Source: Microvirga sp. (GTDB lineage: Bacteria > Pseudomonadota > Alphaproteobacteria > Rhizobiales > Beijerinckiaceae). From it: DNA of 64,000 nt. Positions 1 to 64,000 of the stretch are shown here, one piece after another. Below the pieces are notes generated by a model. The model did no database searches, was not told the origin of the DNA, and saw only the letters and a list, made by a program, of their open reading frames with translations. Position 1 is the stretch's first letter, and each line of letters begins with the position of its first letter. A program made the translations under genes and the position numbers. The stretch spans positions 1-64,000 of the forward strand of contig JAQSWQ010000027.1 in the NCBI GenBank assembly GCA_029266525.1. The letters run 5' to 3'.

Positions 1-524
1 CGCGCGCCAGTGCAGAACTCGCCCCAGCACTGCATCAGCTCCCGCCGTTTTTCTAAGGCGTCAGACCGCCGATATGCGCGTTCGGTAGCGTCGCCCACGA
101 AGTGCGCTAGCGCCTCCTCGGCGACCTCGCGGGGAAAGCTTGTTTGTTCACCCGCAAAGTCTCGGAATGCGCTTCGAAACCCATGCGTGGTGATGTTTTG
201 GCGACCCATGCGCCGCAACAGCTTTGAAAAAACGGCGCTCGACAGTGGCTTGCCTGGCCTGTGCCCTGGGAAGATGAGATCACCGCTTCTGTGCTGCTCC
301 ATCTCGCGCAGGAGCGCGAGAGCGGTCGTACTCAGCGGCACACGATGAGCCCGGCCGGCCTTCATCCGCGCCGCAGGAATTGTCCAAACCTTCGTGACGG
401 GATCGATTTCATTCCAGCAGGCGCCGAGCGCCTCCCCAGAGCGCACGCCGGTCAGGATCACGAAGGTTAGGCCTCGGGCGACAATCGAGTGTTGGGCGCT
501 CAGCTCGGTTAGGAAGGATCTCCA
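1..524 (-). pseudogene. Tyrosine recombinase (phage-type integrase), catalytic-domain remnant, open at left edge
   Basis: Reading the minus strand from about 524 down to the edge gives one uninterrupted frame that matches the catalytic domain of P4-type integrases. Visible active-site elements are the first Arg in GVRSGEALG (codon 441-443), the His and Arg of THGFRSAFRDF (184-186 and 174-176), the His of LAHFVGD (102-104) and the nucleophile Tyr in ERAYRRSD (72-74). The family motif MKAGRAHRVPLS is also present. The N-terminal SAM-like and arm-binding domains expected upstream are missing: beyond 524 the frame no longer resembles an integrase. It is therefore probably a 5'-truncated remnant of a mobile element, although the part beyond the left edge cannot be seen. 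The stretch 525-809 holds no recognisable gene or tRNA. Base composition looks less GC-rich than in the following genes. Confidence 0.8.
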
Positions 525-809
525 CCGTGAGAGCAGGCACGGTCTGGAACAATGCTTGGAGTAGGGCAGGCGGAAATCCTTTCCGCTTCCCTGCCGCGCG
601 TGCTCTTTGCGGCGGGAGCGCAAGCGGACGCAGATTTGAGTTGTACGGAGGGTTGAGCCGTCCGCCTCAATTTCATCGGTCTCGCCGGCTGCTGCCGATC
701 GGCCGTGCCTGGTCCAGCAGAGTCCGTGCTGCGGCACGAAGCGGCCCGGGTTCGGGCCCGGCGGGGGCACGGCTCGCAACCCGGCTCGGGCCCGGCTCGG
801 CGGCGGGGC

Positions 810-1496
810 TCAGGCGCGGCGGAAGGTGAGATAGATCGGGCGCCGCCCCTCGGCCGCGGCCTTCGCCTCGTAGCGGGTGCCGGGCCAGTCGTGCCAAGGC
901 TTTCGCCAGTCCTGCGGCCGCTCGGCCGTCCAGGCGAGGTCGGCCGAGCGCAGGATGCGCGCGAGCGCCCAGCCGGCATAGTCGTCGATGTCGGTCGCGA
1001 ACCGTAACTCCCCGCCGGGCTTGAGGATTTTGGCGATCGCCGCGAGCGTGTCCTGGTTGAGGAAGCGCCGCTTGCGCTGCCGCCGCTTCGGCCAGGGGTC
1101 CGGATAGAGGAGGTAGACGAGGTCGAGCGAGGCGGGGGCAAGGCGGGGCAGGAGCGCCGCCGCGTCGCCGTCCCAAAGCCGGACGTTCTCAAGGCCCTCC
1201 CGCGCGATCACGGCGAGCATCTTGGCCAGGCCGTTGACGAAGGGCTCGCAGCCGATCAGGCCAGCCCGCGGATCGGCCCGCGCCTGCGCGGCGAGATGCT
1301 CCCCGCCGCCGAAGCCGATCTCGAGAATTCGAGGAGTATCAAAGGCTTCGCCGATGAGGGCGGCGGGATCGATCGGCCCGCCCTCGGGCAGCCGCAGCCG
1401 CGGCAGGAGCGCCGTTAAGAGGTCTTCCTGGCCCTTTCGGAGCCGCTTGCCCTTGCGGCGCCCGAAAAAGGCGCCCGCGCGCTCGGATGAGCCCAC
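810..1496 (-). CDS. trmB: tRNA (guanine-N7)-methyltransferase TrmB
   Basis: Methylates N7 of G46 in the variable loop of tRNA with SAM as donor. The 228-residue product has the SAM-binding motif EIGFGGGEHL (about residues 59-68) and the family signature YLLYPDPWPKRRQRKRRF (about 128-145), followed by ATDIDDYAGWA and a C-terminal GTRYEAKAAAEGR that fits the TrmB substrate region. Length is normal. The start is GTG at 1496; no better upstream start exists before the metK stop. It is the last gene of the minus-strand block and lies just downstream of metK, which makes the methyl donor it uses; a short hairpin separates the two. Confidence 0.95.
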   Translation of the reverse strand: MGSSERAGAFFGRRKGKRLRKGQEDLLTALLPRLRLPEGGPIDPAALIGEAFDTPRILEIGFGGGEHLAAQARADPRAGLIGCEPFVNGLAKMLAVIAREGLENVRLWDGDAAALLPRLAPASLDLVYLLYPDPWPKRRQRKRRFLNQDTLAAIAKILKPGGELRFATDIDDYAGWALARILRSADLAWTAERPQDWRKPWHDWPGTRYEAKAAAEGRRPIYLTFRRA

Positions 1497-1532
1497 GAAC
1501 GCCCCTCACTTGCTCGGCAGCACCAAAGTCGG

Positions 1533-1553
1533 CCTCTCCCGCACGGGGAGAGG
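1533..1553. repeat. Short palindromic intergenic element between metK and trmB
   Basis: An 8-bp inverted repeat (CCTCTCCC and GGGAGAGG around a short loop) fills the 61-bp gap between the metK stop and the trmB start. The same core recurs in other gaps of this window (26897-27009, 28553-28710, about 30540-30565), so it is probably a member of a dispersed intergenic repeat rather than a dedicated terminator. No T-run follows on either strand. Confidence 0.55.
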
Positions 1554-1557
1554 CGGC

Positions 1558-2757
1558 TTACGCCAGCGCGGATTTCAGCTGCGGCGCGAGGTCAGTGCGC
1601 TCCCAGGAGAAGCCGCCATCGTTCTGCGGCGCGCGGCCAAAATGGCCATAGGAGGCGGTACGGGCATAGATCGGCTTGTTGAGCCCGAGATGCGTGCGGA
1701 TGCCCCGCGGCGAGAGGTCCATCACCTCCATGAGGGTCTTCTCGAGCTTGCCCTCGTCGACCTGGCCCGTGCCATAGGTGTTGGCATAGATCGACAGCGG
1801 CTTTGCGACGCCGATGGCGTAGGAGAGCTGGATCGTGCAGCGCGCCGCAAGCCCGGCCGCGACGACGTTCTTCGCCAGATAGCGCGCCGCATAGGCGGCC
1901 GAGCGGTCCACCTTGGTCGGATCCTTGCCGGAGAAGGCGCCGCCGCCGTGGGGGGCCGCGCCGCCATAAGTGTCCACGATGATCTTGCGGCCGGTGAGGC
2001 CGCAATCGCCGTCCGGCCCGCCGATCACGAACTTGCCGGTCGGATTGACGTGCCAGAGGGTGTCCTTGGAGATCCAGTCGCCGGGCAGCGACTCGCGGAT
2101 ATAGGGCTCCACGATGGCGCGCACGCCAGCGGAATCGAGCGACTCGTCGATGTGCTGCGTCGAGAGCACGATCTGCGTGACCGCGACCGGCCTGCCGTTC
2201 TCGTAGCGGACCGTCACCTGGCTCTTCGCGTCGGGGCCGAGCTTGGTTCCGCCGTTCGACTTGGACTTGCGGGCTTTCGCGAGGTTTTCCAGGATCTTGT
2301 GGGCGTAGAGGATCGGCGCCGGCATCAGCTCCGGGGTCTCATCGGTGGCGTGGCCGAACATGATGCCCTGGTCGCCCGCGCCCTCGTCCTTCTTCTCGCC
2401 GGAGTCGACGCCCTGCGCGATGTCCGCCGACTGCGCATGCAGCAGCACCTCGACGTCGGCGTGCTCCCAATGGAAGCCGTCCTGCTCGTAGCCGATGTCC
2501 TTGATGGCCATGCGGGCGTGATGGGCGATGAGGTCGCCGGTGACCGTTCCTGGGCCGCGGTACTCTCCGGCGATCACGACGCGGTTCGTGGTGGCGAGCG
2601 TCTCGCAGGCGACGCGCACGCGCCACGGATCGAAGCCTTGCGTCTCCGCCTCACGGAAGAAGAGATCGACCACCTCGTCGGAAATGCGGTCGCAGACCTT
2701 GTCGGGATGGCCTTCGGAAACGGATTCGGAGGTGAAAAGATAGCTCGAGCGGGTCAC
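1558..2757 (-). CDS. metK: S-adenosylmethionine synthetase MetK
   Basis: Makes S-adenosylmethionine from methionine and ATP in the cytoplasm. Typical N-terminus [20 protein letters not shown], the ATP/phosphate-binding hexapeptide-like [31 protein letters not shown] and the C-terminal YGHFGR are all visible. An in-frame extension upstream is possible, but the GTG at 2757 gives the usual family start (TRSSYLF...), has an AAGGGGG Shine-Dalgarno about 8 bases upstream, and yields 399 residues, a normal alphaproteobacterial length. It is preceded by an XRE regulator gene and followed by trmB. A hairpin lies in its leader but I could not match a known SAM riboswitch there. Confidence 0.97.
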
Positions 2758-2869
2758 GGCAGCTGCCCCCTTGTCATGTGAGTCGCGTGAGTCGCGGCGG
2801 CGGGCCGGCCTCTCATGGACACGCTCCGCCTCAAGCCCAGGCGAGTTTCGCCGGACGCGGGCTTCTGCC

Positions 2870-2887
2870 ACCGGCCTTACGGCCGGT
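2870..2887 (-). other. Hairpin in the metK leader
   Basis: ACCGGCC-GTAA-GGCCGGT forms a perfect 7-bp stem with a GNRA-like tetraloop in the 169-bp gap upstream of metK (minus strand). No T-run follows, so it is not a classic terminator. It does not fit the SAM-II or SAM/SAH riboswitch consensus as I know them. Role unknown. Confidence 0.4.
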
Positions 2888-2926
2888 CAAGCGCGGAAAT
2901 GGCCGAGCTTGCCGGAGCTTAGGAGG

Positions 2927-3337
2927 TCAGGAGTCCTGCCCGAGCGCCTTCGCGAGCTCGACAATCCGGCGCCGGACTTTCGGGTCCTTGATGGTCGCGA
3001 ACGCGCGCACGAGCTCGAGCCCCTCGGAAGTGGCGAGAAAATCGGCGATGTAGGCGCCGGAGCTCGCCTCGGCGAACCCCTCTACCTTTCCGAGTTCCGG
3101 CGCACCCTCGTAGAAGAAATCCACCGTAACGCCGAGCACGCGGGCGATATGATGGAGCCGGCTCGCGCCGATGCGGTTCGTTCCCTTCTCGTACTTCTGG
3201 ATCTGCTGGAAGGTGATGCCGAGCGCCTCGCCGAGCTTCTCCTGGCTCATGCCGATCAGCATGCGCCGCATGCGGACGCGGCTTCCGACATGCTTGTCGA
3301 CGGGGTTTGGCGCCTTCACATCGATCGACCCGGCCAT
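2927..3337 (-). CDS. XRE-family helix-turn-helix transcriptional regulator
   Basis: 136-residue DNA-binding protein of the Cro/CI (XRE) type. The HTH runs from about residue 17 to 70: VGSRVRMRRMLIGMSQEKLG, then ITFQQIQKYEKGTNRIGASRL and the segment HHIARVLGVTVDFFYEG typical of small alphaproteobacterial XRE regulators. The C-terminal half (about 80-136) ends in a helical IKDPKVRRRIVELAKAL. A longer frame opens upstream, but the ATG at 3337 has GAGGAG seven bases before it and begins directly at MAGSIDVKAPNPVDKHVGSR, so I chose it. It sits between lnt and metK, a common Rhizobiales arrangement. Its targets cannot be read from sequence; control of metK is a possibility only. Confidence 0.9.
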   Translation of the reverse strand: MAGSIDVKAPNPVDKHVGSRVRMRRMLIGMSQEKLGEALGITFQQIQKYEKGTNRIGASRLHHIARVLGVTVDFFYEGAPELGKVEGFAEASSGAYIADFLATSEGLELVRAFATIKDPKVRRRIVELAKALGQDS

Positions 3338-3374
3338 TGAATCCCCGCTCCTCTTCAAACCCGAAGCCCTCGTG

Positions 3375-4985
3375 TCACGCCGGACGCCTACGCCTGGATG
3401 CGAGGAAGGCTGCGGCCGCGCAACATAGGACCATGGTCGCAAAAACAATACTGCCAAGATTCGTAAAAAATGTCGGCGAGATTGCGGTCGGAAGCGCGGC
3501 GTCAAGCACGCCTTCGACGCCGAGCGGAAGCGAGCCGCTGATCCGGCCGTAGGGATCGACGACGGCCGAGATGCCGTTATTGGCGGCCCGCACCAGCGGC
3601 AGGCCTTCCTCGACGGCGCGCAGGCGCGCCTGAGCGAAATGCTGGTGCGGACCCGGCGTGATGCCGAACCAAGCATCGTTGGTCACGTTCAGGATCAGCC
3701 CCGGTCGGATCCCGTGCGGCACGAGCGCCCCGGGGAAGATCGCCTCATAGCAGACCGTCGCGGCTACCGGCGGAAGCCCTGGAACATCGAGAGGTTTCCG
3801 GCTTTCGCCGGCATCGAACCCGCCCGGGACATGCACGAACTGGCGCAACCCGACGCCGCGCAGGGCGGCGTCGAGGAAATGGGGCAGGTACTCGCCGAAC
3901 GGGACGAGATGCATCTTATCGTAGCTCGCAAGGATGACGCCTTCGTCCGAGACCACCTGGATCGCGTTGTAGTAGCGCAGCCCCGATTCGCCGGGCAAAG
4001 GATCGTCGGCGCGCGCCGCGCCCGTGATGAGTGTGACGCCGGGCGGCAGCAGCTCCGCGATCTGCGCCAGGGCGCGGGGGTCGCGGTGAAGGAGAAAGGG
4101 AAAGGCCGATTCGGGCCAGACCAGGTGAGTTGCATCGGCGACGCCGTTGGAGGTGGGCGAGGTGGCACGATCGCTGATCGCGAGATAGCGGCGCATGATG
4201 GCGTCGCGGTTGTCGGGGTTGAACTTGGCGTCCTGGGGCAGGTTCGGCTGCATCAGCCGAAGCTTCACGCCTGCAACCGGCGGGCTGTCCGCGGCAGGTA
4301 GGCGCCAGGCGCCGAAGGCTGCGAGCGACGCCAGGGAGACGAGCGCAAGCGCCGGCGCGGTGCAGCGCCGGCCCGGGGTGTCGCCGGTGCCGAGCATCGC
4401 CGGCGAGGCGCCGATCAGGACGGCGAGGACGCTCAGCCCGTAGAGTCCGAGGATGGAGGCGCTCTGCATGAGCCAGAGGTTCTGCCCGAGCGCCATTCCT
4501 AGCGTGTTCCACGGAAAACCCGTGAACAGGTGGCCGCGGAGCCATTCGCTTGCACCGAGGCCGAAGGCGAAAGCAAAGAGACGGCCCCAACCCGTCGACC
4601 ACAAAGCGCGGGCGAGCGCGAAGCCGACCGCCGGGAAAAATGCGAGGAGCGCCGGCAAGCCCAGCACGCCGAAAGGCAACGCCCAGGCAAACTCCTCGGC
4701 CTCGACGAGAAATGCCGAGCCGAGCCACCAAAGCCCGGCCAGAAAATACCCGAACCCCCAACACCAGCCCGCCCATGCGGCAGACAGGTAGAGCGATCCC
4801 GACCCGAAGCGCCCCTTGGCTGCCGCGCCATCGAGCAGCCATACGGCGATGGTCAGCGAGAGCGCCAGCGCGGGGAGGAGGCCGAAGGGGGGCATGGCGA
4901 GCGCCCCGACGGCACCGGAGACGAGTGCGATGAACGCACGCCGCCATCCCCAGGAAAGGATGACCCGGGAAGCGATCGACTTCAT
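3375..4985 (-). CDS. lnt: Apolipoprotein N-acyltransferase Lnt
   Basis: Inner-membrane enzyme that adds the third acyl chain to the N-terminal cysteine of lipoproteins. The first ~220 residues hold six to seven hydrophobic segments (for example AFIALVSGAVGALAM, LPALALSLTIAVWLL). The periplasmic nitrilase-like domain follows with the Glu-Lys-Cys triad in LVWPESAFPF, SYDKMHLVPFGEYLPH and ATVCYEAIFPG. A final membrane helix lies near the C-terminus (IVFATMVLCCAAAAFLA). At 536 residues it has normal family length. It starts two bases after the end of the CBS protein gene, so the two are one transcription unit, matching the ybeZ-ybeY-ybeX-lnt order of E. coli. Confidence 0.96.
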   Translation of the reverse strand: MKSIASRVILSWGWRRAFIALVSGAVGALAMPPFGLLPALALSLTIAVWLLDGAAAKGRFGSGSLYLSAAWAGWCWGFGYFLAGLWWLGSAFLVEAEEFAWALPFGVLGLPALLAFFPAVGFALARALWSTGWGRLFAFAFGLGASEWLRGHLFTGFPWNTLGMALGQNLWLMQSASILGLYGLSVLAVLIGASPAMLGTGDTPGRRCTAPALALVSLASLAAFGAWRLPAADSPPVAGVKLRLMQPNLPQDAKFNPDNRDAIMRRYLAISDRATSPTSNGVADATHLVWPESAFPFLLHRDPRALAQIAELLPPGVTLITGAARADDPLPGESGLRYYNAIQVVSDEGVILASYDKMHLVPFGEYLPHFLDAALRGVGLRQFVHVPGGFDAGESRKPLDVPGLPPVAATVCYEAIFPGALVPHGIRPGLILNVTNDAWFGITPGPHQHFAQARLRAVEEGLPLVRAANNGISAVVDPYGRISGSLPLGVEGVLDAALPTAISPTFFTNLGSIVFATMVLCCAAAAFLASRRRRPA

Positions 4986-4987
4986 GC

Positions 4988-6205
4988 TCAGCGAGCGCTC
5001 GCGTTCCTCAGGGGGATCACGCGCCTATCGGGCTCCGGCACCTCGGTCATGGGCGTCGGCCCCGGCTCGGAGCTGGAACCGGCCGCAGGCGTGCCGTCGC
5101 CTTGTGCCGTCGCCGTGGCTTGCGGCGGCGGCAAGGGAACGGGCTCGGCCGGAGGTACCGCCTCGCCGCCTTGGGCCTGCTCGACTTCGATAGGCCCCGG
5201 CAGGAGCTTTTGAGCCTCGGCGGACCGGCCCGCCAGCCGTGCCAGCTGGCTTCGCTCGCGCCGGTGCACGCGGACCCGCTTCACCCGCCGGGGATCGGCG
5301 TCGACGATTTCGAACTCGAGATGGTCCGGCCCAGCGATCAGCTCGCCGCGCGAGGGTACGCGGCCCGCCAGCGTGACGACCAGGCCACCGATGGTCTCCA
5401 CCTCGTCAGCGAGCTCGCCGATCGAGAGATCCACCTCGATCGCTTGTGATACCTCCTCGAGGCTCGCGCGGCCGTCGGCGACGAAGGTCTCGCCGTCCCG
5501 CACGATCATGCGCGCACTGTCGACGTCGTGCTCGTCCTCGATGTCGCCGACCACCATCTCGACCAGATCCTCGATCGAGACCAGCCCGTCGGTGCCGCCG
5601 TACTCGTCGATGACCAGGGCCATGTGGGTCCGCGTCGCCTGCATCCGGACGAGAAGGTCGATCGCGGGCATAGAAGGCGGGACGAAGAGCACCGGGCGGA
5701 GGATCTTCGCCGTCGCCAGCGTCACCGACAGATCAACCTCGCCGAGGCTTGGGGGCTTGGGATTCACCGGTTTGCGACGACGCGGCTTCCCTGCCTCCGC
5801 CCGAGCCGCGATGTAGTCGAGGAAGTCGCGGATGTGGACCATCCCCTTGGGGTCGTCCAGGGTCTCGCCGAAGACCGGCAGGCGCGAATGCCCAGCTGTC
5901 CGGAACAGGCCGAGGAGTTCGCCGAGCGTCGTATCCGAAGCAACCGAGACGATGTCCACGCGCGGGACCATCACATCATCGACGCGGATGCGATGAAAGC
6001 CGAGGACGTTTTTCAGCATCGCCCGCTCTTGCGGGGTGAAGCTCTCCTCGCCCATCTCGGCGAGGGCGTCCTCGAGGTCGTCACGAATGGAATCGCGGGA
6101 TTTCAGGCCGAAACGGGTCAGGAGGCGCGCGTACCAACGCTCCCGCGCGCCGTCGCCGTCGGCATGATCACCGACGGGGCCGTTCCTACTTCGATCGTCA
6201 TTCAT
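4988..6205 (-). CDS. ybeX: CBS-domain protein of the CorC/YbeX (HlyC/CorC) family
   Basis: 405-residue cytoplasmic protein. It has no DUF21 membrane domain. A helical N-terminus contains MLKNVLGFHRIRVDDVMVPRVDI; two CBS motifs follow (about residues 65-130 and 150-220, including HMALVIDEYGGTDGLVSIEDLVEMVVGDIEDEHD split by the usual linker); then the CorC_HlyC domain (about 235-315). The C-terminal ~90 residues are a Pro/Ala/Glu-rich tail. In E. coli the counterpart is linked to ribosome maturation and to metal efflux. Position between ybeY and lnt supports the ybeX call. Confidence 0.92.
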   Translation of the reverse strand: MNDDRSRNGPVGDHADGDGARERWYARLLTRFGLKSRDSIRDDLEDALAEMGEESFTPQERAMLKNVLGFHRIRVDDVMVPRVDIVSVASDTTLGELLGLFRTAGHSRLPVFGETLDDPKGMVHIRDFLDYIAARAEAGKPRRRKPVNPKPPSLGEVDLSVTLATAKILRPVLFVPPSMPAIDLLVRMQATRTHMALVIDEYGGTDGLVSIEDLVEMVVGDIEDEHDVDSARMIVRDGETFVADGRASLEEVSQAIEVDLSIGELADEVETIGGLVVTLAGRVPSRGELIAGPDHLEFEIVDADPRRVKRVRVHRRERSQLARLAGRSAEAQKLLPGPIEVEQAQGGEAVPPAEPVPLPPPQATATAQGDGTPAAGSSSEPGPTPMTEVPEPDRRVIPLRNASAR

Positions 6206-6228
6206 GTCAGAAATTGCTGGTCCGCGGG

Positions 6229-6708
6229 TCAGGCCGCCACCTCGCGGTATGGGTTCGCAATGCCAAGTCGCGCCAAGGTCTTAACCTCGAGCGCCTCCAT
6301 CTCGCCAGCCTCCGCCTCGGTCCCGTGATCGTAGCCGAGGAGATGCAGGACGCCGTGAACAATAAGGTGTGCGGCGTGCTCCGCCAAGGTCTTCCCTTCC
6401 GCCGCAGCCTCCGCGGCGACGGTTTCGAACGCGAGCACGAGGTCGCCAAGAACCCTGGGCCCCGGAGTCCAGGGCTGGGACGGAGCCGGAAACGAGAGCA
6501 CATTCGTCGGCTCGTCCCGGCTGCGCCAGATACGGTTGAGGTCATGAACCGCGGCATCGGCCGTGAGGAGCAGAGCGATCTCGAAATCGCCGCCCGGCGT
6601 TTCCGGCGCGACTGCGAGCGTCGCGTCCACGGCTCGGCGGGCAAGGGCGGCGGGATCGCCAAGCTCCGACCAGCCAGCCGCGTCGATCGAGAGATCGATC
6701 TCGATCAC
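6229..6708 (-). CDS. ybeY: Endoribonuclease YbeY (16S rRNA 3'-end maturation)
   Basis: Metal-dependent RNase acting in 16S rRNA maturation and ribosome quality control. The 159-residue product carries the UPF0054 zinc site H-x3-H-x5-H as HLIVHGVLHLLGYDH (about residues 118-132), preceded by NVLSFPAP. The start is a GTG at 6708 that overlaps the phoH stop by four bases (GTGA), which indicates translational coupling. The stop lies 23 bases before the CBS gene. Confidence 0.95.
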   Translation of the reverse strand: MIEIDLSIDAAGWSELGDPAALARRAVDATLAVAPETPGGDFEIALLLTADAAVHDLNRIWRSRDEPTNVLSFPAPSQPWTPGPRVLGDLVLAFETVAAEAAAEGKTLAEHAAHLIVHGVLHLLGYDHGTEAEAGEMEALEVKTLARLGIANPYREVAA

Positions 6709-7787
6709 GGCCGCCCGCCGGGGCGCTGCGACATCTCGTGCGCGGTATCGGCGTCATAGGCCGAGACGATCCGGCGGACGAGATCGTGCCGAACGACGTC
6801 GACATCGCGGAAGATCACCCTTGCGATACCCTCCACCCTCCCGAGGATGCGCACCGCCTCGACTAGACCGGATTTCTGTCCGGGCGGGAGGTCGATCTGG
6901 CTCGGATCACCGGTCACCACCATGCGAGAGCCCTCCCCGAGCCGGGTGAGGAACATCTTCATTTGCATGGTGGTGGTGTTCTGGGCTTCGTCAAGGAGCA
7001 CGACCGCGTTGGTCAGTGTTCGCCCGCGCATGAAGGCAAGCGGCGCAATCTCGATCATGCCGGTCGCAAGTCCCCGCTCGACGTGGCGGGCTTCCATGAA
7101 ATCGTAGAGCGCGTCGTAGATTGGGCGAAGGTAAGGATCGACCTTCTCGCGCATGTCGCCGGGCAGAAAGCCCAGCCGCTCGCCAGCCTCGACCGCCGGA
7201 CGGGAAAGGATCAGCCGCTCGGCGTGGCCCTGCTCGAGAAGCGAAACCGCATAACCAACCGCGAGCCACGTCTTGCCGGTCCCGGCCGGACCCTCGGCGA
7301 AGACGAGCTCGTTCTGGCGCAAGGCTTTGATGTAGGTGTCCTGCGCCGCGTTGCGGGCTCGCACCGGGCCGCGCTTGCGCGTCGCAATCTGGTCGAAGCT
7401 CGGCCGGCCGCTCGCCGGCGCCTCGGCCCTCGGGAAGAGGTTGCCCTGCAGCGCGCTCTCCTGAATCGCGCCGTCGACGTCTCCGAGCGAGAGCGGCTCG
7501 CCCTCGCGAACCCTGTCGTAGAGGCCCTCGAGCACGCGCCGGGCCTGCTCGGAAGCCTCGACGGCGCCTTTGACCACGACACGATTGCCATTGGCGTTCG
7601 CGGTGACGCCGAGGCGACGCTCCAGATGGGCGAGATTCTGGTCATAATGGCCAAAAAGCAGGCTCGCGAGGCGGTTGTCGTCGAAGGTCAGCGTGATCTC
7701 GGCGGTTTCCTCGACAACGCCCGGGGGCGGGATCGGCGCCGCCTTGGCCTTTTGTCCCCGCGTGGTCGCGCCGTCGGATGGCCTCAA
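6705..7787 (-). CDS. ybeZ: PhoH-family ATPase (YbeZ)
   Basis: Putative ATPase/RNA-binding partner of YbeY. Walker A is EGPAGTGKTWLA (about residues 163-174), Walker B VVLLDEAQNTT (about 260-270), sensor region MVVTGDPSQIDLP. An N-terminal KH-like part (TLTFDDNRLASLLFGHYDQN) precedes. The frame opens with a TTG at 7787, ten bases after miaB ends; the alternative is an in-frame GTG near the residue pair VVEETAEITL, so the exact start is uncertain by about 25 residues. It is in the same transcription unit as miaB and ybeY. Confidence 0.93.
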   Translation of the reverse strand: MRPSDGATTRGQKAKAAPIPPPGVVEETAEITLTFDDNRLASLLFGHYDQNLAHLERRLGVTANANGNRVVVKGAVEASEQARRVLEGLYDRVREGEPLSLGDVDGAIQESALQGNLFPRAEAPASGRPSFDQIATRKRGPVRARNAAQDTYIKALRQNELVFAEGPAGTGKTWLAVGYAVSLLEQGHAERLILSRPAVEAGERLGFLPGDMREKVDPYLRPIYDALYDFMEARHVERGLATGMIEIAPLAFMRGRTLTNAVVLLDEAQNTTTMQMKMFLTRLGEGSRMVVTGDPSQIDLPPGQKSGLVEAVRILGRVEGIARVIFRDVDVVRHDLVRRIVSAYDADTAHEMSQRPGGRP

Positions 7788-7800
7788 TTCGCGCTCTCCC

Positions 7801-9153
7801 TCACGCCGCCGCGGTCATCGGCGCCTGCCGGTCCGCCGGCTCCCCGAACAGGCTGTTCGATCCGACCCGGACGATCCGGACCGGGATGATATCGCCGGGT
7901 CGGTGGCGGTCGGTCTCGATCTGCACCGCCTGCAGATAGGGCGATTTGCCGGCGAGCTGGCCGGGGTGCCGGCCGGGCTTCTCCAAGAGAACGCTCACAA
8001 TGCGCCCGATCGTTCCGCGGTTGAAGGCCTGGCGCTGCGTTTCCAACAGCGCCTGCAGCCGCGCCAGCCGCTCCGCCTTCAGCGGCTCAGGTACCTGCTC
8101 GGCGAGTTCCGCGCCGGGCGTGCCCGGGCGGGAGCTGTACTTGAACGAGAACGCGCTCGCGAACCCGATCTCCGCGACGAGACGCATCGTGTCCTCGAAG
8201 TCGGCATCAGTCTCGCCTGGGAAGCCGACGATGAAATCGGACGAGAGCGCGATGTCGGGCCTCGCGGCCCGCACCTCGTCGACGATGCGGCGGTATTCAT
8301 CCCGTGTGTGCCTGCGGTTCATCGCGGCGAGGATGCGGTCGGATCCGGCCTGCACCGGCAGGTGCAGATAGGGCATGAGCGCCGGAAGGTCGCGGTGGGC
8401 GGCGATCAGCGCCTCGTCCATGTCCCGGGGATGGCTCGTCGTGTAGCGCAGCCGCTCCACGCCCGGGATTGCCGCGATCCGGTGCAGGAGCCGTCCGAGC
8501 GACCAGGCCCGGCCGTCAATGCCCTCCCCGTGATAGGCGTTCACGTTCTGGCCGATCAGCGTGATCTCGCGGATTCCGGCCCAGGCGAGGCGCTCGGCCT
8601 CCGCGACGACCTTCACGACCGGCCGCGACATCTCGGCTCCGCGGGTGTAGGGCACGACGCAGAAAGTGCAGAACTTGTCGCAGCCCTCCTGGATGGTGAG
8701 GAAAGCCGTGACGCCACGTCCCCGTACCGCCGGCAGGTGCGCGAACTTGTCCTCGACCGGGAACTCGGTGTCGATGACCGCGCCCCCGCGCTGCGCACGG
8801 GCGACGAGGTCGGGCAGGCGATGGTAGCTCTGCGGCCCCACCACGACATCGACCACGGGCGCCCGCCGCACGATTTCCCGACCCTCCGCCTGGGCGACGC
8901 AGCCGGCTACGACAACCTTGGTCTCGTGCCCCTTGGCCTGACGGGCGCGCTTCACCTGCCGCACGCGACCGAGCTCGGAGTAGACCTTCTCGGCCGCCCT
9001 CTCCCGGATGTGGCAGGTGTTGAGGATGATGAGATCCGCCTCCTCGATGGCGGCGGTCTCAGCGAAGCCCTGGGGCGCCAGAACGTCCGCCATGCGCTCG
9101 GCGTCGTAGACGTTCATCTGGCAGCCGTAGGATTTGACGAAGACCTTCTTCAC
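7801..9153 (-). CDS. miaB: tRNA-2-methylthio-N6-dimethylallyladenosine synthase MiaB
   Basis: Radical-SAM methylthiotransferase that converts i6A37 of tRNA to ms2i6A37. Starts at the GTG 9153 with [20 protein letters not shown]. The N-terminal UPF0004 domain carries the Fe-S cysteines in [16 protein letters not shown] and [10 protein letters not shown]. The radical-SAM CxxxCxxC is in [16 protein letters not shown], followed by [13 protein letters not shown], and the C-terminal TRAM domain ends in [10 protein letters not shown]. 450 residues, normal length. The frame runs on upstream for over 400 bases but that part lacks homology and overlaps plsC, so it was not used. Confidence 0.96.
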
Positions 9154-9211
9154 CCGATGAGACCTGTTCCGGAGCGACGGCGTTCGGCGCGTTTTGGCGG
9201 AAGAGCCACAT

Positions 9212-10081
9212 CTAGGGGTTCCGCCCCGGCAAGAGAATAGAAAAGAACCGCAATTGTGTGACGGCGGAGCCGCTTGGCGGGGACCGCACCGGGCGGGCTT
9301 TGGGCTGAGGCGGCGAATGGAAGGCCCGCCGCACGGCCGCTTCCACCCCGGCTGTCGCGTGCTTGCGGTCGGTCGAGGCGTCGAAGGCGATCGGCTCGCC
9401 GAAGGTGACCCGCGCATCGAGGCCGCCGCCGCGCAGGAATCCCGCCAGGTGCGGGGCGAGATCCATATCGCCGTACCAAGCCACCTCCGGACGGTCGCGC
9501 CTGCCCAGCGGCAAGCCGTTACGGCGGGTATAGGTGATCGCGAGGGGCTGCAGATGGACGCGCCCGAGAGTCGGATCGGCAAGCGCCGTCCGCGCTGCCC
9601 CGACGAGCGACGCCCGGAAGGGCAAGACCCGGTTGCCGTCGCTCGAGGTGCCCTCGGGGAACAGCACGATCACGTCCCCGGCCGCAAGCCGACGTCCCAC
9701 GGCTTGGTTGACATGGGCAGTGTGGCTCCGCCGCGCGCGATCGATGAACACCGTGCGCTGGAGCTTCGCAAACCAGCTGATCACGGGCCAGCCGGCGACC
9801 TCCGACTTCGCGACAAAGGAGAGCGGGGCGATCGAGCCGATGACCGAGATGTCGAGCCAGGAAACGTGGTTTGCGAGCACAAGAACCGGCGCTCCCGCGG
9901 CAAGGCTCCCCCGCATCTCAACGTACAGGCCGAACATCCACAGGAACAGTCGGTGGAACAGGACTGGAATCCAGCCCGCAAGCCGCCATCGCAGGTTTAT
10001 GGCGAGGAGCTGGACGGGCGCGGCCGCGGCGAAGAACAGGCCCTGCACGCAGAGCCGTGCGGCAACACCGGCCCGCGTCAT
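9212..10081 (-). CDS. plsC: 1-acyl-sn-glycerol-3-phosphate acyltransferase (PlsC-like)
   Basis: Acylates lysophosphatidic acid to phosphatidic acid at the inner membrane. N-terminal hydrophobic segments (about residues 5-50), then the acyltransferase blocks [15 protein letters not shown] (HX4D variant NHVSWLD), VFIDRARR and the [15 protein letters not shown] box. 289 residues. The ATG at 10081 overlaps the fur stop (ATGA), so translation is likely coupled. The C-terminal ~40 residues are basic and low in conservation. Confidence 0.9.
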
Positions 10082-10542
10082 GCCGTGCCCGACTCGTCAT
10101 CGAGCGGCACGGCGTAGAGCTCGAGCCGGTGCGACACGAGGCGGAAGCCGAGGCGCCTCGCGATTTCGGTCTGCAATGTCTCGATCTCCTCGGAGCGGAA
10201 CTCGATCACATCGCCGCTCGCGAGGTTGACGAGGTGATCGTGATGCTGCCGGGGCGCGCGCTCGTAGCGGGCGCGGCCGTCCTTGAGATCGAGGCGCTCG
10301 ACGATGCCTTCCGTCTCGAGCAGCTTGACCGTGCGGTAGACCGTCGAGAGTGAGATCCGGTCGTCTATGGCGGCAGCGCGACGGTGTAGCTCGACGACGT
10401 CCGGGTGGTCTTCGGCCTCGCCGAGCACGCGCGCGATGACACGGCGTTGCCCGGTCATCCGCAGGCCTTTGGTGCGGCAGGCGCGCTCGAGCGCGCTCGC
10501 GGTGCGCCGTTTGGTGGGCTTCTTGGCGTTTTCTGCCGTCAC
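10078..10542 (-). CDS. fur: Fur-family metal-responsive regulator
   Basis: 154-residue winged-helix repressor. The DNA-binding domain is GLRMTGQRRVIARVLGEAEDHPD...ISLSTVYRTVKLL (about residues 27-87); the dimerisation/metal part has RYERAPRQHHDHLVNLASGDVIEF with the clustered histidines. The CxxC pairs of some Fur proteins are absent, as is usual in alphaproteobacterial Fur/Mur. Whether it senses iron or manganese cannot be decided: in Rhizobiales this locus often encodes Mur. The GTG at 10542 was chosen; a longer frame to 10602 is possible. Coupled to plsC downstream. Confidence 0.88.
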   Translation of the reverse strand: MTAENAKKPTKRRTASALERACRTKGLRMTGQRRVIARVLGEAEDHPDVVELHRRAAAIDDRISLSTVYRTVKLLETEGIVERLDLKDGRARYERAPRQHHDHLVNLASGDVIEFRSEEIETLQTEIARRLGFRLVSHRLELYAVPLDDESGTA

Positions 10543-10605
10543 GGCGGCGCCCTGTTCCCCTTGAGCGGAGATATACGGAGCGCAGCGCCGGGCGTCCACC
10601 AAGGC

Positions 10606-11094
10606 TCAAATCTGCCGGCGCATGGTGATGGCGCTCGCGCGGGTGCCGTCGGGCCGCGCGTAGTAGCCCTGGCGCCGGCCGATCTCGCGGAAGCCGCGGC
10701 GGCGATACAGCGCGAGCGCGGGGCGGTTGCCCTCCTCGACCTCGAGAAACACGGAGCGAACGCCGGCCTGGGCAAGGCTCTGGAGGTGGCGATCGAGAAG
10801 GGCCCCGGAATGGCCGCGCCCGCGAGCCTCCGGCGCGAGAGCCACCGAGAGAATCTCCGCCTCGTCGATGGCTCTGCGCGAGAGGATGAAGCCCGCAGGC
10901 TCCGCGCTGCGGTCGAGGAAAAGCCCGTCGGCGTAGATGTTCCTCTCCGTTAGCGAGCGCTCGAACTCCATTGCGTCCCAGGGCCGGGTGAAGGCCTCCG
11001 CGTGGATTTCTGCCAGCCGGGCGGCATGGCTCGTCGCAAGGCGGCCGATCCGGATGGCGGCATCCCGGTGGAAGAGCCAGTCGCTGAGCCTCAT
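10606..11094 (-). CDS. rimI: Ribosomal-protein-alanine N-acetyltransferase RimI (GNAT)
   Basis: GNAT acetyltransferase expected to acetylate the N-terminal alanine of ribosomal protein S18. Visible blocks: WDAMEFERSLTERN near the N-terminus, EILSVALAPEARGRGHSGALL with the acetyl-CoA loop RGRGHSG (about residues 93-99), FLEVEEGNRPALALYRRRGF and a C-terminal YYARPDGTRASAITM. The ATG at 11094 overlaps the tsaB stop (ATGA) and gives 162 residues; the frame continues upstream only inside tsaB. tsaB-rimI pairing is a conserved arrangement. Confidence 0.92.
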   Translation of the reverse strand: MRLSDWLFHRDAAIRIGRLATSHAARLAEIHAEAFTRPWDAMEFERSLTERNIYADGLFLDRSAEPAGFILSRRAIDEAEILSVALAPEARGRGHSGALLDRHLQSLAQAGVRSVFLEVEEGNRPALALYRRRGFREIGRRQGYYARPDGTRASAITMRRQI

Positions 11095-11765
11095 CGCCGC
11101 GTCAGCCGGGCTTGGTCCTGGGGCTTGGCGTCGGGGCCGCGCAGATAGAGCGGCTTCGGCAGGGCGGTCGAGGGGTCGGCGACAAGACCGAGGCGTGCGA
11201 CCCAAAGAATGTCCGGAAAGCTCTTCGCCTGCACCGCAACCTCGACCCCGGCGGTTTCCGCGGCGACCGCCCCGGCGCCTGAGCCGACAATCGCGGTCGG
11301 ACCGGAGCCGATCAGGCGCGCGGCCTCCCTGACCCGGACGAGGGTCGGGGCGACGATGCTCTGCCCGCCAGGCGCGATGCTCTGGAAATAGACTTGGCCG
11401 TGGCGAGCGTCGATGGCAGCGGCAAGGACCCTCCGATTGTCGTCGGCGATTAGGGCAGCCAACAGGGCCGAGAGGGTGGTGACCCCGACCACCGGCACAT
11501 GGGCGGCAAGCCCGATGGCGCGGGCGGCGGCGATGCCGACGCGCAGGCCCGTATAGCTCCCGGGACCAACCGTCACCGCCACCCGATCGAGGCCGGAGAA
11601 CCCCCCCTCGGCCTTGGAGACGACCCGGTCCACCAGGGGCAGCAGCGCCTCGGCATGGCCACGCTCCATGACGATGGTCTCATAGGAGATGGGCTCGGGA
11701 GCGCCCGCATCCATGACGCAGGCGGCGCAGGCCGAGAGCGCGGTATCGATCGCGAGTATGCGCAT
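11091..11765 (-). CDS. tsaB: tRNA threonylcarbamoyladenosine biosynthesis protein TsaB
   Basis: Scaffold partner of TsaD in formation of t6A37 on ANN-decoding tRNAs. ASKHA-fold N-terminus RILAIDTALSACAACV, then VTVGPGSYTGLRVGIAAARAIGLA (a family hallmark, about residues 66-89) and VVGVTTLSAL. About 224 residues. A second ATG nine bases upstream (11774) is equally possible. The TsaE partner gene lies about 36 kb away in this window, fused to a sugar kinase domain. Confidence 0.93.
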   Translation of the reverse strand: MRILAIDTALSACAACVMDAGAPEPISYETIVMERGHAEALLPLVDRVVSKAEGGFSGLDRVAVTVGPGSYTGLRVGIAAARAIGLAAHVPVVGVTTLSALLAALIADDNRRVLAAAIDARHGQVYFQSIAPGGQSIVAPTLVRVREAARLIGSGPTAIVGSGAGAVAAETAGVEVAVQAKSFPDILWVARLGLVADPSTALPKPLYLRGPDAKPQDQARLTRR

Positions 11766-11975
11766 GCTCCGCACGGCCTTATGACGCCACGATTACGGGC
11801 GCGCATTACCGCGCGCGCAGGCGCAAGAACAGCTCTTCGTGCGATGTGCGCCGGAAAAGGCGGCCGTCCTAACGAACGGATCCGTCGATACGGACCGGAA
11901 ATGCGACCGGTGGCACGCTCGTGGCGCCTGTTTCGCGAGGCTCCGCAAGGGTTTCCGCCACTCGTGGCGCGCCGG

Positions 11976-12539
11976 TCACACCGCCTCGACTTCCCTCACG
12001 TCCGGCAGGAAATGGCGGAGCAGGTTCTGGATCCCGTGCTTCAAGGTCGCGGTGGAGGACGGGCAGCCGGAGCACGCGCCCTTCATGTTGAGATAGACCA
12101 CCCCATCCTTGAAGCCGCGGAAGGTGATGTCGCCGCCGTCGCCCGCGACAGCCGGGCGGATGCGCGTCTCGAGCAGTTCCTTGATGGTGTCGACGGTCGG
12201 TGCGTCGGCCGCGTCGAAGAACTCCTCGCCCTCCTCCCCACCCATGCCGGCGCCCTGATCGATGAGGATCGGCGCGCCCGACATGAAGTGCTCCATGATG
12301 GCGCCGAGGATCGCAGGCTTCATGTGCTGCCACTCGCCCTCGCCCTTGGTCACCGTGACGAAGTCGTGGCCGAAGAACACGCCGGCGACGCCGGGCACCT
12401 CGAACAGCCGCTGCGCCAGCGGCGAGGCCGCGGCGCCCTTGGGATCGCGCGCGTCGAAGGTGCCTTCCGGCATCACGACTTTGCCCGGCAGGAACTTCAG
12501 CGTCGCGGGGTTCGGGGTGGCTTCGGTCTGGATGAACAT
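11976..12539 (-). CDS. NifU-like (Nfu) iron-sulfur cluster carrier protein
   Basis: Delivers Fe-S clusters to target proteins. The N-terminal Nfu_N domain begins FIQTEATPNPATLKFLPG; the C-terminal NifU domain has the cluster-binding CxxC in MKGACSGCPSSTATLKHGIQ (about residues 155-172). A Glu/Gly-rich linker (MGGEEGEEFFDAADAP) separates them. 187 residues from the ATG at 12539. It is first in the minus-strand block; the 200 bases between it and tsaB show no other gene. Its promoter should lie in 12540-12743, shared with the divergent cupin gene, but no convincing hexamers were seen there. Confidence 0.94.
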   Translation of the reverse strand: MFIQTEATPNPATLKFLPGKVVMPEGTFDARDPKGAAASPLAQRLFEVPGVAGVFFGHDFVTVTKGEGEWQHMKPAILGAIMEHFMSGAPILIDQGAGMGGEEGEEFFDAADAPTVDTIKELLETRIRPAVAGDGGDITFRGFKDGVVYLNMKGACSGCPSSTATLKHGIQNLLRHFLPDVREVEAV

Positions 12540-12743
12540 CTCTTCGTCCTCTGCGCGGCACCGGCCTGGAGCCGGCGGCGCTATCGGCCTGCCTCTAACA
12601 TATCGTGCTTCTGATGTGGATCGCCTGAGGGCGATTCTCAATGGCGTCGGTCAGGGGGCGCGGCTTGGCTAGTCTCCCGCACACCGCCACAGCCCTCGAC
12701 TCCACCGGCGGCCGCTATAGGCTGCCCGACACGGGAGCAAGCC

Positions 12744-13091
12744 ATGACATCCGTCGATCTCAGCGCGAACGCGCAAGCCCTTTCCGACGTGCCGGAGCGC
12801 GAGCAGATGCCGGGCATGCGGGGCAGGTTCCTGCATTCGGGCAGCATGACGCTCGTCTATTGGGACATGGTCGAGGGTGGGAACTTCCCGGAGCACGCCC
12901 ATCCGCATGAGCAGGTCGTCAACATGCTTGAGGGCGAGCTCGACATCGTGGTCGACGGCAAGGCGCACCGGCTGAGAGCCGGCGACGTGCTCGCCATCCC
13001 CGGCAACGCCCGCCACTCGGGGCGCGCTGTCACGCGCTGCCGCGTCCTCGACGTGTTCTCGCCGATCCGCGAGGACTACCGCTTCACCTGA
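12744..13091 (+). CDS. Cupin-domain protein
   Basis: 115-residue single cupin barrel. The metal-binding signature G-x5-H-x-H-x3-E is approximated by GGNFPEHAHPHEQVVNMLEGELDIVVDG (about residues 47-74, read in two parts), and the second motif by LAIPGNARHSGRAV. Small cupins of this kind range from isomerases to sugar or ligand sensors; substrate is unknown. It is transcribed away from the Nfu gene and followed by lysC after 120 bases. Confidence 0.85.
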   Translation: MTSVDLSANAQALSDVPEREQMPGMRGRFLHSGSMTLVYWDMVEGGNFPEHAHPHEQVVNMLEGELDIVVDGKAHRLRAGDVLAIPGNARHSGRAVTRCRVLDVFSPIREDYRFT

Positions 13092-13211
13092 GGCGCCGGA
13101 GGCGTCTCCTGCGGCTTGCCCACCGGGCAGGATGCGCTATACGCGCGCTCGCCGCAAATCGGCGCCGCGCGCCTGCCCTGCGCCTCCTAAAGAATCCCGC
13201 CCGAGCCCTGA

Positions 13212-14450
13212 ATGCCCCGCTTGGTGATGAAGTTCGGCGGCACCTCCGTCGCCACCGTCGAACGCATCCGCAACGTCGCGCGGCACGTCAAGCGCGAGGT
13301 CGAGGCGGGCATCGAGGTTGCCGTGGTGGTCTCCGCGATGGCCGGCAAGACGAACGAATTGGTCGCCTGGTGCAAGGAGGCGTCCGGCCTGTTCGACCCG
13401 CGCGAATACGATGTGGTGGTGGCCTCCGGCGAGCAGGTGACCTCCGGGCTTCTTGCCATCGTGCTGCAGGAGATGGGCCTGCCGGCGCGCTCCTGGCAGG
13501 GCTGGCAGATCCCGATCCACACCTCGGACGCGCACGGCGCCGCGCGGATCGCCGAGATCGACGGCTCGGCGATGCTGAAGGCGATCGCCGGCCGGCGCGA
13601 GGTCGCGGTGGTCTCGGGCTTCCAGGGCGTGCACAAGGAGAGCGGCCGGGTGACGACGCTCGGCCGCGGCGGCTCGGATACGAGCGCGGTCGCGCTCGCG
13701 GCGGCGATCCAGGCCGACCGCTGCGACATCTACACGGACGTGGATGGGGTCTACACCACTGATCCCCGGATCGTTTCGAAGGCCCGGCGCCTCGCCCGGA
13801 TCGCCTTCGAGGAGATGCTCGAGATGGCCTCGCTCGGGGCGAAGGTCCTGCAGGTGCGCTCGGTCGAGCTCGCCATGCTGCACCAGGTCCCGACCTATGT
13901 GCGCTCGAGCTTCGACGATCCGGCCGACCCCAGGCAAGGCACCCTCATCTGTGGCGAGGAGGACATCGTGGAGCAGCAGGTCGTCACCGGCATCGCCTAC
14001 TCGAAGGACGAGGCCCAGATCACCCTGCGCGAGGTCGCCGACAAGCCCGGCGTCGCCGCCGCGATCTTCATGCCGCTCGCCGACGCCAACATCAACGTCG
14101 ATATGATCATCCAGGTGGTGTCGGACGATTCGACCACCACCGACATCACCTTCACGGTCCCGGCGGCCGAGTTCGAGCGCGCGCAGCGCATCCTCGAGGA
14201 CCAGCGCCCGGCGATCGGCTACGCCGCCCTCCAGGGCGCGACCGACGTGGTCAAGGTCTCGGCGATCGGGGTCGGGATGCGCAGCCATGCCGGCGTGGCG
14301 GCGAGGGCCTTCCGGGCGCTTGCCGAGAAGGGCATCAACATCCGCGCCATCACCACCTCGGAGATCAAGTTCTCGGTCCTGATCGACGCCGCCTATACGG
14401 AGCTTGCCGTTCGGACGCTGCACTCGCTATACGGCCTCGACCGGGCCTGA
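13212..14450 (+). CDS. lysC: Aspartate kinase LysC
   Basis: First step of the Lys/Thr/Met pathway: phosphorylates aspartate. 412 residues. Kinase N-terminus LVMKFGGTSVATVERIRNVA, then TLGRGGSDTSAVALAAAI and YTDVDGVYTTDPRIV (about 150-190). Two ACT regulatory domains occupy the last ~150 residues (for example GVAAAIFMPLADANINVDMI and GIGVGMRSHAGVAARAF-like AIGVGMRSHAGV), suggesting feedback control by lysine and threonine. Start ATG at 13212. Followed after 119 bases by ptsP, as in many Rhizobiales. Confidence 0.96.
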   Translation: MPRLVMKFGGTSVATVERIRNVARHVKREVEAGIEVAVVVSAMAGKTNELVAWCKEASGLFDPREYDVVVASGEQVTSGLLAIVLQEMGLPARSWQGWQIPIHTSDAHGAARIAEIDGSAMLKAIAGRREVAVVSGFQGVHKESGRVTTLGRGGSDTSAVALAAAIQADRCDIYTDVDGVYTTDPRIVSKARRLARIAFEEMLEMASLGAKVLQVRSVELAMLHQVPTYVRSSFDDPADPRQGTLICGEEDIVEQQVVTGIAYSKDEAQITLREVADKPGVAAAIFMPLADANINVDMIIQVVSDDSTTTDITFTVPAAEFERAQRILEDQRPAIGYAALQGATDVVKVSAIGVGMRSHAGVAARAFRALAEKGINIRAITTSEIKFSVLIDAAYTELAVRTLHSLYGLDRA

Positions 14451-14569
14451 GCGGCGCGGCGCCGGAGGTCGCGACGCCCGCCCGGCCCCATCGAACAATA
14501 GTCGCGATTGAGCGGCATCAGGCCAATTGCCGGCCGGCCACTCGCCGGCTCGAACGGGACCACACGCTC

Positions 14570-16831
14570 ATGCCAACCGCTCCCGGCGGTCCGCGCGTCC
14601 TTCTGCGCCGCCTCCGCGAGATCATGGCGGAGCCGATCGGCGCTCAGGCGCGACTCGACAAGATCGTGACCCTGATCGCCGCCAACATGGTGGCCGAGGT
14701 GTGCTCGGTCTACGTCATGCGGGCGGACGGGGCGCTCGAGCTCTACGCCACGGAAGGCCTCAACCGCGAGGCGGTCCACCTCACCACCATGAAGGCAGGC
14801 GAGGGCCTCGTCGGCCTCATCGCCAAGACCGCCGAGCCGCTCTCGCTCTCCGACGCCCAGTCGCACCCGGCCTTCTCCTACCGTCCGGAGACGGGCGAAG
14901 AGATCTATCACGCCTTCCTCGGCGTGCCGCTCCTGCGCGCCGGCAACACGCTTGGCGTCCTCGTCGTCCAGAATCGCACCTACCGCGTCTACACCGACGA
15001 GGAAATGGAGGCGCTCCAGACCACTTCCATGGTGCTCGCCGAGATGCTGGCCTCGGGCGAGCTGCAAGCCATCGCGGCGCAAGAGGCGACCGCGTTGCGC
15101 CGGCCGCTCCACCAGCGCGGCGTACCGCTCGCCGACGGCGTGGGCCTCGGCCACGTGGTGCTGCACGAGCCGCGCATCGTCGTGAAGAACCTCATCGCCG
15201 AGGACGTCCAGCGCGAGGTCAAGCGCCTAGAACAGGCGATCGAGGAGACGCGCGCCGCGATCGACGAGCTCATCGAGCACGGCGATGTCGCCCATCATGG
15301 CGAGCACCGCGAGGTGCTCGAGACCTTCCGCATGTTCGCGCACGACCAAGGCTGGCTCAGGCGTATGCGCGAGGCGGTCCTGACCGGGCTCACCGCCGAG
15401 GCGGCGGTCGAGCGCGTGCAGTCCGACAACCGCGCTCGCATGCTGCGCCAGACCGATCCGTATCTCCGCGAGCGCCTGCACGACCTCGACGATCTCGCGA
15501 ACCGCGTGCTCCACCGCCTCGTCGGCCGCGAGTTCGTGACGGCGCAGGCCTCGCTGCCCGACAACGCGATCGTGGTCGCGCGCTCGATGGGCCCGGCGGC
15601 TCTTCTCGAATACGACCGCTCGCGCCTGCGCGGGCTCGTGCTCGAGGAGGGCGGGCCGACGAGCCACATCGCGATCGTCGCCCGCGCGCTCGCCATTCCG
15701 GCGGTCGGCGAGGTCGAGAACGCGACCGCGCTCGTCGAGACCGGCGATCCGATCATCATCGACGGCTCGGTCGGCGACGTGCAGATCCGGCCACGCGCCG
15801 ACGTCGAGTCGGCTTATGCGGCGAAGGCGCGCTTACGCGCGCGCCGGCAGGAGCAGTACCGCAAGCTCCGCGACCTTCCCGCGGTCACCAAGGATGGGAT
15901 CGAGATCGGCCTGCATCTCAACGCCGGGCTTCTGGTCGACCTGCCGCACCTTGCCGAGACCGGCGCGGCGGGCGTCGGCCTGTTCCGCACCGAACTCCAG
16001 TTCATGATCGCCGAGCGCATGCCGTCGGGCGCCGCGCAGCAGAAGTTCTACAGCGCCGTGCTCGAGGCGGTCGGGGACAGGCCGGTCACCTTTCGCACGT
16101 TGGACATCGGCGGGGACAAGATCCTGCCCTACATGAAGAAGGTCGAAGAGGAGAACCCGGCCCTCGGCTGGCGGGCGATCCGGATCTCGCTCGACCGGCC
16201 GGCGCTGTTGAGAAGCCAGATCCGCGCCCTCCTCAAGGCCGCGGCCGGACGTCCGCTCAAGGTGATGTTCCCGATGGTCGCGACCTGCGCCGAGTTCGCC
16301 CGGGCGCGGGAGATCGTCGAGCGCGAACAGGCCTACCTGTCGCATCACGGCCATGCCGCCCCGAGCTCGATCGCGCTCGGGGCCATGGTCGAGGTGCCTT
16401 CGCTCCTTTTCGAGATCGGCGAGATCGCGCGGCAGGCCGACTTCCTCTCGGTCGGCTCGAACGATCTCATGCAGTACCTCTTCGCGGCGGATCGCGAGAA
16501 CCGCATGGTGGCGCATCGCTTCGATCCCTTGAGCCCGCCGTCGCTCCGGGCCTTGAAGCTCATCGTCGATCACGCCGCCGCGGCCGGCCGGCCAGTGACG
16601 TTGTGCGGCGAGCTCGGCGGCAAGCCGCTTGAGGCGATGGCGCTGATTGGGCTCGGCTTTCGCGAGCTCTCGATGGCGCCGGCCTCGGTGGGGCCGGTGA
16701 AGGCCATGGTGCTCAAGCTCGATGCGGCGCGGGTCTCGGCGCTTCTCGAGCGTGAGCTCGCGCGGCCCGCGGTCGAAAGCCTGCGCCCGGCGCTTGTCGA
16801 GTTCGCCGAGCGCCAGGGGGTCCCGGTCTGA
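14570..16831 (+). CDS. ptsP: PTS-Ntr enzyme I PtsP (phosphoenolpyruvate-protein phosphotransferase)
   Basis: Autophosphorylates from PEP and passes phosphate to NPr in the nitrogen-related PTS. 753 residues. N-terminal GAF domain (about 1-165; [20 protein letters not shown]), the PEP-utiliser N domain, the phospho-His domain with [19 protein letters not shown] (His near 365), and the C-terminal TIM barrel with [35 protein letters not shown] and [18 protein letters not shown]. The GAF domain fits sensing of a nitrogen metabolite such as glutamine, which is known for this family. prfA follows after two bases. Confidence 0.96.
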
Positions 16832-16833
16832 CC

Positions 16834-17916
16834 ATGGCGAGCGCACCTCCGGCCGGGCGCTTGGACGCGATCCTCGCGCGCCACGACATAATCACAGCGA
16901 CGCTCGCGAGCGGGCCCGACGCCAACACCTTCGTGTCGCTGTCGCGCGAGCTCGCGGAGCTCGGCGGCGTGGTCGAGGCGATTCGCGCCTACCGGGCCGC
17001 AGCCGACAACCTGTCCAGCCTGGAGGCGATCGCGGACGATCCCGCGACCGATGCCGAGATGCGCGCTCTCGCGCAGGAGGAGCGCCCCGCGGCCCAAGGC
17101 GCGCTGGAGCGCGCGGCCCAGAACCTCAGGATCCTGCTCCTGCCGCGCGACGAGGCCGACGAGAAGAGCGCGATCCTGGAGGTCCGGGCCGGCACCGGCG
17201 GCGACGAGGCGGCGCTTTTCGCGGGCGACCTCTTCCGCATGTATTCGCGCTATGCTGAGCTCAAGGGCTGGAAGGTCGAGATCGTCTCGCAGAACGAGGG
17301 CACTTCGGGCGGCTTCAAGGAGGTCGTGGCCGAGATCAAGGGTCGCGGCGTCTTCGCGCGGCTCAAGTTCGAGAGCGGCGTGCATCGCGTCCAGCGCGTG
17401 CCGGCGACGGAAGCCTCGGGGCGCATCCACACCTCCGCGGCGACAGTCGCGGTGCTGCCCGAGGCCGAGGGCGTCGACATCGACATCGACGAGGCGGATC
17501 TGCGCATCGACACCATGCGCTCCGGCGGCGCCGGGGGCCAGCACGTCAACAAAACCGAGTCGGCCGTGCGCATCACCCACATCCCGAGCGGGATCGCGGT
17601 GGTGGTCCAGGAGGAGCGCTCGCAGCACAAGAACCGCGCCAAGGCCTATGCGGTGCTGCGCGCCCGCCTCTACGACGCCGAGCGCCAGCGCAAGGACTCG
17701 GCGCGGGCCGCCGACCGGCGCTCGCAGGTCGGCTCGGGCGACCGCTCCGAGCGCATCCGCACCTATAATTTCCCGCAAGGGCGCGTCACCGACCATCGCA
17801 TCAACCTCACCCTCTACAAGCTCGAGGAGGTGATAGCCGGCACGGCGCTCGACGAGGTCATCGACGCGCTCGTGACGGAGCACCAGGCGGCGCAGCTTGC
17901 CGCCGAGGCGGCGTGA
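16834..17916 (+). CDS. prfA: Peptide chain release factor 1
   Basis: Recognises UAA/UAG and triggers peptide release. The GGQ loop is [20 protein letters not shown] (Gln is the methylated residue, about residue 235) and the domain-2 region [20 protein letters not shown] precedes it. RNA-contact [14 protein letters not shown] lies near the C-terminus. 360 residues, normal. It overlaps the start of prmC (GTGA), the gene for the enzyme that methylates its GGQ glutamine. Confidence 0.97.
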
Positions 17917-18782
17917 AGCTCGCCCCCGAGACGACGCGCGCCGAAGCCTTCGCGCAGCTGCGCCGTGCTTTCACAAAGGCGCGCATTGACACGCCGGAGA
18001 TCGACGCCCGCATCCTCCTCGGCGAGGCGCTCGGCGTCGCGCCGATTGAGCTGACCCTGCGGCCGGAGACGCCGCTTGGCGCAGGCCCGGCCGAGCGCCT
18101 GAACGGCTTCGCCGCGCGGCGCCTCGCCCGAGAGCCCGTGGCGCGTATCCTCGGCTTCGGCGAGTTCTGGGGATTAGGCTTCGAGCTTTCGCCCGACACA
18201 CTGGTTCCGCGCCCGGATACCGAGGCCGTGGTCGAGGCAGCCCTGGCGGCCGCTCGCGATCCCGCCGCGCCGTTGCGCATCCTCGACCTCGGCACGGGAT
18301 CGGGCTGCCTCCTCGTCGCGCTTCTGCACGAGTTGCCCAAGGCCTGGGGTCTTGGGATCGACCGCTCGCCCGGTGCGCTCGTCACGGCGCGCCGCAACGC
18401 CCGGCGGAACGGCGTCGGCGAGCGAGTGGCCTTCGCCGCTGGAGATTGGGCTTCTCCGCTCGCGGGCGCCTTCGATCTCACGGTGTCCAACCCGCCCTAC
18501 ATCGCCACGGCCGCGCTCGAGCGCCTCTCCGAGGAGGTCCGGCGTCACGATCCAGTCGCTGCGCTCGACGGCGGCCCGGACGGGCTCGACGCCTATCGGG
18601 CGCTCCTCGGCGAAGCTCATCGTCTGCTAGCGCCCGGCGGCACGGTCGTCGTCGAGATCGGCTACGACCAGGAAGAGGCGGTCGCGCGCTTGGCCGTGGC
18701 GACGAGGCTGGCCGTCCGGCGGGTCGCCCGCGACCTCGGCGGCCGGCCCCGCGCCGTTGTGATCGGCCGCCGCGAAGCTTGA
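17913..18782 (+). CDS. prmC: Release factor glutamine N5-methyltransferase PrmC
   Basis: Methylates the GGQ glutamine of release factors with SAM. Motifs: [17 protein letters not shown], the SAM loop [16 protein letters not shown] (about residues 125-140) and the catalytic NPPY in [14 protein letters not shown]. 289 residues. Starts at GTG 17913, overlapping the prfA stop by four bases, so the pair is translationally coupled. Confidence 0.96.
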
Positions 18783-19161
18783 CCGAGCCAAAAAAAGCCG
18801 CCGTTCTTCCGCTTCGGGCCTTGCCGAAGGGCGATTCTGCCACCAAATCCGGAACAACCGGAAAATCCGCTTGTTGGATTGGCCCAAACGGGCTAGCGTG
18901 CCATCGGAGATCGTGAACGGTCCGATGGATTCGGCGGTGACTAGGGCACGACGGTAGCCCGCCGCAGGACGGAACGATATCAGCCGCGCATCTGGGGGCA
19001 TTCGGCAGACCAGCGCGGCACATGAACCCGAAACCCTGAAGGACGACCCGGACATAAGCCGCGGTTGAACGACAGCACCATGGAATCCACGCGAACGGCA
19101 GGACTGCCGCTTCCGGGCGAGCCCGCGCGCTTCGCGTGACGTGAGAGGGTCGAAGCACTCG
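18783..19161. other. Intergenic stretch between prmC and the DUF4167 gene
   Basis: 379 bases without a supportable gene. There is an A-rich run right after the prmC stop and a GGAAC-N16-TGTT arrangement (about 18850-18875, plus strand) that is one base off an EcfG promoter, too weak to call and about 290 bases from the next start. The promoter for the downstream gene must lie here but I cannot point to it. Confidence 0.5.
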
Positions 19162-20127
19162 ATGAGACCAGGACAGAACAGGCGCATGCGTGGGCGCAAC
19201 AACAACCGCAGCAAAGGCCCCAACCCCCTGACCCGGAGCTACGAGTCCAACGGCCCGGACGTGAAGATCCGCGGCACCGCCCAGCACGTCGCCGACAAGT
19301 ACGCGCAGCTCGCGCGGGACGCGCAGTCGAACGGCGATCCGGTCGCGGCCGAGAATTACTACCAGCACGCCGAGCACTACTACCGCATCATTGCCGCCGC
19401 CCAGGAGCAGTTCCGGGAGCAGTTCGGCGGCTATCCGCGCCCGGGCGACGAGGAGGGCGAGGAGGATGCGCCGGGCTACGGCTCGCAGGGCGAGCGTTCC
19501 ATGCCGCAGCCGGGCGACGACGATTTCGGGGCGCAGCCGCAACCGTTCGAGATGCGGTCGGATCAGAGCGGCGAGCGCCAGGACCGCTTCGATCGGGGCG
19601 ACCGCCAGGATCGCGGTGAGCGCGGCGACCGCTTCCAAGGCCGGGACCGGTTCGGCCGGGGCGACCGTCAGGACCGGGGCGACCGTTTCCAAGGCCGCGA
19701 CCGCTTCCCGCGCAACGACCGCCCGCGCCAAGATTTCCAGCGGCCCGACTACCAGCGCCCAGATGGCGGGCGCGACGAGGGCCGGTCCGATAACCGCCAG
19801 GATATGCCGCGACAGGACCAGCCGCGGCAGGACCAGCCGCGGCAGGACCAGCCCCGCTTCGAGCGTCGCGAACGCCGTCGCGAGGAGGGCGAGGACATGG
19901 GCGCGAACGGCCTTCCGGCCTTCCTGACCACGCCGGTGCGCACGCCCATCGCGGTCGAGCCCGAGACCGACGAGGGCGCCGCTCCGGTCGTCAACGGCGC
20001 CGGCGCCCATGGCGAGGGCAACGCCGCCCGCCCGCGCCGCCGCCGCCGCGCCCGCTACGAAGGCCCGGAGGGCGAGCCCGGCGCGGATTTCACGCCGGGC
20101 GGCGTGGACACCCCGCCGGCCGAGTAA
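19162..20127 (+). CDS. DUF4167 protein with Arg/Asp-rich low-complexity region
   Basis: 321-residue protein of the alphaproteobacterial DUF4167 family. The conserved domain is the first ~90 residues: RPGQNRRMRGRNNNRSKGPN, then the helical VADKYAQLARDAQSNGDPVAAENYYQHAEHYYRI. The middle (about 130-240) is disordered, built from RGDR/RFQGRDRF/RQDQP units that look like RNA-binding RGG-type tracts. A short conserved GLPAFLTTP segment and a basic cluster PRRRRRARY precede the acidic end. A TTG/GTG start seven codons upstream is possible; the ATG at 19162 gives the usual N-terminus. Function is unknown; nucleic-acid binding is an inference from composition. Confidence 0.88.
   Translation: MRPGQNRRMRGRNNNRSKGPNPLTRSYESNGPDVKIRGTAQHVADKYAQLARDAQSNGDPVAAENYYQHAEHYYRIIAAAQEQFREQFGGYPRPGDEEGEEDAPGYGSQGERSMPQPGDDDFGAQPQPFEMRSDQSGERQDRFDRGDRQDRGERGDRFQGRDRFGRGDRQDRGDRFQGRDRFPRNDRPRQDFQRPDYQRPDGGRDEGRSDNRQDMPRQDQPRQDQPRQDQPRFERRERRREEGEDMGANGLPAFLTTPVRTPIAVEPETDEGAAPVVNGAGAHGEGNAARPRRRRRARYEGPEGEPGADFTPGGVDTPPAE
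19810..19854 (+). repeat. Three tandem 15-bp repeats inside the DUF4167 gene
   Basis: Three consecutive 15-mers (CGRCAGGACCAGCCS type) encode RQDQP three times in the low-complexity region. A less regular repeat upstream (about 19590-19710) encodes alternating DRFQGRDRF and RGDRQDRG. In-frame length variation would be tolerated here. Confidence 0.8.
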
Positions 20128-20150
20128 GCCGGAGCTTTGGCGACGATTCA

Positions 20151-20173
20151 GGGAGGGCGAGAGCCCTCCTTTT
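20151..20173 (+). terminator. Rho-independent terminator after the DUF4167 gene
   Basis: GGAGGGC-GAGA-GCCCTCC stem with a GNRA-type loop followed by TTTT, 24 bases after the stop codon. It abuts the end of the convergent MOSC gene. Confidence 0.8.
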
Positions 20174-20967
20174 CATGTGAAGGGCAGGGCCGGTTGCGCC
20201 GGCGCCATCACGGTCAGGCGCTCACCCTCCGCAAGCACCCCCCCGGCCACCACTTCCGCATAGACGCCGCAATCGACATGGCCGAGCCGGCGCATCAGCG
20301 TCGCTGGGATCTCGAGGTCGCGAATGCCGGTCGCCGGGTCGACATTGGTCGCGGCGCAGCGCTCGATCCGCTTCGTCACTTTGAGCCGAAGCCCCGCCGC
20401 GTTCTCGAGCATGCACCCGACGATGTCGAGCTCGGCCCAGGGCTCCAGTCCCTCGACATGGAGGTTGCCGCGGAACCGCAACGGGTCGACCGGCGCCCCG
20501 ACCATGTCCTCGAGCGCGCGCACGCTCGCGAGATTGATCAGCGACACGAACCCCTTCCGCGAATCCGTGAAACGGAACCCGTCCGGAGCCCCAAGCACCT
20601 TCGGCGGACCGCGCAGCTCGCGCGGCATGTAGGTCCGGAAGAAGGCCTCGATCGCGAGCCGGCCCGCGCGGGTCGAAAGGTCGCCGCGCGCGACCTCGCG
20701 CCCGTCGTGGCGGACCGAGAGCACGCCCGTGTCGTCCTCGTAGCAGGTCGAAAGCCGCGCGAGCGATTCGTTGCGCATCAGCATCAGGAACTTGACCTTG
20801 GGCTGATGCTGCGGCTCGGCGGGATCGAAGCCGGACGGCCCGTTCTCGATCGCAAACAGCCGGTCGCCGGGGAAGTAGGCGCCTTTCTCGAGCATGGCGC
20901 GCGCGAGGGGCTCGGGCGAGAGCCCCTTCACGGGGTAGCGGTGCAGGGCGGCGATGCGCAGCTCCAT
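20173..20967 (-). CDS. MOSC-domain protein (molybdenum cofactor sulfurase C-terminal type)
   Basis: 264 residues. N-terminal beta-barrel (MOSC_N) [25 protein letters not shown], then the MOSC core with [18 protein letters not shown] and the conserved cysteine region [20 protein letters not shown] (about residues 200-220). MOSC proteins handle Mo-cofactor or sulfur transfer and some reduce N-hydroxylated compounds; which applies is unknown. Monocistronic and convergent with the DUF4167 gene. Confidence 0.88.
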
Positions 20968-21021
20968 GCGCGCGGCCTAAGCCGCTTGACGCGCGCCATC
21001 AACCCAAGCGGCGAGTTTTCC

Positions 21022-21050
21022 TTGCAAACCTTGCCCGACATTGCTACATG
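21022..21050 (+). promoter_or_regulatory. Sigma-70-like promoter of the rimP-nusA-infB operon
   Basis: TTGCAA and TACATG separated by 17 bases, about 110 bases upstream of rimP. Spacing and position fit a housekeeping promoter; a transcript would begin near 21057 and run first into the terminator hairpin at 21092. Confidence 0.55.
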
Positions 21051-21091
21051 CCGCCCGTCAGCTCTGGTTGCAGCGTCAAGCTGCGGTTCGG

Positions 21092-21120
21092 GAGCGGGCC
21101 CCCCGGGGTCCGCTCTTTTT
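21092..21120 (+). terminator. Leader terminator/attenuator upstream of rimP
   Basis: GAGCGGGCCC and GGGTCCGCTC form a 10-bp stem (one G-U pair) with a four-base loop, directly followed by TTTTTG. It lies between the predicted promoter and the rimP start, so it ends a leader of about 60 nt rather than a gene. No upstream plus-strand gene needs it: the neighbouring MOSC gene is transcribed the other way. Confidence 0.75.
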
Positions 21121-21161
21121 GTTTACCGGACCGCGCGCAGCCGAAGAGCCCGGATAACCGA

Positions 21162-21854
21162 ATGGCTGTCGAGCACGAAAACCGCCTTATCACCGAGACC
21201 GGCGTCGCTGGGCGCGTCGCCGCCGTCGTCGAGCCCGCGATCGAGGATCTCGGCTTCCGGCTGGTGCGCGTGAGGGTGTCGGGCCAGGACGGCTGTACGG
21301 TCCAGATCATGGCCGAGCGCCCTGACGGCACGATGTCGGTCGAGGATTGCGAGGCGGTGAGCCGCGCTCTGTCGCCGCTGCTCGATCTCGAGGACCCGGT
21401 GCCGCAGGCTTATCGCCTCGAGGTGTCCTCGCCTGGCATCGACCGGCCACTGACCCGCCGCAGCGATTTCGAGCGCTGGGCTGGGTACGAGGCCAAGGTC
21501 GAGATGGACTTAGCCCTGAACGGCCGCAAGCGTTTCCGCGGCCTTCTTCGCGGCGTCGAGGGCGAGGCAGCGGTGATCGAGCTGGCGGACGTGAAGGAAG
21601 GCGAGGAGAAGCTCTTCCGCCTGCCGCTCAGGGACATCGGCGACGCCCGGCTGGTGCTGACCGACGACCTCATCCGCGAGGCGCTTCGCCGCGGCTCGGC
21701 CGCTCGGGCCGAGCCGGAGGCCGAGAGCCTTGCCCACGCGAACGAAAACCCGGCTCCGGCACGTCGTCCGCCGCGCCCGGAGCGCGACCCCAACCCGCCG
21801 CGCAAGCCGGTTCAGCCCCGGCTCAAGCGCAGGACCAATACCGAGGAGGAGTGA
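21162..21854 (+). CDS. rimP: Ribosome maturation factor RimP
   Basis: 30S subunit assembly factor. 230 residues. Conserved: [38 protein letters not shown] and [25 protein letters not shown] (about residues 75-100). The C-terminal ~60 residues are a Pro/Arg-rich extension ([15 protein letters not shown]) common in Rhizobiales. The ATG at 21162 ([19 protein letters not shown]) was chosen over a longer frame that would cross the leader terminator. First gene of the operon; nusA follows after four bases. Confidence 0.95.
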
Positions 21855-21858
21855 CCCG

Positions 21859-23457
21859 ATGGCCGTCAGCGCCAACAGGCTCGAGCTCTTGCAGATCGCG
21901 GACGCCGTCGCCCGCGAGAAGGTGATCGACAAGCAGATCGTGATCGACGCGATGGCCGACGCGATCGCCAAGGCCGCCCGCTCACGCTACGGCGCCGAGA
22001 CCGACGTGCATGCCGAGATCAACTCGAAGACAGGCGAGCTCCGGCTCGCCCGCCACCTGCTCGTCGTCGACGACAACGCCGTCGAGAACGACTCGCGCGA
22101 GATCACGCTGTCGGAGGCGCGGCGGCGCAATCCGGCGGCGCAGGTCGGCGATGCCATCGCCGAGACCCTGCCGCCCTTCGATTTCGGCCGCATCGCGGCG
22201 CAGTCGGCGAAGCAGGTCATCGTGCAGAAGGTGCGCGAAGCCGAGCGCGACCGGCAGTACGACGAGTACAAGGACCGCATCGGCGAGATCGTCAACGGCA
22301 TCGTCAAGCGCGTCGAGTACGGCAACGTCATCGTCGATCTCGGCCGCGGCGAGGGCATCATCCGCCGCGACGAGATGATCCCGCGCGAGACCTTCCGCCC
22401 GGGCGACCGCGTCCGCGCCTATCTCTTCGACGTCCGCCGCGAGGCGCGCGGGCCGCAGATCTTCCTGTCGCGCACCCACCCGCAGTTCATGGCGAAGCTC
22501 TTCGCCCAGGAGGTACCGGAGATCTACGACGGCATCGTCGAGGTGAAGGCGGTAGCGCGCGATCCCGGCTCGCGCGCCAAAATCGGCGTGATCTCGCGCG
22601 ACAGCTCGATCGATCCGGTCGGCGCCTGCGTCGGCATGCGCGGGTCGCGCGTGCAGGCGGTCGTCGGCGAGCTCCAGGGCGAGAAGATCGACATCATCCC
22701 GTGGTCGCAAGACCAAGCGACCTTCGTGGTGAACGCGCTGCAGCCGGCCGAGGTGGTCAAGGTCGTGCTCGACGAGGATGCCGACCGCATCGAGGTGGTC
22801 GTGCCGGACGACCAGCTCTCGCTGGCGATCGGCCGGCGAGGCCAGAACGTACGCCTCGCCTCGCAGCTCACCGGCTGGGACATCGACATCCTGACCGAGG
22901 CCGAGGAATCGGAGCGCCGCCAGAAGGAGTTCACGGCCCGTACCGAGCTCTTCATGCAAGCGCTCGACGTCGACGAGGTGGTGGGCCAGCTCCTCGCCTC
23001 GGAAGGCTTCCGCACGGTCGAGGAGATCGCCTATGTCGATCCCGGCGAGGTCGCCTCGATCCAGGGCTTCGACGAGAGTACGGCGCGCGAGATCCAGAAT
23101 CGCGCGCAGGAATATCTTGCGCGTATCGAGGCCGAGCACGACGCTCGCCGGAAGGAGCTCGGAGTGGAGGATCAATTGAAGGAGATCGACGGCATCACGA
23201 CGCCGATGCTGGTCGCGCTCGGCGAGAACGGGGTGAAGACGGTCGAGGACTTCGCCGATCTCGCGACCGACGATCTCGTCGGCTGGACCGAAGGCAAGGG
23301 CCCGGAGGCGGTGCGCCACAAGGGCTTCCTCGACGGTTTCGAGCTGTCGCGCGCCGACGCGGAGGGCATGATCATGGCGGCCCGCGTCGAGCTCGGCTGG
23401 ATCGAGCCGCCGGCCGAAGCGGAGGCCGAGGCCGAGACGGAGGCGCATCCGACCTGA
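21859..23457 (+). CDS. nusA: Transcription termination/antitermination factor NusA
   Basis: Binds RNA polymerase and nascent RNA. 532 residues. N-terminal domain (1-~130; [20 protein letters not shown]), S1 domain ([27 protein letters not shown] split at about 140-160), two KH domains ([17 protein letters not shown] and [20 protein letters not shown]), then two C-terminal helix-hairpin-helix acidic repeats. The Ala/Glu-rich tail ends at 23457. The ATG at 21859 follows a GAGGAG Shine-Dalgarno. The stop overlaps the next start (TGATG). Confidence 0.97.
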
Positions 23458-24137
23458 TGCCGCGCCGAGAGCCGGAGCGAAGCTGCATCGTCACGCGCGA
23501 GGTCCGCTCGCCCGAGACGCTAATCCGCTTCGTGGTCGGGCCGGACGGGACCGTGGTGCCGGACCTCAAGCACAAGCTTCCCGGCCGCGGTGCCTGGGTC
23601 TCGGCCAATGCCGAGGCGGTGAGGCAGGCGGTCAGGCGCCGGCTGTTCGCCCGGGCCTTCAATGCTGAGGTCAAGGTCGCGCCGACGCTCGCCGAGGACA
23701 TCGACGCGGCGCTGCGGCAGGATTTGCGCCAGGCCCTGTCGCTTGCCAACAAGGCCGGGGCGGTGACGAGCGGCTTCGCCAAGGTCGAATCGGCGGTCGC
23801 CGAGGGAAGGATCGCGGCTCTGATCCACGCGGCGGAAGCCGCCGAGGATGGGCGGCGAAAGCTCGCGGGGGCGTTGCGGAAACGCTTCGGCGACGCGATA
23901 TCGGCCGTTCCGGTGATCGACGAGATCACCGGGCCGGAATTGGATTTGGCATTGGGGCGGCCAAATGTGATACATGCGGCCGTCGCTGCAGGCCCTGGCA
24001 GCGACGGCTTTCTCGCGCGTTGGCGTCGGCTGCGGGCTTACCGCGGAACGGGCGCCGATGAGGCCGCTCTCTTGGCGGAGAGCGGCCGCGCCCTCGGCGA
24101 TGCACAGAACGCGGACGACGAGCCCGCAGGAATTTGA
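23457..24137 (+). CDS. ylxR: YlxR-domain RNA-binding protein fused to an L7Ae-like domain
   Basis: 226 residues in two parts. Residues 1-~85 are the YlxR (DUF448) fold: [26 protein letters not shown] and [19 protein letters not shown]. Residues ~90-190 resemble a ribosomal L7Ae/L30e domain: [28 protein letters not shown] and [16 protein letters not shown]. In other bacteria YlxR and the L7Ae-like YlxQ are separate neighbours in the same operon. Start ATG 23457 overlaps the nusA stop. A role in ribosome or RNase P interaction is inferred from family work. Confidence 0.9.
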
Positions 24138-24142
24138 GCGGT

Positions 24143-26893
24143 ATGAGCGATACGGAAACCAAGAGCCCGAGCGACAAGACGCTGCATCTGTCGTCGCCGA
24201 AGACGCTGAGCTTGAAGCGTCCGGTCGAGCACAATACGGTGCGGCAGAGCTTCTCGCACGGCCGCACCAAGGCGGTCGTCGTCGAGACGGTCAAGCGTCG
24301 CGCCGGGCCCGCGCCGGCCAAGGACGGCCACAGTGCGCCGGCCGCAAAGGCCGCGCCCGCCGCGCCGGCCGCGGCCCCGAGCGCACGGCGCACCCTCGGG
24401 CCGGCGACGCCCGCCGCTCCCGCAGCCCCGGCCGCTGCGCCGACGCCCGCTCCCGCGACCCGCCCGAGCGGCATGGTGCTGCGCACCTTGAGCGACTCCG
24501 AGCGCGACGCCCGCGCGAGCGCCCTCGCGGAAGCCCGCGTCCGCGAGGAGGAGGATCGCCGCCGGGCCGAGGAGGAGGCGAAGCGCCGTGCCGAGCGCGA
24601 GGCCCGCGACGCGCGCGAACGCGCCGCCGCTGAAGCGCGCAAGCGCGAGGAGGAGGAGCGCCGCCAGAAGGAGGACGAGCGAAAGCGCCGCGCCGAGGAC
24701 GAGGCCCGCCGCCGCCTCGGCGAGGAGACGGTTCCGCAGCGCGGCGTGACGAGCGCCCGGCTCGGTCCGGGCGAGGCGCGCCGGCCTCGCAGCCTCGATC
24801 ACATGGGTCGGCCCGAGTCGGTTCCTGCGACGGACGCGGGCGCCACGGCTCGCCCGTCGGCAGCGCCGGTCGCTCGCGCGCCCGGCCGCCCTGTCCAGGC
24901 CGAAGACGAGGCCGAAGGCAAGCGCATCATTCGCCGGCCCGGCATGCCGACCCGCATCATCACGCCGCCGAAGGCTCCGAAGGCGCCCGGCGGCGACCGC
25001 AACCGCGGCCGCCTGACCATCGCGACCGCGACCGGCGGCGAGGACGAGCGCACCCGCTCCATCGCCTCGTTCCGGCGCCGCATGCAGCGCCTCACCGGCC
25101 ACCGGCAGGTCGAGCAGAAGGAGAAGCTTTCCCGCGAGGTGGTCATTCCGGAGACGATCACCATCCAGGAGCTCGCGAACCGCATGTCGGAGCGCGGCGT
25201 CGACGTGATCCGCCTCCTGATGAAGCAGGGCCAGCTCCTCAAGATCACCGACGCGATCGACGCCGACACGGCGCAGCTCGTCGCCGAAGAGCTCGGCCAC
25301 ACCGTCAAGCGCGTCGCCGAGTCGGACGTCGAGGAGGGCCTGTTCGCCGCCCCGGACGAGGGCGACAACCTCGTCTCGCGCCCGCCGGTCGTGACCATCA
25401 TGGGACATGTCGACCACGGCAAGACCTCGCTCCTCGACGCGATCCGCAAGACCAACGTGGTCTCGGGCGAGGCCGGCGGCATCACGCAGCATATCGGCGC
25501 CTATCAGGTGACCTCGCCGCTCGGCGGCAGGATCACCTTCATCGATACCCCGGGCCACGCCGCCTTCACGGCGATGCGCGCCCGCGGCGCGAAGGTGACC
25601 GACGTCGTGGTGCTGGTCGTCGCGGCCGACGACGGCGTCATGCCGCAGACCGTCGAGGCGATCTCGCACGCCAAGGCCGCGAAGGTCCCGCTGATCGTCG
25701 CGATCAACAAGATCGACAAGCCGGACGCGAACCCGCAGCGGGTCCGCACCGAGCTCCTCCAGCATGAGATCGTGGTCGAATCCATGGGCGGCGACACGCT
25801 CGAATTCGAGGTGTCCGCCCTCCAGGGCACCGGCCTCGACCAGCTCCTGGAAGGTCTCCAGCTTCAGGCCGAGATCCTCGATCTCAAGGCCAACCCCGAC
25901 CGCTCGGCCGAGGGCACCGTGATCGAGGCAAAGCTCGACCGCGGCCGCGGACCGGTCGCGACCGTGCTCGTGCAGCGCGGCACGCTGCGGCCCGGCGACA
26001 TCGTCGTCGCGGGCGCCGAATGGGGTCGCGTGCGCGCGCTCGTCGACGACAAGGGCGCGGCCGTGAAGGAGGCGGCGCCGTCGGTTCCGGTTGAGGTGCT
26101 CGGCTTCAACGGGACGCCCGAAGCAGGTGACCTCGTCGCAGTGGTCGAGAACGAGGCGCGTGCCCGCGAGGTCACCGATTACCGGGCCCGCCAGAAGCGC
26201 GAGCGCCAGGCGGCCCGCACCCCTGGGGCTGGTCGCTCGCTCGCCGAGATGATGCGCGACCTCAAGGAAGGTGCCGGCCGCAAGGAGTTCACCCTCGTGG
26301 TCAAGGGCGACGTCCAGGGCTCGGTCGAGGCGATCGTCGCGGCGCTCGACAAACTGGGCACCGAGGAGGTCGGGGCCCGGGTGTTGCATTCGGGTGTCGG
26401 CGGCATCACCGAGTCCGACATCACGCTCGCCGAGGCCTCGAAGGCGGTGGTCATCGGCTTCAATGTGCGCGCCCACAAGGAAGCGCGGGAAGCCGCCGAG
26501 CGCTCCGGCATCGAGATCCGCTATTACAACATCATCTACAACCTCGTGGACGACGTGAAGGCGGCGATGTCCGGGCTTCTCGCTCCGACCTTGCGCGAGG
26601 AGCGGCTCGGCGAGGCGCAGGTGCTCGAGGTCTTCAACGTATCCAAGGTCGGCAAGGTCGCGGGCTGCCGCGTCCTCGACGGCCGGGTCGAGCGCGGGGC
26701 CAACGTCCGCCTCATCCGCGACAATGTCGTCATCCACGAAGGCAAGCTCTCGCAGCTCAAGCGCTTCAAGGACGACGCCCGCGAGGTGGTGGCCGGCCAG
26801 GAATGCGGCATGGCCTTCGAGAACTACCAGGACATGCGCCAGGGCGACGTCATCGAGTGCTACCGCGTCCACGAGGAGCGGCGGACGCTGTGA
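24143..26893 (+). CDS. infB: Translation initiation factor IF-2
   Basis: GTPase that places fMet-tRNA on the 30S subunit. 916 residues. Long N-terminal Ala/Pro and then Glu/Arg coiled-coil extension (about 60-200), IF2_N ([22 protein letters not shown]), G domain with [20 protein letters not shown] and NKID, then domains II-IV ending [10 protein letters not shown]-like [24 protein letters not shown] 24143 chosen; a TTG three codons earlier is the only nearby alternative. The ylxR stop lies five bases upstream. Confidence 0.97.
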
Positions 26894-26896
26894 ACT

Positions 26897-27009
26897 CCCC
26901 CTCTTCCGCTTGCGGGAGAGGGCTGGGGTGAGGGGCTGAAGAAGGCGCTGCCCTCACGGCGGTCGGTGCTGCCGCGCCGACTCCGCCTCTCCCGCAAGCG
27001 GGCGAGGTG
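26897..27009. repeat. Intergenic palindromic repeat pair between infB and rbfA
   Basis: Two facing copies of the same motif: CTTCCGCTTGCGGGAGAGGG at about 26903-26922 and its near reverse complement CTCTCCCGCAAGCGGGCGAG at about 26986-27006, with GGGGTGAGGGG beside the first. Each is itself palindromic. The whole could fold into a long stem in the transcript. Related cores occur at 1533-1553, 28553-28710 and near 30540-30565. Confidence 0.65.
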
Positions 27010-27037
27010 AAGATCCGGTCCGATCCCGGAGACCACC

Positions 27038-27454
27038 ATGGCGAAACGCCCCGACTCTTCCGCCGGCCCGAGCCAACGCCAGCAGCGCGTGGCCGAGCTC
27101 GTGCGCCATGCGCTCGCCGAGGTGCTGCAGCGGGGCGAGGTCCAGGACCCGGTGCTGGCGAGCCACATCGTCACCATCCCCCAGGTGCGCATGTCGCCGG
27201 ACCTGCGGCTTGCGACCGCTTACGTCATGCCGCTTGGCGGTCGGGACGAGCGCGAGGTGCTCGATGCGCTCGAGCGCAACCGGAAGCACCTCCGCCAGGA
27301 GGTGGCGCACCGCGTCAATCTCAAATTCGCGCCCGACCTGCGCTTCCGCCGCGACGAGACTTTTGATGAGGCCTCCCGCATCGATGCGCTCCTGCGCAGC
27401 GAGAAGGTGCGGCGGGACGTGGCGAAGCCGAGCGATGTGGCGGACGAGGATTGA
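27038..27454 (+). CDS. rbfA: Ribosome-binding factor A
   Basis: Cold-associated 30S maturation factor. 138 residues. Conserved: [20 protein letters not shown] near the N-terminus, [23 protein letters not shown] (about 48-70) and the C-terminal [21 protein letters not shown], which contains the KH-like LRF-x-D signature. Part of the nusA-infB operon despite the 144-base repeat-bearing gap before it. Confidence 0.96.
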
Positions 27455-27471
27455 GCGCCAATACCTTCATG

Positions 27472-27565
27472 GTCGTCCCGGGCGGCCGCAGGCGACCCGG
27501 GACCCACGGCGCCGCCGCGTGGGCTGGGGATCCCGGCTCTCCGCTGCGCTCCGGCCGGGATGACG
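27472..27565. repeat. Intergenic inverted-repeat element between rbfA and truB
   Basis: Begins GTCGTCCCGGGC and ends GCCGGGATGACG, so the outer ends are complementary; inner palindromes include GACCCGGGACCCAC with GTGGGC. The CCGGGATGAC end is a recurring intergenic signature in Rhizobiales genomes. Related fragments are at 32686-32725 and 36937-36968. Confidence 0.65.
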
Positions 27566-27588
27566 CCGTTAACGAATAAAGACACGCA

Positions 27589-28545
27589 ATGACCGAGACC
27601 GACGACCGCCCGCCGCGCCAGGAGCGCGGACCCCGCGAGCCCCGACCGAAGAAGCGGGACGTGAACGGCTGGCTCGTGCTCGACAAGGGCGTCGGCATGA
27701 CCTCGACCCATGCGGTCGCGGTGGTGAAGCGTGCCTTCCACGCCAAGAAGGCGGGCCACGCCGGCACGCTCGACCCGCTCGCTTCCGGCATCCTGCCGAT
27801 TGCGCTCGGCGAGGCGACCAAGACCGTTCCCTTCGTGATGGACGGGCGCAAGGCCTATGTCTTCACGGTCGCCTGGGGCGTCGAGACCGACACCGACGAT
27901 TCCGAGGGCAAACCGGTCCAGGCGACGCACCGCTTCCCTGAGCGGGAGGCGATCGAGGCGCTGCTGCCGCGATTTACAGGCACGATCGAGCAGGTCCCGC
28001 CGCGCTTCTCGGCGATCAAGATCCAGGGCGAGCGCGCCTATGATCTCGCGCGCGAGGGCGAGACGGTGGAGCTCAAGCCGCGGACGGTCGAGATCGCCCG
28101 CCTCGCGGTCATGCGGCACGCCGGCGAGCGCAGCGTGCTTGAGGCGGAGTGCGGCAAAGGCACCTATGTCCGCTCGCTCGCGCGCGACCTCGGCCGGGCG
28201 CTCGGCTGCCTCGGCCATGTCGCGGCGCTCAGGCGCACGCGGGTCGGTCCATTCACGGAGGAGGAGGCCGTCACCGTCGCCGAGCTGACGGAGGCGGTGG
28301 AAGGGGGCGACCCTTCCGGCCTGCTGAGACCCGTTGACTCGGCGCTCGGCGAGCTACCGTCCGTCGCCGTCTCCCGCGACCTGGCCGGCCGACTGATGCG
28401 CGGACAGTCCGTTATCCTGCGCGGGCGCGAGGCGCCCATGGCCGGCAAGGCCTACGCCACCTGCGGCGGCGTGCTGGTTGCGGTCGGCGATGTCGAGAAG
28501 GGCGAGCTCGTGCCCCACCGGGTGTTCAATCTGGGCGGGGGGTAA
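27589..28545 (+). CDS. truB: tRNA pseudouridine(55) synthase TruB
   Basis: Forms pseudouridine 55 in the T-loop of tRNA. 318 residues. Catalytic Asp in GHAGTLDPLASGILPIALGEATK (about residues 62-66). N-terminal NGWLVLDKGVGMTSTHAV, then PPRFSAIKIQGERAYDLAREG and CGKGTYVRSLARDLGRALG. The first ~20 residues are a charged extension (DDRPPRQERGPREPRPKKR). Last gene of the nusA-infB transcription unit. Confidence 0.96.
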   Translation: MTETDDRPPRQERGPREPRPKKRDVNGWLVLDKGVGMTSTHAVAVVKRAFHAKKAGHAGTLDPLASGILPIALGEATKTVPFVMDGRKAYVFTVAWGVETDTDDSEGKPVQATHRFPEREAIEALLPRFTGTIEQVPPRFSAIKIQGERAYDLAREGETVELKPRTVEIARLAVMRHAGERSVLEAECGKGTYVRSLARDLGRALGCLGHVAALRRTRVGPFTEEEAVTVAELTEAVEGGDPSGLLRPVDSALGELPSVAVSRDLAGRLMRGQSVILRGREAPMAGKAYATCGGVLVAVGDVEKGELVPHRVFNLGGG

Positions 28546-28552
28546 GAGACCT

Positions 28553-28710
28553 CCTCTGCCGGCTTGCGGAGAGAGGGCTCCGGCCGCGAACTGGCGGCCG
28601 GAGCGAGCCCGAAGGGCGAGGGGTCCGGGGTGCCCGCTTCAACTCTCGCCCGGCCCCCATCCGGACGGCTACGCCGTCTCGACCTCTCCCTCCGGGAGGG
28701 GGTGGGTCGC
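28553..28710. repeat. Palindrome-rich intergenic element between truB and the ferritin-like gene
   Basis: About 160 bases in the convergent gap, with several short inverted repeats: GCTCCGGCCGC...GCGGCCGGAGC, CGGACGGCTACGCCGTC and CTCTCCCTCCGGGAGGG. Its edges resemble the CTCTCC/GGAGAG core of the other elements. It could serve as a bidirectional transcription barrier, but no T-run marks a terminator. Confidence 0.5.
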
Positions 28711-28711
28711 G

Positions 28712-29260
28712 CTACCGGTCCGCCTTCTCGCCGCGCGCCTCGCGCTCCATGTACATGCGGGTGACCTTCTCGACGTTGTCCTCGATCCACTGCCGCATGC
28801 GCTCCTCCTCCTGGAGCGTCTGGCGCAGCGCGGCCAGAAACTGCGTGTTGCCGGTCGCCTCGGCCATGGTGATGAGCGACTTGTAGGCCGCGATCTCGAA
28901 GGCCTCGAAGGCGTGGTTGGCGAAGGTGTTCTTCAGGATCTCGTCTGCCATCGGCACATGGGCGACGGCAGCCATGTTGCCCATGATCTGCGTCGCCCAG
29001 TCCTTGAGGAGCGAGCGGTCCTCGCCGAGCGCGTGTAGGATTTCATCGATGCGCTCCTCTTGGGCGTTGGTTTCCGCGAGGTGCATCCGGAGCTTCTGCT
29101 CGACCTCCGGGTAGTTGGTGACCCGCTCGATCTGCCGCGACAGGATCTGGCGGGCCTCCTTTTCGAGCGCGTGGGCGTTCTTCACGCCGGTGATGAAGAG
29201 GGTCTGCAGCGTTTCCTTACCGCTGGCGCCGATGTCGGCGAACGACGTTGAGACGGCCAT
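28712..29260 (-). CDS. YciE/YciF-family ferritin-like protein (DUF892)
   Basis: 182-residue four-helix ferritin-like protein. Acidic and His residues expected for a di-iron site are seen in ALEKEARQILSRQIER, HLAETNAQEERIDEIL, FANHAFEAFEIAAYKSL and QTLQEEERMRQWIEDN. Members of this family are stress-induced in several bacteria; the catalytic role is not firmly known. The ATG at 29260 gives the usual start (MAVSTSFADIGASGKETLQTLF). An EcfG-type promoter lies 35 bases upstream, consistent with control by the general stress response. Transcribed alone, convergent with truB. Confidence 0.88.
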   Translation of the reverse strand: MAVSTSFADIGASGKETLQTLFITGVKNAHALEKEARQILSRQIERVTNYPEVEQKLRMHLAETNAQEERIDEILHALGEDRSLLKDWATQIMGNMAAVAHVPMADEILKNTFANHAFEAFEIAAYKSLITMAEATGNTQFLAALRQTLQEEERMRQWIEDNVEKVTRMYMEREARGEKADR

Positions 29261-29294
29261 GGTGCTGATCCCGTTCTGGTTTCGGTGGCCCGTC

Positions 29295-29320
29295 AACGGG
29301 AGCGGCACGGCCCAGGTTCC
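29295..29320 (-). promoter_or_regulatory. EcfG (general stress response) promoter of the YciF-like gene
   Basis: On the minus strand GGAAC (29320-29316) and CGTT (29298-29295) are separated by exactly 17 bases, matching the alphaproteobacterial EcfG consensus GGAAC-N16/17-CGTT. The -10 element is 34 bases upstream of the start codon, leaving a leader of about 28 nt. Confidence 0.75.
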
Positions 29321-30149
29321 CGGAGGTGTCCGTAGGACTTGAACGAGGGCCCATCTGCCAAGCCTCCAGCGCAGTTCTTAGGCCTTTTTTCTTGACAGGC
29401 CTTCTCACTTGTGCTTCAACTCGGTCGTCCCGCCCGGCAGAGGGGCACCTCCGGAGGTGTCTGGACGTGGGGGCGGCATCGCGGGAGCGGCTCGCGCAAG
29501 CGTTGGCGGTTTCCGCGGTGGCTCGGGATGTAGCGCCGCAAGGCGGAGCACCCGGGTTGATGCGGCGCTGAGACCGGGAGTCACGATCCCGGATCCTCAG
29601 GGTCCCCGCTCCCGGTCACTGGCGCGGTCCCAGGGCGCGCCACCCGGCCTGCGGACGGCCTCGCCCGTCTCCCGGTTCCGTCCGGGAGGTCCGCGCGACA
29701 GCGCTTAAGGCACGCGCAAGCGGCCGAAGCGCGAGGCCGAGGACCAAGGCGTCGCGGCGCGGGGTGCCGCGGCCGGTTCCGCGATAAGCGGCGGCTGGCC
29801 CTGTCCCTGCCCTGATCCTTCCGCGCGCGGCCGTCCGCGGCGCGGACCGCCCGGCCCCCGCGCTCCCCTCTCTTCATCATGGAGGGCCGCGCGACCCGCC
29901 CGGCCCTCATGCCTCGGACCCTAAAACGGGCCGCGAGAACGATGCCGCGCGAGCCGAGCTTTCTGGCGAGCTGCCTGGCCTGAAATCCCGCTGGTTTTCG
30001 GCGGATTTTCGTGTATAGAGGCGGCGTCTCGCGCCGGGTTTCCCGGCGCGACGCGTTTCATGCGACCGCGCTGGACGACATCCCGGCCCGGCCGTTCCCG
30101 AGGCGAGGCACGCGCCCGCCTCCTCCAGATCCACCAGAAAGGACGCACG
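29321..30149. other. Long non-coding stretch upstream of rpsO
   Basis: About 830 bases with no gene I can support; short open frames here are Gly/Pro/Arg-rich and look random. Visible marks: an AT-richer patch with TTGACA at 29392-29397 (poor -10), the perfect palindrome CACCTCCGGAGGTG at 29446-29459, and GTGTATAGAG near 30011-30020 close to rpsO, which could be its -10 region. A small RNA starting near 29425 is possible but unsupported. RNase P RNA and tmRNA signatures were looked for and not seen. Confidence 0.5.
30029..30051 (+). promoter_or_regulatory. Hairpin in the rpsO leader (possible S15 autoregulatory site)
   Basis: TCGCGCCGGG-TTT-CCCGGCGCGA forms a perfect 10-bp stem about 100 bases upstream of the rpsO start, without a T-run. 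S15 represses its own synthesis by binding leader structures in several bacteria, including a rhizobial example, so a regulatory role is plausible; the sequence alone does not show S15 binding. Confidence 0.4.
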
Positions 30150-30419
30150 ATGTCGATCACGGCCGAGCGCAAGACCGCGCTCATCAAGGAACATGCGCAC
30201 AAATCCGGCGATACCGGCTCTCCGGAGGTCCAGGTCGCCATCCTGACCGAGCGCATCAACAACCTCACCGACCACTTCAAGACCCACACCAAGGACAACC
30301 ATTCCCGGCGTGGCCTCTTGAAGATGGTCTCCCAGCGCCGCTCGCTTCTCGACTACGTGAAGAAGAAGGACGAGCCGCGCTACCGCACGCTGATCGAGAA
30401 GCTCGGCATCCGCCGCTGA
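30150..30419 (+). CDS. rpsO: 30S ribosomal protein S15
   Basis: 89 residues, standard length. Begins [35 protein letters not shown] (read in parts) and continues with [22 protein letters not shown] and [12 protein letters not shown], the 16S rRNA helix 22 binding face. AGAAAGGA Shine-Dalgarno lies nine bases before ATG 30150. It is followed by pnp after 208 bases, the conserved rpsO-pnp pair; the gap carries GC-rich inverted repeats and a CTCCCC/GGGGAG element near 30545-30565. Confidence 0.98.
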
Positions 30420-32685
30420 GCTGACGAGCGTTTCCCGCCCCGGGCCCGGCCCGGGACGGTCCCTGACGGCCGGAACGGTCCGGCCGTCGAACCAGGCGGA
30501 CGACACGATGACCATGGCAGGATCGCCAGGGGCTCTTTAACTTCTCCCCTTTGCGGGGAGACGGAGCCTCTCGCCGTCTTGCCCATGGCGTCGGACCGTC
30601 CGCCCGACCGCATGAAGGCATAAAGAGATGTTCGATATCCAACGCGAAGAGCTGATCTGGGGCGGGCGCAAGCTCGTGCTCGAAACCGGCAAGATGGCCC
30701 GGCAGGCCGACGGCGCCGTGGTCGCGACCTATGGCGAGACCACCGTGCTCGCGACCGTCGTCTCGGACAAGCAGCCGAAGCCCGGCTTCGACTTCTTCCC
30801 GCTCACCGTGAACTACCAGGAGCGCACCTATGCGGCCGGCCGCATCCCCGGCGGCTACTTCAAGCGCGAGGGCCGCCCGACCGAGAAGGAGACGCTGACC
30901 TCGCGCCTCATCGATCGCCCGATCCGGCCGCTGTTCGTCCAGGGCTACAAGAACGACACCCAGGTCGTCGTGACGGTGCTCTCGCACGACCTCGAGAACG
31001 ATCCCGACATCGTCGCGATCGTGGCGGCCTCCGCCGCGCTGACGCTCTCCGGCGTCCCCTTCATGGGCCCGATCGGCGGCGCTCGCGTCGGCTACATCAA
31101 CGGCGGGTACAAGCTGAACCCGCCAATCCCCGAGATGGAGAATTCCTCGCTCGACCTCGTCGTGGCCGGCACGCAGGACGCGGTGCTGATGGTCGAGTCC
31201 GAGGCGAAGGAGCTGCCGGAAGACGTGATGCTCGGGGCCGTGATGTTCGGCCACAAGCATTTCCAGCCGGTCATCGAGGCGATCGTGCGCCTCGCCGAAA
31301 AGGCCGCAAAGGAGCCGCGCGACTACCAACCAGCCGACATGTCGGAAGTGGAGAAGGCCGTTCTCGCGATCGGCGAGACAGAGCTGCGTGACGCCTACAA
31401 GAAGACCGTCAAGCAGGAGCGCTACGGCGCGGTCGACGCGGTCAAGGCGAGAGTCATGGCCGAGCTGGTTCCGGCCGAAGGAGAGCCGAAGTTCGAGCCC
31501 GAAAAGGTCAAGACCGCCTTCAAGGAGGCGCAGGCGAAGGTCGTGCGCTGGAACATTCTCGACACCGGCACGCGCATTGACGGGCGCGACGTGAAGACGG
31601 TGCGCCCGATCGTCGCCGAGGCGGGCGTCCTGCCTCGCGCCCACGGCTCGGCGCTCTTCACTCGCGGCGAGACGCAGGCGCTGGCCGTCGCGACGCTCGG
31701 CACCGGCGAGGACGAGCAGTACATCGATAGCCTGGAAGGCACCTACAAGGAGACCTTCCTCCTGCACTACAACTTCCCGCCCTATTCGGTCGGCGAGACC
31801 GGCCGCATGGGCTCGCCCGGGCGGCGCGAGATCGGGCACGGCAAGCTCGCCTGGCGCGCCATCCACCCGATGCTGCCGCCGCCCCATGAGTTCCCCTACA
31901 CGATCCGCGTCGTGTCCGAGATCACCGAGTCGAACGGCTCGTCCTCGATGGCAACCGTGTGCGGCACCTCTCTCGCGCTGATGGATGCGGGCGTGCCGCT
32001 GCGCCGGCCGGTCGCCGGCATCGCCATGGGGCTCATCCTCGAGGGCGAGCGCTTCGCGGTGCTGTCCGACATCCTCGGCGACGAAGACCATCTCGGCGAC
32101 ATGGACTTCAAGGTCGCGGGCACCGCGGAGGGCATCACCTCGCTGCAGATGGACATCAAGATCGCAGGCATCACCGAGGAGATCATGCGCGTGGCGCTCG
32201 ACCAGGCGAAGGACGGCCGCGAGCACATCCTCCAGGAGATGAACCGGGCGCTGAACGCGCCGCGGGCCGAGCTCGGCGAGCATGCGCCGCGCATCGAGAC
32301 GATGAAGATCCCGACCGACAAGATCCGCGACGTGATCGGCACCGGCGGCAAGGTGATCCGCGAGATCGTAACTGGATCCGCTCGCTCACGGCGGAGCCGG
32401 AGGCGGGGCAGATCTATGACGGCACCGTGGTGAAGACGATGGAGTTCGGCGCCTTCGTCAACTTCTTCGGACCGAAGGACGGCCTCGTCCACATCTCGGA
32501 GCTCGCCCCGCGCCGCGTCCAGAAGACCACCGACGTGGTCAAGGAAGGCGACAAGGTGAAGGTCAAGTTCCTCGGCATGGACGAGCGCGGCAAGGTCCGC
32601 CTCTCGATGAAGGTCGTCGACCAGGAGACCGGCGAGGACCTCACCGAGAAGCTCAAGGCCGAGCGCGAGGCGGAGCCTCCCGGCG

Positions 32686-32725
32686 CTTGTCATGGCCGGG
32701 CTCGGCCCGGCTATCTCGATCCACG
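32686..32725. repeat. Intergenic-type repeat fused to the 3' end of pnp
   Basis: GTCATGGCCGGGCTCGGCCCGGC followed by ATCTCGATCCACG has the form of the dispersed GTCATGGCCGGGC element (compare 36937-36968). It begins immediately after the codons for EREAEPP, inside the open frame of the pnp tail, so the native pnp stop seems to have been lost at this junction. Confidence 0.55.
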
Positions 32726-32727
32726 AG

Positions 32728-32754
32728 GCGCGGCCCTCGAGGCCGCGCTTTTTT
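32728..32754 (+). terminator. Rho-independent terminator after pnp
   Basis: GCGCGGCC-CTCGA-GGCCGCGC stem (8 bp, all G-C) followed by six T residues. It lies inside the run-on pnp tail frame, which supports the view that translation should have ended before it. Confidence 0.9.
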
Positions 32755-32853
32755 CCGGCCGCGGTTGGCGGGGGAGTTGGAGCGGGTGGTCCGGGCGATG
32801 AAGCTCAAGTATCGCGTTGACCGGGCTCCAGCCCCCGTCGGGATAGCTGATCA

Positions 32854-33468
32854 ATGAAACACACTCTCACCACGCTCGCCGAGCTCGAGACCATCTACGG
32901 CGAGCCGTCCGAGGCCGCACTTGTGAAGGTCACCGATCGGATCGTCGCGCCGTATCGGCGGCTGATCGAGGCCTCGCCCTTCTTCGTGCTTGCCACGAAC
33001 GGCTCCCACGGGCTCGACTGCTCGCCGCGCGGGGACGCCGCCGGGTTCGTGCGCGTCGCCGACGAGAGGACGCTGCTCATCCCGGACCGGCGCGGCAACA
33101 ACCGCATCGATTCGCTCCGCAACATCGTGCGGGATCCGCGCGTCGCGCTGCTCTTTCTCATCCCGGGCGTCGGCGAGACGCTTCGCGTCCGGGGCCGCGC
33201 GGCAATCTCGGTCGAGCCCACGCTCATCGAGAGCTTCGTCACGGAAGGCAAGCCGCCCCGCAGCGTCGTCGTGGTCACGGCCGAGGCCGTCTATTTCCAA
33301 TGCCAGAAGGCGATCGTCCGCTCCGATCTGTGGAACCCGGAGAAGCGGGCGGACCGAAAGTCGCTGCCGAGCGCCGGGCAGATTCTCGCGGCGATCACCG
33401 AGAACAGGCTCGGGGGCGAGGCTTATGACGCGGCCTATCCGGAGCGGATGAAGGCGACGCTATGGTGA
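32854..33468 (+). CDS. Pyridoxamine 5'-phosphate oxidase-family FMN protein (MSMEG_1061-like)
   Basis: 204 residues with a split-barrel flavin fold. Conserved blocks: FFVLATNGSHGLDCSPRGDAAGFVRV (about 47-72, in parts), LLIPDRRGNNRIDSLRNIVRDPRVALLFLIPGV and LRVRGRAAISVEP. The end has YFQCQKAIVRSDLW, typical of this subgroup. It is not PdxH, which has different substrate residues. Substrate unknown. Stands alone between the pnp terminator and pyrE. Confidence 0.88.
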   Translation: MKHTLTTLAELETIYGEPSEAALVKVTDRIVAPYRRLIEASPFFVLATNGSHGLDCSPRGDAAGFVRVADERTLLIPDRRGNNRIDSLRNIVRDPRVALLFLIPGVGETLRVRGRAAISVEPTLIESFVTEGKPPRSVVVVTAEAVYFQCQKAIVRSDLWNPEKRADRKSLPSAGQILAAITENRLGGEAYDAAYPERMKATLW

Positions 33469-33535
33469 GGTCGCGGGCTTTGTGTTTCGGCGCGCCTGGA
33501 AGTATGGGTCTCGCCTGCGATCCGCTGGAAGCACC

Positions 33536-34162
33536 ATGCCTAACCTCGCCCGTCAACAGATCCCGTCAGCGCCTGCGAGCGATCGCGAGCGGCTGAAGGC
33601 GATCGTCGCCGCGCGTTCCTTCCGCTTCGGCCAGCTCTTCCGGCTCGTCTCTGGGGTCGAGAGCAACGTCTATTTCAACATGAAGCCAACGATGTTCGAT
33701 CCCGAAGGCGCGGCCCTGATGGCAAGGCTCGTCGTCGAGCGCTTGGCGCAGGCCGATGTGGATGCCGTCGGGGGGCTTGAGATGGGCGCTGTGCCGATCG
33801 TCGCGACGGCAACCACGCAGAGCTTCCTCTCCGGCCGGCCTATCCAGGGCTTCTTCGTGAGGAAGAAGGCGAAAGAGCACGGCGCTCGGCTGCGCATCGA
33901 GGGGCTCGCGGCGGACGAAAGCCTGAACGCCAAGCGCGTTGCCATCATCGACGATGTCTGCACCACCGGAGCCTCGGCGATCCAGGCGATCGATGAGGTG
34001 CGCGAGGCGGGCGGCAGGATCGTGCTCGTCCTGGCGATCGTCGACCGCGAGGAGGGCGCGGAGGAGAACTTCCGGCGGCACGGCCTTGCCTTCGACGCGC
34101 TCTTTCGCGCGCATGAGTTCATTCCGGAGAGCTTCGAGCGGCTGCCTCCGGCGCGGCGGTGA
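33536..34162 (+). CDS. pyrE: Orotate phosphoribosyltransferase
   Basis: Converts orotate and PRPP to OMP in pyrimidine synthesis. 208 residues from ATG 33536. The PRPP loop is VAIIDDVCTTGASAIQAIDEV (about residues 135-154, in two parts), the flexible loop has FFVRKKAKEHG, and the N-terminal part has FRLVSGVESNVYFNMKPTMFDPEG. The frame is open further upstream (33482) but the ATG gives normal length. trpF begins four bases after its stop. Confidence 0.93.
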   Translation: MPNLARQQIPSAPASDRERLKAIVAARSFRFGQLFRLVSGVESNVYFNMKPTMFDPEGAALMARLVVERLAQADVDAVGGLEMGAVPIVATATTQSFLSGRPIQGFFVRKKAKEHGARLRIEGLAADESLNAKRVAIIDDVCTTGASAIQAIDEVREAGGRIVLVLAIVDREEGAEENFRRHGLAFDALFRAHEFIPESFERLPPARR

Positions 34163-34166
34163 GCCG

Positions 34167-34847
34167 GTGCAGCCTCTGGTCAAGATTTGCGGGCTCAACT
34201 CCCTCGCGGCGCTCGACGCCGCGCTTCAGGCCGGCGCCGACCTTGTTGGCTTCGTGCGCTATCCGCGCAGCCCGCGCCACCTCACCCTCGACGAGGGGCG
34301 CGAGCTTTCGGCGCGTGCCAAAGGCAAGGCGGTCCGCGTCGCGCTCACCGTCGATGCCGACGACGAGGAGCTGGCGAACATCCTCGAAGCGCTCGATCCC
34401 GATCTTCTCCAGCTGCACGGCGAGGAGACGCCGGAGCGCGTCGCCGAGGTGCGCAGCCGTTTCGGCCGGGCGGTGATGAAAGCCGTGGGGATAGCCGAGA
34501 AGGCCGATCTCGGGCGTCTTGCGGCGTATGCCGAGATCGCCGACCGCATCCTGCTCGACGCAAAGCCCCCGAAGACCGCGGAGGCGCTGCCGGGCGGCAA
34601 CGGGCTTTCCTTCGATTGGCGACTCGTGGCCGGGCTTGACCCGAAGCTTTCCTTCATGCTGTCGGGAGGCCTTGCGCCCGAGAACGTCGCCGCCGCGATC
34701 GGGCTCACCGGCGCCAGGGCGCTCGACGTCTCTTCCGGCGTCGAGCGGGCTCCCGGCGAGAAGGATCCCGAAAGGATCGAGGCCTTCGTGCGCGCCGCGC
34801 GCGCGGCCTGGGCCGATCTCGACAAAGCCAAGGACAAGGTCGCGTGA
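34167..34847 (+). CDS. trpF: Phosphoribosylanthranilate isomerase
   Basis: Third specific step of tryptophan synthesis. 226 residues, TIM barrel. Conserved catalytic Cys and Asp in [17 protein letters not shown] and [24 protein letters not shown], and the phosphate-binding end [16 protein letters not shown] and [15 protein letters not shown]. Starts with GTG 34167. Its stop overlaps the trpB start (GTGA). Order trpF-trpB-trpA is the usual alphaproteobacterial unit, separate from trpEGDC. Confidence 0.95.
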
Positions 34848-36091
34848 CCGCCCAGCCCCAGCCCAACACCTTCCGCGCCGGCCCGGACGAGCGCGGCCAT
34901 TTCGGCACCTTCGGCGGCCGCTTCGTCGCCGAGACGCTGATGCCGTTGATCCTCGAGTTGGAGCAGGCCTATGGGCAGGCCAAGAGCGACCCTGCCTTCC
35001 AGGCCGAGATGGCCTCGTACCTCACGCACTATGTCGGCCGGCCGAGCCCCCTCTATTTCGCCGAGCGCCTGACCGAGCATCTTCGTGAGGTTTCGACGGC
35101 CTCCGGCCTATCGGGCGGCGCCAAGATCTACTTTAAGCGCGACGAGCTGAATCACACCGGCGCGCACAAGGTGAACAACGTGCTCGGCCAGATCCTGGTC
35201 GCGCGGCGCATGGGCAAGCGGCGGATCATCGCCGAGACCGGCGCCGGCCAACACGGGGTTGCGACCGCGACGCTCTGCGCGCGCTTTGGCCTCGACTGCG
35301 TCGTCTACATGGGCGCGGTCGACGTCGAGCGGCAGAAGCCGAACGTCTTCCGCATGAAGATGCTCGGCGCCGAGGTGGTCCCGGTGCAGTCCGGCACCAG
35401 GACGCTCAAGGACGCGATGAACGAGGCCCTGCGCGACTGGGTCACCAACGTCGCCGACACCTTTTATTGCATCGGCACCGTCGCCGGGCCGCACCCCTAT
35501 CCGATGATGGTGCGCGACTTCCAATGCGTGATTGGGCGCGAAACTCGCGAGCAGATGATGCAGGCTGAAGGGCGCTTGCCGGATTCGCTCGTCGCGGCGA
35601 TAGGAGGCGGCTCGAACGCGATCGGGCTCTTCCACCCCTTCCTCGACGAGCGCCAGATCGAGATCTACGGCGTCGAGGCTGCCGGTCACGGCCTCACGCA
35701 TCTCCACGCCGCCTCGATCGCCGGCGGGCGCCCGGGTGTGCTGCACGGCAACCGCACCTATCTCCTGATGAACGACGACGGCCAGATCCAGGACGCGCAC
35801 TCGATCTCGGCCGGCCTCGACTACCCCGGCATCGGACCGGAGCATTCCTGGCTGCACGAGACTGGCCGCGCGACCTATCTCTCCGCAACCGACGACGAGG
35901 CCCTCGCCGCCTTCCAGCTCTGCTGCAAGCTCGAGGGCATCATCCCGGCCCTCGAGCCGGCGCACGCGCTCGCCAAGGTGATCGAGCTAGCGCCGAAGAA
36001 GGCCAAGGACCACCTCATGGTGATGAACCTCTGCGGCCGCGGGGATAAGGACATCTTCACCGTGGCGGAGCATCTCGGAGCTGCGATGTGA
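34844..36091 (+). CDS. trpB: Tryptophan synthase beta chain
   Basis: PLP enzyme that joins indole and serine. 415 residues. Schiff-base lysine in [19 protein letters not shown] (about residue 105), [20 protein letters not shown] and the PLP phosphate loop [17 protein letters not shown]-terminus [15 protein letters not shown] is standard. Coupled to trpF upstream and trpA downstream through four-base GTGA overlaps. Confidence 0.98.
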
Positions 36092-36927
36092 CTGCGCGAA
36101 TAGACAAGTGCTTCGCCAGTTGTCGCGCCGAGAACCGGGCGGCGCTCGTCATCTATTCCATGGCGGGCGACCCGGACCCGGAAACCTCGCTTTCGATACT
36201 GAAGGCACTGCCGAAGGCCGGTGCCGACATCATCGAGTTCGGAATGCCCTTCACCGATCCTATGGCCGACGGGCCGGCGATCCAGGCGGCGGGCCTGCGG
36301 GCGCTTAAGGCGGGGCAGACCACCGTCAAGACGCTCGATCTCGTGCGCCGCTTCCGCGCCGACGACGCCGACACGCCGGTGATCCTGATGGGCTATTTCA
36401 ACCCGATCTACGTCTATGGTGTGGGGCGCTTCCTCGCTGACGCGAAGAGCGCCGGTATCGACGGCCTCATCGTCGTCGACCTGCCCCCCGAGGAGGATGA
36501 CGAGCTGTGCCTGCCGACGCTCGCGGCCGGACTCGCCTTCATCCGCCTCGCGACGCCGACCACGGACGACCGGCGCCTGCCGGCGGTGCTCGCCAACACC
36601 GCCGGGTTCGTCTACTACGTCTCGATCACCGGCATCACCGGCGCCGCGACCCCGGACTTCCGCCAGGTCTCCGACGCCGTGGCGCGCATCAAGCGTCACA
36701 CGCCGCTTCCCGTGGTGGTCGGCTTCGGGGTGAAGACGGGCGCGGACGCGGCGGCGATCGCGGAAGGCGCCGACGGCGTCGCGGTCGGCACCGCCCTCGT
36801 CAACGCGGTGAAGGCCTCTCTCGACACGGAGGGCCGCGCCACCTCGAAAACGGTCGAATCAGTCGCTAAGTTAGTCGAAGGGCTCGCCGCCGGCGTGCGC
36901 TCGGTGACGAAGGCGAAGGCAGCTTAG
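36088..36927 (+). CDS. trpA: Tryptophan synthase alpha chain
   Basis: Cleaves indole-3-glycerol phosphate and channels indole to TrpB. 279 residues. Catalytic Glu and Asp lie in [20 protein letters not shown] and [28 protein letters not shown] and [30 protein letters not shown] follow. Start GTG 36088 overlaps the trpB stop. A non-coding gap of 120 bases with repeats separates it from accD. Confidence 0.97.
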
Positions 36928-36936
36928 TCCAAACCG

Positions 36937-37033
36937 CGTCATGGCCGGCCTTGAGCCGACCATCCCGGCGGAGGTGAAGCGCAATTCGCAGGAGGTCCTC
37001 GGGTCTCCGCCTTGGCCTCGCCCGAGGATCACG
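36937..37033. repeat. Repeat-bearing gap between trpA and accD
   Basis: CGTCATGGCCGGCC...CCGACCATCCCGG (36937-36968) resembles the elements at 27472-27565 and 32686-32725. Beside it GGTCCTCGGGT and GCCCGAGGATCAC (about 36993-37032) form a second inverted repeat. Confidence 0.55.
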
Positions 37034-37047
37034 GCTAGGAAAGTTAG

Positions 37048-37887
37048 ATGAACTGGATCTCCGAGGTCGTCCGCCCCAAGATCAAGACGCTGTTCAAGCG
37101 CGAGAGCCCGGACAACCTGTGGATCAAGTGCCCGGAGACCGGGCAGATGGTGTTCCACAAGGACGTCGAGGCGAACGGCTGGGTCATCCCCGGCTCGAAC
37201 CACCACATGCGGCTCGACGCCGTGCAGCGCCTCAAGATGACCTTCGATTCCGGCACCTGGCTCGACGTTCCGCTGCCGGAGGTTGCGGCCGACCCGCTCA
37301 AGTTCCGCGACGAGAAGCGCTATCTCGACAGGCTGAAGGACGCCAAGGCCAAGACCGGCCTGCAGGACGCCTTCAAGATTGGCTACGGCCGGGTCGACGA
37401 GCTGCCGATGACGGTCGCCGTGCAGGATTTCGGCTTCATGGGCGGCTCGCTCGGCATGGCCGCGGGCGAGGCCTTCATCAAGGGCGCGGAGACCGCGCTC
37501 GACAAGAAGACCCCCTACGTCCTGTTCGCGGCCTCCGGCGGCGCGCGCATGCAGGAGGGCATCCTCTCGCTGATGCAGATGCCGCGCACGACGGTGGCGG
37601 TGCGCCGCCTCAAGCAGGCGCGCCTGCCTTATCTCGTGGTGCTCACCAATCCGACCACGGGCGGCGTGACCGCTTCCTACGCGATGCTCGGCGACATCCA
37701 TCTCGCCGAGCCGGGAGCGCTGATCGGCTTTGCCGGCCCCCGCGTCATCGAGCAGACCATCCGCGAGAAGCTCCCCGACGGTTTCCAGCGCGCCGAGTAT
37801 CTCAAGGAGCACGGCATGGTTCGCCTGTGCCGCATCCTGACCAAGGCGCCGGTTGCGGCCGCGATGCCGGCGCTCGCCGCCGAATGA
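37048..37887 (+). CDS. accD: Acetyl-CoA carboxylase carboxyltransferase subunit beta, with apparent C-terminal deletion
   Basis: With AccA transfers carboxyl from biotin to acetyl-CoA. 279 residues. N-terminus [35 protein letters not shown]; as in related Rhizobiales the zinc-ribbon cysteines are mostly absent. CoA-binding core [36 protein letters not shown] and [16 protein letters not shown] is intact. Near the end, family members read HGMV-(about 14 residues with VHRH)-RLCR; here HGMV joins [10 protein letters not shown] directly (nt 37820/37821), so about 42 bases appear to be missing in frame. Cofactor role should still be recognisable, but this helix segment is normally conserved. folC follows after 16 bases. 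Confidence 0.93.
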
Positions 37888-37903
37888 GGCGCCGCGTGAA
37901 GCG

Positions 37904-39229
37904 ATGGATTCCTCCGACGCGTTGATCGCGCGCTTCCTCGCGCTTCACCCGAAGAGCATCGACCTCTCGCTTGGGCGGATAGAGCGCCTGCTGATGTTGC
38001 TCGGGCATCCGGAGCGCCGGCTGCCGCCAGTGATCCACGTTGCAGGCACCAACGGCAAAGGCTCGACCGTTGCCTTCATGCGGGCGATGCTCGAAGCGGC
38101 GGGACACCGGGTGCACGTCTACACCTCGCCGCATCTCGTGCGCTTCCACGAACGAATCCGGCTAGGCCGGCTCGGCGGTGGGCGCTTCGTCGACGAGGAG
38201 CGGCTCGTCGAGGCGCTGCGCCGCTGCGAGGAGGCCAATGCCGGCGAGCCGATCACGGTGTTCGAGATCACCACGGCGGCGGCCTTCCTCCTCTTTGCCG
38301 ACGAAGCTGCGGACGTCCTGCTGCTTGAGGTCGGGCTCGGCGGACGGCTCGACGCCACCAACGTCGTCGCTACGCCGGCTGCCGCTGTCGTGACCGCCGT
38401 CGGCCGCGACCATGCCGACTACCTCGGCGACACGCTTTCCAGCGTCGCTGCGGAGAAGGCGGGCGTCTTCAAGCCGGGCTGTCCCGCGGTCATCGCGCCG
38501 CAGGATTACGAGGAGGCCGACGCCGTTCTCCGCGAGCGCGCCGAAAGCGCCGGCGCGCATCCGATCCTCGTCGGAGCCCAGGATTTCTCCGTTCACGAAG
38601 AGTGCGGCCGCCTTGTCTATCAGGACGAGAGCGGTCTCCTCGACCTGCCGCGGCCGCGCCTCCCCGGCCGACATCAGTTCGCGAACGCGGGGACCGCGAT
38701 CGCGGCGCTTCGCGCAGCCGGCTTCGGCGATCTCGAGAGCGCAGTCTACGAGGCCGGGATGTCGCGGGTCGACTGGCCCGGACGCTTGCAAAGGCTCACG
38801 AACGGCCGGCTTGCTTCGATTGCTCCGCCCGGGTCGGAGCTGTGGCTCGACGGCGGCCACAACCCGGATGGCGCGCGGGCCATCTCGGCCGCGCTCGCCG
38901 ACATCGAGGATCGCAGCGCCGCTCCACTCGTGCTGATCGTCGGAATGCTTGGCACGAAGGACGCAGGCGGCTTCCTGCGCCACTTCGCCGGTCTCGCCCG
39001 TGAGGTGATCGCGGTGCCGATCACCGGCCAGATCGGGGCGCGGCCCGCCGAGGAGGTGGCGGCGCTCGCGCGCGAGGCGCGCATCACGAGCTCGGTCCAG
39101 CCGGGGGTGGAGGCGGCGCTCGCCTCCCTCCACCAAACGGTTTGGGAGCGTCCGCCGCGCGTCCTGATCTGCGGATCGCTGTACCTCGCCGGCGAGGTTC
39201 TGGCCGCGAACGGAACGCCACCGGGCTGA
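37904..39229 (+). CDS. folC: Bifunctional dihydrofolate/folylpolyglutamate synthase
   Basis: Adds glutamate to dihydropteroate and to folates. 441 residues. P-loop VIHVAGTNGKGSTVAFMRAML (about residues 43-62), the omega-loop region YTSPHLVRFHERIRLG, TTAAAFLLFADEAADVLLLEVGLGGRLDATN and the Mur-ligase C-terminal part LWLDGGHNPDGARAI. Pairing accD-folC is widely conserved. Start ATG 37904. Confidence 0.96.
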   Translation: MDSSDALIARFLALHPKSIDLSLGRIERLLMLLGHPERRLPPVIHVAGTNGKGSTVAFMRAMLEAAGHRVHVYTSPHLVRFHERIRLGRLGGGRFVDEERLVEALRRCEEANAGEPITVFEITTAAAFLLFADEAADVLLLEVGLGGRLDATNVVATPAAAVVTAVGRDHADYLGDTLSSVAAEKAGVFKPGCPAVIAPQDYEEADAVLRERAESAGAHPILVGAQDFSVHEECGRLVYQDESGLLDLPRPRLPGRHQFANAGTAIAALRAAGFGDLESAVYEAGMSRVDWPGRLQRLTNGRLASIAPPGSELWLDGGHNPDGARAISAALADIEDRSAAPLVLIVGMLGTKDAGGFLRHFAGLAREVIAVPITGQIGARPAEEVAALAREARITSSVQPGVEAALASLHQTVWERPPRVLICGSLYLAGEVLAANGTPPG

Positions 39230-39239
39230 CCGCGACCGG

Positions 39240-39659
39240 TCAGCGCAGGATCTTCCAGATCCCGGTCGCCGTCGCGACGACGCGCGAGCCGACCGTCAAA
39301 TCGCCGCGCATGAACACCAGCGAGGCGGTCTTGCGCACCACTTCCGGCCGCAGCTCGACGAACGCGCCCAGGTCCGCCGCGGTCACGAACTGCATGTCGA
39401 ACTGAATCGTCGCGACCGGCTTGTCGCCGGCCGCGCCCCAGGCGGCGCGCCCGAGCGCGCGGTCGGCAAAGGTCATGAGCATCCCGCCCTGGACCACGTT
39501 GCGCAGGTTCGCGTGCTTCGCTTCGGCGCGGAACGCGTAGTCCGCTCCGGCCTCGCGCTTGCGCGTGTAGATGGGACCGACGAGGCCGATGAAGCCGTCG
39601 TCCTTCACCGGTCGCCAGCCGTGGCGGGCCGGATCGATGGGCGTTTCATTCCTGCTCAT
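39240..39659 (-). CDS. PaaI-type hotdog-fold thioesterase
   Basis: 139 residues. Hotdog signature HANLRNVVQGGMLMTFADRALGRAAW (about residues 52-77, in parts), in which the catalytic Asp is within FADRALG, followed by TIQFDMQFVTAADLGAFVELRPEV. Substrate unknown; such proteins hydrolyse acyl-CoAs. Start ATG 39659 lies 20 bases beyond the trxA terminator, so it may be separately transcribed. Convergent with folC. Confidence 0.87.
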   Translation of the reverse strand: MSRNETPIDPARHGWRPVKDDGFIGLVGPIYTRKREAGADYAFRAEAKHANLRNVVQGGMLMTFADRALGRAAWGAAGDKPVATIQFDMQFVTAADLGAFVELRPEVVRKTASLVFMRGDLTVGSRVVATATGIWKILR

Positions 39660-39678
39660 CGGCTCTGCGTCAGGCGTG

Positions 39679-39699
39679 AAAAAGGGGCCGGAAGGCCCC
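39679..39699 (-). terminator. Rho-independent terminator after trxA
   Basis: On the minus strand GGGGCC-TTCC-GGCCCC is followed by TTTTTC, 26 bases beyond the trxA stop. Compact 6-bp G-C stem with a UUCC loop. Confidence 0.85.
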
Positions 39700-39724
39700 T
39701 TCGCTCGTGCGTCGCAAGACGAGG

Positions 39725-40048
39725 TCAGGCCGAGGCCTGCTGAATCCACTTGGTGAGATCGCCCTTTGGCGCCGCGCCGACCTTCTGGCCGGCAAGCTTG
39801 CCGCCCTTGAACAGCATGAGGGTCGGGATCGAGCGGATGCCGAGCTGGGACGCGATGCCGGGGTTCTCGTCGACATTGACCTTGGCGATCTTGATCTTGC
39901 CCTGCATCTCGGTGGCGATCTCCTCGAGCGCCGGGCCGATCATCCGGCAGGGCCCGCACCATTCGGCCCAGAAATCGACGACCACGGGCTCGGCGGACTT
40001 CAGGACGTCCTGATCGAAGCTCGAGTCGGTCACTTTGACAGTCGCCAT
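39725..40048 (-). CDS. trxA: Thioredoxin
   Basis: 107-residue thiol-disulfide reductant. Active site [19 protein letters not shown] (CGPC about residues 32-35), cis-Pro segment [14 protein letters not shown]. Full typical length. Lies 70 bases downstream of addA and is followed by a terminator. Confidence 0.98.
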
Positions 40049-40118
40049 CGCGTCACCTTTGGTCGTTGCGGCGCGCTCGATGCCGCTGCGCGGAAGTTAG
40101 GAAGCGGCCTTGAGAGGG

Positions 40119-43100
40119 TCAAGGCAAGGCAGCCATGCCGGTCACACGCGCCGTGACGAGCCCGAGCGTCTCGTCGAGCTCCGTGCCCGCGACTTCCTGG
40201 ATCAAGGGACCGGCGGCGGTCCAGACCAGGAAGGCTCGGATCCGCCGGCCCGGATAGACGTCCTGCAGGAGCGCGCGATAGACCGCGAGCTGCGCCGCAT
40301 AGGCGCGGGGCGGCGCCGCGCCCGGCACAGTCACGCGCGCATCGCTCTTGAAGTCGGCGACGAGCACTTCGGCATCGAGCACGGCGAGCCGGTCGATCTG
40401 GCCTGACACCGGACGCTCCTCGCCGTCCACGCGAAGCCGGCCGACGATCGCGACCTCGGCCCTGGAGTGCGCCCCGAACAGCGGCGCAAGCGTCGGATGG
40501 TCGAGGACGCCGAGCGCGCTACGCACGATGCGAAGCCGATCCTCCTCGCTCAGCCGCGGCGCGCGAGCCTGGACATAGGCGAGCGCCGCGGCTTCGCGCT
40601 TCTCCGCTTCCAAGGCAGGGAGCTTCTCGATCAGCGCGTGCACGAGCGTGCCGCGAAGCCGGGCTTGGTCCGCCCCGGATCCGCCCTTGCGCCAAGGCGG
40701 GGCATGCGCGACGACGTAAGACGGGCGAAGCGGTGGTGCGGGCTCGGGCTCGGGTCCGACCGCTTTGGTCAGCCACTCCGGGAGGAGACGCGGCGGGGCT
40801 GCCGCGGCTCGGTGGGATGTGGCAAGCGCGGGCCGGGCATTGTCGTCGCGCCAGACCTCGATCGGCCCGTAGGGCGCGTCGTGGCGGACGAGCCCTCCGG
40901 TCTCATTGGCGAGGCTGCGGCGGACCATCTCGCACCAGGCCTCCTCCGGGGCGTCCTTGCCGGCCGTCCGGTACGGAGCGATCACCAGGCGGTCCTTGGC
41001 CCGCGTCATCGCGACATAGAGGAGGCGGTTGTGCTCCTCCTTGCCGAGCCCGCGCAGCTCCTCGCGCGCCGCCGCAACCGCCGGCGGATCGTATTTCCTG
41101 CCGGGCGACCAGACCGGCATGGTCGCGTTGCCGACCGGCATGGGAATCAGAGGCGGGTCCTGGCCGAGCACATGGCAGCCGTCGATCAGGATCACGATCG
41201 GGGCTTCGAGCCCCTTTGCACCGTGCACGGTCATGACCCGGACCTCGCCCCGCGCGGCATCCAGGTCGCGCTTCACCTGATGCGAAGCGGATTCGAAGCG
41301 GGCGAGAAAGGTCGCAAGCGACGGCGTCTCGAGCATTTCCGTGCTCTGCGCGAAGCACAGGAAGGCGTCGATCGCGTCGCCGGCCTCGGGGCCGAGGCGG
41401 GCCACGAGCTTGCGCCGCCCATGCATCGGACCGAGGAGCGAGGCGTAGAAGCCGAAGGCGCCGTGCTGCGCAGCAAGGACGCGCCAGCTTCGCAGGGTTT
41501 CGCAGCCGCCCCGGGCAGGCCCGTCGCCGGCCTCGGCATGGCGCTGCAGCGCATCGACCAGCGACTCGGCTTCGCCCCGTCCGGCGGCGATGCGGATGAG
41601 GTCGCGATCGTCGAGGCCGGCGAGCGGCGATTTCAGCGCCGTAGCAAGGGTGAGGTCGTCTTCCGGCCTGAGCGCCGCGCGTCCGGCGGCGACGAGATCG
41701 AGCACCGCGATGTGCTCGCCGATGTCGAGCCGGTCGGCTCCGGCGACCGGCACGCCCGCCGTCTTCAGCGCCCGGATCACCGCCTCGAACGCCGCGCCGC
41801 GCTTGCGCACCAGCACCAGGATGTCGCCGGGACTCCAGACCCTCCCGCCTTCGTCGCCGGTCCTGGTCCAGGTTCGGATCGCCTTGGCGATACGGCCTGC
41901 CAGCACGACAGGCGGGGCGCGGCGTTCGGGCTCGTCGACGGGCAGGGCCCAGGCGTCGGGCTCGTCGTCCTCCTGGGGCGCCTCGGTCGGCCACAGCTCG
42001 ACGAGGCCCGGCGCCTGCGGACGCGCGCTCTTATGGACGGTGCCGATCGCAGCGTCGTCGAAGGAGAGGCCACGGAAATGACGCTCGATCCGGAAGGTCT
42101 CGTCAACGGCGCTGAGCACCGCCGGCGCGGAACGGAACGACAGATTGAGGCTGACCTCCTCGAAGCGCAGCGCGGCCCCGCCGCTGCGCTTGCGCCAGAA
42201 GCGCCTGTTCTCCTCGAACTCGCGCGGCGCCGCGCCCTGGAAGCTGTAGATCGACTGCTTCGGATCGCCGACCGCGAAGACCGTCCGGACCGGCCCCTGT
42301 CGCGCCCCGCTGCCGGCCGTGAAATCCTCCGTGACGTGGCGCAGGATCCGCCACTGCTCCGGATTGGTGTCCTGTGCCTCGTCGACGAGCACATGGTCGA
42401 TGCCGCGATCGAGCTTGTACAGCACCCAGGCGCCGTCGCCGCGCGAGAGCAGCGCCAACGTCCTGGCGATGAGGTCGTCGAAGTCGAGGGCTCCGATGCG
42501 CTGCTTATGGGCCTCGACGCGCTCGACGATGGCGACCGCAAGCGTGAACAGCGCCTGCGTGCGCTCGAGCGTCTGCGCGGCACGCAGCTTCGTGCATAGC
42601 GGCACGAGCCGGTCCCGTTCCGCCGCAAGCGCGTCCTTGACGGGTTCGGGAGCGGATCTGGTGCAAAGCCGGGCCCGCGGCCCGCCCTCGCCGTTCTCGG
42701 TGAAGAAGATGCAACGATACAGCCGGAGCCGGTCGGCATCGCTCAGCGCGGAGAGGCAGCTCGATATGCTGTTGCCGAGCTCGCGATCGCTGTTGGCGGA
42801 ACTCGTCTCCAGGCGCTCGGCGATCTGCCGTAGTTGCGTAGCTGTGAGGCCGTCATCGAGGATCGCGCGCTCCACGCTCGCGCTCGTCTCGGCGTCGCCG
42901 AGCCCCAGCGCGGCACGCAGCCGCGCGACGGCGCTGTCGACATCGCCCGGCAGCTTCTCGCATTTGACCGCCTGCACAGCCGCCTTCACCGCCGCAAACA
43001 GGCCTTCGCCGGCGGCTTCGAGGCTGATCCGCCCGAAGGCCTCGGCGAGCTTTGGCGACCGCTCCGTCGCGGCCGCGGCGAGCACGCTCTTCGTCGCCTC

Positions 43101-43586
43101 CGCGATGAGCTCCTCGACCTGGCTTTCGTCGAGCACGACGAAGCGCGCGGGCACGTTTGCCTCGAAGGGGACGAGGTGCAGCAGCCGCTCGCAGAAGGCG
43201 TGGATGGTCTCGATCTTAAGCCCGCCGGGCGTCTCAACCGCGCGGGCGAAGAGGCGCCGCGCCTGCCGAATCTGCGCCGGCGAGGGGCGCTCGCCTTCGA
43301 GTTCCTGCAGTTCCTTGACGAGTTCCGCCTCCGAGAGCGTGACCCATTGCCCGAGCCGTTCGAAGACGCGGATCGACATGTTCGCCGCGGCGGCCTTGGT
43401 GAAGGTCAGGCAGAGGATGCGCGCGGGCGGCGTGCCGGCGAGCAAGAGCCGCAGCACCCGATCGCTCAACACCTTGGTCTTCCCGGCGCCGGCATTGGCC
43501 GAGACCCAGGCCGAGGCCCGAGGGTCCGCGGCGCGGCGCTGCGAGACCCGCGTGTGCTCGTCCACGACGAGGAACTCCACGCTCAT
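40119..43586 (-). CDS. addA: Double-strand break repair helicase AddA
   Basis: Helicase-nuclease subunit for recombinational repair of double-strand breaks (RecBCD counterpart). 1155 residues. UvrD-like motifs: I ASAWVSANAGAGKTKVLSDR; Ia LTFTKAAAANM; II HVLVDEAQDTNPEQW; III GDPKQSIYSFQGA; V VMTVHGAKGLEAPIV; VI RLLYVAMTRAKDRLVI. The C-terminal PD-(D/E)XK nuclease has GQIDRLAVLDAEVLVADFKSD. ATG 43586 chosen; it overlaps the addB stop by four bases, so the pair is coupled. Confidence 0.96.
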   Translation of the reverse strand: MSVEFLVVDEHTRVSQRRAADPRASAWVSANAGAGKTKVLSDRVLRLLLAGTPPARILCLTFTKAAAANMSIRVFERLGQWVTLSEAELVKELQELEGERPSPAQIRQARRLFARAVETPGGLKIETIHAFCERLLHLVPFEANVPARFVVLDESQVEELIAEATKSVLAAAATERSPKLAEAFGRISLEAAGEGLFAAVKAAVQAVKCEKLPGDVDSAVARLRAALGLGDAETSASVERAILDDGLTATQLRQIAERLETSSANSDRELGNSISSCLSALSDADRLRLYRCIFFTENGEGGPRARLCTRSAPEPVKDALAAERDRLVPLCTKLRAAQTLERTQALFTLAVAIVERVEAHKQRIGALDFDDLIARTLALLSRGDGAWVLYKLDRGIDHVLVDEAQDTNPEQWRILRHVTEDFTAGSGARQGPVRTVFAVGDPKQSIYSFQGAAPREFEENRRFWRKRSGGAALRFEEVSLNLSFRSAPAVLSAVDETFRIERHFRGLSFDDAAIGTVHKSARPQAPGLVELWPTEAPQEDDEPDAWALPVDEPERRAPPVVLAGRIAKAIRTWTRTGDEGGRVWSPGDILVLVRKRGAAFEAVIRALKTAGVPVAGADRLDIGEHIAVLDLVAAGRAALRPEDDLTLATALKSPLAGLDDRDLIRIAAGRGEAESLVDALQRHAEAGDGPARGGCETLRSWRVLAAQHGAFGFYASLLGPMHGRRKLVARLGPEAGDAIDAFLCFAQSTEMLETPSLATFLARFESASHQVKRDLDAARGEVRVMTVHGAKGLEAPIVILIDGCHVLGQDPPLIPMPVGNATMPVWSPGRKYDPPAVAAAREELRGLGKEEHNRLLYVAMTRAKDRLVIAPYRTAGKDAPEEAWCEMVRRSLANETGGLVRHDAPYGPIEVWRDDNARPALATSHRAAAAPPRLLPEWLTKAVGPEPEPAPPLRPSYVVAHAPPWRKGGSGADQARLRGTLVHALIEKLPALEAEKREAAALAYVQARAPRLSEEDRLRIVRSALGVLDHPTLAPLFGAHSRAEVAIVGRLRVDGEERPVSGQIDRLAVLDAEVLVADFKSDARVTVPGAAPPRAYAAQLAVYRALLQDVYPGRRIRAFLVWTAAGPLIQEVAGTELDETLGLVTARVTGMAALP

Positions 43587-46500
43587 GCATCGGCCTCCTC
43601 GTCCCCGCTCCCAAGCGACCATTCCTTGACTCGGGCGAGGTGGTCGTAATCCGAGTACCTGCGTGCATATTTCGGGAAAGGCCGCGAGGTGTAGCCCCGC
43701 TCTCCCGCTACGTAGCTCTCGATCAATCTCGCCAGCCGCCGCCGGTGCTCGGCCACGATCTCCGGCACCGAGCGATACTCGTCCTTCGGCGCCTCGATTG
43801 CCCGCTCCTTCAGCGGCTCCCGCCCGCCGGAGATGTGGACGTAGAGGAGGTCGGGCGCGGCCGGCGCGGTGGGAACGCCTTCGAACCCGCCCTCCAACAG
43901 CATCGCCGCCTCGAGCGTCAGCTGGGGCGAAAAGCCGGCGAAGACTTCCCTGGGGCTCGGCGGCTGGCCGCTCTTGTAATCGAGAATCGCGAAGGAGCCG
44001 TCGGGGCGCGCCTCGATGCGGTCGGCGCGGGCTCGCAGCGTGAACCGCTCGCCGTTTGCGAGCGGTATCTGCAGCTTCCCGCTGCGCTCGGCGAAGACCT
44101 CGCCGAGCGCGCTGCGCCGGGCCTGGTCCCAGCCCACGAAGGCGGCGCCGAGGCGCTGGAAGCGTGGCCACCACTCGGCGTAGAGCTCGGGATAGGCGGC
44201 TTCGAGCGGCCGGAAGGCGTCGGCGCCGCGCTGAAGAAGCTCCTCGAGCGCATTCGGCGGCGACACTTTCGGGTGTTCGATCGCGAACCGCCCGAGAATG
44301 TCATGCAGGAGCGTGCCGCGCTCGGCGGCGCCGGGCGGCGCCGCGAGGGGATCGAGCGCGTCGAGCCGCAGCACGTGCTTGGCGTAAATCGCGTAAGGGT
44401 CGCGCACCAGAGTCTCGATCTCGGTGACGCTGAGCGAGCGCGGGAACAAAGCGGTGTCGGGCGTCGGGGCGGGCCGGGCGAGCGGCTTCGCCGGCGCAGG
44501 CGTCTCGAGCGCCTGCGCCAGGGCGAGGTAGCCGTCGCCGCGTTCGGTGATGCACGCCCAGGCCTTCTTGCCGGCGAAGGCCTGGAGCCGCTGCAGGAAG
44601 CGCGAGGGCACCATGGGCGAGCCGCCGCGCTTGCGCGCGCGGGTGATCACGACGTCGGACGCACCGAGGAGCTGCACGAAATCATGCGCGGTCTGACCGA
44701 TGCGCTGCTCCGGCGAGGACAGGCCGAGCCGCGCCCGCATCGGGCGGTTGAGGAACGCGTCGGTTTCAACGCGGGGCGGCCAGACGCCCTCGTCGAGCCC
44801 GCCGAGCACGAAGCGGTCGGCCGAGAGCAAGCGCGCTTCGAGAAGCCCAAGAATCTTGATGCGCGCATGACTCGGCCGCTCCGGCACGACCGTGCGGCTG
44901 CGGGCGATCGTCGCGAAGAAGGCGGGATAATCGAGGAAGCGGCCCGAGACGCCGCCGGCCTCGTCCGCCGCTGCGAGATCGTCAAACAGCCGGTCAAGCG
45001 CCTCGATCGAGCCCTCCGCCACCTCTTCGTCGCTTGCGAGGAGCGCGTCGACGGTGGCGCGGTGGCCCTCGACGCGCGCGAGCAGGCTGCCGCCCCCGCC
45101 GGCGCTGTCGAGAAGCGGCCGGAAGGCGGCCTGAAGCCGCCTCAGCAGGTCCGCCGCGCAATCCCAATCAGTGGCCCCAAGGCGCCCGCGCGGCCGCGGC
45201 GTGTAGCGGCTCTTCTCGGCGCGGCGGAGCGGAAGCGCTCGGCGCAGGCCCTCGAAGCCGGGCGCCGGCGCCGGGCCACGCAACACGCCGACCTCGATCG
45301 CCGCCGCGGCACGCTCCACTGCGCCGCGGGACAGCCCGACCCGGACCAGCGGGTGCGCAAGCAGCGCGAGCAGGCAGAGCGCGAGCTCGCGACTTGCGTC
45401 GCCGGCCCCAGAAGGGGAGGCCGCTTCGGCGACCTCGGCGGCAAGCCGAGCGAGCCGGCCGGCCGGCGTTTCGGAGAGGGCGAGCCCGGCCGAGTCCTCG
45501 ACCTCGACTCCCCAACGCCCGAGCTCGGCCGCAACCCTCGTCGCGAGCGCGCGGTCCGGGGTGACGAGCGCGGCCGTGCGGCCGGGCGCCGCCAATGTTT
45601 CCCGTAAGGCGATGGCGGCGGCGAGCGCCTCCTCGCGTTCATCCACGGCTTCGACGATGGCAATGCCGTCCAGGCCCGCCGCCGTCAGCGCCACGTGCTC
45701 GGCCGGGCTCATGGCCGCCCAGCGATCCGTGCTCTCGGCCGGGCGCAGCGTCTCGGAGAGCACGCGCGCGCGGGCCCGCGCCTTCCGGGTCGTCGCGCCG
45801 AGTGGCCGAACGCTGTCGCGCTCGAGCTTGAGATGCTCTTCGAGGAGGCGGCGCATCAACGCCTGCGGGTGGCCGTGCACGAGCTCGCCGCCGTCCCTCT
45901 TGAGCGCCACCTCGCCCCAGCCCTCCTGGTCGAGATCGAAGTCGAGCCCGGGCAGCACGACGGCGCCGTTCGGAAGCCGGGCAATCGCGGCGAGAAAGCT
46001 CGCGGTGGCCGGCATCGAGCCGGTCGACCCGGCGGCGATGATCGGCGTCTGAGGGCGTTCGCTGGCGAGCCGCTCGGCTTCGGCGGCCATCAAACGGTGG
46101 CGTCGCACCGCCGGATCGCTGGCGCCGCGCTCCGCGAGGATGCCCGGCCAGCTCTCGACCGCGATGCGCACGAACTCGATCGTCAGTTTGAAGTACTCGG
46201 AAAACTCGCCCTCGACCGCCGCGGCGATGTCGGCCCAGGGCACCTCGGCGATGGTGAGCGAATCCATCAGTGCCTCGAGATCGCCCGCGAGCGCCACCGC
46301 GTCGGCGGGCGACGAGGGCACCAGGAACGGCATCTCGGGCCGGAGCCTGAGCAGGCTGCGGTCGATCGTGCGCGCCCACTCCTGGATCAAACGCGCGAGG
46401 ATCAGCCGCCGCTCGAGCGGCGGGATCGGTGGGGCGAGCGCGGCTGCGTTCTCGAAAGCGGGATCGGCGGCAAGCCCGAACTCGGCGTAGTCGGCATCGC

Positions 46501-46720
46501 CGAGCGGAACGATGCGCGGCAGAAGCTGCGCCCGGCCGCGGGCGCGCTCGGCCAAGACATCGGCGAAGGCGCGGGCGGCGCGCCGAGTGGGCAGATAAAT
46601 GATCGCGTCGGCAGCATCGCCGATCGGCCGGCCGATCAGGCTGCCGTCGGCAAGCGCCTCGGCGAGCGCCGGCAGGAAGGGCACGCCCGAGGGGATCGTG
46701 AACACGCGGCTCCCGGGCAT
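43583..46720 (-). CDS. addB: Double-strand break repair protein AddB (alphaproteobacterial type)
   Basis: Nuclease partner of AddA. 1045 residues from ATG 46720 (PGSRVFTIPSGVPFLPALAEAL). The N-terminal half is a degenerate helicase-like region without an intact Walker A; the C-terminal nuclease has TLLHDILGRFAIEHP and RADRIEARPDGSFAILDYKSGQPPS (read in parts), with the catalytic D-x-K. The frame extends 24 codons upstream but into the preceding gene. It starts two bases after the nucleotidyltransferase stop. Confidence 0.94.
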   Translation of the reverse strand: MPGSRVFTIPSGVPFLPALAEALADGSLIGRPIGDAADAIIYLPTRRAARAFADVLAERARGRAQLLPRIVPLGDADYAEFGLAADPAFENAAALAPPIPPLERRLILARLIQEWARTIDRSLLRLRPEMPFLVPSSPADAVALAGDLEALMDSLTIAEVPWADIAAAVEGEFSEYFKLTIEFVRIAVESWPGILAERGASDPAVRRHRLMAAEAERLASERPQTPIIAAGSTGSMPATASFLAAIARLPNGAVVLPGLDFDLDQEGWGEVALKRDGGELVHGHPQALMRRLLEEHLKLERDSVRPLGATTRKARARARVLSETLRPAESTDRWAAMSPAEHVALTAAGLDGIAIVEAVDEREEALAAAIALRETLAAPGRTAALVTPDRALATRVAAELGRWGVEVEDSAGLALSETPAGRLARLAAEVAEAASPSGAGDASRELALCLLALLAHPLVRVGLSRGAVERAAAAIEVGVLRGPAPAPGFEGLRRALPLRRAEKSRYTPRPRGRLGATDWDCAADLLRRLQAAFRPLLDSAGGGGSLLARVEGHRATVDALLASDEEVAEGSIEALDRLFDDLAAADEAGGVSGRFLDYPAFFATIARSRTVVPERPSHARIKILGLLEARLLSADRFVLGGLDEGVWPPRVETDAFLNRPMRARLGLSSPEQRIGQTAHDFVQLLGASDVVITRARKRGGSPMVPSRFLQRLQAFAGKKAWACITERGDGYLALAQALETPAPAKPLARPAPTPDTALFPRSLSVTEIETLVRDPYAIYAKHVLRLDALDPLAAPPGAAERGTLLHDILGRFAIEHPKVSPPNALEELLQRGADAFRPLEAAYPELYAEWWPRFQRLGAAFVGWDQARRSALGEVFAERSGKLQIPLANGERFTLRARADRIEARPDGSFAILDYKSGQPPSPREVFAGFSPQLTLEAAMLLEGGFEGVPTAPAAPDLLYVHISGGREPLKERAIEAPKDEYRSVPEIVAEHRRRLARLIESYVAGERGYTSRPFPKYARRYSDYDHLARVKEWSLGSGDEEADA

Positions 46721-46722
46721 GG

Positions 46723-47454
46723 TCAGCGCGCGCTGGCCGTGATGCGTGCTTCCGCCGCCTTGATCGAGGCCGGCGTCCCGACATGCAGCCACTGGCCGTC
46801 GAGGCGCAGCCCGAACAAGCGCCCGGCCTCGATCGCCCGATCGAACAGCCGGTTGAGCGAGAAGGCGCCGGTCGGCGCGCCGACGAAGAGCTCCGCCTTC
46901 ACGATGGCCACACCGGCATAGACGAAGGGCGTCACTTCGCGCTCGCGCCGCCGTCTCAGCCGGCCGTTGGAATCCATCGCGAAATCGCCGAAGCCCTCAT
47001 AGCCGAAGCTCGTGGCGGAAGCCGCGAGGAGAAGCAGGATATCCATCTGCCGCGGCTTCCACGAGCCCAGCATGCGGACGAGATTCGATTGCGGCCCCTC
47101 GATCCACAGAGAATCCGAGTTGAGCACAAGAAAAGGTGCGCTGCCGAGCAGCGGCAAAGCTTGGACAATGCCGCCACCCGTCTCGAGGAGCTCTGCGCGC
47201 TCGTCCGAAATCGCAATCCGCGGCTTCGTGCGGGTGGCGAGATGCTTCTCGATCAGGTCTGCGTGATGGTGGACGTTGACGACCGCCGTCTCGATCCCAG
47301 CCTCGGCCAAGCGATCGAGCGCTTGATCGAGCATGGTCCGGCCGCCGATCCGAACGAGCGGCTTCGGGATCGTATTGGTGATGGGCCGCATGCGCTTGCC
47401 GAGGCCGGCCGCGAGCACCATGGCGGTCGTGATGGCGTAGCCGGATTCGTGCAT
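46723..47454 (-). CDS. murU: MurU-type N-acetylmuramate-1-phosphate uridylyltransferase (nucleotidyltransferase)
   Basis: 243 residues. Sugar-nucleotidyltransferase signature AMVLAAGLGKRMRPITNTIPKPLV (about residues 11-34, in parts), then DQALDRLAEAGIETAVVNVHHHADLI, ISDERAELLETGGGIVQAL and LVLNSDSLWIEG. Its position directly after the tsaE-amgK fusion gene indicates the anomeric cell-wall recycling route, in which AmgK phosphorylates N-acetylmuramate at C1 and MurU makes UDP-MurNAc. The substrate is inferred from context. Confidence 0.85.
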   Translation of the reverse strand: MHESGYAITTAMVLAAGLGKRMRPITNTIPKPLVRIGGRTMLDQALDRLAEAGIETAVVNVHHHADLIEKHLATRTKPRIAISDERAELLETGGGIVQALPLLGSAPFLVLNSDSLWIEGPQSNLVRMLGSWKPRQMDILLLLAASATSFGYEGFGDFAMDSNGRLRRRREREVTPFVYAGVAIVKAELFVGAPTGAFSLNRLFDRAIEAGRLFGLRLDGQWLHVGTPASIKAAEARITASAR

Positions 47455-47474
47455 GGGCTCACGGAAGGCTCGAC

Positions 47475-49028
47475 TCAGCCGGGCTCCACCAGCCGCGGCA
47501 GATGCCTCTCATACCACTCCTTCAACCGCGACAAGACGGGATGGGCGAGGTTGCGCGCGAGATAGGCTTCGACCCGCGGCAAGTGCGCGAGGTATTGCGG
47601 CTTGCCGTCCCGCTTGTCGAGGCGCGCGAAAATGCCGAGCACCTTGGTGGCCCGCTGCGCGGCCATGATCGCGTAGGCGCTCGCAAAATCCGCCATGTCG
47701 AACTCGGGGTCCGTTGCGCGACGCTCGCGCGCATAGGCCCCGAGCAGCCTGAGCTCGAGTTCGGCCGGCACGGTGACACGCGCATCCTGAAGGAGGGAGG
47801 CGACGTCGTAGGCGAGCGGCCCAAGCACCGCGTCCTGGAAGTCGAGCAGGCCGACACGGCCGAGGTCGTCGCGCTCGGCAAGCCAGATCAGGTTCGGGGA
47901 GTGGTAGTCGCGCAAGGTCCAGCTCTGCGGGCCGGCAAGGAGATCGTCGAGAAGCCCGGACCAGACCCTCACGAACTCGGCGCGCGCGGAGCCCGACAGC
48001 AGCGCACGGGCAACATGAGGCGCGTACCAGTCGAGCAACAGCTCCGCCTCGATGAGAAACGCTTCGAGATCGTAAGGCGGCAGCACATGCTCGCGCCCCG
48101 GCGCCACGGGTAGCACATGCGGCACGGCGGTGGCGTGAAGCCTGGCGAGAAGCCGCGTCGCTGCCTCATAGCGTTCAGGGATCGGGCCGTCGGCGTCGAC
48201 CAAGGGCTCGGCGCCGAGATCCTCGATCACGAGAAGACCATTGTCGAGGTCCTCGCCATAGATGCGCGGCGCGCTGAACCCCAGGGCCCGCAGGCCCCGG
48301 TCGAGCGCGGCGAAGGCGTGAATCGATTCCGCAAGCTTCGCGATCGTGCTGTAGGGTTTGCCGCGCCGCACCGGCGGGCCGTCGCTGCGAGCGGGCGAAA
48401 TCATCAGGATGGCGGTCTCGCCGGAGCTCTTGACGAGGCGCTCATAGGCTCGCGTCGAGGCATCGCCCTGGATCGGCAGGCGCTTCGCGTCGCTCCAGCC
48501 GCTCTTTGCGAGAAGTTCGCGCATGGCCTTCATCCGCGCGAGCCGCGAGATCAAGGCGCCGGAGGCGGTCAGACGTGCCTTGCGCGCGCCTTCCGGGCCG
48601 GCGAGATCGAGCGCGATTTGGAAGCGGTTGGGATTGAGGGCTGAAGCCGCGCGCTCCGGCCACTCGACAAGCGTGATCGCTCCCTCCGCCGCCTCGTCGA
48701 AGCCCAATTCGCGCAGCTCCTCGGCGTTGCCGATCCGGTAGAGATCGGTATGCAGCGCCGTCCCGCGAGGCGTGTCGTAGCCTTGCATCAGCGTGAAAGT
48801 CGGGCTCGGCACCTCGAGCGCGTCCTCGCCGGCAAGCGCCCGCACGATCGCGCGGGCAAGCGTGGTCTTGCCGGAGCCGAGTCCGCCGGAGAGCGCCAAT
48901 ACGTCGCCTGGCCTGAGCTCATCGGCCAGATAACGGCCGAGCGCGAGGGTCGCGGCTTCGTCGGGAAGCGCGATCTCCCAGGCGGAGCTGTCCTCGACCG
49001 CCCTCAAGTGACGTGCGGGTTCTGCCAT
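47475..49028 (-). CDS. tsaE-amgK: Fusion of TsaE (t6A ATPase) and AmgK-like N-acetylmuramate/N-acetylglucosamine kinase
   Basis: 517 residues in two domains. Residues 1-~165 are TsaE: Walker A LSGGLGSGKTTLARAIVRAL, then VPSPTFTLMQGYDTPRG and LYRIGNAEELRELGFDEA, ending in TLVEWPE. Residues ~170-517 are an aminoglycoside-phosphotransferase fold: GDASTRAYERL, LLVIEDLG, catalytic loop LRDYHSPNLIWL and LLDFQDAVLGPLAYDVASLLQDARV. The fusion is known in Rhizobiales and links tRNA modification with cell-wall recycling only through gene architecture. ATG 49028 is 18 bases downstream of divL, and murU and addB follow closely. Confidence 0.93.
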   Translation of the reverse strand: MAEPARHLRAVEDSSAWEIALPDEAATLALGRYLADELRPGDVLALSGGLGSGKTTLARAIVRALAGEDALEVPSPTFTLMQGYDTPRGTALHTDLYRIGNAEELRELGFDEAAEGAITLVEWPERAASALNPNRFQIALDLAGPEGARKARLTASGALISRLARMKAMRELLAKSGWSDAKRLPIQGDASTRAYERLVKSSGETAILMISPARSDGPPVRRGKPYSTIAKLAESIHAFAALDRGLRALGFSAPRIYGEDLDNGLLVIEDLGAEPLVDADGPIPERYEAATRLLARLHATAVPHVLPVAPGREHVLPPYDLEAFLIEAELLLDWYAPHVARALLSGSARAEFVRVWSGLLDDLLAGPQSWTLRDYHSPNLIWLAERDDLGRVGLLDFQDAVLGPLAYDVASLLQDARVTVPAELELRLLGAYARERRATDPEFDMADFASAYAIMAAQRATKVLGIFARLDKRDGKPQYLAHLPRVEAYLARNLAHPVLSRLKEWYERHLPRLVEPG

Positions 49029-49046
49029 GAGGCGGTTCTTGGTCCG

Positions 49047-51542
49047 TTACTCGGCCGCGAGCTGATGAGGCGCGCCGCTTGCGGGGAAGGTGCAGGTGAC
49101 GGTGGTGCCGGCGCCGGGCTCGGAGGCGAGCTCGACGCGCCCGCCGTGCAGCTCGACAAAGGACCGCACGATGGCGAGACCAAGGCCAACTCCGCGATGG
49201 CGCGTACCGAGGGTATGCGTCTCGAAGCGTTCGAAGACCTTCTCCTTGACCTCGGGGGGAATGCCGCGCCCCTGATCATGGACCTGGAGTACGACCTCGC
49301 CTCCCACCCTCAGCGCAGTGACCTTCACCACCTGCCCCGGCGAGGAGAAGCCGACCGCATTCGAAAGCAGGTTGAAGACGATCTGGCGGAGGCGCTTTCC
49401 GTCGGCCGTGAAGCTGCCAAGATCCTCGGGGGCCTCGACCTCGAGCCGGACCGAGGATTCGGCCAGGCGGTCCTCGAGCCCGCGGGCTGCGTCTGCGATG
49501 GTCTGCCGGAGGTCGACCTCCTCTTTGTCGAGCTCCAGCGAGCCAGTGTCGATGGAGGCGAGGTCGAGGATGTCGTTGATGATGGCCAGCAGCGCACCCG
49601 ACGAGCGCATGATATGGTCGGCATATTCGCGCTGGCGAGGGTTGAGCGGCCCGACGGTCTCGTCCCCGAGAAGCTGGGTGAAGCCGATGATCGTCGTGAG
49701 GGGCGAGCGCAGCTCGTAGGAGACGTGGTGGACGAAGTCGTCGCGCAGGCGAGCCGCCCGCTCGAGCGCGTCGTTCTTCTCGGTCAGCGCCCGCTCGACA
49801 TTCACGCTCGCGGTCACGTCGACGAAGGTGAGGAGCGTCGCCCCGTCGGGAAGGGGTTGGATGTTGCAGTCGAGGACCAAGCCGTCACGCCGCACGATAC
49901 GGCATTCGAACCCGGTGCGCGCATCCATGAGGCCGGCGACCGCGCTCCGGATCTCGGCCCAGGGCTTCTCGTCGCTGGCGAGCCCCTTAGCCCGGCACAC
50001 GAACTGGTCGATGTGCGGCTCCTCCGCTATTCCACCGGCGAGGCCCCACATCTCGGCAAAGGCGCGGTTCGAGAGCTTGAGCCGCGCATCCGTTCCGAAG
50101 ACCGCGACGCCTTCCTTCAGCGCCTCGAGCGTCTCGCGCTGCACGCGCGAGAGCGCGTTGTAGCGCGACTCGAGGTGGACGCGCTCGGTCACGTCGTCGA
50201 AGAGGTAGGTCAGGCCCCCCTGCGGATTCGGATTGGCGACGACGCGCAGCGTGCGCCGGTCGGGGAGGTGCCACCAGCTCTCCTGCGCCTCGACGCCGCG
50301 GTAGGCGGAAAGAAGCGTCGCTTTCCAGCTGCGGAAATCGGCCTGCTCCGGCAGCTTCCGGGCGGAGCGCAGCCGGTCGAGGATCTCGCCGTCCGAGGGC
50401 ACGCCGTCGAGGAAGGTCTGGTCGAGTTCCCAGAGCTGCCGATACGCGGCGTTGTGGAACAGGAGCCGCTGTCTCGCGTCGAAGATCGCAACCGCCGTCG
50501 GCAGTTGATCGAGCGTTCGGACATGCGCCTCCATTTCGCGCTCCAGCTCGCTGCGAACGCGTTCGAGCTCGGAGACGTCGACGGCGATCCCGGCGCTGCC
50601 GGCGGCGATCGGGGCCTCGGTTATGTCGAGCGCGCGGCGTGCTCCGGCGACCACTGCTGCAAGCCGGGCGGCGAAGGGCCGGCCCGCCGAGAGCTGCCTT
50701 GCCGCCTCGGTCCGATCGGCGGTGTCGAGGAGCTCGAGGCGGCGCGTCTTCGCGTCGGCGAGATCCTTTGCCTCGACCGCCTCGAGATAGGCGCGGTTGG
50801 CCCAGGAGAGGTCGCCGCCCTCGCGCAGCCATATCGGTTGGGGCATGGCGTCGAGGAGCGTACGCAAGCTCGTCGCCTCCTCGGTGCGGCGGCCGAGCTC
50901 GCGGGTAAGGCGCAACAGCTCCAGACGATCGCCAGTCACTTCGCGCAGGCGCAAGAGCGCGCGCCCGCTCACGATCCGGCCCTCTGCCTCCACGTAACGC
51001 TGCCGCGCCGTGCGAAGCGTCACGGCGAAAGCCTCTCCCCGCTCGCGCAGCTTCTCGACCGCTCCTTCGAGAGCGCCGGCCTCCGCCGGCGGCAGCCATG
51101 AGCCGAACGCCAATGCACGGCGGGCGTTTGCCATTTCGCCGACGACGGTTGGATCGCCCTCGAAGGCCGGCTCCGACTCGCGCCCGGCCCAGCTCACGAC
51201 CAATTGGCGCTCGGAGCCGAGCAGCATGTCGGCGCGGTCGTGCGCGCCTCGCAATGCTGCGACCTCGGCCGCGAGGGCGCGCTCGCGGCGACCCCAACGG
51301 CTGCGCTCGCGCAAATGCAGGATCGCGGTCGTGGTCGCGAAGATGACGAGTCCCATCAGGAGGGCGAAGCCGACAGCGGTCTGCGGGTCGAAGCGCGCCT
51401 CAGCGAGAATGCCGAGAGCCGTCTCGGCGAAGGACGCGTCGGCAGGCGAGGCAAGGCAGGCCGCCCCGGCGGTCAGGGCCAGCCGAGAGGTGCCGGCGCA
51501 CAGGAGGCGCATCGCATCGTCCCGGAACCCGGCCCGCGCCAT
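49047..51542 (-). CDS. divL: DivL-like PAS sensor kinase with Tyr at the phospho-acceptor site
   Basis: 831 residues. One N-terminal membrane helix (AVGFALLMGLVIFATTTAILHL), then a long PAS-containing region (at least three PAS-like units, for example MPQPIWLREGGDLSWANRAYLEAV, LPTAVAIFDARQRLLFHNAAYRQLWEL and LKEGVAVFGTDARLKLSNRAFAEMW, each read in part) and a HATPase domain (NLLSNAVGFSSPG; HDQGRGIPPE; HRGVGLGLAIV). The H-box reads FVHHVSYELRSPLTTIIGF: Tyr609 (codon 49716-49718) replaces the normal His, which is the hallmark of Caulobacter DivL, a cell-cycle protein that steers CckA and thereby CtrA. ATG 51542 has a GGAGGGG Shine-Dalgarno; the frame is open 52 codons further. A CtrA box lies 190 bases upstream. 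Confidence 0.9.
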   Translation of the reverse strand: MARAGFRDDAMRLLCAGTSRLALTAGAACLASPADASFAETALGILAEARFDPQTAVGFALLMGLVIFATTTAILHLRERSRWGRRERALAAEVAALRGAHDRADMLLGSERQLVVSWAGRESEPAFEGDPTVVGEMANARRALAFGSWLPPAEAGALEGAVEKLRERGEAFAVTLRTARQRYVEAEGRIVSGRALLRLREVTGDRLELLRLTRELGRRTEEATSLRTLLDAMPQPIWLREGGDLSWANRAYLEAVEAKDLADAKTRRLELLDTADRTEAARQLSAGRPFAARLAAVVAGARRALDITEAPIAAGSAGIAVDVSELERVRSELEREMEAHVRTLDQLPTAVAIFDARQRLLFHNAAYRQLWELDQTFLDGVPSDGEILDRLRSARKLPEQADFRSWKATLLSAYRGVEAQESWWHLPDRRTLRVVANPNPQGGLTYLFDDVTERVHLESRYNALSRVQRETLEALKEGVAVFGTDARLKLSNRAFAEMWGLAGGIAEEPHIDQFVCRAKGLASDEKPWAEIRSAVAGLMDARTGFECRIVRRDGLVLDCNIQPLPDGATLLTFVDVTASVNVERALTEKNDALERAARLRDDFVHHVSYELRSPLTTIIGFTQLLGDETVGPLNPRQREYADHIMRSSGALLAIINDILDLASIDTGSLELDKEEVDLRQTIADAARGLEDRLAESSVRLEVEAPEDLGSFTADGKRLRQIVFNLLSNAVGFSSPGQVVKVTALRVGGEVVLQVHDQGRGIPPEVKEKVFERFETHTLGTRHRGVGLGLAIVRSFVELHGGRVELASEPGAGTTVTCTFPASGAPHQLAAE

Positions 51543-51731
51543 GGCTCGTCGCCCCTCCGCCAGTCGCTCCGATCCCGAACCGGGCTGAGCGTCATCGAGC
51601 GCGTGGCCGACCGGGCCCGCGTGGATTGTCGGTCTTGATTTACGCGCGAATCGCCACCCGCCGCCGCAAGGGCGGGCCAAAGCGGGAATCGACGCCAATG
51701 TAGACCGCGCCCGACTCCGACAGAAAGTGGG

Positions 51732-51746
51732 TTAAGACCCGCTTAA
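51732..51746. promoter_or_regulatory. CtrA box upstream of divL
   Basis: TTAA-GACCCGC-TTAA, an exact TTAA-N7-TTAA match, in the 307-base gap between divL and ahcY. It is 190 bases upstream of the divL start. The rest of the gap contains the ahcY terminator and no gene. TTAA is rare in this GC-rich sequence, so chance occurrence of two at N7 spacing is unlikely. Confidence 0.7.
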
Positions 51747-51804
51747 GGGCACAGGAAATGAGGAACTTCGCAGGTGTGTCCGGGCGGACTCACAAAATGA
51801 CGAA

Positions 51805-51827
51805 GAGCCCGGCGCCAGGCCGGGCTC
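51805..51827 (-). terminator. Terminator-like hairpin after ahcY
   Basis: GAGCCCGGC and GCCGGGCTC form a 9-bp stem with a five-base loop, 23 bases past the ahcY stop. The following minus-strand bases (TTCGTCATTTTG) are T-rich but not a clean run. Confidence 0.65.
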
Positions 51828-51849
51828 TCGAGGCCGCCGGGCGGCGAGC

Positions 51850-53280
51850 TCAGTAACGGTAGTGGTCGGGCTTGAACGGACCCTGTTCCGAGACGCCGAT
51901 ATAGGAGGCCTGGTCGGGGCGAAGCTGCGTCAGCTTAGCGCCGATCTTCTCGAGATGAAGCCGCGCGACCTTCTCGTCGAGGTGCTTCGGCAGCGTATAG
52001 ACCTTCTTCTCGTATTTGCCCGGGTTCGCCCAGAGCTCGATCTGCGCGAGCGTCTGGTTGGTGAACGAGGCCGACATCACGAAGGACGGGTGCCCCATGG
52101 CGTTGCCGAGGTTCACGAGCCGCCCCTCCGACAGGAGGATGATGCGGTGACCGTCCGGGAACTCGATCTCGTCGACCTGCGGCTTGATGTTGTGCCACTT
52201 CAGGTTCTTCAGGCCCGCGACCTGGATCTCGTTGTCGAAGTGGCCGATGTTGCAGACGATCGCGCGATCCTTCATGGCACGCATGTGGTCGAGCGTGATC
52301 ACGTCCTTGTTGCCGGTCGCGGTCACGAAGATGTCGGCGCGGGGCGCCGCGTCCTCCATCGTGGTGACCTCGTAACCCTCCATCGCGGCCTGGAGCGCGC
52401 AGATCGGGTCGATCTCGGCGACCAAAACGCGGCAGCCCGCATTGCGCAAAGAGGCAGCCGAGCCCTTGCCGACGTCGCCGAAGCCCGCGACCATGGCGAC
52501 CTTGCCGGCCATCATGACGTCGGTGCCGCGGCGGATGCCGTCGACCAGCGACTCGCGGCAGCCATAGAGGTTGTCGAATTTCGACTTCGTGACCGAGTCG
52601 TTGACGTTGATCGCCGGGAAGAGGAGCTTGCCCTCCTTTTGCATGATGTAGAGGCGGTGCACGCCGGTGGTCGTCTCCTCGGAGACGCCCTTGACCGCTT
52701 TAGCGAGTTGGCCGAACCAGCCCTTGGGCTTCTCCTTCAGCGTGCGCTTGAGCAGCGCGAAGAGGACTTCCTCCTCCTCCGCGCCGGGCTTGTCGAGGAA
52801 GGCGGTGTCGCCGCCCTCGGCGCGCACGCCGAGATGAACGAAGAGGGTCGCGTCGCCGCCGTCGTCGAGGATCATGTTGGGCGTGCCGCCGTCGCCCCAC
52901 TCGAACAGCTTGGCCGTGAAGTCCCAATACTCCTCGAGGCTCTCGCCTTTGTAGGCGTAGACCGGGATGCCGGTTGCAGCGATCGCGGCCGCGGCGTGGT
53001 CCTGGGTCGAGTAGATGTTGCAGGAGACCCAGCGGATGTCGGCGCCGAGCGCGGCCAGCGTCTCGATCAGCACCGCGGTCTGGATCGTCATGTGCAGCGA
53101 GCCGGCGATGCGGGCTCCGCGGAGCGGTTGCGTCTCGGCGTACTCCTCGCGCACCGCCATCAGGCCCGGCATCTCGGTCTCGGCGATCGAGATCTCCTTG
53201 CGGCCCCAATCGGCCAAGCCGATGTCCTTGACGTGGTAGTCGTGATGGAGGGCCTGCGTCTTCACGGCGGCTTGCGGCAT
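51850..53280 (-). CDS. ahcY: Adenosylhomocysteinase
   Basis: Hydrolyses S-adenosylhomocysteine to adenosine and homocysteine, closing the methyl cycle started by MetK. 476 residues. NAD site [19 protein letters not shown], substrate residues in [19 protein letters not shown] and [18 protein letters not shown]-terminal signature [20 protein letters not shown] and the final KPDHYRY that inserts into the neighbour subunit. Carries the extra segment of about 40 residues typical of proteobacterial AhcY ([21 protein letters not shown]). The ATG 53280 was preferred to a TTG two codons upstream. The 25-nt leader leaves no room for an SAH riboswitch. Confidence 0.97.
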
Positions 53281-53312
53281 GGTCAAGGGTCCCGATGGGT
53301 TGAGGTGCCGGC

Positions 53313-53341
53313 GCTATAGCAGGGCCGGAGTCGGAAAGCAA
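53313..53341 (-). promoter_or_regulatory. Sigma-70-like promoter of ahcY
   Basis: Minus-strand TTGCTT (53341-53336) and TATAGC (53318-53313) with a 17-base spacer, 33 bases upstream of the ahcY start. Confidence 0.55.
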
Positions 53342-54163
53342 TCAAGATATAAACATGTCTTTATATGATTGCTCTGCTGCCCCGGCTTCGTGGGCGGATG
53401 AAGGGGACCATGGCTCCTGTATTGTCGGCCGCGTTCCCGGGTCGAGTCCGCGGCGGCGCGAGGCCCGAAGCCGCCCGATCAAGACTGCCGCGCCCGCCGG
53501 CGATGCTATTGGTTCGCCGTGTAGGTGGGTGAGACAAGCCCGCCCAAGGAGACCCACTCGGCGGTCTCCTGGCTTTCGCGCTTCACGAAGGTGGTAGCCG
53601 GTCTGATCCCAGGGCAGCACGGCGCTGCGCTGATTGTCGAGGATGAGGTCGCCGGGATCCGTTCGGACCATCAGAACCGCATGGCCCTCGCCTTGCCGGT
53701 TGATCACCACGGTCATGCGCATGGCTCGCCGCGGCAGACCCTGGTCGGCGAGGAGCCTACGCTTCAGAAGCTGGAAATCCTCACAATCCCCATAGCCGTC
53801 GCTCGGCAGATCCCATCGGTCGAGGGCACCCCAATGGTCATGGTCGCTCAGCGGAGCGATGGCCGCGTTCACGCGTCGATTCACTTCCAGGATAGCGTTC
53901 CAGGTCGCCTTGGTCAGGGTGACGGTCGCCGGTTCCGCGAGATCGACCAAGCATTCGCGCGGATAGCGCTGGCAGAAGTCGTTCCAGGCCGGGATGGGCT
54001 TGGTCGTCTCCCACGAGATGAGGCCGGGCGACGACTTCGGAAGCGCGGCAAGCTTCTGCGCAGCGCTCCCATCGGAATACAGGACGCCGAGAAGAGCAAC
54101 GGCGAGGGGGCTCGCGATACGCAGGCTCGGGCGCAACACCAACCATCTAAGCGCCCGTCGCAT
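53342..54163 (-). CDS. Transglutaminase-like cysteine proteinase (BTLCP family), frameshifted near its end
   Basis: Secreted or periplasmic papain-like fold protein of unknown substrate. Residues 1-~35 look like a signal peptide (SLRIASPLAVALLGVLYSDGSAA). The catalytic triad is complete: Cys in LPSDGYGDCEDFQLLKRR, His in GEGHAVLMVRT, Asp in LILDNQRSAVLPW. After WDQTGYH the open frame becomes family-unlike. Reading one base further on (near 53590) restores FVKRESQETAEWVSLGG and a stop at 53506, the expected family end, so a one-base insertion at 53588-53594 is likely. The frame given here continues to 53342. A CtrA box is 17 bases upstream of the ATG 54163. The neighbouring receiver gene is divergent. 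Confidence 0.82.
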   Translation of the reverse strand: MRRALRWLVLRPSLRIASPLAVALLGVLYSDGSAAQKLAALPKSSPGLISWETTKPIPAWNDFCQRYPRECLVDLAEPATVTLTKATWNAILEVNRRVNAAIAPLSDHDHWGALDRWDLPSDGYGDCEDFQLLKRRLLADQGLPRRAMRMTVVINRQGEGHAVLMVRTDPGDLILDNQRSAVLPWDQTGYHLREARKPGDRRVGLLGRACLTHLHGEPIASPAGAAVLIGRLRASRRRGLDPGTRPTIQEPWSPSSAHEAGAAEQSYKDMFIS

Positions 54164-54179
54164 GCCCCGCCCTGCATGG

Positions 54180-54194
54180 TTAAGGTTCCCTTAA
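54180..54194. promoter_or_regulatory. CtrA box 1, next to the BTLCP gene
   Basis: TTAA-GGTTCCC-TTAA followed by C, an exact TTAA-N7-TTAAC match, 17 bases upstream of the BTLCP start codon. So close a position suggests repression or overlap with the -10 region. Confidence 0.75.
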
Positions 54195-54234
54195 CGCACG
54201 GTCTCATGACGGCGTTGCGCTCACAAGCGCGGGA

Positions 54235-54249
54235 TTAAGACATCGTTAA
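54235..54249. promoter_or_regulatory. CtrA box 2, middle of the divergent region
   Basis: TTAA-GACATCG-TTAA followed by C, a second exact match, 72 bases upstream of the BTLCP start and about 207 bases upstream of the receiver gene. Confidence 0.75.
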
Positions 54250-54395
54250 CGCAGGCGGCCGGGCCGATCACCGCGCCCGAGCCTCGACCGAAAGCGGGTG
54301 AGCACCGTCCCAAAACGCGAGGCAGGTGACCGCCAGCACTCCAAAGGCAGATGCTCGGGCAGCGGTAACCAGTCGTTAAGGATCGAAGCGGCAGG

Positions 54396-54410
54396 ATAAG
54401 GAATCGTTAA
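54396..54410. promoter_or_regulatory. CtrA box 3, next to the receiver gene
   Basis: ATAA-GGAATCG-TTAA followed by CC, one base off consensus, 46 bases upstream of the receiver ATG, a typical activating position. A lone TTAA half-site lies just before it (54376-54379). Confidence 0.65.
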
Positions 54411-54455
54411 CCGGTGCTGTCGCGGACAGCCGATGCGCGAAGAAGGGGATCTCCG

Positions 54456-54854
54456 ATGGCCCGAGCGCTCGTGGTGCTTCTCGTCGCGGGCGAAGGCCTG
54501 ATGCCCAAGATCACTGCCGACGGCCTCGCGGTTTACGGCTACGACGTGCTAACCGCCACTGACGGCGCCGGGGCGGTCGAGCAAGTCAGGTCGTTGCGCC
54601 GGCTCGACGTGCTGGTCATTGATGCGGAGCTCGGAGGATCGGTCGACGGGTTGTCGGCGGCGCGCCTAGCGAGAGAGTTCAATCCGAAGCTGGACGTCAT
54701 CTACACCGCTCGCGTGCCGCATCTCATTCCGGAGCGGGCAAAGGTGCGCGGCGCGCCCTGCATCAGGGCTCCTTACCACCCCTACCAGATCGCGGCTGTG
54801 ATCTCGGCCCTCAAGCATCGACCGGCGCGCGACGAGCTCGCGGAGGTCGCTTGA
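54456..54854 (+). CDS. Single-domain response-regulator-like receiver protein with degenerate acidic pocket
   Basis: 132 residues with a CheY-like layout: beta1 RALVVLLVAGEG, phospho-site strand LDVLVIDAELGGSVDG (Asp about residue 52), beta4 LDVIYTARVPHL and the end IRAPYHPYQIAAVISAL. The acidic pair normally following beta1 is replaced by Ala-Gly and the conserved Lys before the cis-Pro is Ala, so normal Mg-dependent phosphorylation is doubtful. No output domain. A longer frame from 54414 would start inside CtrA box 3's downstream flank and was not used. Partner unknown. Confidence 0.8.
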   Translation: MARALVVLLVAGEGLMPKITADGLAVYGYDVLTATDGAGAVEQVRSLRRLDVLVIDAELGGSVDGLSAARLAREFNPKLDVIYTARVPHLIPERAKVRGAPCIRAPYHPYQIAAVISALKHRPARDELAEVA

Positions 54855-55015
54855 GGCGGCAAGGACGTCCTAACCGCGGCGGCGGTGATGGCGAGCAGGA
54901 CCTCCAATCGACGCAGCGCGATGCTGATGGCTTAGCCAATCAATTGGACGTGCCGGCTATTTGACCCGCTAGATGCCCGAGCGTAAACGCGCGCCGATGA
55001 GGCGAGGGGCCGGGC

Positions 55016-56380
55016 ATGACGGTGTTCATCGGCGCGGGAGCGGGCTTCGCGGGCGACCGCACCGATGCGGCCGGGCCGGTCGCGGGAGCGCTCGCGAAGA
55101 GGGACGGGCCGCGCTTCCTGATGTTCGAGACGCTCGCCGAGCGGACCCTCGCTCTGGCGCAGGTCGAGCGGCGGCGCGATCCTTCGCGAGGCTACAACCC
55201 ATCGCTCGAGGCTTTCGTCGGGCCGGTGCTCAAGACCTGCCTCGAGAACCAGATCCGCATCGTCGGCAATTTCGGGGCGGCGAACCCGCGCGGTGCGGCC
55301 GAGTGCATCGTCGCGATGGCCCGCAAGGCGGGCTTTCCCGCGATCCGCGTCGGCGTCGTCGAGGGCGACGACGTCACCAATGTGCTCTCGTCCGAGCAGT
55401 TCGCGGCCCGCGAGACCGCGGGTGCGCTCCTTGCCGATGCGCCGCCGATCGTCGCGGCGAACGTCTATCTCGGCGCCGCGCCGATCGCGCGGGCGCTCGA
55501 TGAGCGCGCCGACGTGGTCGTGACGGGCCGCGTCGCCGATCCCTCGCTGGCGCTCGGGCCGCTGATTCACGCCTTCGGCTGGCGCCTGGAGGATTGGGAC
55601 CGGCTCGCGGCGGGCACGCTCGTCGGCCACCTCCTTGAATGCGGGGCGCAGGTCACCGGCGGCTATTTTGCCGATCCCGGCGTCAAGGACGTGCCGGGGA
55701 TGGATGCGATCGGCTATCCCATCGCGGAGGTCGAGCAGGACGGGAGCTTCGTCATCACCAAGCCGGAGGGCACCGGCGGGCTCGTCGACCGCCGCACCGT
55801 CACCGAGCAGGTGCTCTACGAGATCCACGATCCCGCCGCATATCTCACGCCGGACGTGGTCCTCGACCTTACCGCGGTGGAGCTTGCGGAGCTCGGCCGC
55901 GACCGCGTTCGTCTCACGGGAGCGCGCGGCAAGCCGGCGCCTGAGACCCTGAAGGCCACGGTGTGCTTCGACGGCGGCCTCCTCGGCGAGGCGGAGATCT
56001 CCTATGGCGGGCCGAACGCCGCTGCGCGCGCCCGGCTTGCGATCAGGACCGTGAAGGCGCGGATGGCCAGGCGCGCGCCGGAGCTGCAGGTGAGGGCCGA
56101 CGCGATCGGCCTCGTGAGCATCCTTGGCGACAGCGCCGGCAGCGAGCTCGCTTCGAGCTGGCATGACGCGACGGACGTGCGAGTGCGCTTCGCCGCGCAG
56201 GGCCATGAGGCCGGCGAGATCGACCTCCTCATGGGCGAGGTCGAGGCGCTCTATTGCGCCGGTCCCGCTGGCGGCGCCGGCGTGCGGCGCCGCATCACGC
56301 CGCGGCTTGCGAGCGCCTCTTGCCTCATCGAGCGAAAGCTCGTCGCGCCAGCCGTGTATTTCGTCGGAGGCAACGCATGA
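55016..56380 (+). CDS. AtuA-family (DUF1446) protein
   Basis: 454 residues. The acyclic terpene utilisation AtuA family domain covers nearly the whole chain: TVFIGAGAGFAGDRTDAAGP, IRIVGNFGAANPRGAAECIV, VVEGDDVTNVLSSEQF, VVTGRVADPSLALGPLIHAF and CGAQVTGGYFADPGVKDVPG. Biochemical role is unresolved; relatives sit in catabolic clusters with acyl-CoA or hydroxy-acid enzymes. Its stop overlaps the next start (ATGA). The upstream gap (54855-55015) shows no clear promoter. Confidence 0.87.
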   Translation: MTVFIGAGAGFAGDRTDAAGPVAGALAKRDGPRFLMFETLAERTLALAQVERRRDPSRGYNPSLEAFVGPVLKTCLENQIRIVGNFGAANPRGAAECIVAMARKAGFPAIRVGVVEGDDVTNVLSSEQFAARETAGALLADAPPIVAANVYLGAAPIARALDERADVVVTGRVADPSLALGPLIHAFGWRLEDWDRLAAGTLVGHLLECGAQVTGGYFADPGVKDVPGMDAIGYPIAEVEQDGSFVITKPEGTGGLVDRRTVTEQVLYEIHDPAAYLTPDVVLDLTAVELAELGRDRVRLTGARGKPAPETLKATVCFDGGLLGEAEISYGGPNAAARARLAIRTVKARMARRAPELQVRADAIGLVSILGDSAGSELASSWHDATDVRVRFAAQGHEAGEIDLLMGEVEALYCAGPAGGAGVRRRITPRLASASCLIERKLVAPAVYFVGGNA

Positions 56381-56745
56381 GCGCGCTCGTCGAGGTGCCG
56401 CTCTATGAACTCGCGCATGCGCGCTCGGGCGACAAAGGCAACCGCCTCAACATCGCGGTGGTCTGCCGCGAGTCCGCCTTCTATCCGGCGCTCTCGGCGA
56501 CGCTCACGGCCGAGCGCTTGGCGGGGATTTTCGCAAGCCGCAGGCCGAGCCGCGTCGTGCGCTACGAGCTGCCGAAGCTCTACGCCTTCAACTTCGTGCT
56601 GGACGATGTTCTGGAAGGCGGCGTCAACGCGAGCCTCGGCCTCGACGGCCACGGCAAGTCGCTCTCATTCCTGCTTCTCGCGGCTTTTGTGAGCGTGCCG
56701 GCCGCGCTCCTCGAGCCGTCTCGCCTTCGATCCGCTGCCGAGTAG
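56377..56745 (+). CDS. AtuA-associated C-terminal (ferredoxin-fold) domain protein
   Basis: 122 residues. VPLYELAHARSGDKGNRLNIAVVCRESAFYPAL (read in parts) and YELPKLYAFNFVLDDVLEGGVNASLGLDGHGKSLS match the domain that is fused to the end of AtuA in some bacteria and encoded separately here. Overlap of four bases with the AtuA gene implies one complex in equal amounts. Function unknown. Confidence 0.85.
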   Translation: MSALVEVPLYELAHARSGDKGNRLNIAVVCRESAFYPALSATLTAERLAGIFASRRPSRVVRYELPKLYAFNFVLDDVLEGGVNASLGLDGHGKSLSFLLLAAFVSVPAALLEPSRLRSAAE

Positions 56746-56762
56746 ACCAACGAGGAAACCCG

Positions 56763-57725
56763 ATGAGGATCAGAACCCTTCTCGCCGCCTGGCTTGCCGG
56801 CCTTGCCTTCGCCGGGCCGGCCGCAGCCCAGGGCTTTCCGTCGCGCAACATCAAGTTCATCGTGCCCTTCCAGGCCGGCAGCGCCACCGACGCGCTCGCG
56901 CGCATCGTGGGCGAGCACGCCTCGCGCACGCTCGGGCGGCCGGTGGTCATCGAGAACATGGCGGGCGCAAGCGGCGTCGTCGCGGCCCAGAACGTCGCGC
57001 GCGCGGAGCCCGACGGCCACACGGTGCTGATCTCGACCAACACCACGCATGGCGCAAATCAGAGCCTCCTCAAGACCGTTCCTTATGACGCGGTCAACGG
57101 CTTCGAGCATGTAACGAAGCTCGGCACGATCACGCTCGCGCTGATCGCGAACCCCTCCGTACCCGCGAACGACGTCAAGGAACTGATCGCCTACGCCAAG
57201 AGCAATCCCGGCAAGCTCACCTTCGGCTCGGGCTCGAGCTCGTCGCGCATCGCCGGCGAGATGCTGAAGTCGCTGGGCGGCATCGACATCGTGCACGTGC
57301 CCTATCGGTCGAATCCGCAGGCCATCACCGACATCCTCGGCGGGCAGATCGCGCTGTTCTTCGCCGACATCTCGACGACGCTGCCGCAGGTCAAGGCCGG
57401 CAAGGTCAAGGGCTTCGCGGTCTCGACCGCGCAACGCTCGAAGCTTGCGCCCGAGCTGCCGACCATGGCCGAGGCCGGTGTGCCCGGCTACGACCTCGCG
57501 GCCTGGTTTGCGGCCTTCGTGCCGGCGAAGACGCCGAAGCCCATCGTCGACAAGCTGCGCGAGGCGCTCGTTTCGGCGGTCAACGATCCCGCGACGCAGG
57601 AGAGGCTGCTCGGGGCCGGCATCGAGCCCGAGACCAGCACTTCGGAGGACCTCAAGGCCTTCGTCGGCGCCGAGATCAAGAAATGGGGCGACATCGTGAA
57701 GGCGGCGGGAATTCAGCCGGAATAA
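56763..57725 (+). CDS. Tripartite tricarboxylate transporter substrate-binding protein (Bug/TctC family)
   Basis: 320 residues. Signal peptide IRTLLAAWLAGLAFAGPAAAQ, then FPSRNIKFIVPFQAGSATDALARI (family start), VVIENMAGASGVVAAQNVARAEPDGHTVL (read in parts), FGSGSSSSRIAGEMLKSLGG and VPYRSNPQAITDILGGQIALFFADI. Binds small carboxylates in the periplasm. No TctA/TctB membrane genes are nearby, so it is an orphan receptor, probably supplying the ligand handled by the AtuA-type proteins 17 bases upstream. Confidence 0.93.
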   Translation: MRIRTLLAAWLAGLAFAGPAAAQGFPSRNIKFIVPFQAGSATDALARIVGEHASRTLGRPVVIENMAGASGVVAAQNVARAEPDGHTVLISTNTTHGANQSLLKTVPYDAVNGFEHVTKLGTITLALIANPSVPANDVKELIAYAKSNPGKLTFGSGSSSSRIAGEMLKSLGGIDIVHVPYRSNPQAITDILGGQIALFFADISTTLPQVKAGKVKGFAVSTAQRSKLAPELPTMAEAGVPGYDLAAWFAAFVPAKTPKPIVDKLREALVSAVNDPATQERLLGAGIEPETSTSEDLKAFVGAEIKKWGDIVKAAGIQPE

Positions 57726-57847
57726 AGCTCCGTCGCGCGGCTCGCCGGACGTCGGTGCTGCGAGCGGCTGGCCGGGCGCCCGGACGCGGCAGGGCCGGGG
57801 CCGTCCGCCAAGCCCGACGGACGCAGGTGGGCAGAAGCGGGAGACGC

Positions 57848-58285
57848 CTAGAACCAGCCCTGCGTGATCGCCGCGACCGCGACGTAGCGGCCGACCTTGG
57901 CGATGGTCACCAGGGCGAGGAAGATCGGAAACGGTTCCTTCAGCACGCCGGCCACGATGGTGAGTGGGTCGCCGACGATCGGCGCCCAGCTCAGGAGCAG
58001 CGACCAGCGGCCGTAGTGGTGATACCAGCGCTCCGCCCGTGCGATCTTCGTGCGCTTGACCGGGAACCAGGGCCGGTCTTCGAAGGCTGCGAGCAGGCGC
58101 CCCATCCCCCAGTTCGCGCACGAGCCGAGGATGTTGCCGAGGCTCGCCACCACGACCAGCATCGCCGTGCTGTAATGATGCGTAAGCAGCATCCCGAACA
58201 GGACGACCTCCGACTGGAACGGGAAGATCGTCGCCGCGGCGAAGGATGCGAGGAAGAGGCCGGTGTATTCGGCGAGGTGATTCAC
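57848..58285 (-). CDS. YqaA-family (DedA/VTT-like) membrane protein
   Basis: 145 residues with four hydrophobic segments: YTGLFLASFAAATIFPF, AMLVVVASLGNILGSCANW, WSLLLSWAPIVGDPLTIVAG and IFLALVTIAKVGRYVAVAA. The VTT core motif with G-x-G-D-like PIVGDPL and the FPFQSEVVL segment are present. Homologues are associated with membrane homeostasis. GTG start at 58285, seven bases after the aldehyde dehydrogenase stop. Confidence 0.87.
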   Translation of the reverse strand: MNHLAEYTGLFLASFAAATIFPFQSEVVLFGMLLTHHYSTAMLVVVASLGNILGSCANWGMGRLLAAFEDRPWFPVKRTKIARAERWYHHYGRWSLLLSWAPIVGDPLTIVAGVLKEPFPIFLALVTIAKVGRYVAVAAITQGWF

Positions 58286-58291
58286 GCCGGC

Positions 58292-59863
58292 TTATCCCAT
58301 CACGGTGTGGCTCTGCTCGCGCATGAACTGCGGCACGTACCAGGGGCCGAGGCCGCCCTTGCCGGTGACGCCGGAGCCCTTCCAGCCGCAGAAGGTCTGG
58401 ATGCCGGGCCAAGCCCCGGTCGTGGCGCCCGACGCCCGGTTGGCGTAGAGGACGCCGGCTTCCGCCGTATTGAGGAAGAGCTGCAGCTCGGCCTCGTCCT
58501 GCGTGTAGATGCCGGCCGTGAGACCGTAAGGGACATCATTGCCCTCTCGGATTGCCGACCCGAGATCGGCGAAGCGGCGTACAGTGAGGAAGGGCAGGAA
58601 AAGCTCGTCCTTGTGCAGGTCGTGGTCGGGCGGAAGATCGGTCGCGATCGAGGGCGCGGCGTAGTAGCCCCGATCGTACAGCCCGCCGGCCAGCATCTCG
58701 CCGCCCGCCGCGAAGCGGCCCTGCTGGCGCACGCTGGCGGCGACCCGTTCGAACCGCTCGGCGGCGGCGCGATTGATCACCGGGCCGACGAAAACATCCG
58801 CCCGCTGCGGGTCGCCGACTGTGAGCTTCGCCGTCTTGTCGACGAGCGCACCCAGGAACTCGTCGGCGACGCGCTCGTGCACGAGCACGGTCGAGCCTGC
58901 GGAGCATTTCTGGCCGGAGAGCCCGAAGGCCGAGCGCATCACGCCGGAGGAGGCGGTGTCGAGATCGGCGTTGGCGGTGACGTAGGTCGGGTTCTTGCCG
59001 CCCATCTCGGCGATGACCGGGTGCGCATAGGGCCGCTCCGCCATCCTGCGGAAGATGCCCATGCCGACCGCATGGGAGCCGGTGAAAGCGACGCCCGCGA
59101 CGCCTGGATGCGCGACGAGCGTCTCTCCGACCTCAGCGCCGCCGCAGACGAGGTTGAGGGCGCCTGCCGGGAGGCCGGCCTCGACGAAGCAGTCGGCGAG
59201 AAGGCGACCGGTCAGCCCCGCCATCGGGCTCGGCTTGTAGACGACGGTGTTCCCGGCGAGGAGCGCGCCGGTTGTCATCGCGACCGAGAGCGCCACGGGG
59301 AAGTTGAACGGTGCGATCACGGCGAAGACGCCTTGGGGACGCAGCACGCAGCGGGTCGCCTCCTGCTGGAAGGCGCGCTGCATCGGCCTGTCGTAGCCCT
59401 CGTTCTTCTCCATCTCGGCCGCATAGTAGCGGATGAGGTCGATCGTCTCCTCGACCTCGCCCACTGCCTCCATCCGCGACTTGCCGACTTCGAAGAGGCA
59501 TGCCGCGGACAGGTCGTATTTGCGCGCTTCGAACCTCTCGGCGGCGCGGCGCAGCAGGGACACGCGCTCCAGCCAAGGCCGGCGGCTCCAATCGGGATAG
59601 GCATCTTGCGCCGCCTCGACCGCCCGCCGGACCGCCACCTCCGAGGCTGCGATGAAATGGCCGAGCGCCCAGTCGCGATTGATCGGGCTTGCGGCGGTGT
59701 AGCGGACCCCGTCGCCGTCCTCCTCCCCCGCGATCAGGTTGAGGCGGTCGCGACCGAGGACGGTTTCTCGCACCTTCGGCAAGAGCGCATCGAGATGGGC
59801 GTGAACCGCCGAGAAATCCTCGCCGATATTCGAGTAGGTGACGCGTGGCAGGTTCGTGTCCAT
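58292..59863 (-). CDS. Aldehyde dehydrogenase, L-glutamate gamma-semialdehyde dehydrogenase-like
   Basis: 523 residues. NAD-dependent oxidation of an aldehyde. Catalytic Cys in AFGLSGQKCSAGSTVLVHE, Glu in VIAEMGGKNPTYVT, cofactor motif GVAGVAFTGSHAVGMGIF and the Asn of VIAPFNFPVALSV. The overall order (LIRYYAAEMEKNEGYDRPM; YFAPTI-like YYAAPSIATDLP) is closest to P5C dehydrogenases of the RocA/PutA type. Transcribed with the YqaA gene. Substrate not certain. Confidence 0.9.
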   Translation of the reverse strand: MDTNLPRVTYSNIGEDFSAVHAHLDALLPKVRETVLGRDRLNLIAGEEDGDGVRYTAASPINRDWALGHFIAASEVAVRRAVEAAQDAYPDWSRRPWLERVSLLRRAAERFEARKYDLSAACLFEVGKSRMEAVGEVEETIDLIRYYAAEMEKNEGYDRPMQRAFQQEATRCVLRPQGVFAVIAPFNFPVALSVAMTTGALLAGNTVVYKPSPMAGLTGRLLADCFVEAGLPAGALNLVCGGAEVGETLVAHPGVAGVAFTGSHAVGMGIFRRMAERPYAHPVIAEMGGKNPTYVTANADLDTASSGVMRSAFGLSGQKCSAGSTVLVHERVADEFLGALVDKTAKLTVGDPQRADVFVGPVINRAAAERFERVAASVRQQGRFAAGGEMLAGGLYDRGYYAAPSIATDLPPDHDLHKDELFLPFLTVRRFADLGSAIREGNDVPYGLTAGIYTQDEAELQLFLNTAEAGVLYANRASGATTGAWPGIQTFCGWKGSGVTGKGGLGPWYVPQFMREQSHTVMG

Positions 59864-60189
59864 CGGCAGATCAGGCGGTCCGCTGGGGCGCGCAGTTTAC
59901 CCGCGAGCGGCGCCGTGCGAAGCCATCCGGAGCCGTTCCATGCGCTCAGTGCATGCAGCCTATTAGCGCAGCGAATTAGGCACGCGCGGCCTGCCCGCCA
60001 GGCTTTAGATTACCCGCCGCAGGCAATTGTCCGAGCCCCCAGCCTACTTCTCAACAACAGAATAAAACCGACCGATCATAGTACGGAACCGAATTTGGCT
60101 CGGGTAATCGCCATCGAGACCTTTGCCTCATTCTCGCCCTCCAATACCGTAGGAAGCTGCCCGCACAACAAACATAAGGGATGCGGGTC
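59864..60189. other. Gap between the aldehyde dehydrogenase and rlpA-like genes
   Basis: 326 bases, less GC-rich than its surroundings. No gene seen. A possible plus-strand promoter is TTGCCT (60123-60128), 16-base spacer, TACCGT (60145-60150), which would give a short leader to the RlpA-like gene. Confidence 0.45.
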
Positions 60190-60561
60190 ATGGTTTTTTC
60201 GAAACTGCCCTTTGCGGCGGCGCTTGCCGCCTGCGCGCTTTCCACCATCGCTTTTAGCGCCGAGGCGGCCGGCAAAGGCGTCCAGCGCGGCGCCGCCTCC
60301 TGGTACGGGCCGGGCTTCCACGGCCGCAAGACGGCGAGCGGGGAACGCTTCAACCAGCACGCCATGACCGCCGCTCACCGCTCGCTACCCTTTGGCACCA
60401 AGGTGCGGGTGGTCAACGAGCGCACCGGCCGCGCCGTGGTGGTGCGCATCAACGATCGCGGGCCGTTCCACGGCGGGCGGATCATCGACCTCGCCCAGGC
60501 TCCGGCGCGCGCCCTCGGCATCACCGGCACGGCTTACGTCTCGCTACAGAGAGGCGGGTAG
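60190..60561 (+). CDS. RlpA-family double-psi beta-barrel protein
   Basis: About 123 residues. Signal peptide [23 protein letters not shown], then the RlpA barrel: [39 protein letters not shown] and [29 protein letters not shown], with the catalytic-type Asp in NDRGPF. No C-terminal SPOR domain. RlpA proteins are septal or cell-wall lytic transglycosylases or wall-binding proteins. ATG 60181 abuts its AAGGG, so ATG 60190 with a nine-base spacing is the better start. Confidence 0.88.
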
Positions 60562-60714
60562 AAGCAGGCGGCGGTTCGGGAGAGCGGGGTCTGTCGAACG
60601 CCAGGCGCCGCTCCGACCGGCCCCAGTCCGCTCTCGTCGGCGACCACGTGGTTGTGCGCCGCAGGATCGCTTTGCTTCGGCCGGCGGCTTCCGGGCATAC
60701 ACCCTGCCGGAAAC

Positions 60715-61470
60715 TCATCGGCCTGGCGCAGGGTCAGGATCGGAACTCTCCTCGATCGTCGCGACCAGCCGTTCAAAGGTCAACGAGCGTTGGAGTTGGA
60801 AATCGACCTGCGCCGGCGGCAGGCCGGCCTCAAGGCGCGCGCGAATTTCGCGCAACATGGCTATGGCATCGGCCTGCTTCTGGTCGATTCGATGCTGGAG
60901 CAGCCGCGCAATGAGTTCCTGGCGCCAAGCCGGGCCGCCGTCATCCATCTTCCCGACAATGTTCTCGTAGGTGCGCTGCGGGAAAAAGGTCTGCTTCGCG
61001 ATCCCGACGAGTTGTCGGCGGACCGCTGCGCTGATCGCGCCATGCGCCTCGGCGTTAGCCAGCGTCGCCCGGATGTTCACCATGGCCTCGGACAGCGCGG
61101 CGTAGCCGACCTCGCCGGGGCCATGCATCACGGCTACTTCGTCATCGTCCTCGAGCGCGCCCGCGGCATAGGCTTGGTAGATCGCGCCGATCCCTTCCAT
61201 GCCGAACAGAGCAAGTTCCGCAGCGCGCAAGGCTCCGATGCTGGCGCTGCCGAAAACCCGGATTCCCCTGCTCAGGGCCCAGAGGATCTCCTTATGCCAG
61301 ACGGCCGGAACGTTCGCGAAGTAGCCGTCAATGACGCCGATGATAGAAGGGCTGCGCTGCGCGGCTCGATATACGTCGCCTTGTGCCGCCGGCGGGAGAT
61401 AGACCGCATCCAGCTGCTTCTGCGCGATCTCGACCGGCAGGGTCGGGCCTACAAAGACGATTGCACTCAA
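60715..61470 (-). CDS. tfuA: TfuA-like protein, YcaO partner
   Basis: 251 residues. Family blocks: SAIVFVGPTLP, YLPPAAQGDVYRAA (24-37), IGVIDGYFANVPAVWHKEIL (44-63), RVFGSASIGALRAAELALFG (71-90), EDDDEVAVMHGPGEVGYAAL (107-126) and SEAMVNIRATL. TfuA proteins act with YcaO in converting a backbone amide to a thioamide, as in thioglycine of methyl-CoM reductase; the name comes from trifolitoxin production. The start is a TTG at 61470 whose last two bases overlap the ycaO stop (TTGA), a sign of tight coupling. No sulfur-carrier gene is nearby. Base composition looks lower in GC than the housekeeping blocks. Confidence 0.9.
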   Translation of the reverse strand: MSAIVFVGPTLPVEIAQKQLDAVYLPPAAQGDVYRAAQRSPSIIGVIDGYFANVPAVWHKEILWALSRGIRVFGSASIGALRAAELALFGMEGIGAIYQAYAAGALEDDDEVAVMHGPGEVGYAALSEAMVNIRATLANAEAHGAISAAVRRQLVGIAKQTFFPQRTYENIVGKMDDGGPAWRQELIARLLQHRIDQKQADAIAMLREIRARLEAGLPPAQVDFQLQRSLTFERLVATIEESSDPDPAPGR

Positions 61471-62777
61471 TGCGCTTTCTCTTGCGCTGCAACTCGCACC
61501 GCCCTTTCGAGATTTCGATGCAGCAGGCATCGTGCCGCCCGTTTTCGGGCGAGCGCAACGTCATGGCCGAACACGGCGCATTCGAGCCCGGGAATGACGA
61601 CCCGCACGACCGGGATCTCGAACTCGGGTTTGGTCAGGTCGATTGCGATCACGCTCGTCACGCCTACGGCTCGTAAGCATTCCAGGTAGCGGCGTATGTC
61701 TTCGCGGAAGGTTGCGCAGTCGCCATTCGGGCGGAGCTGCAAATCTCCGCATGCATCGTCAGGTCCGCCCAGCAAGGCGCCGAGCCTGCTGCGGGAGCCG
61801 AGCATGCGGTCGTAAAGAGCCCGGCCCATGTCGTCGCGAGACCCCGCGATGAAAGTCAGGCGGCTCTGAGCCGCTTCCGTGAGCGCGCGGGACAAGGCGA
61901 CGCCGGCGTTGAGGTGGCATCCCGCCCCGACGGCCGCGGACACAGAGCGGACAGGCGTCGCAGCGCGATCATGGATGAGGCACACGTAGACGGGTATGCC
62001 GACATCCGAGGTAACGTCCCATACGTGCACCGCCACTTCCGCATCGCGGTAGGCGGCCAGCAGCTGCTCACAGACGGGATTGCCAATCTTCTCCAGCGCG
62101 AGCTTCGAGGACCTTGGCGCCTCTCCCAAGAGCCGCCAAAGGGCCAGCGCATCCCGCTCGACCACCTCGCATATCGCGTGGCTGATCGCTTCCAGGAGAT
62201 GGTTGCCGGAAGCCAGGCCGGTCGAGGTCATGGTGAAGTAGTTGCTCGAGAGCGCAAGCATATCCGCGGTGTAGTTCGTGTGCACGACGTCGAGCGGGAC
62301 CGACGTTTCGGCCTCTTGCATGAGGTCGTATCCGGCAATCCAGGGCATCGGCGCGTTATGGCTGAAGGCTTCATTCGTGGATCTTGGAGCCAAGGCCACA
62401 TCCATCAGGCGCAGATCGCCGCAAAGCTCGTGATGGCTGCCGATGACGACGGGAAGGTGGATGTGCTCGGCGTGATGCGTCTCGATCGACTCCATGATGC
62501 CGGACACCTTGGCTGCCGCCAGGCTGGCGCCCTTGCCCTGCGCCACCGCAAGCGACCTCGCATTCGGCCGACAGGCCATCACGACGGGAATGCCGATGCG
62601 ATCGAGCCCCGTCACGTTAGCAACTCGCGTAATGCCCATGGCCGGCAGGTGTTCCAAGAGGCGGGCCAGCGTTTCCGCAGGTGGTACGGTTCGGTGCGCG
62701 TCCTTGCGGTGCCGCTTCGGCGCGATCTCCCCGAGCGAGTGCTTGATGCGCTCGACGTGGTCGAACCGTGATCGCAA
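61467..62777 (-). CDS. ycaO: YcaO-domain ATP-dependent peptide-backbone-modifying enzyme
   Basis: 436 residues. YcaO activates backbone amides by phosphorylation with ATP. Segments: MGITRVANVTGLDRIGIPVV (47-66), nucleotide-binding S-x3-E-x2-E in SGIMESIETHHAEH (92-105), SNYFTMTSTGLASGNHLLEA (178-196) and EAISHAICEVVERDALALW. The C-terminal part has EIPVVRVVIPGLE and lacks the PxPxP end of azoline-forming cyclodehydratases; no E1-like or ThiF domain is fused or adjacent. This and the coupled tfuA point to thioamidation. TTG start at 62777 with GGGAGGGAAG in front. A divergent promoter region (62778-62951) separates it from two small peptide genes. Confidence 0.92.
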   Translation of the reverse strand: MRSRFDHVERIKHSLGEIAPKRHRKDAHRTVPPAETLARLLEHLPAMGITRVANVTGLDRIGIPVVMACRPNARSLAVAQGKGASLAAAKVSGIMESIETHHAEHIHLPVVIGSHHELCGDLRLMDVALAPRSTNEAFSHNAPMPWIAGYDLMQEAETSVPLDVVHTNYTADMLALSSNYFTMTSTGLASGNHLLEAISHAICEVVERDALALWRLLGEAPRSSKLALEKIGNPVCEQLLAAYRDAEVAVHVWDVTSDVGIPVYVCLIHDRAATPVRSVSAAVGAGCHLNAGVALSRALTEAAQSRLTFIAGSRDDMGRALYDRMLGSRSRLGALLGGPDDACGDLQLRPNGDCATFREDIRRYLECLRAVGVTSVIAIDLTKPEFEIPVVRVVIPGLECAVFGHDVALARKRAARCLLHRNLERAVRVAAQEKAH

Positions 62778-62890
62778 GCTTCCCTCCCGCTGGGCGGAAC
62801 CGGTCGGCGGCCCTCAGGATGGCCAGAGTGGAGGGCGACGTGAAAGCCGGCCGCTTCCGCAGGTCGAGCCAGCTGCAGCAATGTTCGCTG

Positions 62891-62919
62891 TTGCAACCGC
62901 ACCGTCAACCACGTAGCGT
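62891..62919 (+). promoter_or_regulatory. Predicted promoter of the small-peptide genes
   Basis: TTGCAA and TAGCGT with a 17-base spacer, 32 bases before the first peptide ATG. The -35 element is palindromic and could also be read on the minus strand toward ycaO, but no -10 was seen there. Confidence 0.45.
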
Positions 62920-62951
62920 GCCGGCCATGGCCTGTTGCCGGGACGCGGACC

Positions 62952-63170
62952 ATGCGCAGCGACGTACAAGTGACCCGTGCAGAGTACGATCGGCTTCTCG
63001 AGAAGCTTCGGCTCTTCGCCAATCAATTGAGCGCAAACGAGCAGCTAGCGTTGGCCCGCATATTGGACAGCGCCCATCTCTCGCGCATAACCGAACGGGA
63101 CGATTTCCCCGGCGAGGCGTGGCAAGAATTCAGTGGGATCATGTCCAACAATGGCGGCGGCAAGTCCTAG
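62952..63170 (+). CDS. Candidate RiPP precursor peptide A
   Basis: 72 residues, not recognised as a named family. Residues 8-40 should form an amphipathic helix (TRAEYDRLLEKLRLFANQLS then ANEQLALARIL). The tail from 51 is DFPGEAWQEFSGIMSNNGGGKS, with no cysteine anywhere. A gap-free alignment with peptide B gives 36 of 72 identical residues; conserved tail residues are DFPGE, WQ, G62, SNN and G69. It is divergent to ycaO-tfuA and only 174 bases from ycaO. A leader-plus-core reading is an inference from size, tandem duplication and neighbour genes. Shine-Dalgarno is weak. Confidence 0.72.
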   Translation: MRSDVQVTRAEYDRLLEKLRLFANQLSANEQLALARILDSAHLSRITERDDFPGEAWQEFSGIMSNNGGGKS

Positions 63171-63330
63171 AGCACCGTACGAGCCGCCCGAAGCCGCTCC
63201 GCAGGCCGCAAAGGGATGGGCAGTTGAAGGCTGCTCACCGAGCTTCAGGCAAGCCGGCTATGCAACTCTCGATGCCGGCACGCCGACTTCATCGCGTGTC
63301 GGCTCGAAACTTTCGGACGGAGGCTGACCT

Positions 63331-63549
63331 ATGGCTGGCGACCCCCAAGCGACACGTGCCGATTTTGACAGCCTTGTGAAGAAGCTTTGCTCATTCGCGG
63401 AGACGCTGAGTGCCAGCGAGCAGCTCGCGTTCGCCCAGATGCTAGGTGGTGCCGATCTCCCGCAGGCGGACAGCCGGAATGATTTTCCGGGCGAGTCATG
63501 GCAGCACCTGATGGGAATGGTATCCAACAACGCCGGCACGGTAAAGTAG
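63331..63549 (+). CDS. Candidate RiPP precursor peptide B
   Basis: 72 residues, paralogue of peptide A, 160 bases downstream on the same strand. GGAGG lies nine bases before ATG 63331. Helical leader-like part TRADFDSLVKKLCSFAETLS and ASEQLAFAQML, then a variable linker (residues 44-48), then NDFPGESWQHLMGMVSNNAG and four more residues. One cysteine (residue 20), outside the tail. The retained length and pattern, with change concentrated in the linker and last residues, indicate selection on two related peptides. Function unknown. Confidence 0.74.
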   Translation: MAGDPQATRADFDSLVKKLCSFAETLSASEQLAFAQMLGGADLPQADSRNDFPGESWQHLMGMVSNNAGTVK

Positions 63550-63563
63550 AACAGGCTCCGAGA

Positions 63564-64000
63564 TCAGAACTTCCCGAACCTGAGATACGCCTCCTGCGGG
63601 TCGGTGCCGGCGAGGATCGCGGTGCGGACCTTGTTCTCCGTCGAGATCGCGGTCTCGGCCTTGGCGATGACCTCCTCGATGATGCCTCTCGGTACGCGGA
63701 TCGCCCCGTCGTGGTCGGCAACGAGGTAGTCGCCGGGCCGCACGGCGACGTCCCCGATCCGGATCTCGACGTCGAAGCCGGCCGGCCGCCAGTACCCGAC
63801 GATGTCGCGCGGGGTGAACCCGCGGCTCCAGGTCTCGAAGTTCATCTCGATGAGGAAGTTCACGTCGCGGACATAGCCGTCGACGAGGCAGCCGAGCACC
63901 CCCTTGTTCTTGAGCGTCTCGGCCGAGAGCTCGCCCATATGGGCGACCACGCGGTCGTTCGGCTGGCAGACCCAGATATGCCCGGCTTTCGCTTTGGACA
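63564..64000 (-). CDS. RraA-family protein, 5' end beyond the window
   Basis: C-terminal ~145 residues of an RraA-like fold protein (regulator of RNase E or aldolase-type enzymes). Visible: HIWVCQPNDRVVAHMGELSAETL (in parts), GCLVDGYVRDVNFLIEMNFETWSRGFTPRDIVGYWRP (in parts) and GDVAVRPGDYLVADHDGAIRVPRGI. The G-Y-x-R-D and D-x-x-G blocks are those used for metal and substrate binding in the 4-hydroxy-4-methyl-2-oxoglutarate aldolase relatives. The frame is open to 64000, so the start is not in this window. It converges with peptide gene B, ending 14 bases from it. Confidence 0.9.
   Translation of the reverse strand, partial: SKAKAGHIWVCQPNDRVVAHMGELSAETLKNKGVLGCLVDGYVRDVNFLIEMNFETWSRGFTPRDIVGYWRPAGFDVEIRIGDVAVRPGDYLVADHDGAIRVPRGIIEEVIAKAETAISTENKVRTAILAGTDPQEAYLRFGKF

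Follow-up and report, generated by a model that had tools for sequence, protein, structure and literature searches.

According to the report on thiovarsolin biosynthesis, a precursor peptide, a YcaO enzyme and its partner TfuA form the minimal sufficient set for thiovarsolin B; the thioamide is placed at a Pro-Arg bond, and the same report describes no need for a cluster-encoded peptidase beyond varAYTO (PMC6511847). A preprint on StdA describes a YcaO-TfuA pair that thioamidates an Asn within the sequence SNKEWQE (PMC13174530). In archaea, ycaO-tfuA is reported to be required for the thioglycine of McrA (PMC5589413), and the YcaO of E. coli, which works free of TfuA, is described as thioamidating Met82 of uL16, for which folded uL16 is needed (PMC13063428). 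A 2021 survey counted more than 1000 TfuA-type clusters in Proteobacteria, and by its account the thioamidated RiPPs then known from the pair were all from Actinobacteria (PMC8120280).

The window (the whole 64,000 nt stretch of Microvirga sp. DNA that was analysed) carries a YcaO gene and a TfuA gene beside two short ORFs, peptides A and B (Table 1). This locus appears to be a compact, orphan, putative thioamidated-peptide cluster of a known kind. Taken as a whole, the best explanation makes the duplicated peptides ribosomal substrates of a divergently transcribed YcaO-TfuA pair, with a proposed docking hairpin and a C-terminal thioamide, to which we assign a probability of roughly 55%. The link between the peptides and the enzymes is suggested by gene proximity: A and B lie in tandem, 160 nt apart, and their start codons are 174 and 553 nt from that of YcaO, as short ORFs near such an enzyme would be. 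The original prediction concerned the stretch from nt 63102, where the codon for residue 51 (D) of A begins, to nt 63549, where the stop codon of B ends. It took both peptides for leader-core substrates with a modified tail; substrates of YcaO-TfuA is indeed their best reading, but conservation does not mark out the tail.

Table 1. Positions and supporting evidence for the genes and peptide tails of the cluster in the window.
Feature	Position (nt)	Strand	Evidence
TfuA, 251 aa if begun at TTG 61470	60715-61470	-	PF07812, 160 bits (cut-off 30)
YcaO, 436 aa, begun at a TTG that GGAGG precedes by 5 nt	61467-62777	-	PF02624, 270.6 bits (cut-off 25.7); 174 nt separate it from the divergently transcribed A
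Peptide A, 72 aa, putative precursor/substrate	62952-63170	+	ORF; coding-type divergence from its paralogue B
Tail of A, residues 51-72, DFPGEAWQEFSGIMSNNGGGKS; predicted helix 55-68	63102-63167	+	Sequence; AF2 model of A
Peptide B, 72 aa, putative precursor/substrate	63331-63549	+	ORF; paralogue of A
Tail of B, residues 51-72, DFPGESWQHLMGMVSNNAGTVK; predicted helix 55-68	63481-63546	+	Sequence; AF2 model of B

Both components expected of a YcaO-TfuA cluster, a YcaO domain and a TfuA protein encoded beside it, were recognised by Pfam, and the two genes overlap. The TTG at 61470, which overlaps the YcaO stop codon as TTGA, is the most likely start of TfuA. Among curated models the pair scores best on those for McrA thioglycine, in both cases below the equivalog cut-off: YcaO reaches 240 bits on TIGR03266 (cut-off 365) and TfuA 219 bits on NF033432 (cut-off 235), the TfuA profile scores having been computed on a longer frame from 61530. 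The solved structure nearest to YcaO by sequence is MJ1094 (E 4.3e-35). An azole-type system is not indicated, as YcaO scores 143 bits on the SagD model (TIGR03604, cut-off 219) and neither tail contains a Cys; the one at position 20 of B lies in the first helix. The original prediction had excluded azole formation from Cys, which fits the preference of this YcaO for the McrA-thioglycine model over SagD (240 versus 143 bits). The reverse holds for the other YcaO of this genome (G000:C14), with 252 bits on SagD (cut-off 219) and 59.5 bits on the thioglycine model. That second enzyme (L037 1078-2679), over the SagD cut-off and beside an S15 peptidase-like gene, likely belongs to a separate RiPP locus.

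In a gap-free alignment A and B share 36 of 72 residues (BLASTP E 4e-26), and their alignment score of 179 compares with a maximum of 31 among 2000 shuffles. Nucleotide identity at codon positions 1, 2 and 3 is 0.64, 0.75 and 0.43, so that third positions are the most diverged, and the NG86 estimates are dN 0.41 and dS 1.61 (the latter close to saturation). The two are real paralogues with coding-type divergence, and no other small ORF adjoining YcaO-TfuA has a paralogue of this sort. The claim that they are coding rests on this divergence because the codon-usage score of both frames is not above background; the A and B frames rank first of six, with the antisense frame close behind. A GGAGG sequence is found 7 nt ahead of the ATG of B, and no good Shine-Dalgarno sequence occurs within 22 nt upstream of A. 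Searches of Pfam, NCBIfam, PHROGs and PADLOC gave neither peptide a significant match, the best sub-threshold matches being that of B to Laminin_G_3 (E 0.025, below the cut-off) and PHROGs matches at E 0.099-0.27. The cluster returned zero matches when scanned for Rfam families, promoters and terminators.

A and B are an orphan pair, with no convincing homologue in the searches made. Within the same family, only one of 298 genomes gave a match at E 0.001, namely that of the window itself, where A and B were accompanied by three partial matches (E 0.006-0.88) that were dismissed, leaving no further convincing copy. A class-level profile search at E 0.01 matched 5 of 385 genomes, the own genome and four weak cases. 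One of the four (L149) is a 36-codon frame antisense within a 481 aa ORF, and the others (L148, L150 and L151) cover 29-36 residues, each within an open frame of 312-654 codons; all were attributed to chance. No relative was found in viral contigs (searched with B, A and the DFPGExWQ pattern), in phages (A as sole query) or in plasmids by tblastn (B at E 1, A at E 5). The regions around 83 further YcaO/TfuA loci were likewise free of A/B relatives within the stretches examined, some of which end at contig ends; they comprise 60 of 73 other TfuA places in the order, 19 of 20 other YcaO places in the class (G821:C9 excluded) and 4 plasmid loci. The best non-self profile matches there (E 0.029 and 0.32) were short and partial, and were rejected. 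A contig pattern scan of genomes with two patterns from the A/B alignment gave 15 pattern matches and zero relatives. Because such scans respond to near-exact stretches, they may overlook distant homologues; with this YcaO as query the same method returned 136 pattern matches, none of them a relative, though relatives of about 50% identity exist on plasmids, which shows that it is very strict. In the literature searched, which did not extend to supplementary tables, no description of A or B was found.

An orphan precursor pair is not remarkable, given the many singleton families and precursor candidates in the 2021 survey, which reports 445 singletons among its 613 cluster families, as well as 2,972 precursor candidates that are singletons (PMC8120280). 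Small ORFs conserved within a clade also recur beside YcaO, being present in 7 of 18 other YcaO-TfuA loci as two families, so clade-specific precursor candidates are usual. The first family (L119 5676-5873, L120 5437-5778 and L123 9821-10057) precedes YcaO and combines RGADGRL with a C-terminal ITPG[AVL]; it is a candidate precursor, two of its three members overlap a longer open frame, and the L119 copy has no NCBIfam match. The second is a candidate precursor family of conserved 74-91 aa ORFs directly before YcaO (L040 7252-7527, L126 8829-9053, L128 10458-10694 and L130 10219-10443), of which the L126 copy has no NCBIfam match. In the remaining 11 loci no small ORF was common to at least three, a ribbon-helix-helix type family excepted. 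Related ORFs of this type lie alongside five Azospirillaceae-type loci (L119 5234-5521 and 8911-9291; L120, L123, L131 and L132). They are annotated as ribbon-helix-helix in L119, flank the pair on both sides in L119 and L120, and gave no NCBIfam match in the two copies tested; they may be regulators or substrates. No convincing SNKEWQE-type motif was seen in the TfuA loci examined.

The ribbon-helix-helix type ORFs beside the five Azospirillaceae-type pairs indicate that neighbours need not be substrates, and what joins A and B to the enzymes is proximity only. The two peptides could thus be unrelated to the pair, for example as small regulators, with YcaO-TfuA targeting another protein. We consider this unlikely: none of the four databases gave A or B a significant match that hints at a regulator, and tandem precursors beside RiPP enzymes are common.

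The proteins encoded around the cluster include, among those scanned, a TctC receptor, a VTT-domain protein, Aldedh, DPBB_1 (RlpA-like), an RraA-like fragment and a solute-binding protein. Pfam scans of the four proteins of the cluster and nine of its neighbours (one a fragment) recognised no exporter, peptidase or PqqD-type RRE; nor did they reveal an MNIO or a carbamoyltransferase of the kind that accompanies StdA. A relative of the same genus (G036) has Aldedh and the RlpA-like gene in syntenic arrangement. At that place nothing in its DNA matches the YcaO-TfuA-peptide block, and genes located farther downstream find their matches elsewhere. That relative has a different YcaO-TfuA pair (L163 8003-9944, G036:C1; TfuA 49%, YcaO 35%) beside a 1059-codon ORF, and the 18 kb examined around it contain no A/B relative. 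In a YcaO tree of 83 rows (L139, lacking a TfuA match, was left out) the enzyme of the window sits alone on a terminal branch (0.67). By path its nearest neighbours are Azospirillum-type sequences, and its top identity is 51%; the tree does not resolve its sister. Acquisition of the block by transfer is plausible.

The pattern DFPGE-x-WQ-x3-G-x2-SNN-x-G was confirmed in both peptides, as were the Gly residues, at position 69 in both and at 68-70 in A. The tails finish as SNNGGGKS in A and SNNAGTVK in B, and they have G54, G62 and G69 in common. The original prediction placed conservation mainly in the helix and the last 20 residues. The counts do not bear this out: 20 of 36 residues are identical in 8-43 and 13 of 24 in 49-72, and the last 20 are average (10/20). 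Identity in 49-72 does not differ from that in residues 1-48 (23/48; one-sided Fisher p 0.40), and the best windows of 5, 8, 10, 20 and 21 residues are no more conserved than shuffled columns (p 0.60-0.98). With BLOSUM weighting the tail came out slightly ahead, though not significantly (p 0.064), and its last 14 residues leaned the opposite way (p 0.175). Inside the tail, positions 49-58 hold 8 of 10 identical residues, and 59-72, which includes SNN and the Gly, 5 of 14, below average. Judged from these two sequences, then, the tail does not appear to be specially conserved. The variable linker at 44-48 has some support (0/5 identical, p 0.027, for a region chosen post hoc), and these five residues are the sole footing of the proposed split into leader (1-45) and core (50-72), which is unproven.

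The AF2 models of A and B, built from two sequences each and of modest confidence (mean pLDDT 72, pTM 0.52-0.53), agree on a helical hairpin (9-24/25 and 28-40) followed by a brief turn of helix and then, at 55-68, a helix that ends at SNN. What the original prediction called the helix is modelled as a two-helix hairpin, and the tail is predicted to be helical too, so it is not predicted as a loose core. A fold search with the B model gave 14 matches, the best at a meaningless E of 4.2.

In the best explanation, that of duplicated substrates, the N-terminal hairpin (about 9-40) would dock the peptide, YcaO, using ATP, would activate one backbone carbonyl in the C-terminal segment, and TfuA would deliver sulfide, giving a product with a backbone thioamide. 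The likeliest single site would be one of the two asparagines, N66 or N67, in the SNN that caps the tail helix, with Gly69 second. The closest precedent for any residue common to the two tails is that of the S-N in SNN, from StdA, an analogy of two letters and no more, by which the SNN asparagines would be at least as good candidates as Gly. As precursor, YcaO and TfuA suffice for thiovarsolin B (PMC6511847), a cluster of four genes can be enough. Against the best explanation, SNN differs from SNK, the rest of SNKEWQE is missing, and 59-72 is conserved below average.

The thioglycine that the original prediction considered possible in the tail is not favoured, since YcaO-TfuA pairs are also reported to modify Pro-Arg in thiovarsolins (PMC6511847) and Asn in StdA (PMC13174530). 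With Gly, Pro-Arg, Asn and Met all described as targets of YcaO-TfuA or YcaO, the absence of Cys does not point to Gly. The particular arrangement of leader 1-45, core 50-72 and thioglycine at Gly69, after SNN, is quite unlikely in our estimation. It could draw on the three Gly common to the two tails, on the McrA-glycine model being the top NCBIfam match of YcaO, and on the reported need for ycaO-tfuA in archaeal McrA thioglycine formation (PMC5589413). However, nothing singles out G69 among the three, the tail is not specially conserved, and the bacterial examples in the reports cited modify Pro-Arg or Asn (PMC6511847, PMC13174530).

Equally doubtful is a reading of A and B as small helical proteins that fold and are thioamidated whole without cleavage, like McrA and uL16; it shares its enzyme step with the best explanation. 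The predicted helices (9-24/25, 28-40 and 55-68, the last capped by SNN) would suit it, as would the lack of a recognised peptidase or exporter in the neighbouring proteins scanned and the folded uL16 reportedly required by E. coli YcaO (PMC13063428). The modest, two-sequence AF2 models and the missing fold match for B count against it, and thiovarsolins, as reported, likewise need no cluster peptidase beyond varAYTO (PMC6511847). A new class of folded, uncleaved mini-proteins, in which a YcaO-TfuA thioamide on an Asn of the SNN cap stiffens the helix end and does not serve secreted-peptide maturation, is very improbable.

Read as duplicated substrates of the pair, A and B make this four-gene cluster a convenient system, with two natural variants of one putative substrate. 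With two paralogues in one locus, the part that docks and the residue that is modified could be mapped by comparing them. Should the Asn assignment hold, this would be a second, independent case of Asn thioamidation by a YcaO-TfuA pair within the literature searched.

The nearest enzymes found are those of Azospirillum loci, such as that on plasmid AZO_p4 of A. lipoferum 4B (L119), with identities of 49-52% for YcaO and 49-51% for TfuA. As in the window, the A. lipoferum TfuA is short (250 aa) and its gene overlaps that of YcaO by 4 nt, whereas these loci have ribbon-helix-helix ORFs and their own unrelated small ORF ending in ITPG[AVL], and no A/B relative was found in them. The archaeal McrA thioglycine pair (MJ1094 type) provides the best curated models and the nearest solved YcaO structure by sequence, but it acts on McrA and the pair of the window scores below its equivalog cut-offs. 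StdA/StdGH of Streptomyces thermodiastaticus is also a YcaO-TfuA system with an S-N motif near the C-terminus, the Asn being thioamidated; as the preprint describes it, that cluster has a conserved SNKEWQE, an MNIO and a carbamoyltransferase, while A and B have SNNxG in place of a C-terminal SNKEWQE and neither enzyme was recognised in the proteins scanned (PMC13174530). In the var cluster of Streptomyces varsoviensis, VarA is described as having a repeated core with its thioamide at Pro-Arg, whereas A and B contain neither repeats nor APR/GPR, but the gene content, varAYT(O), is likewise precursor, YcaO and TfuA (PMC6511847).
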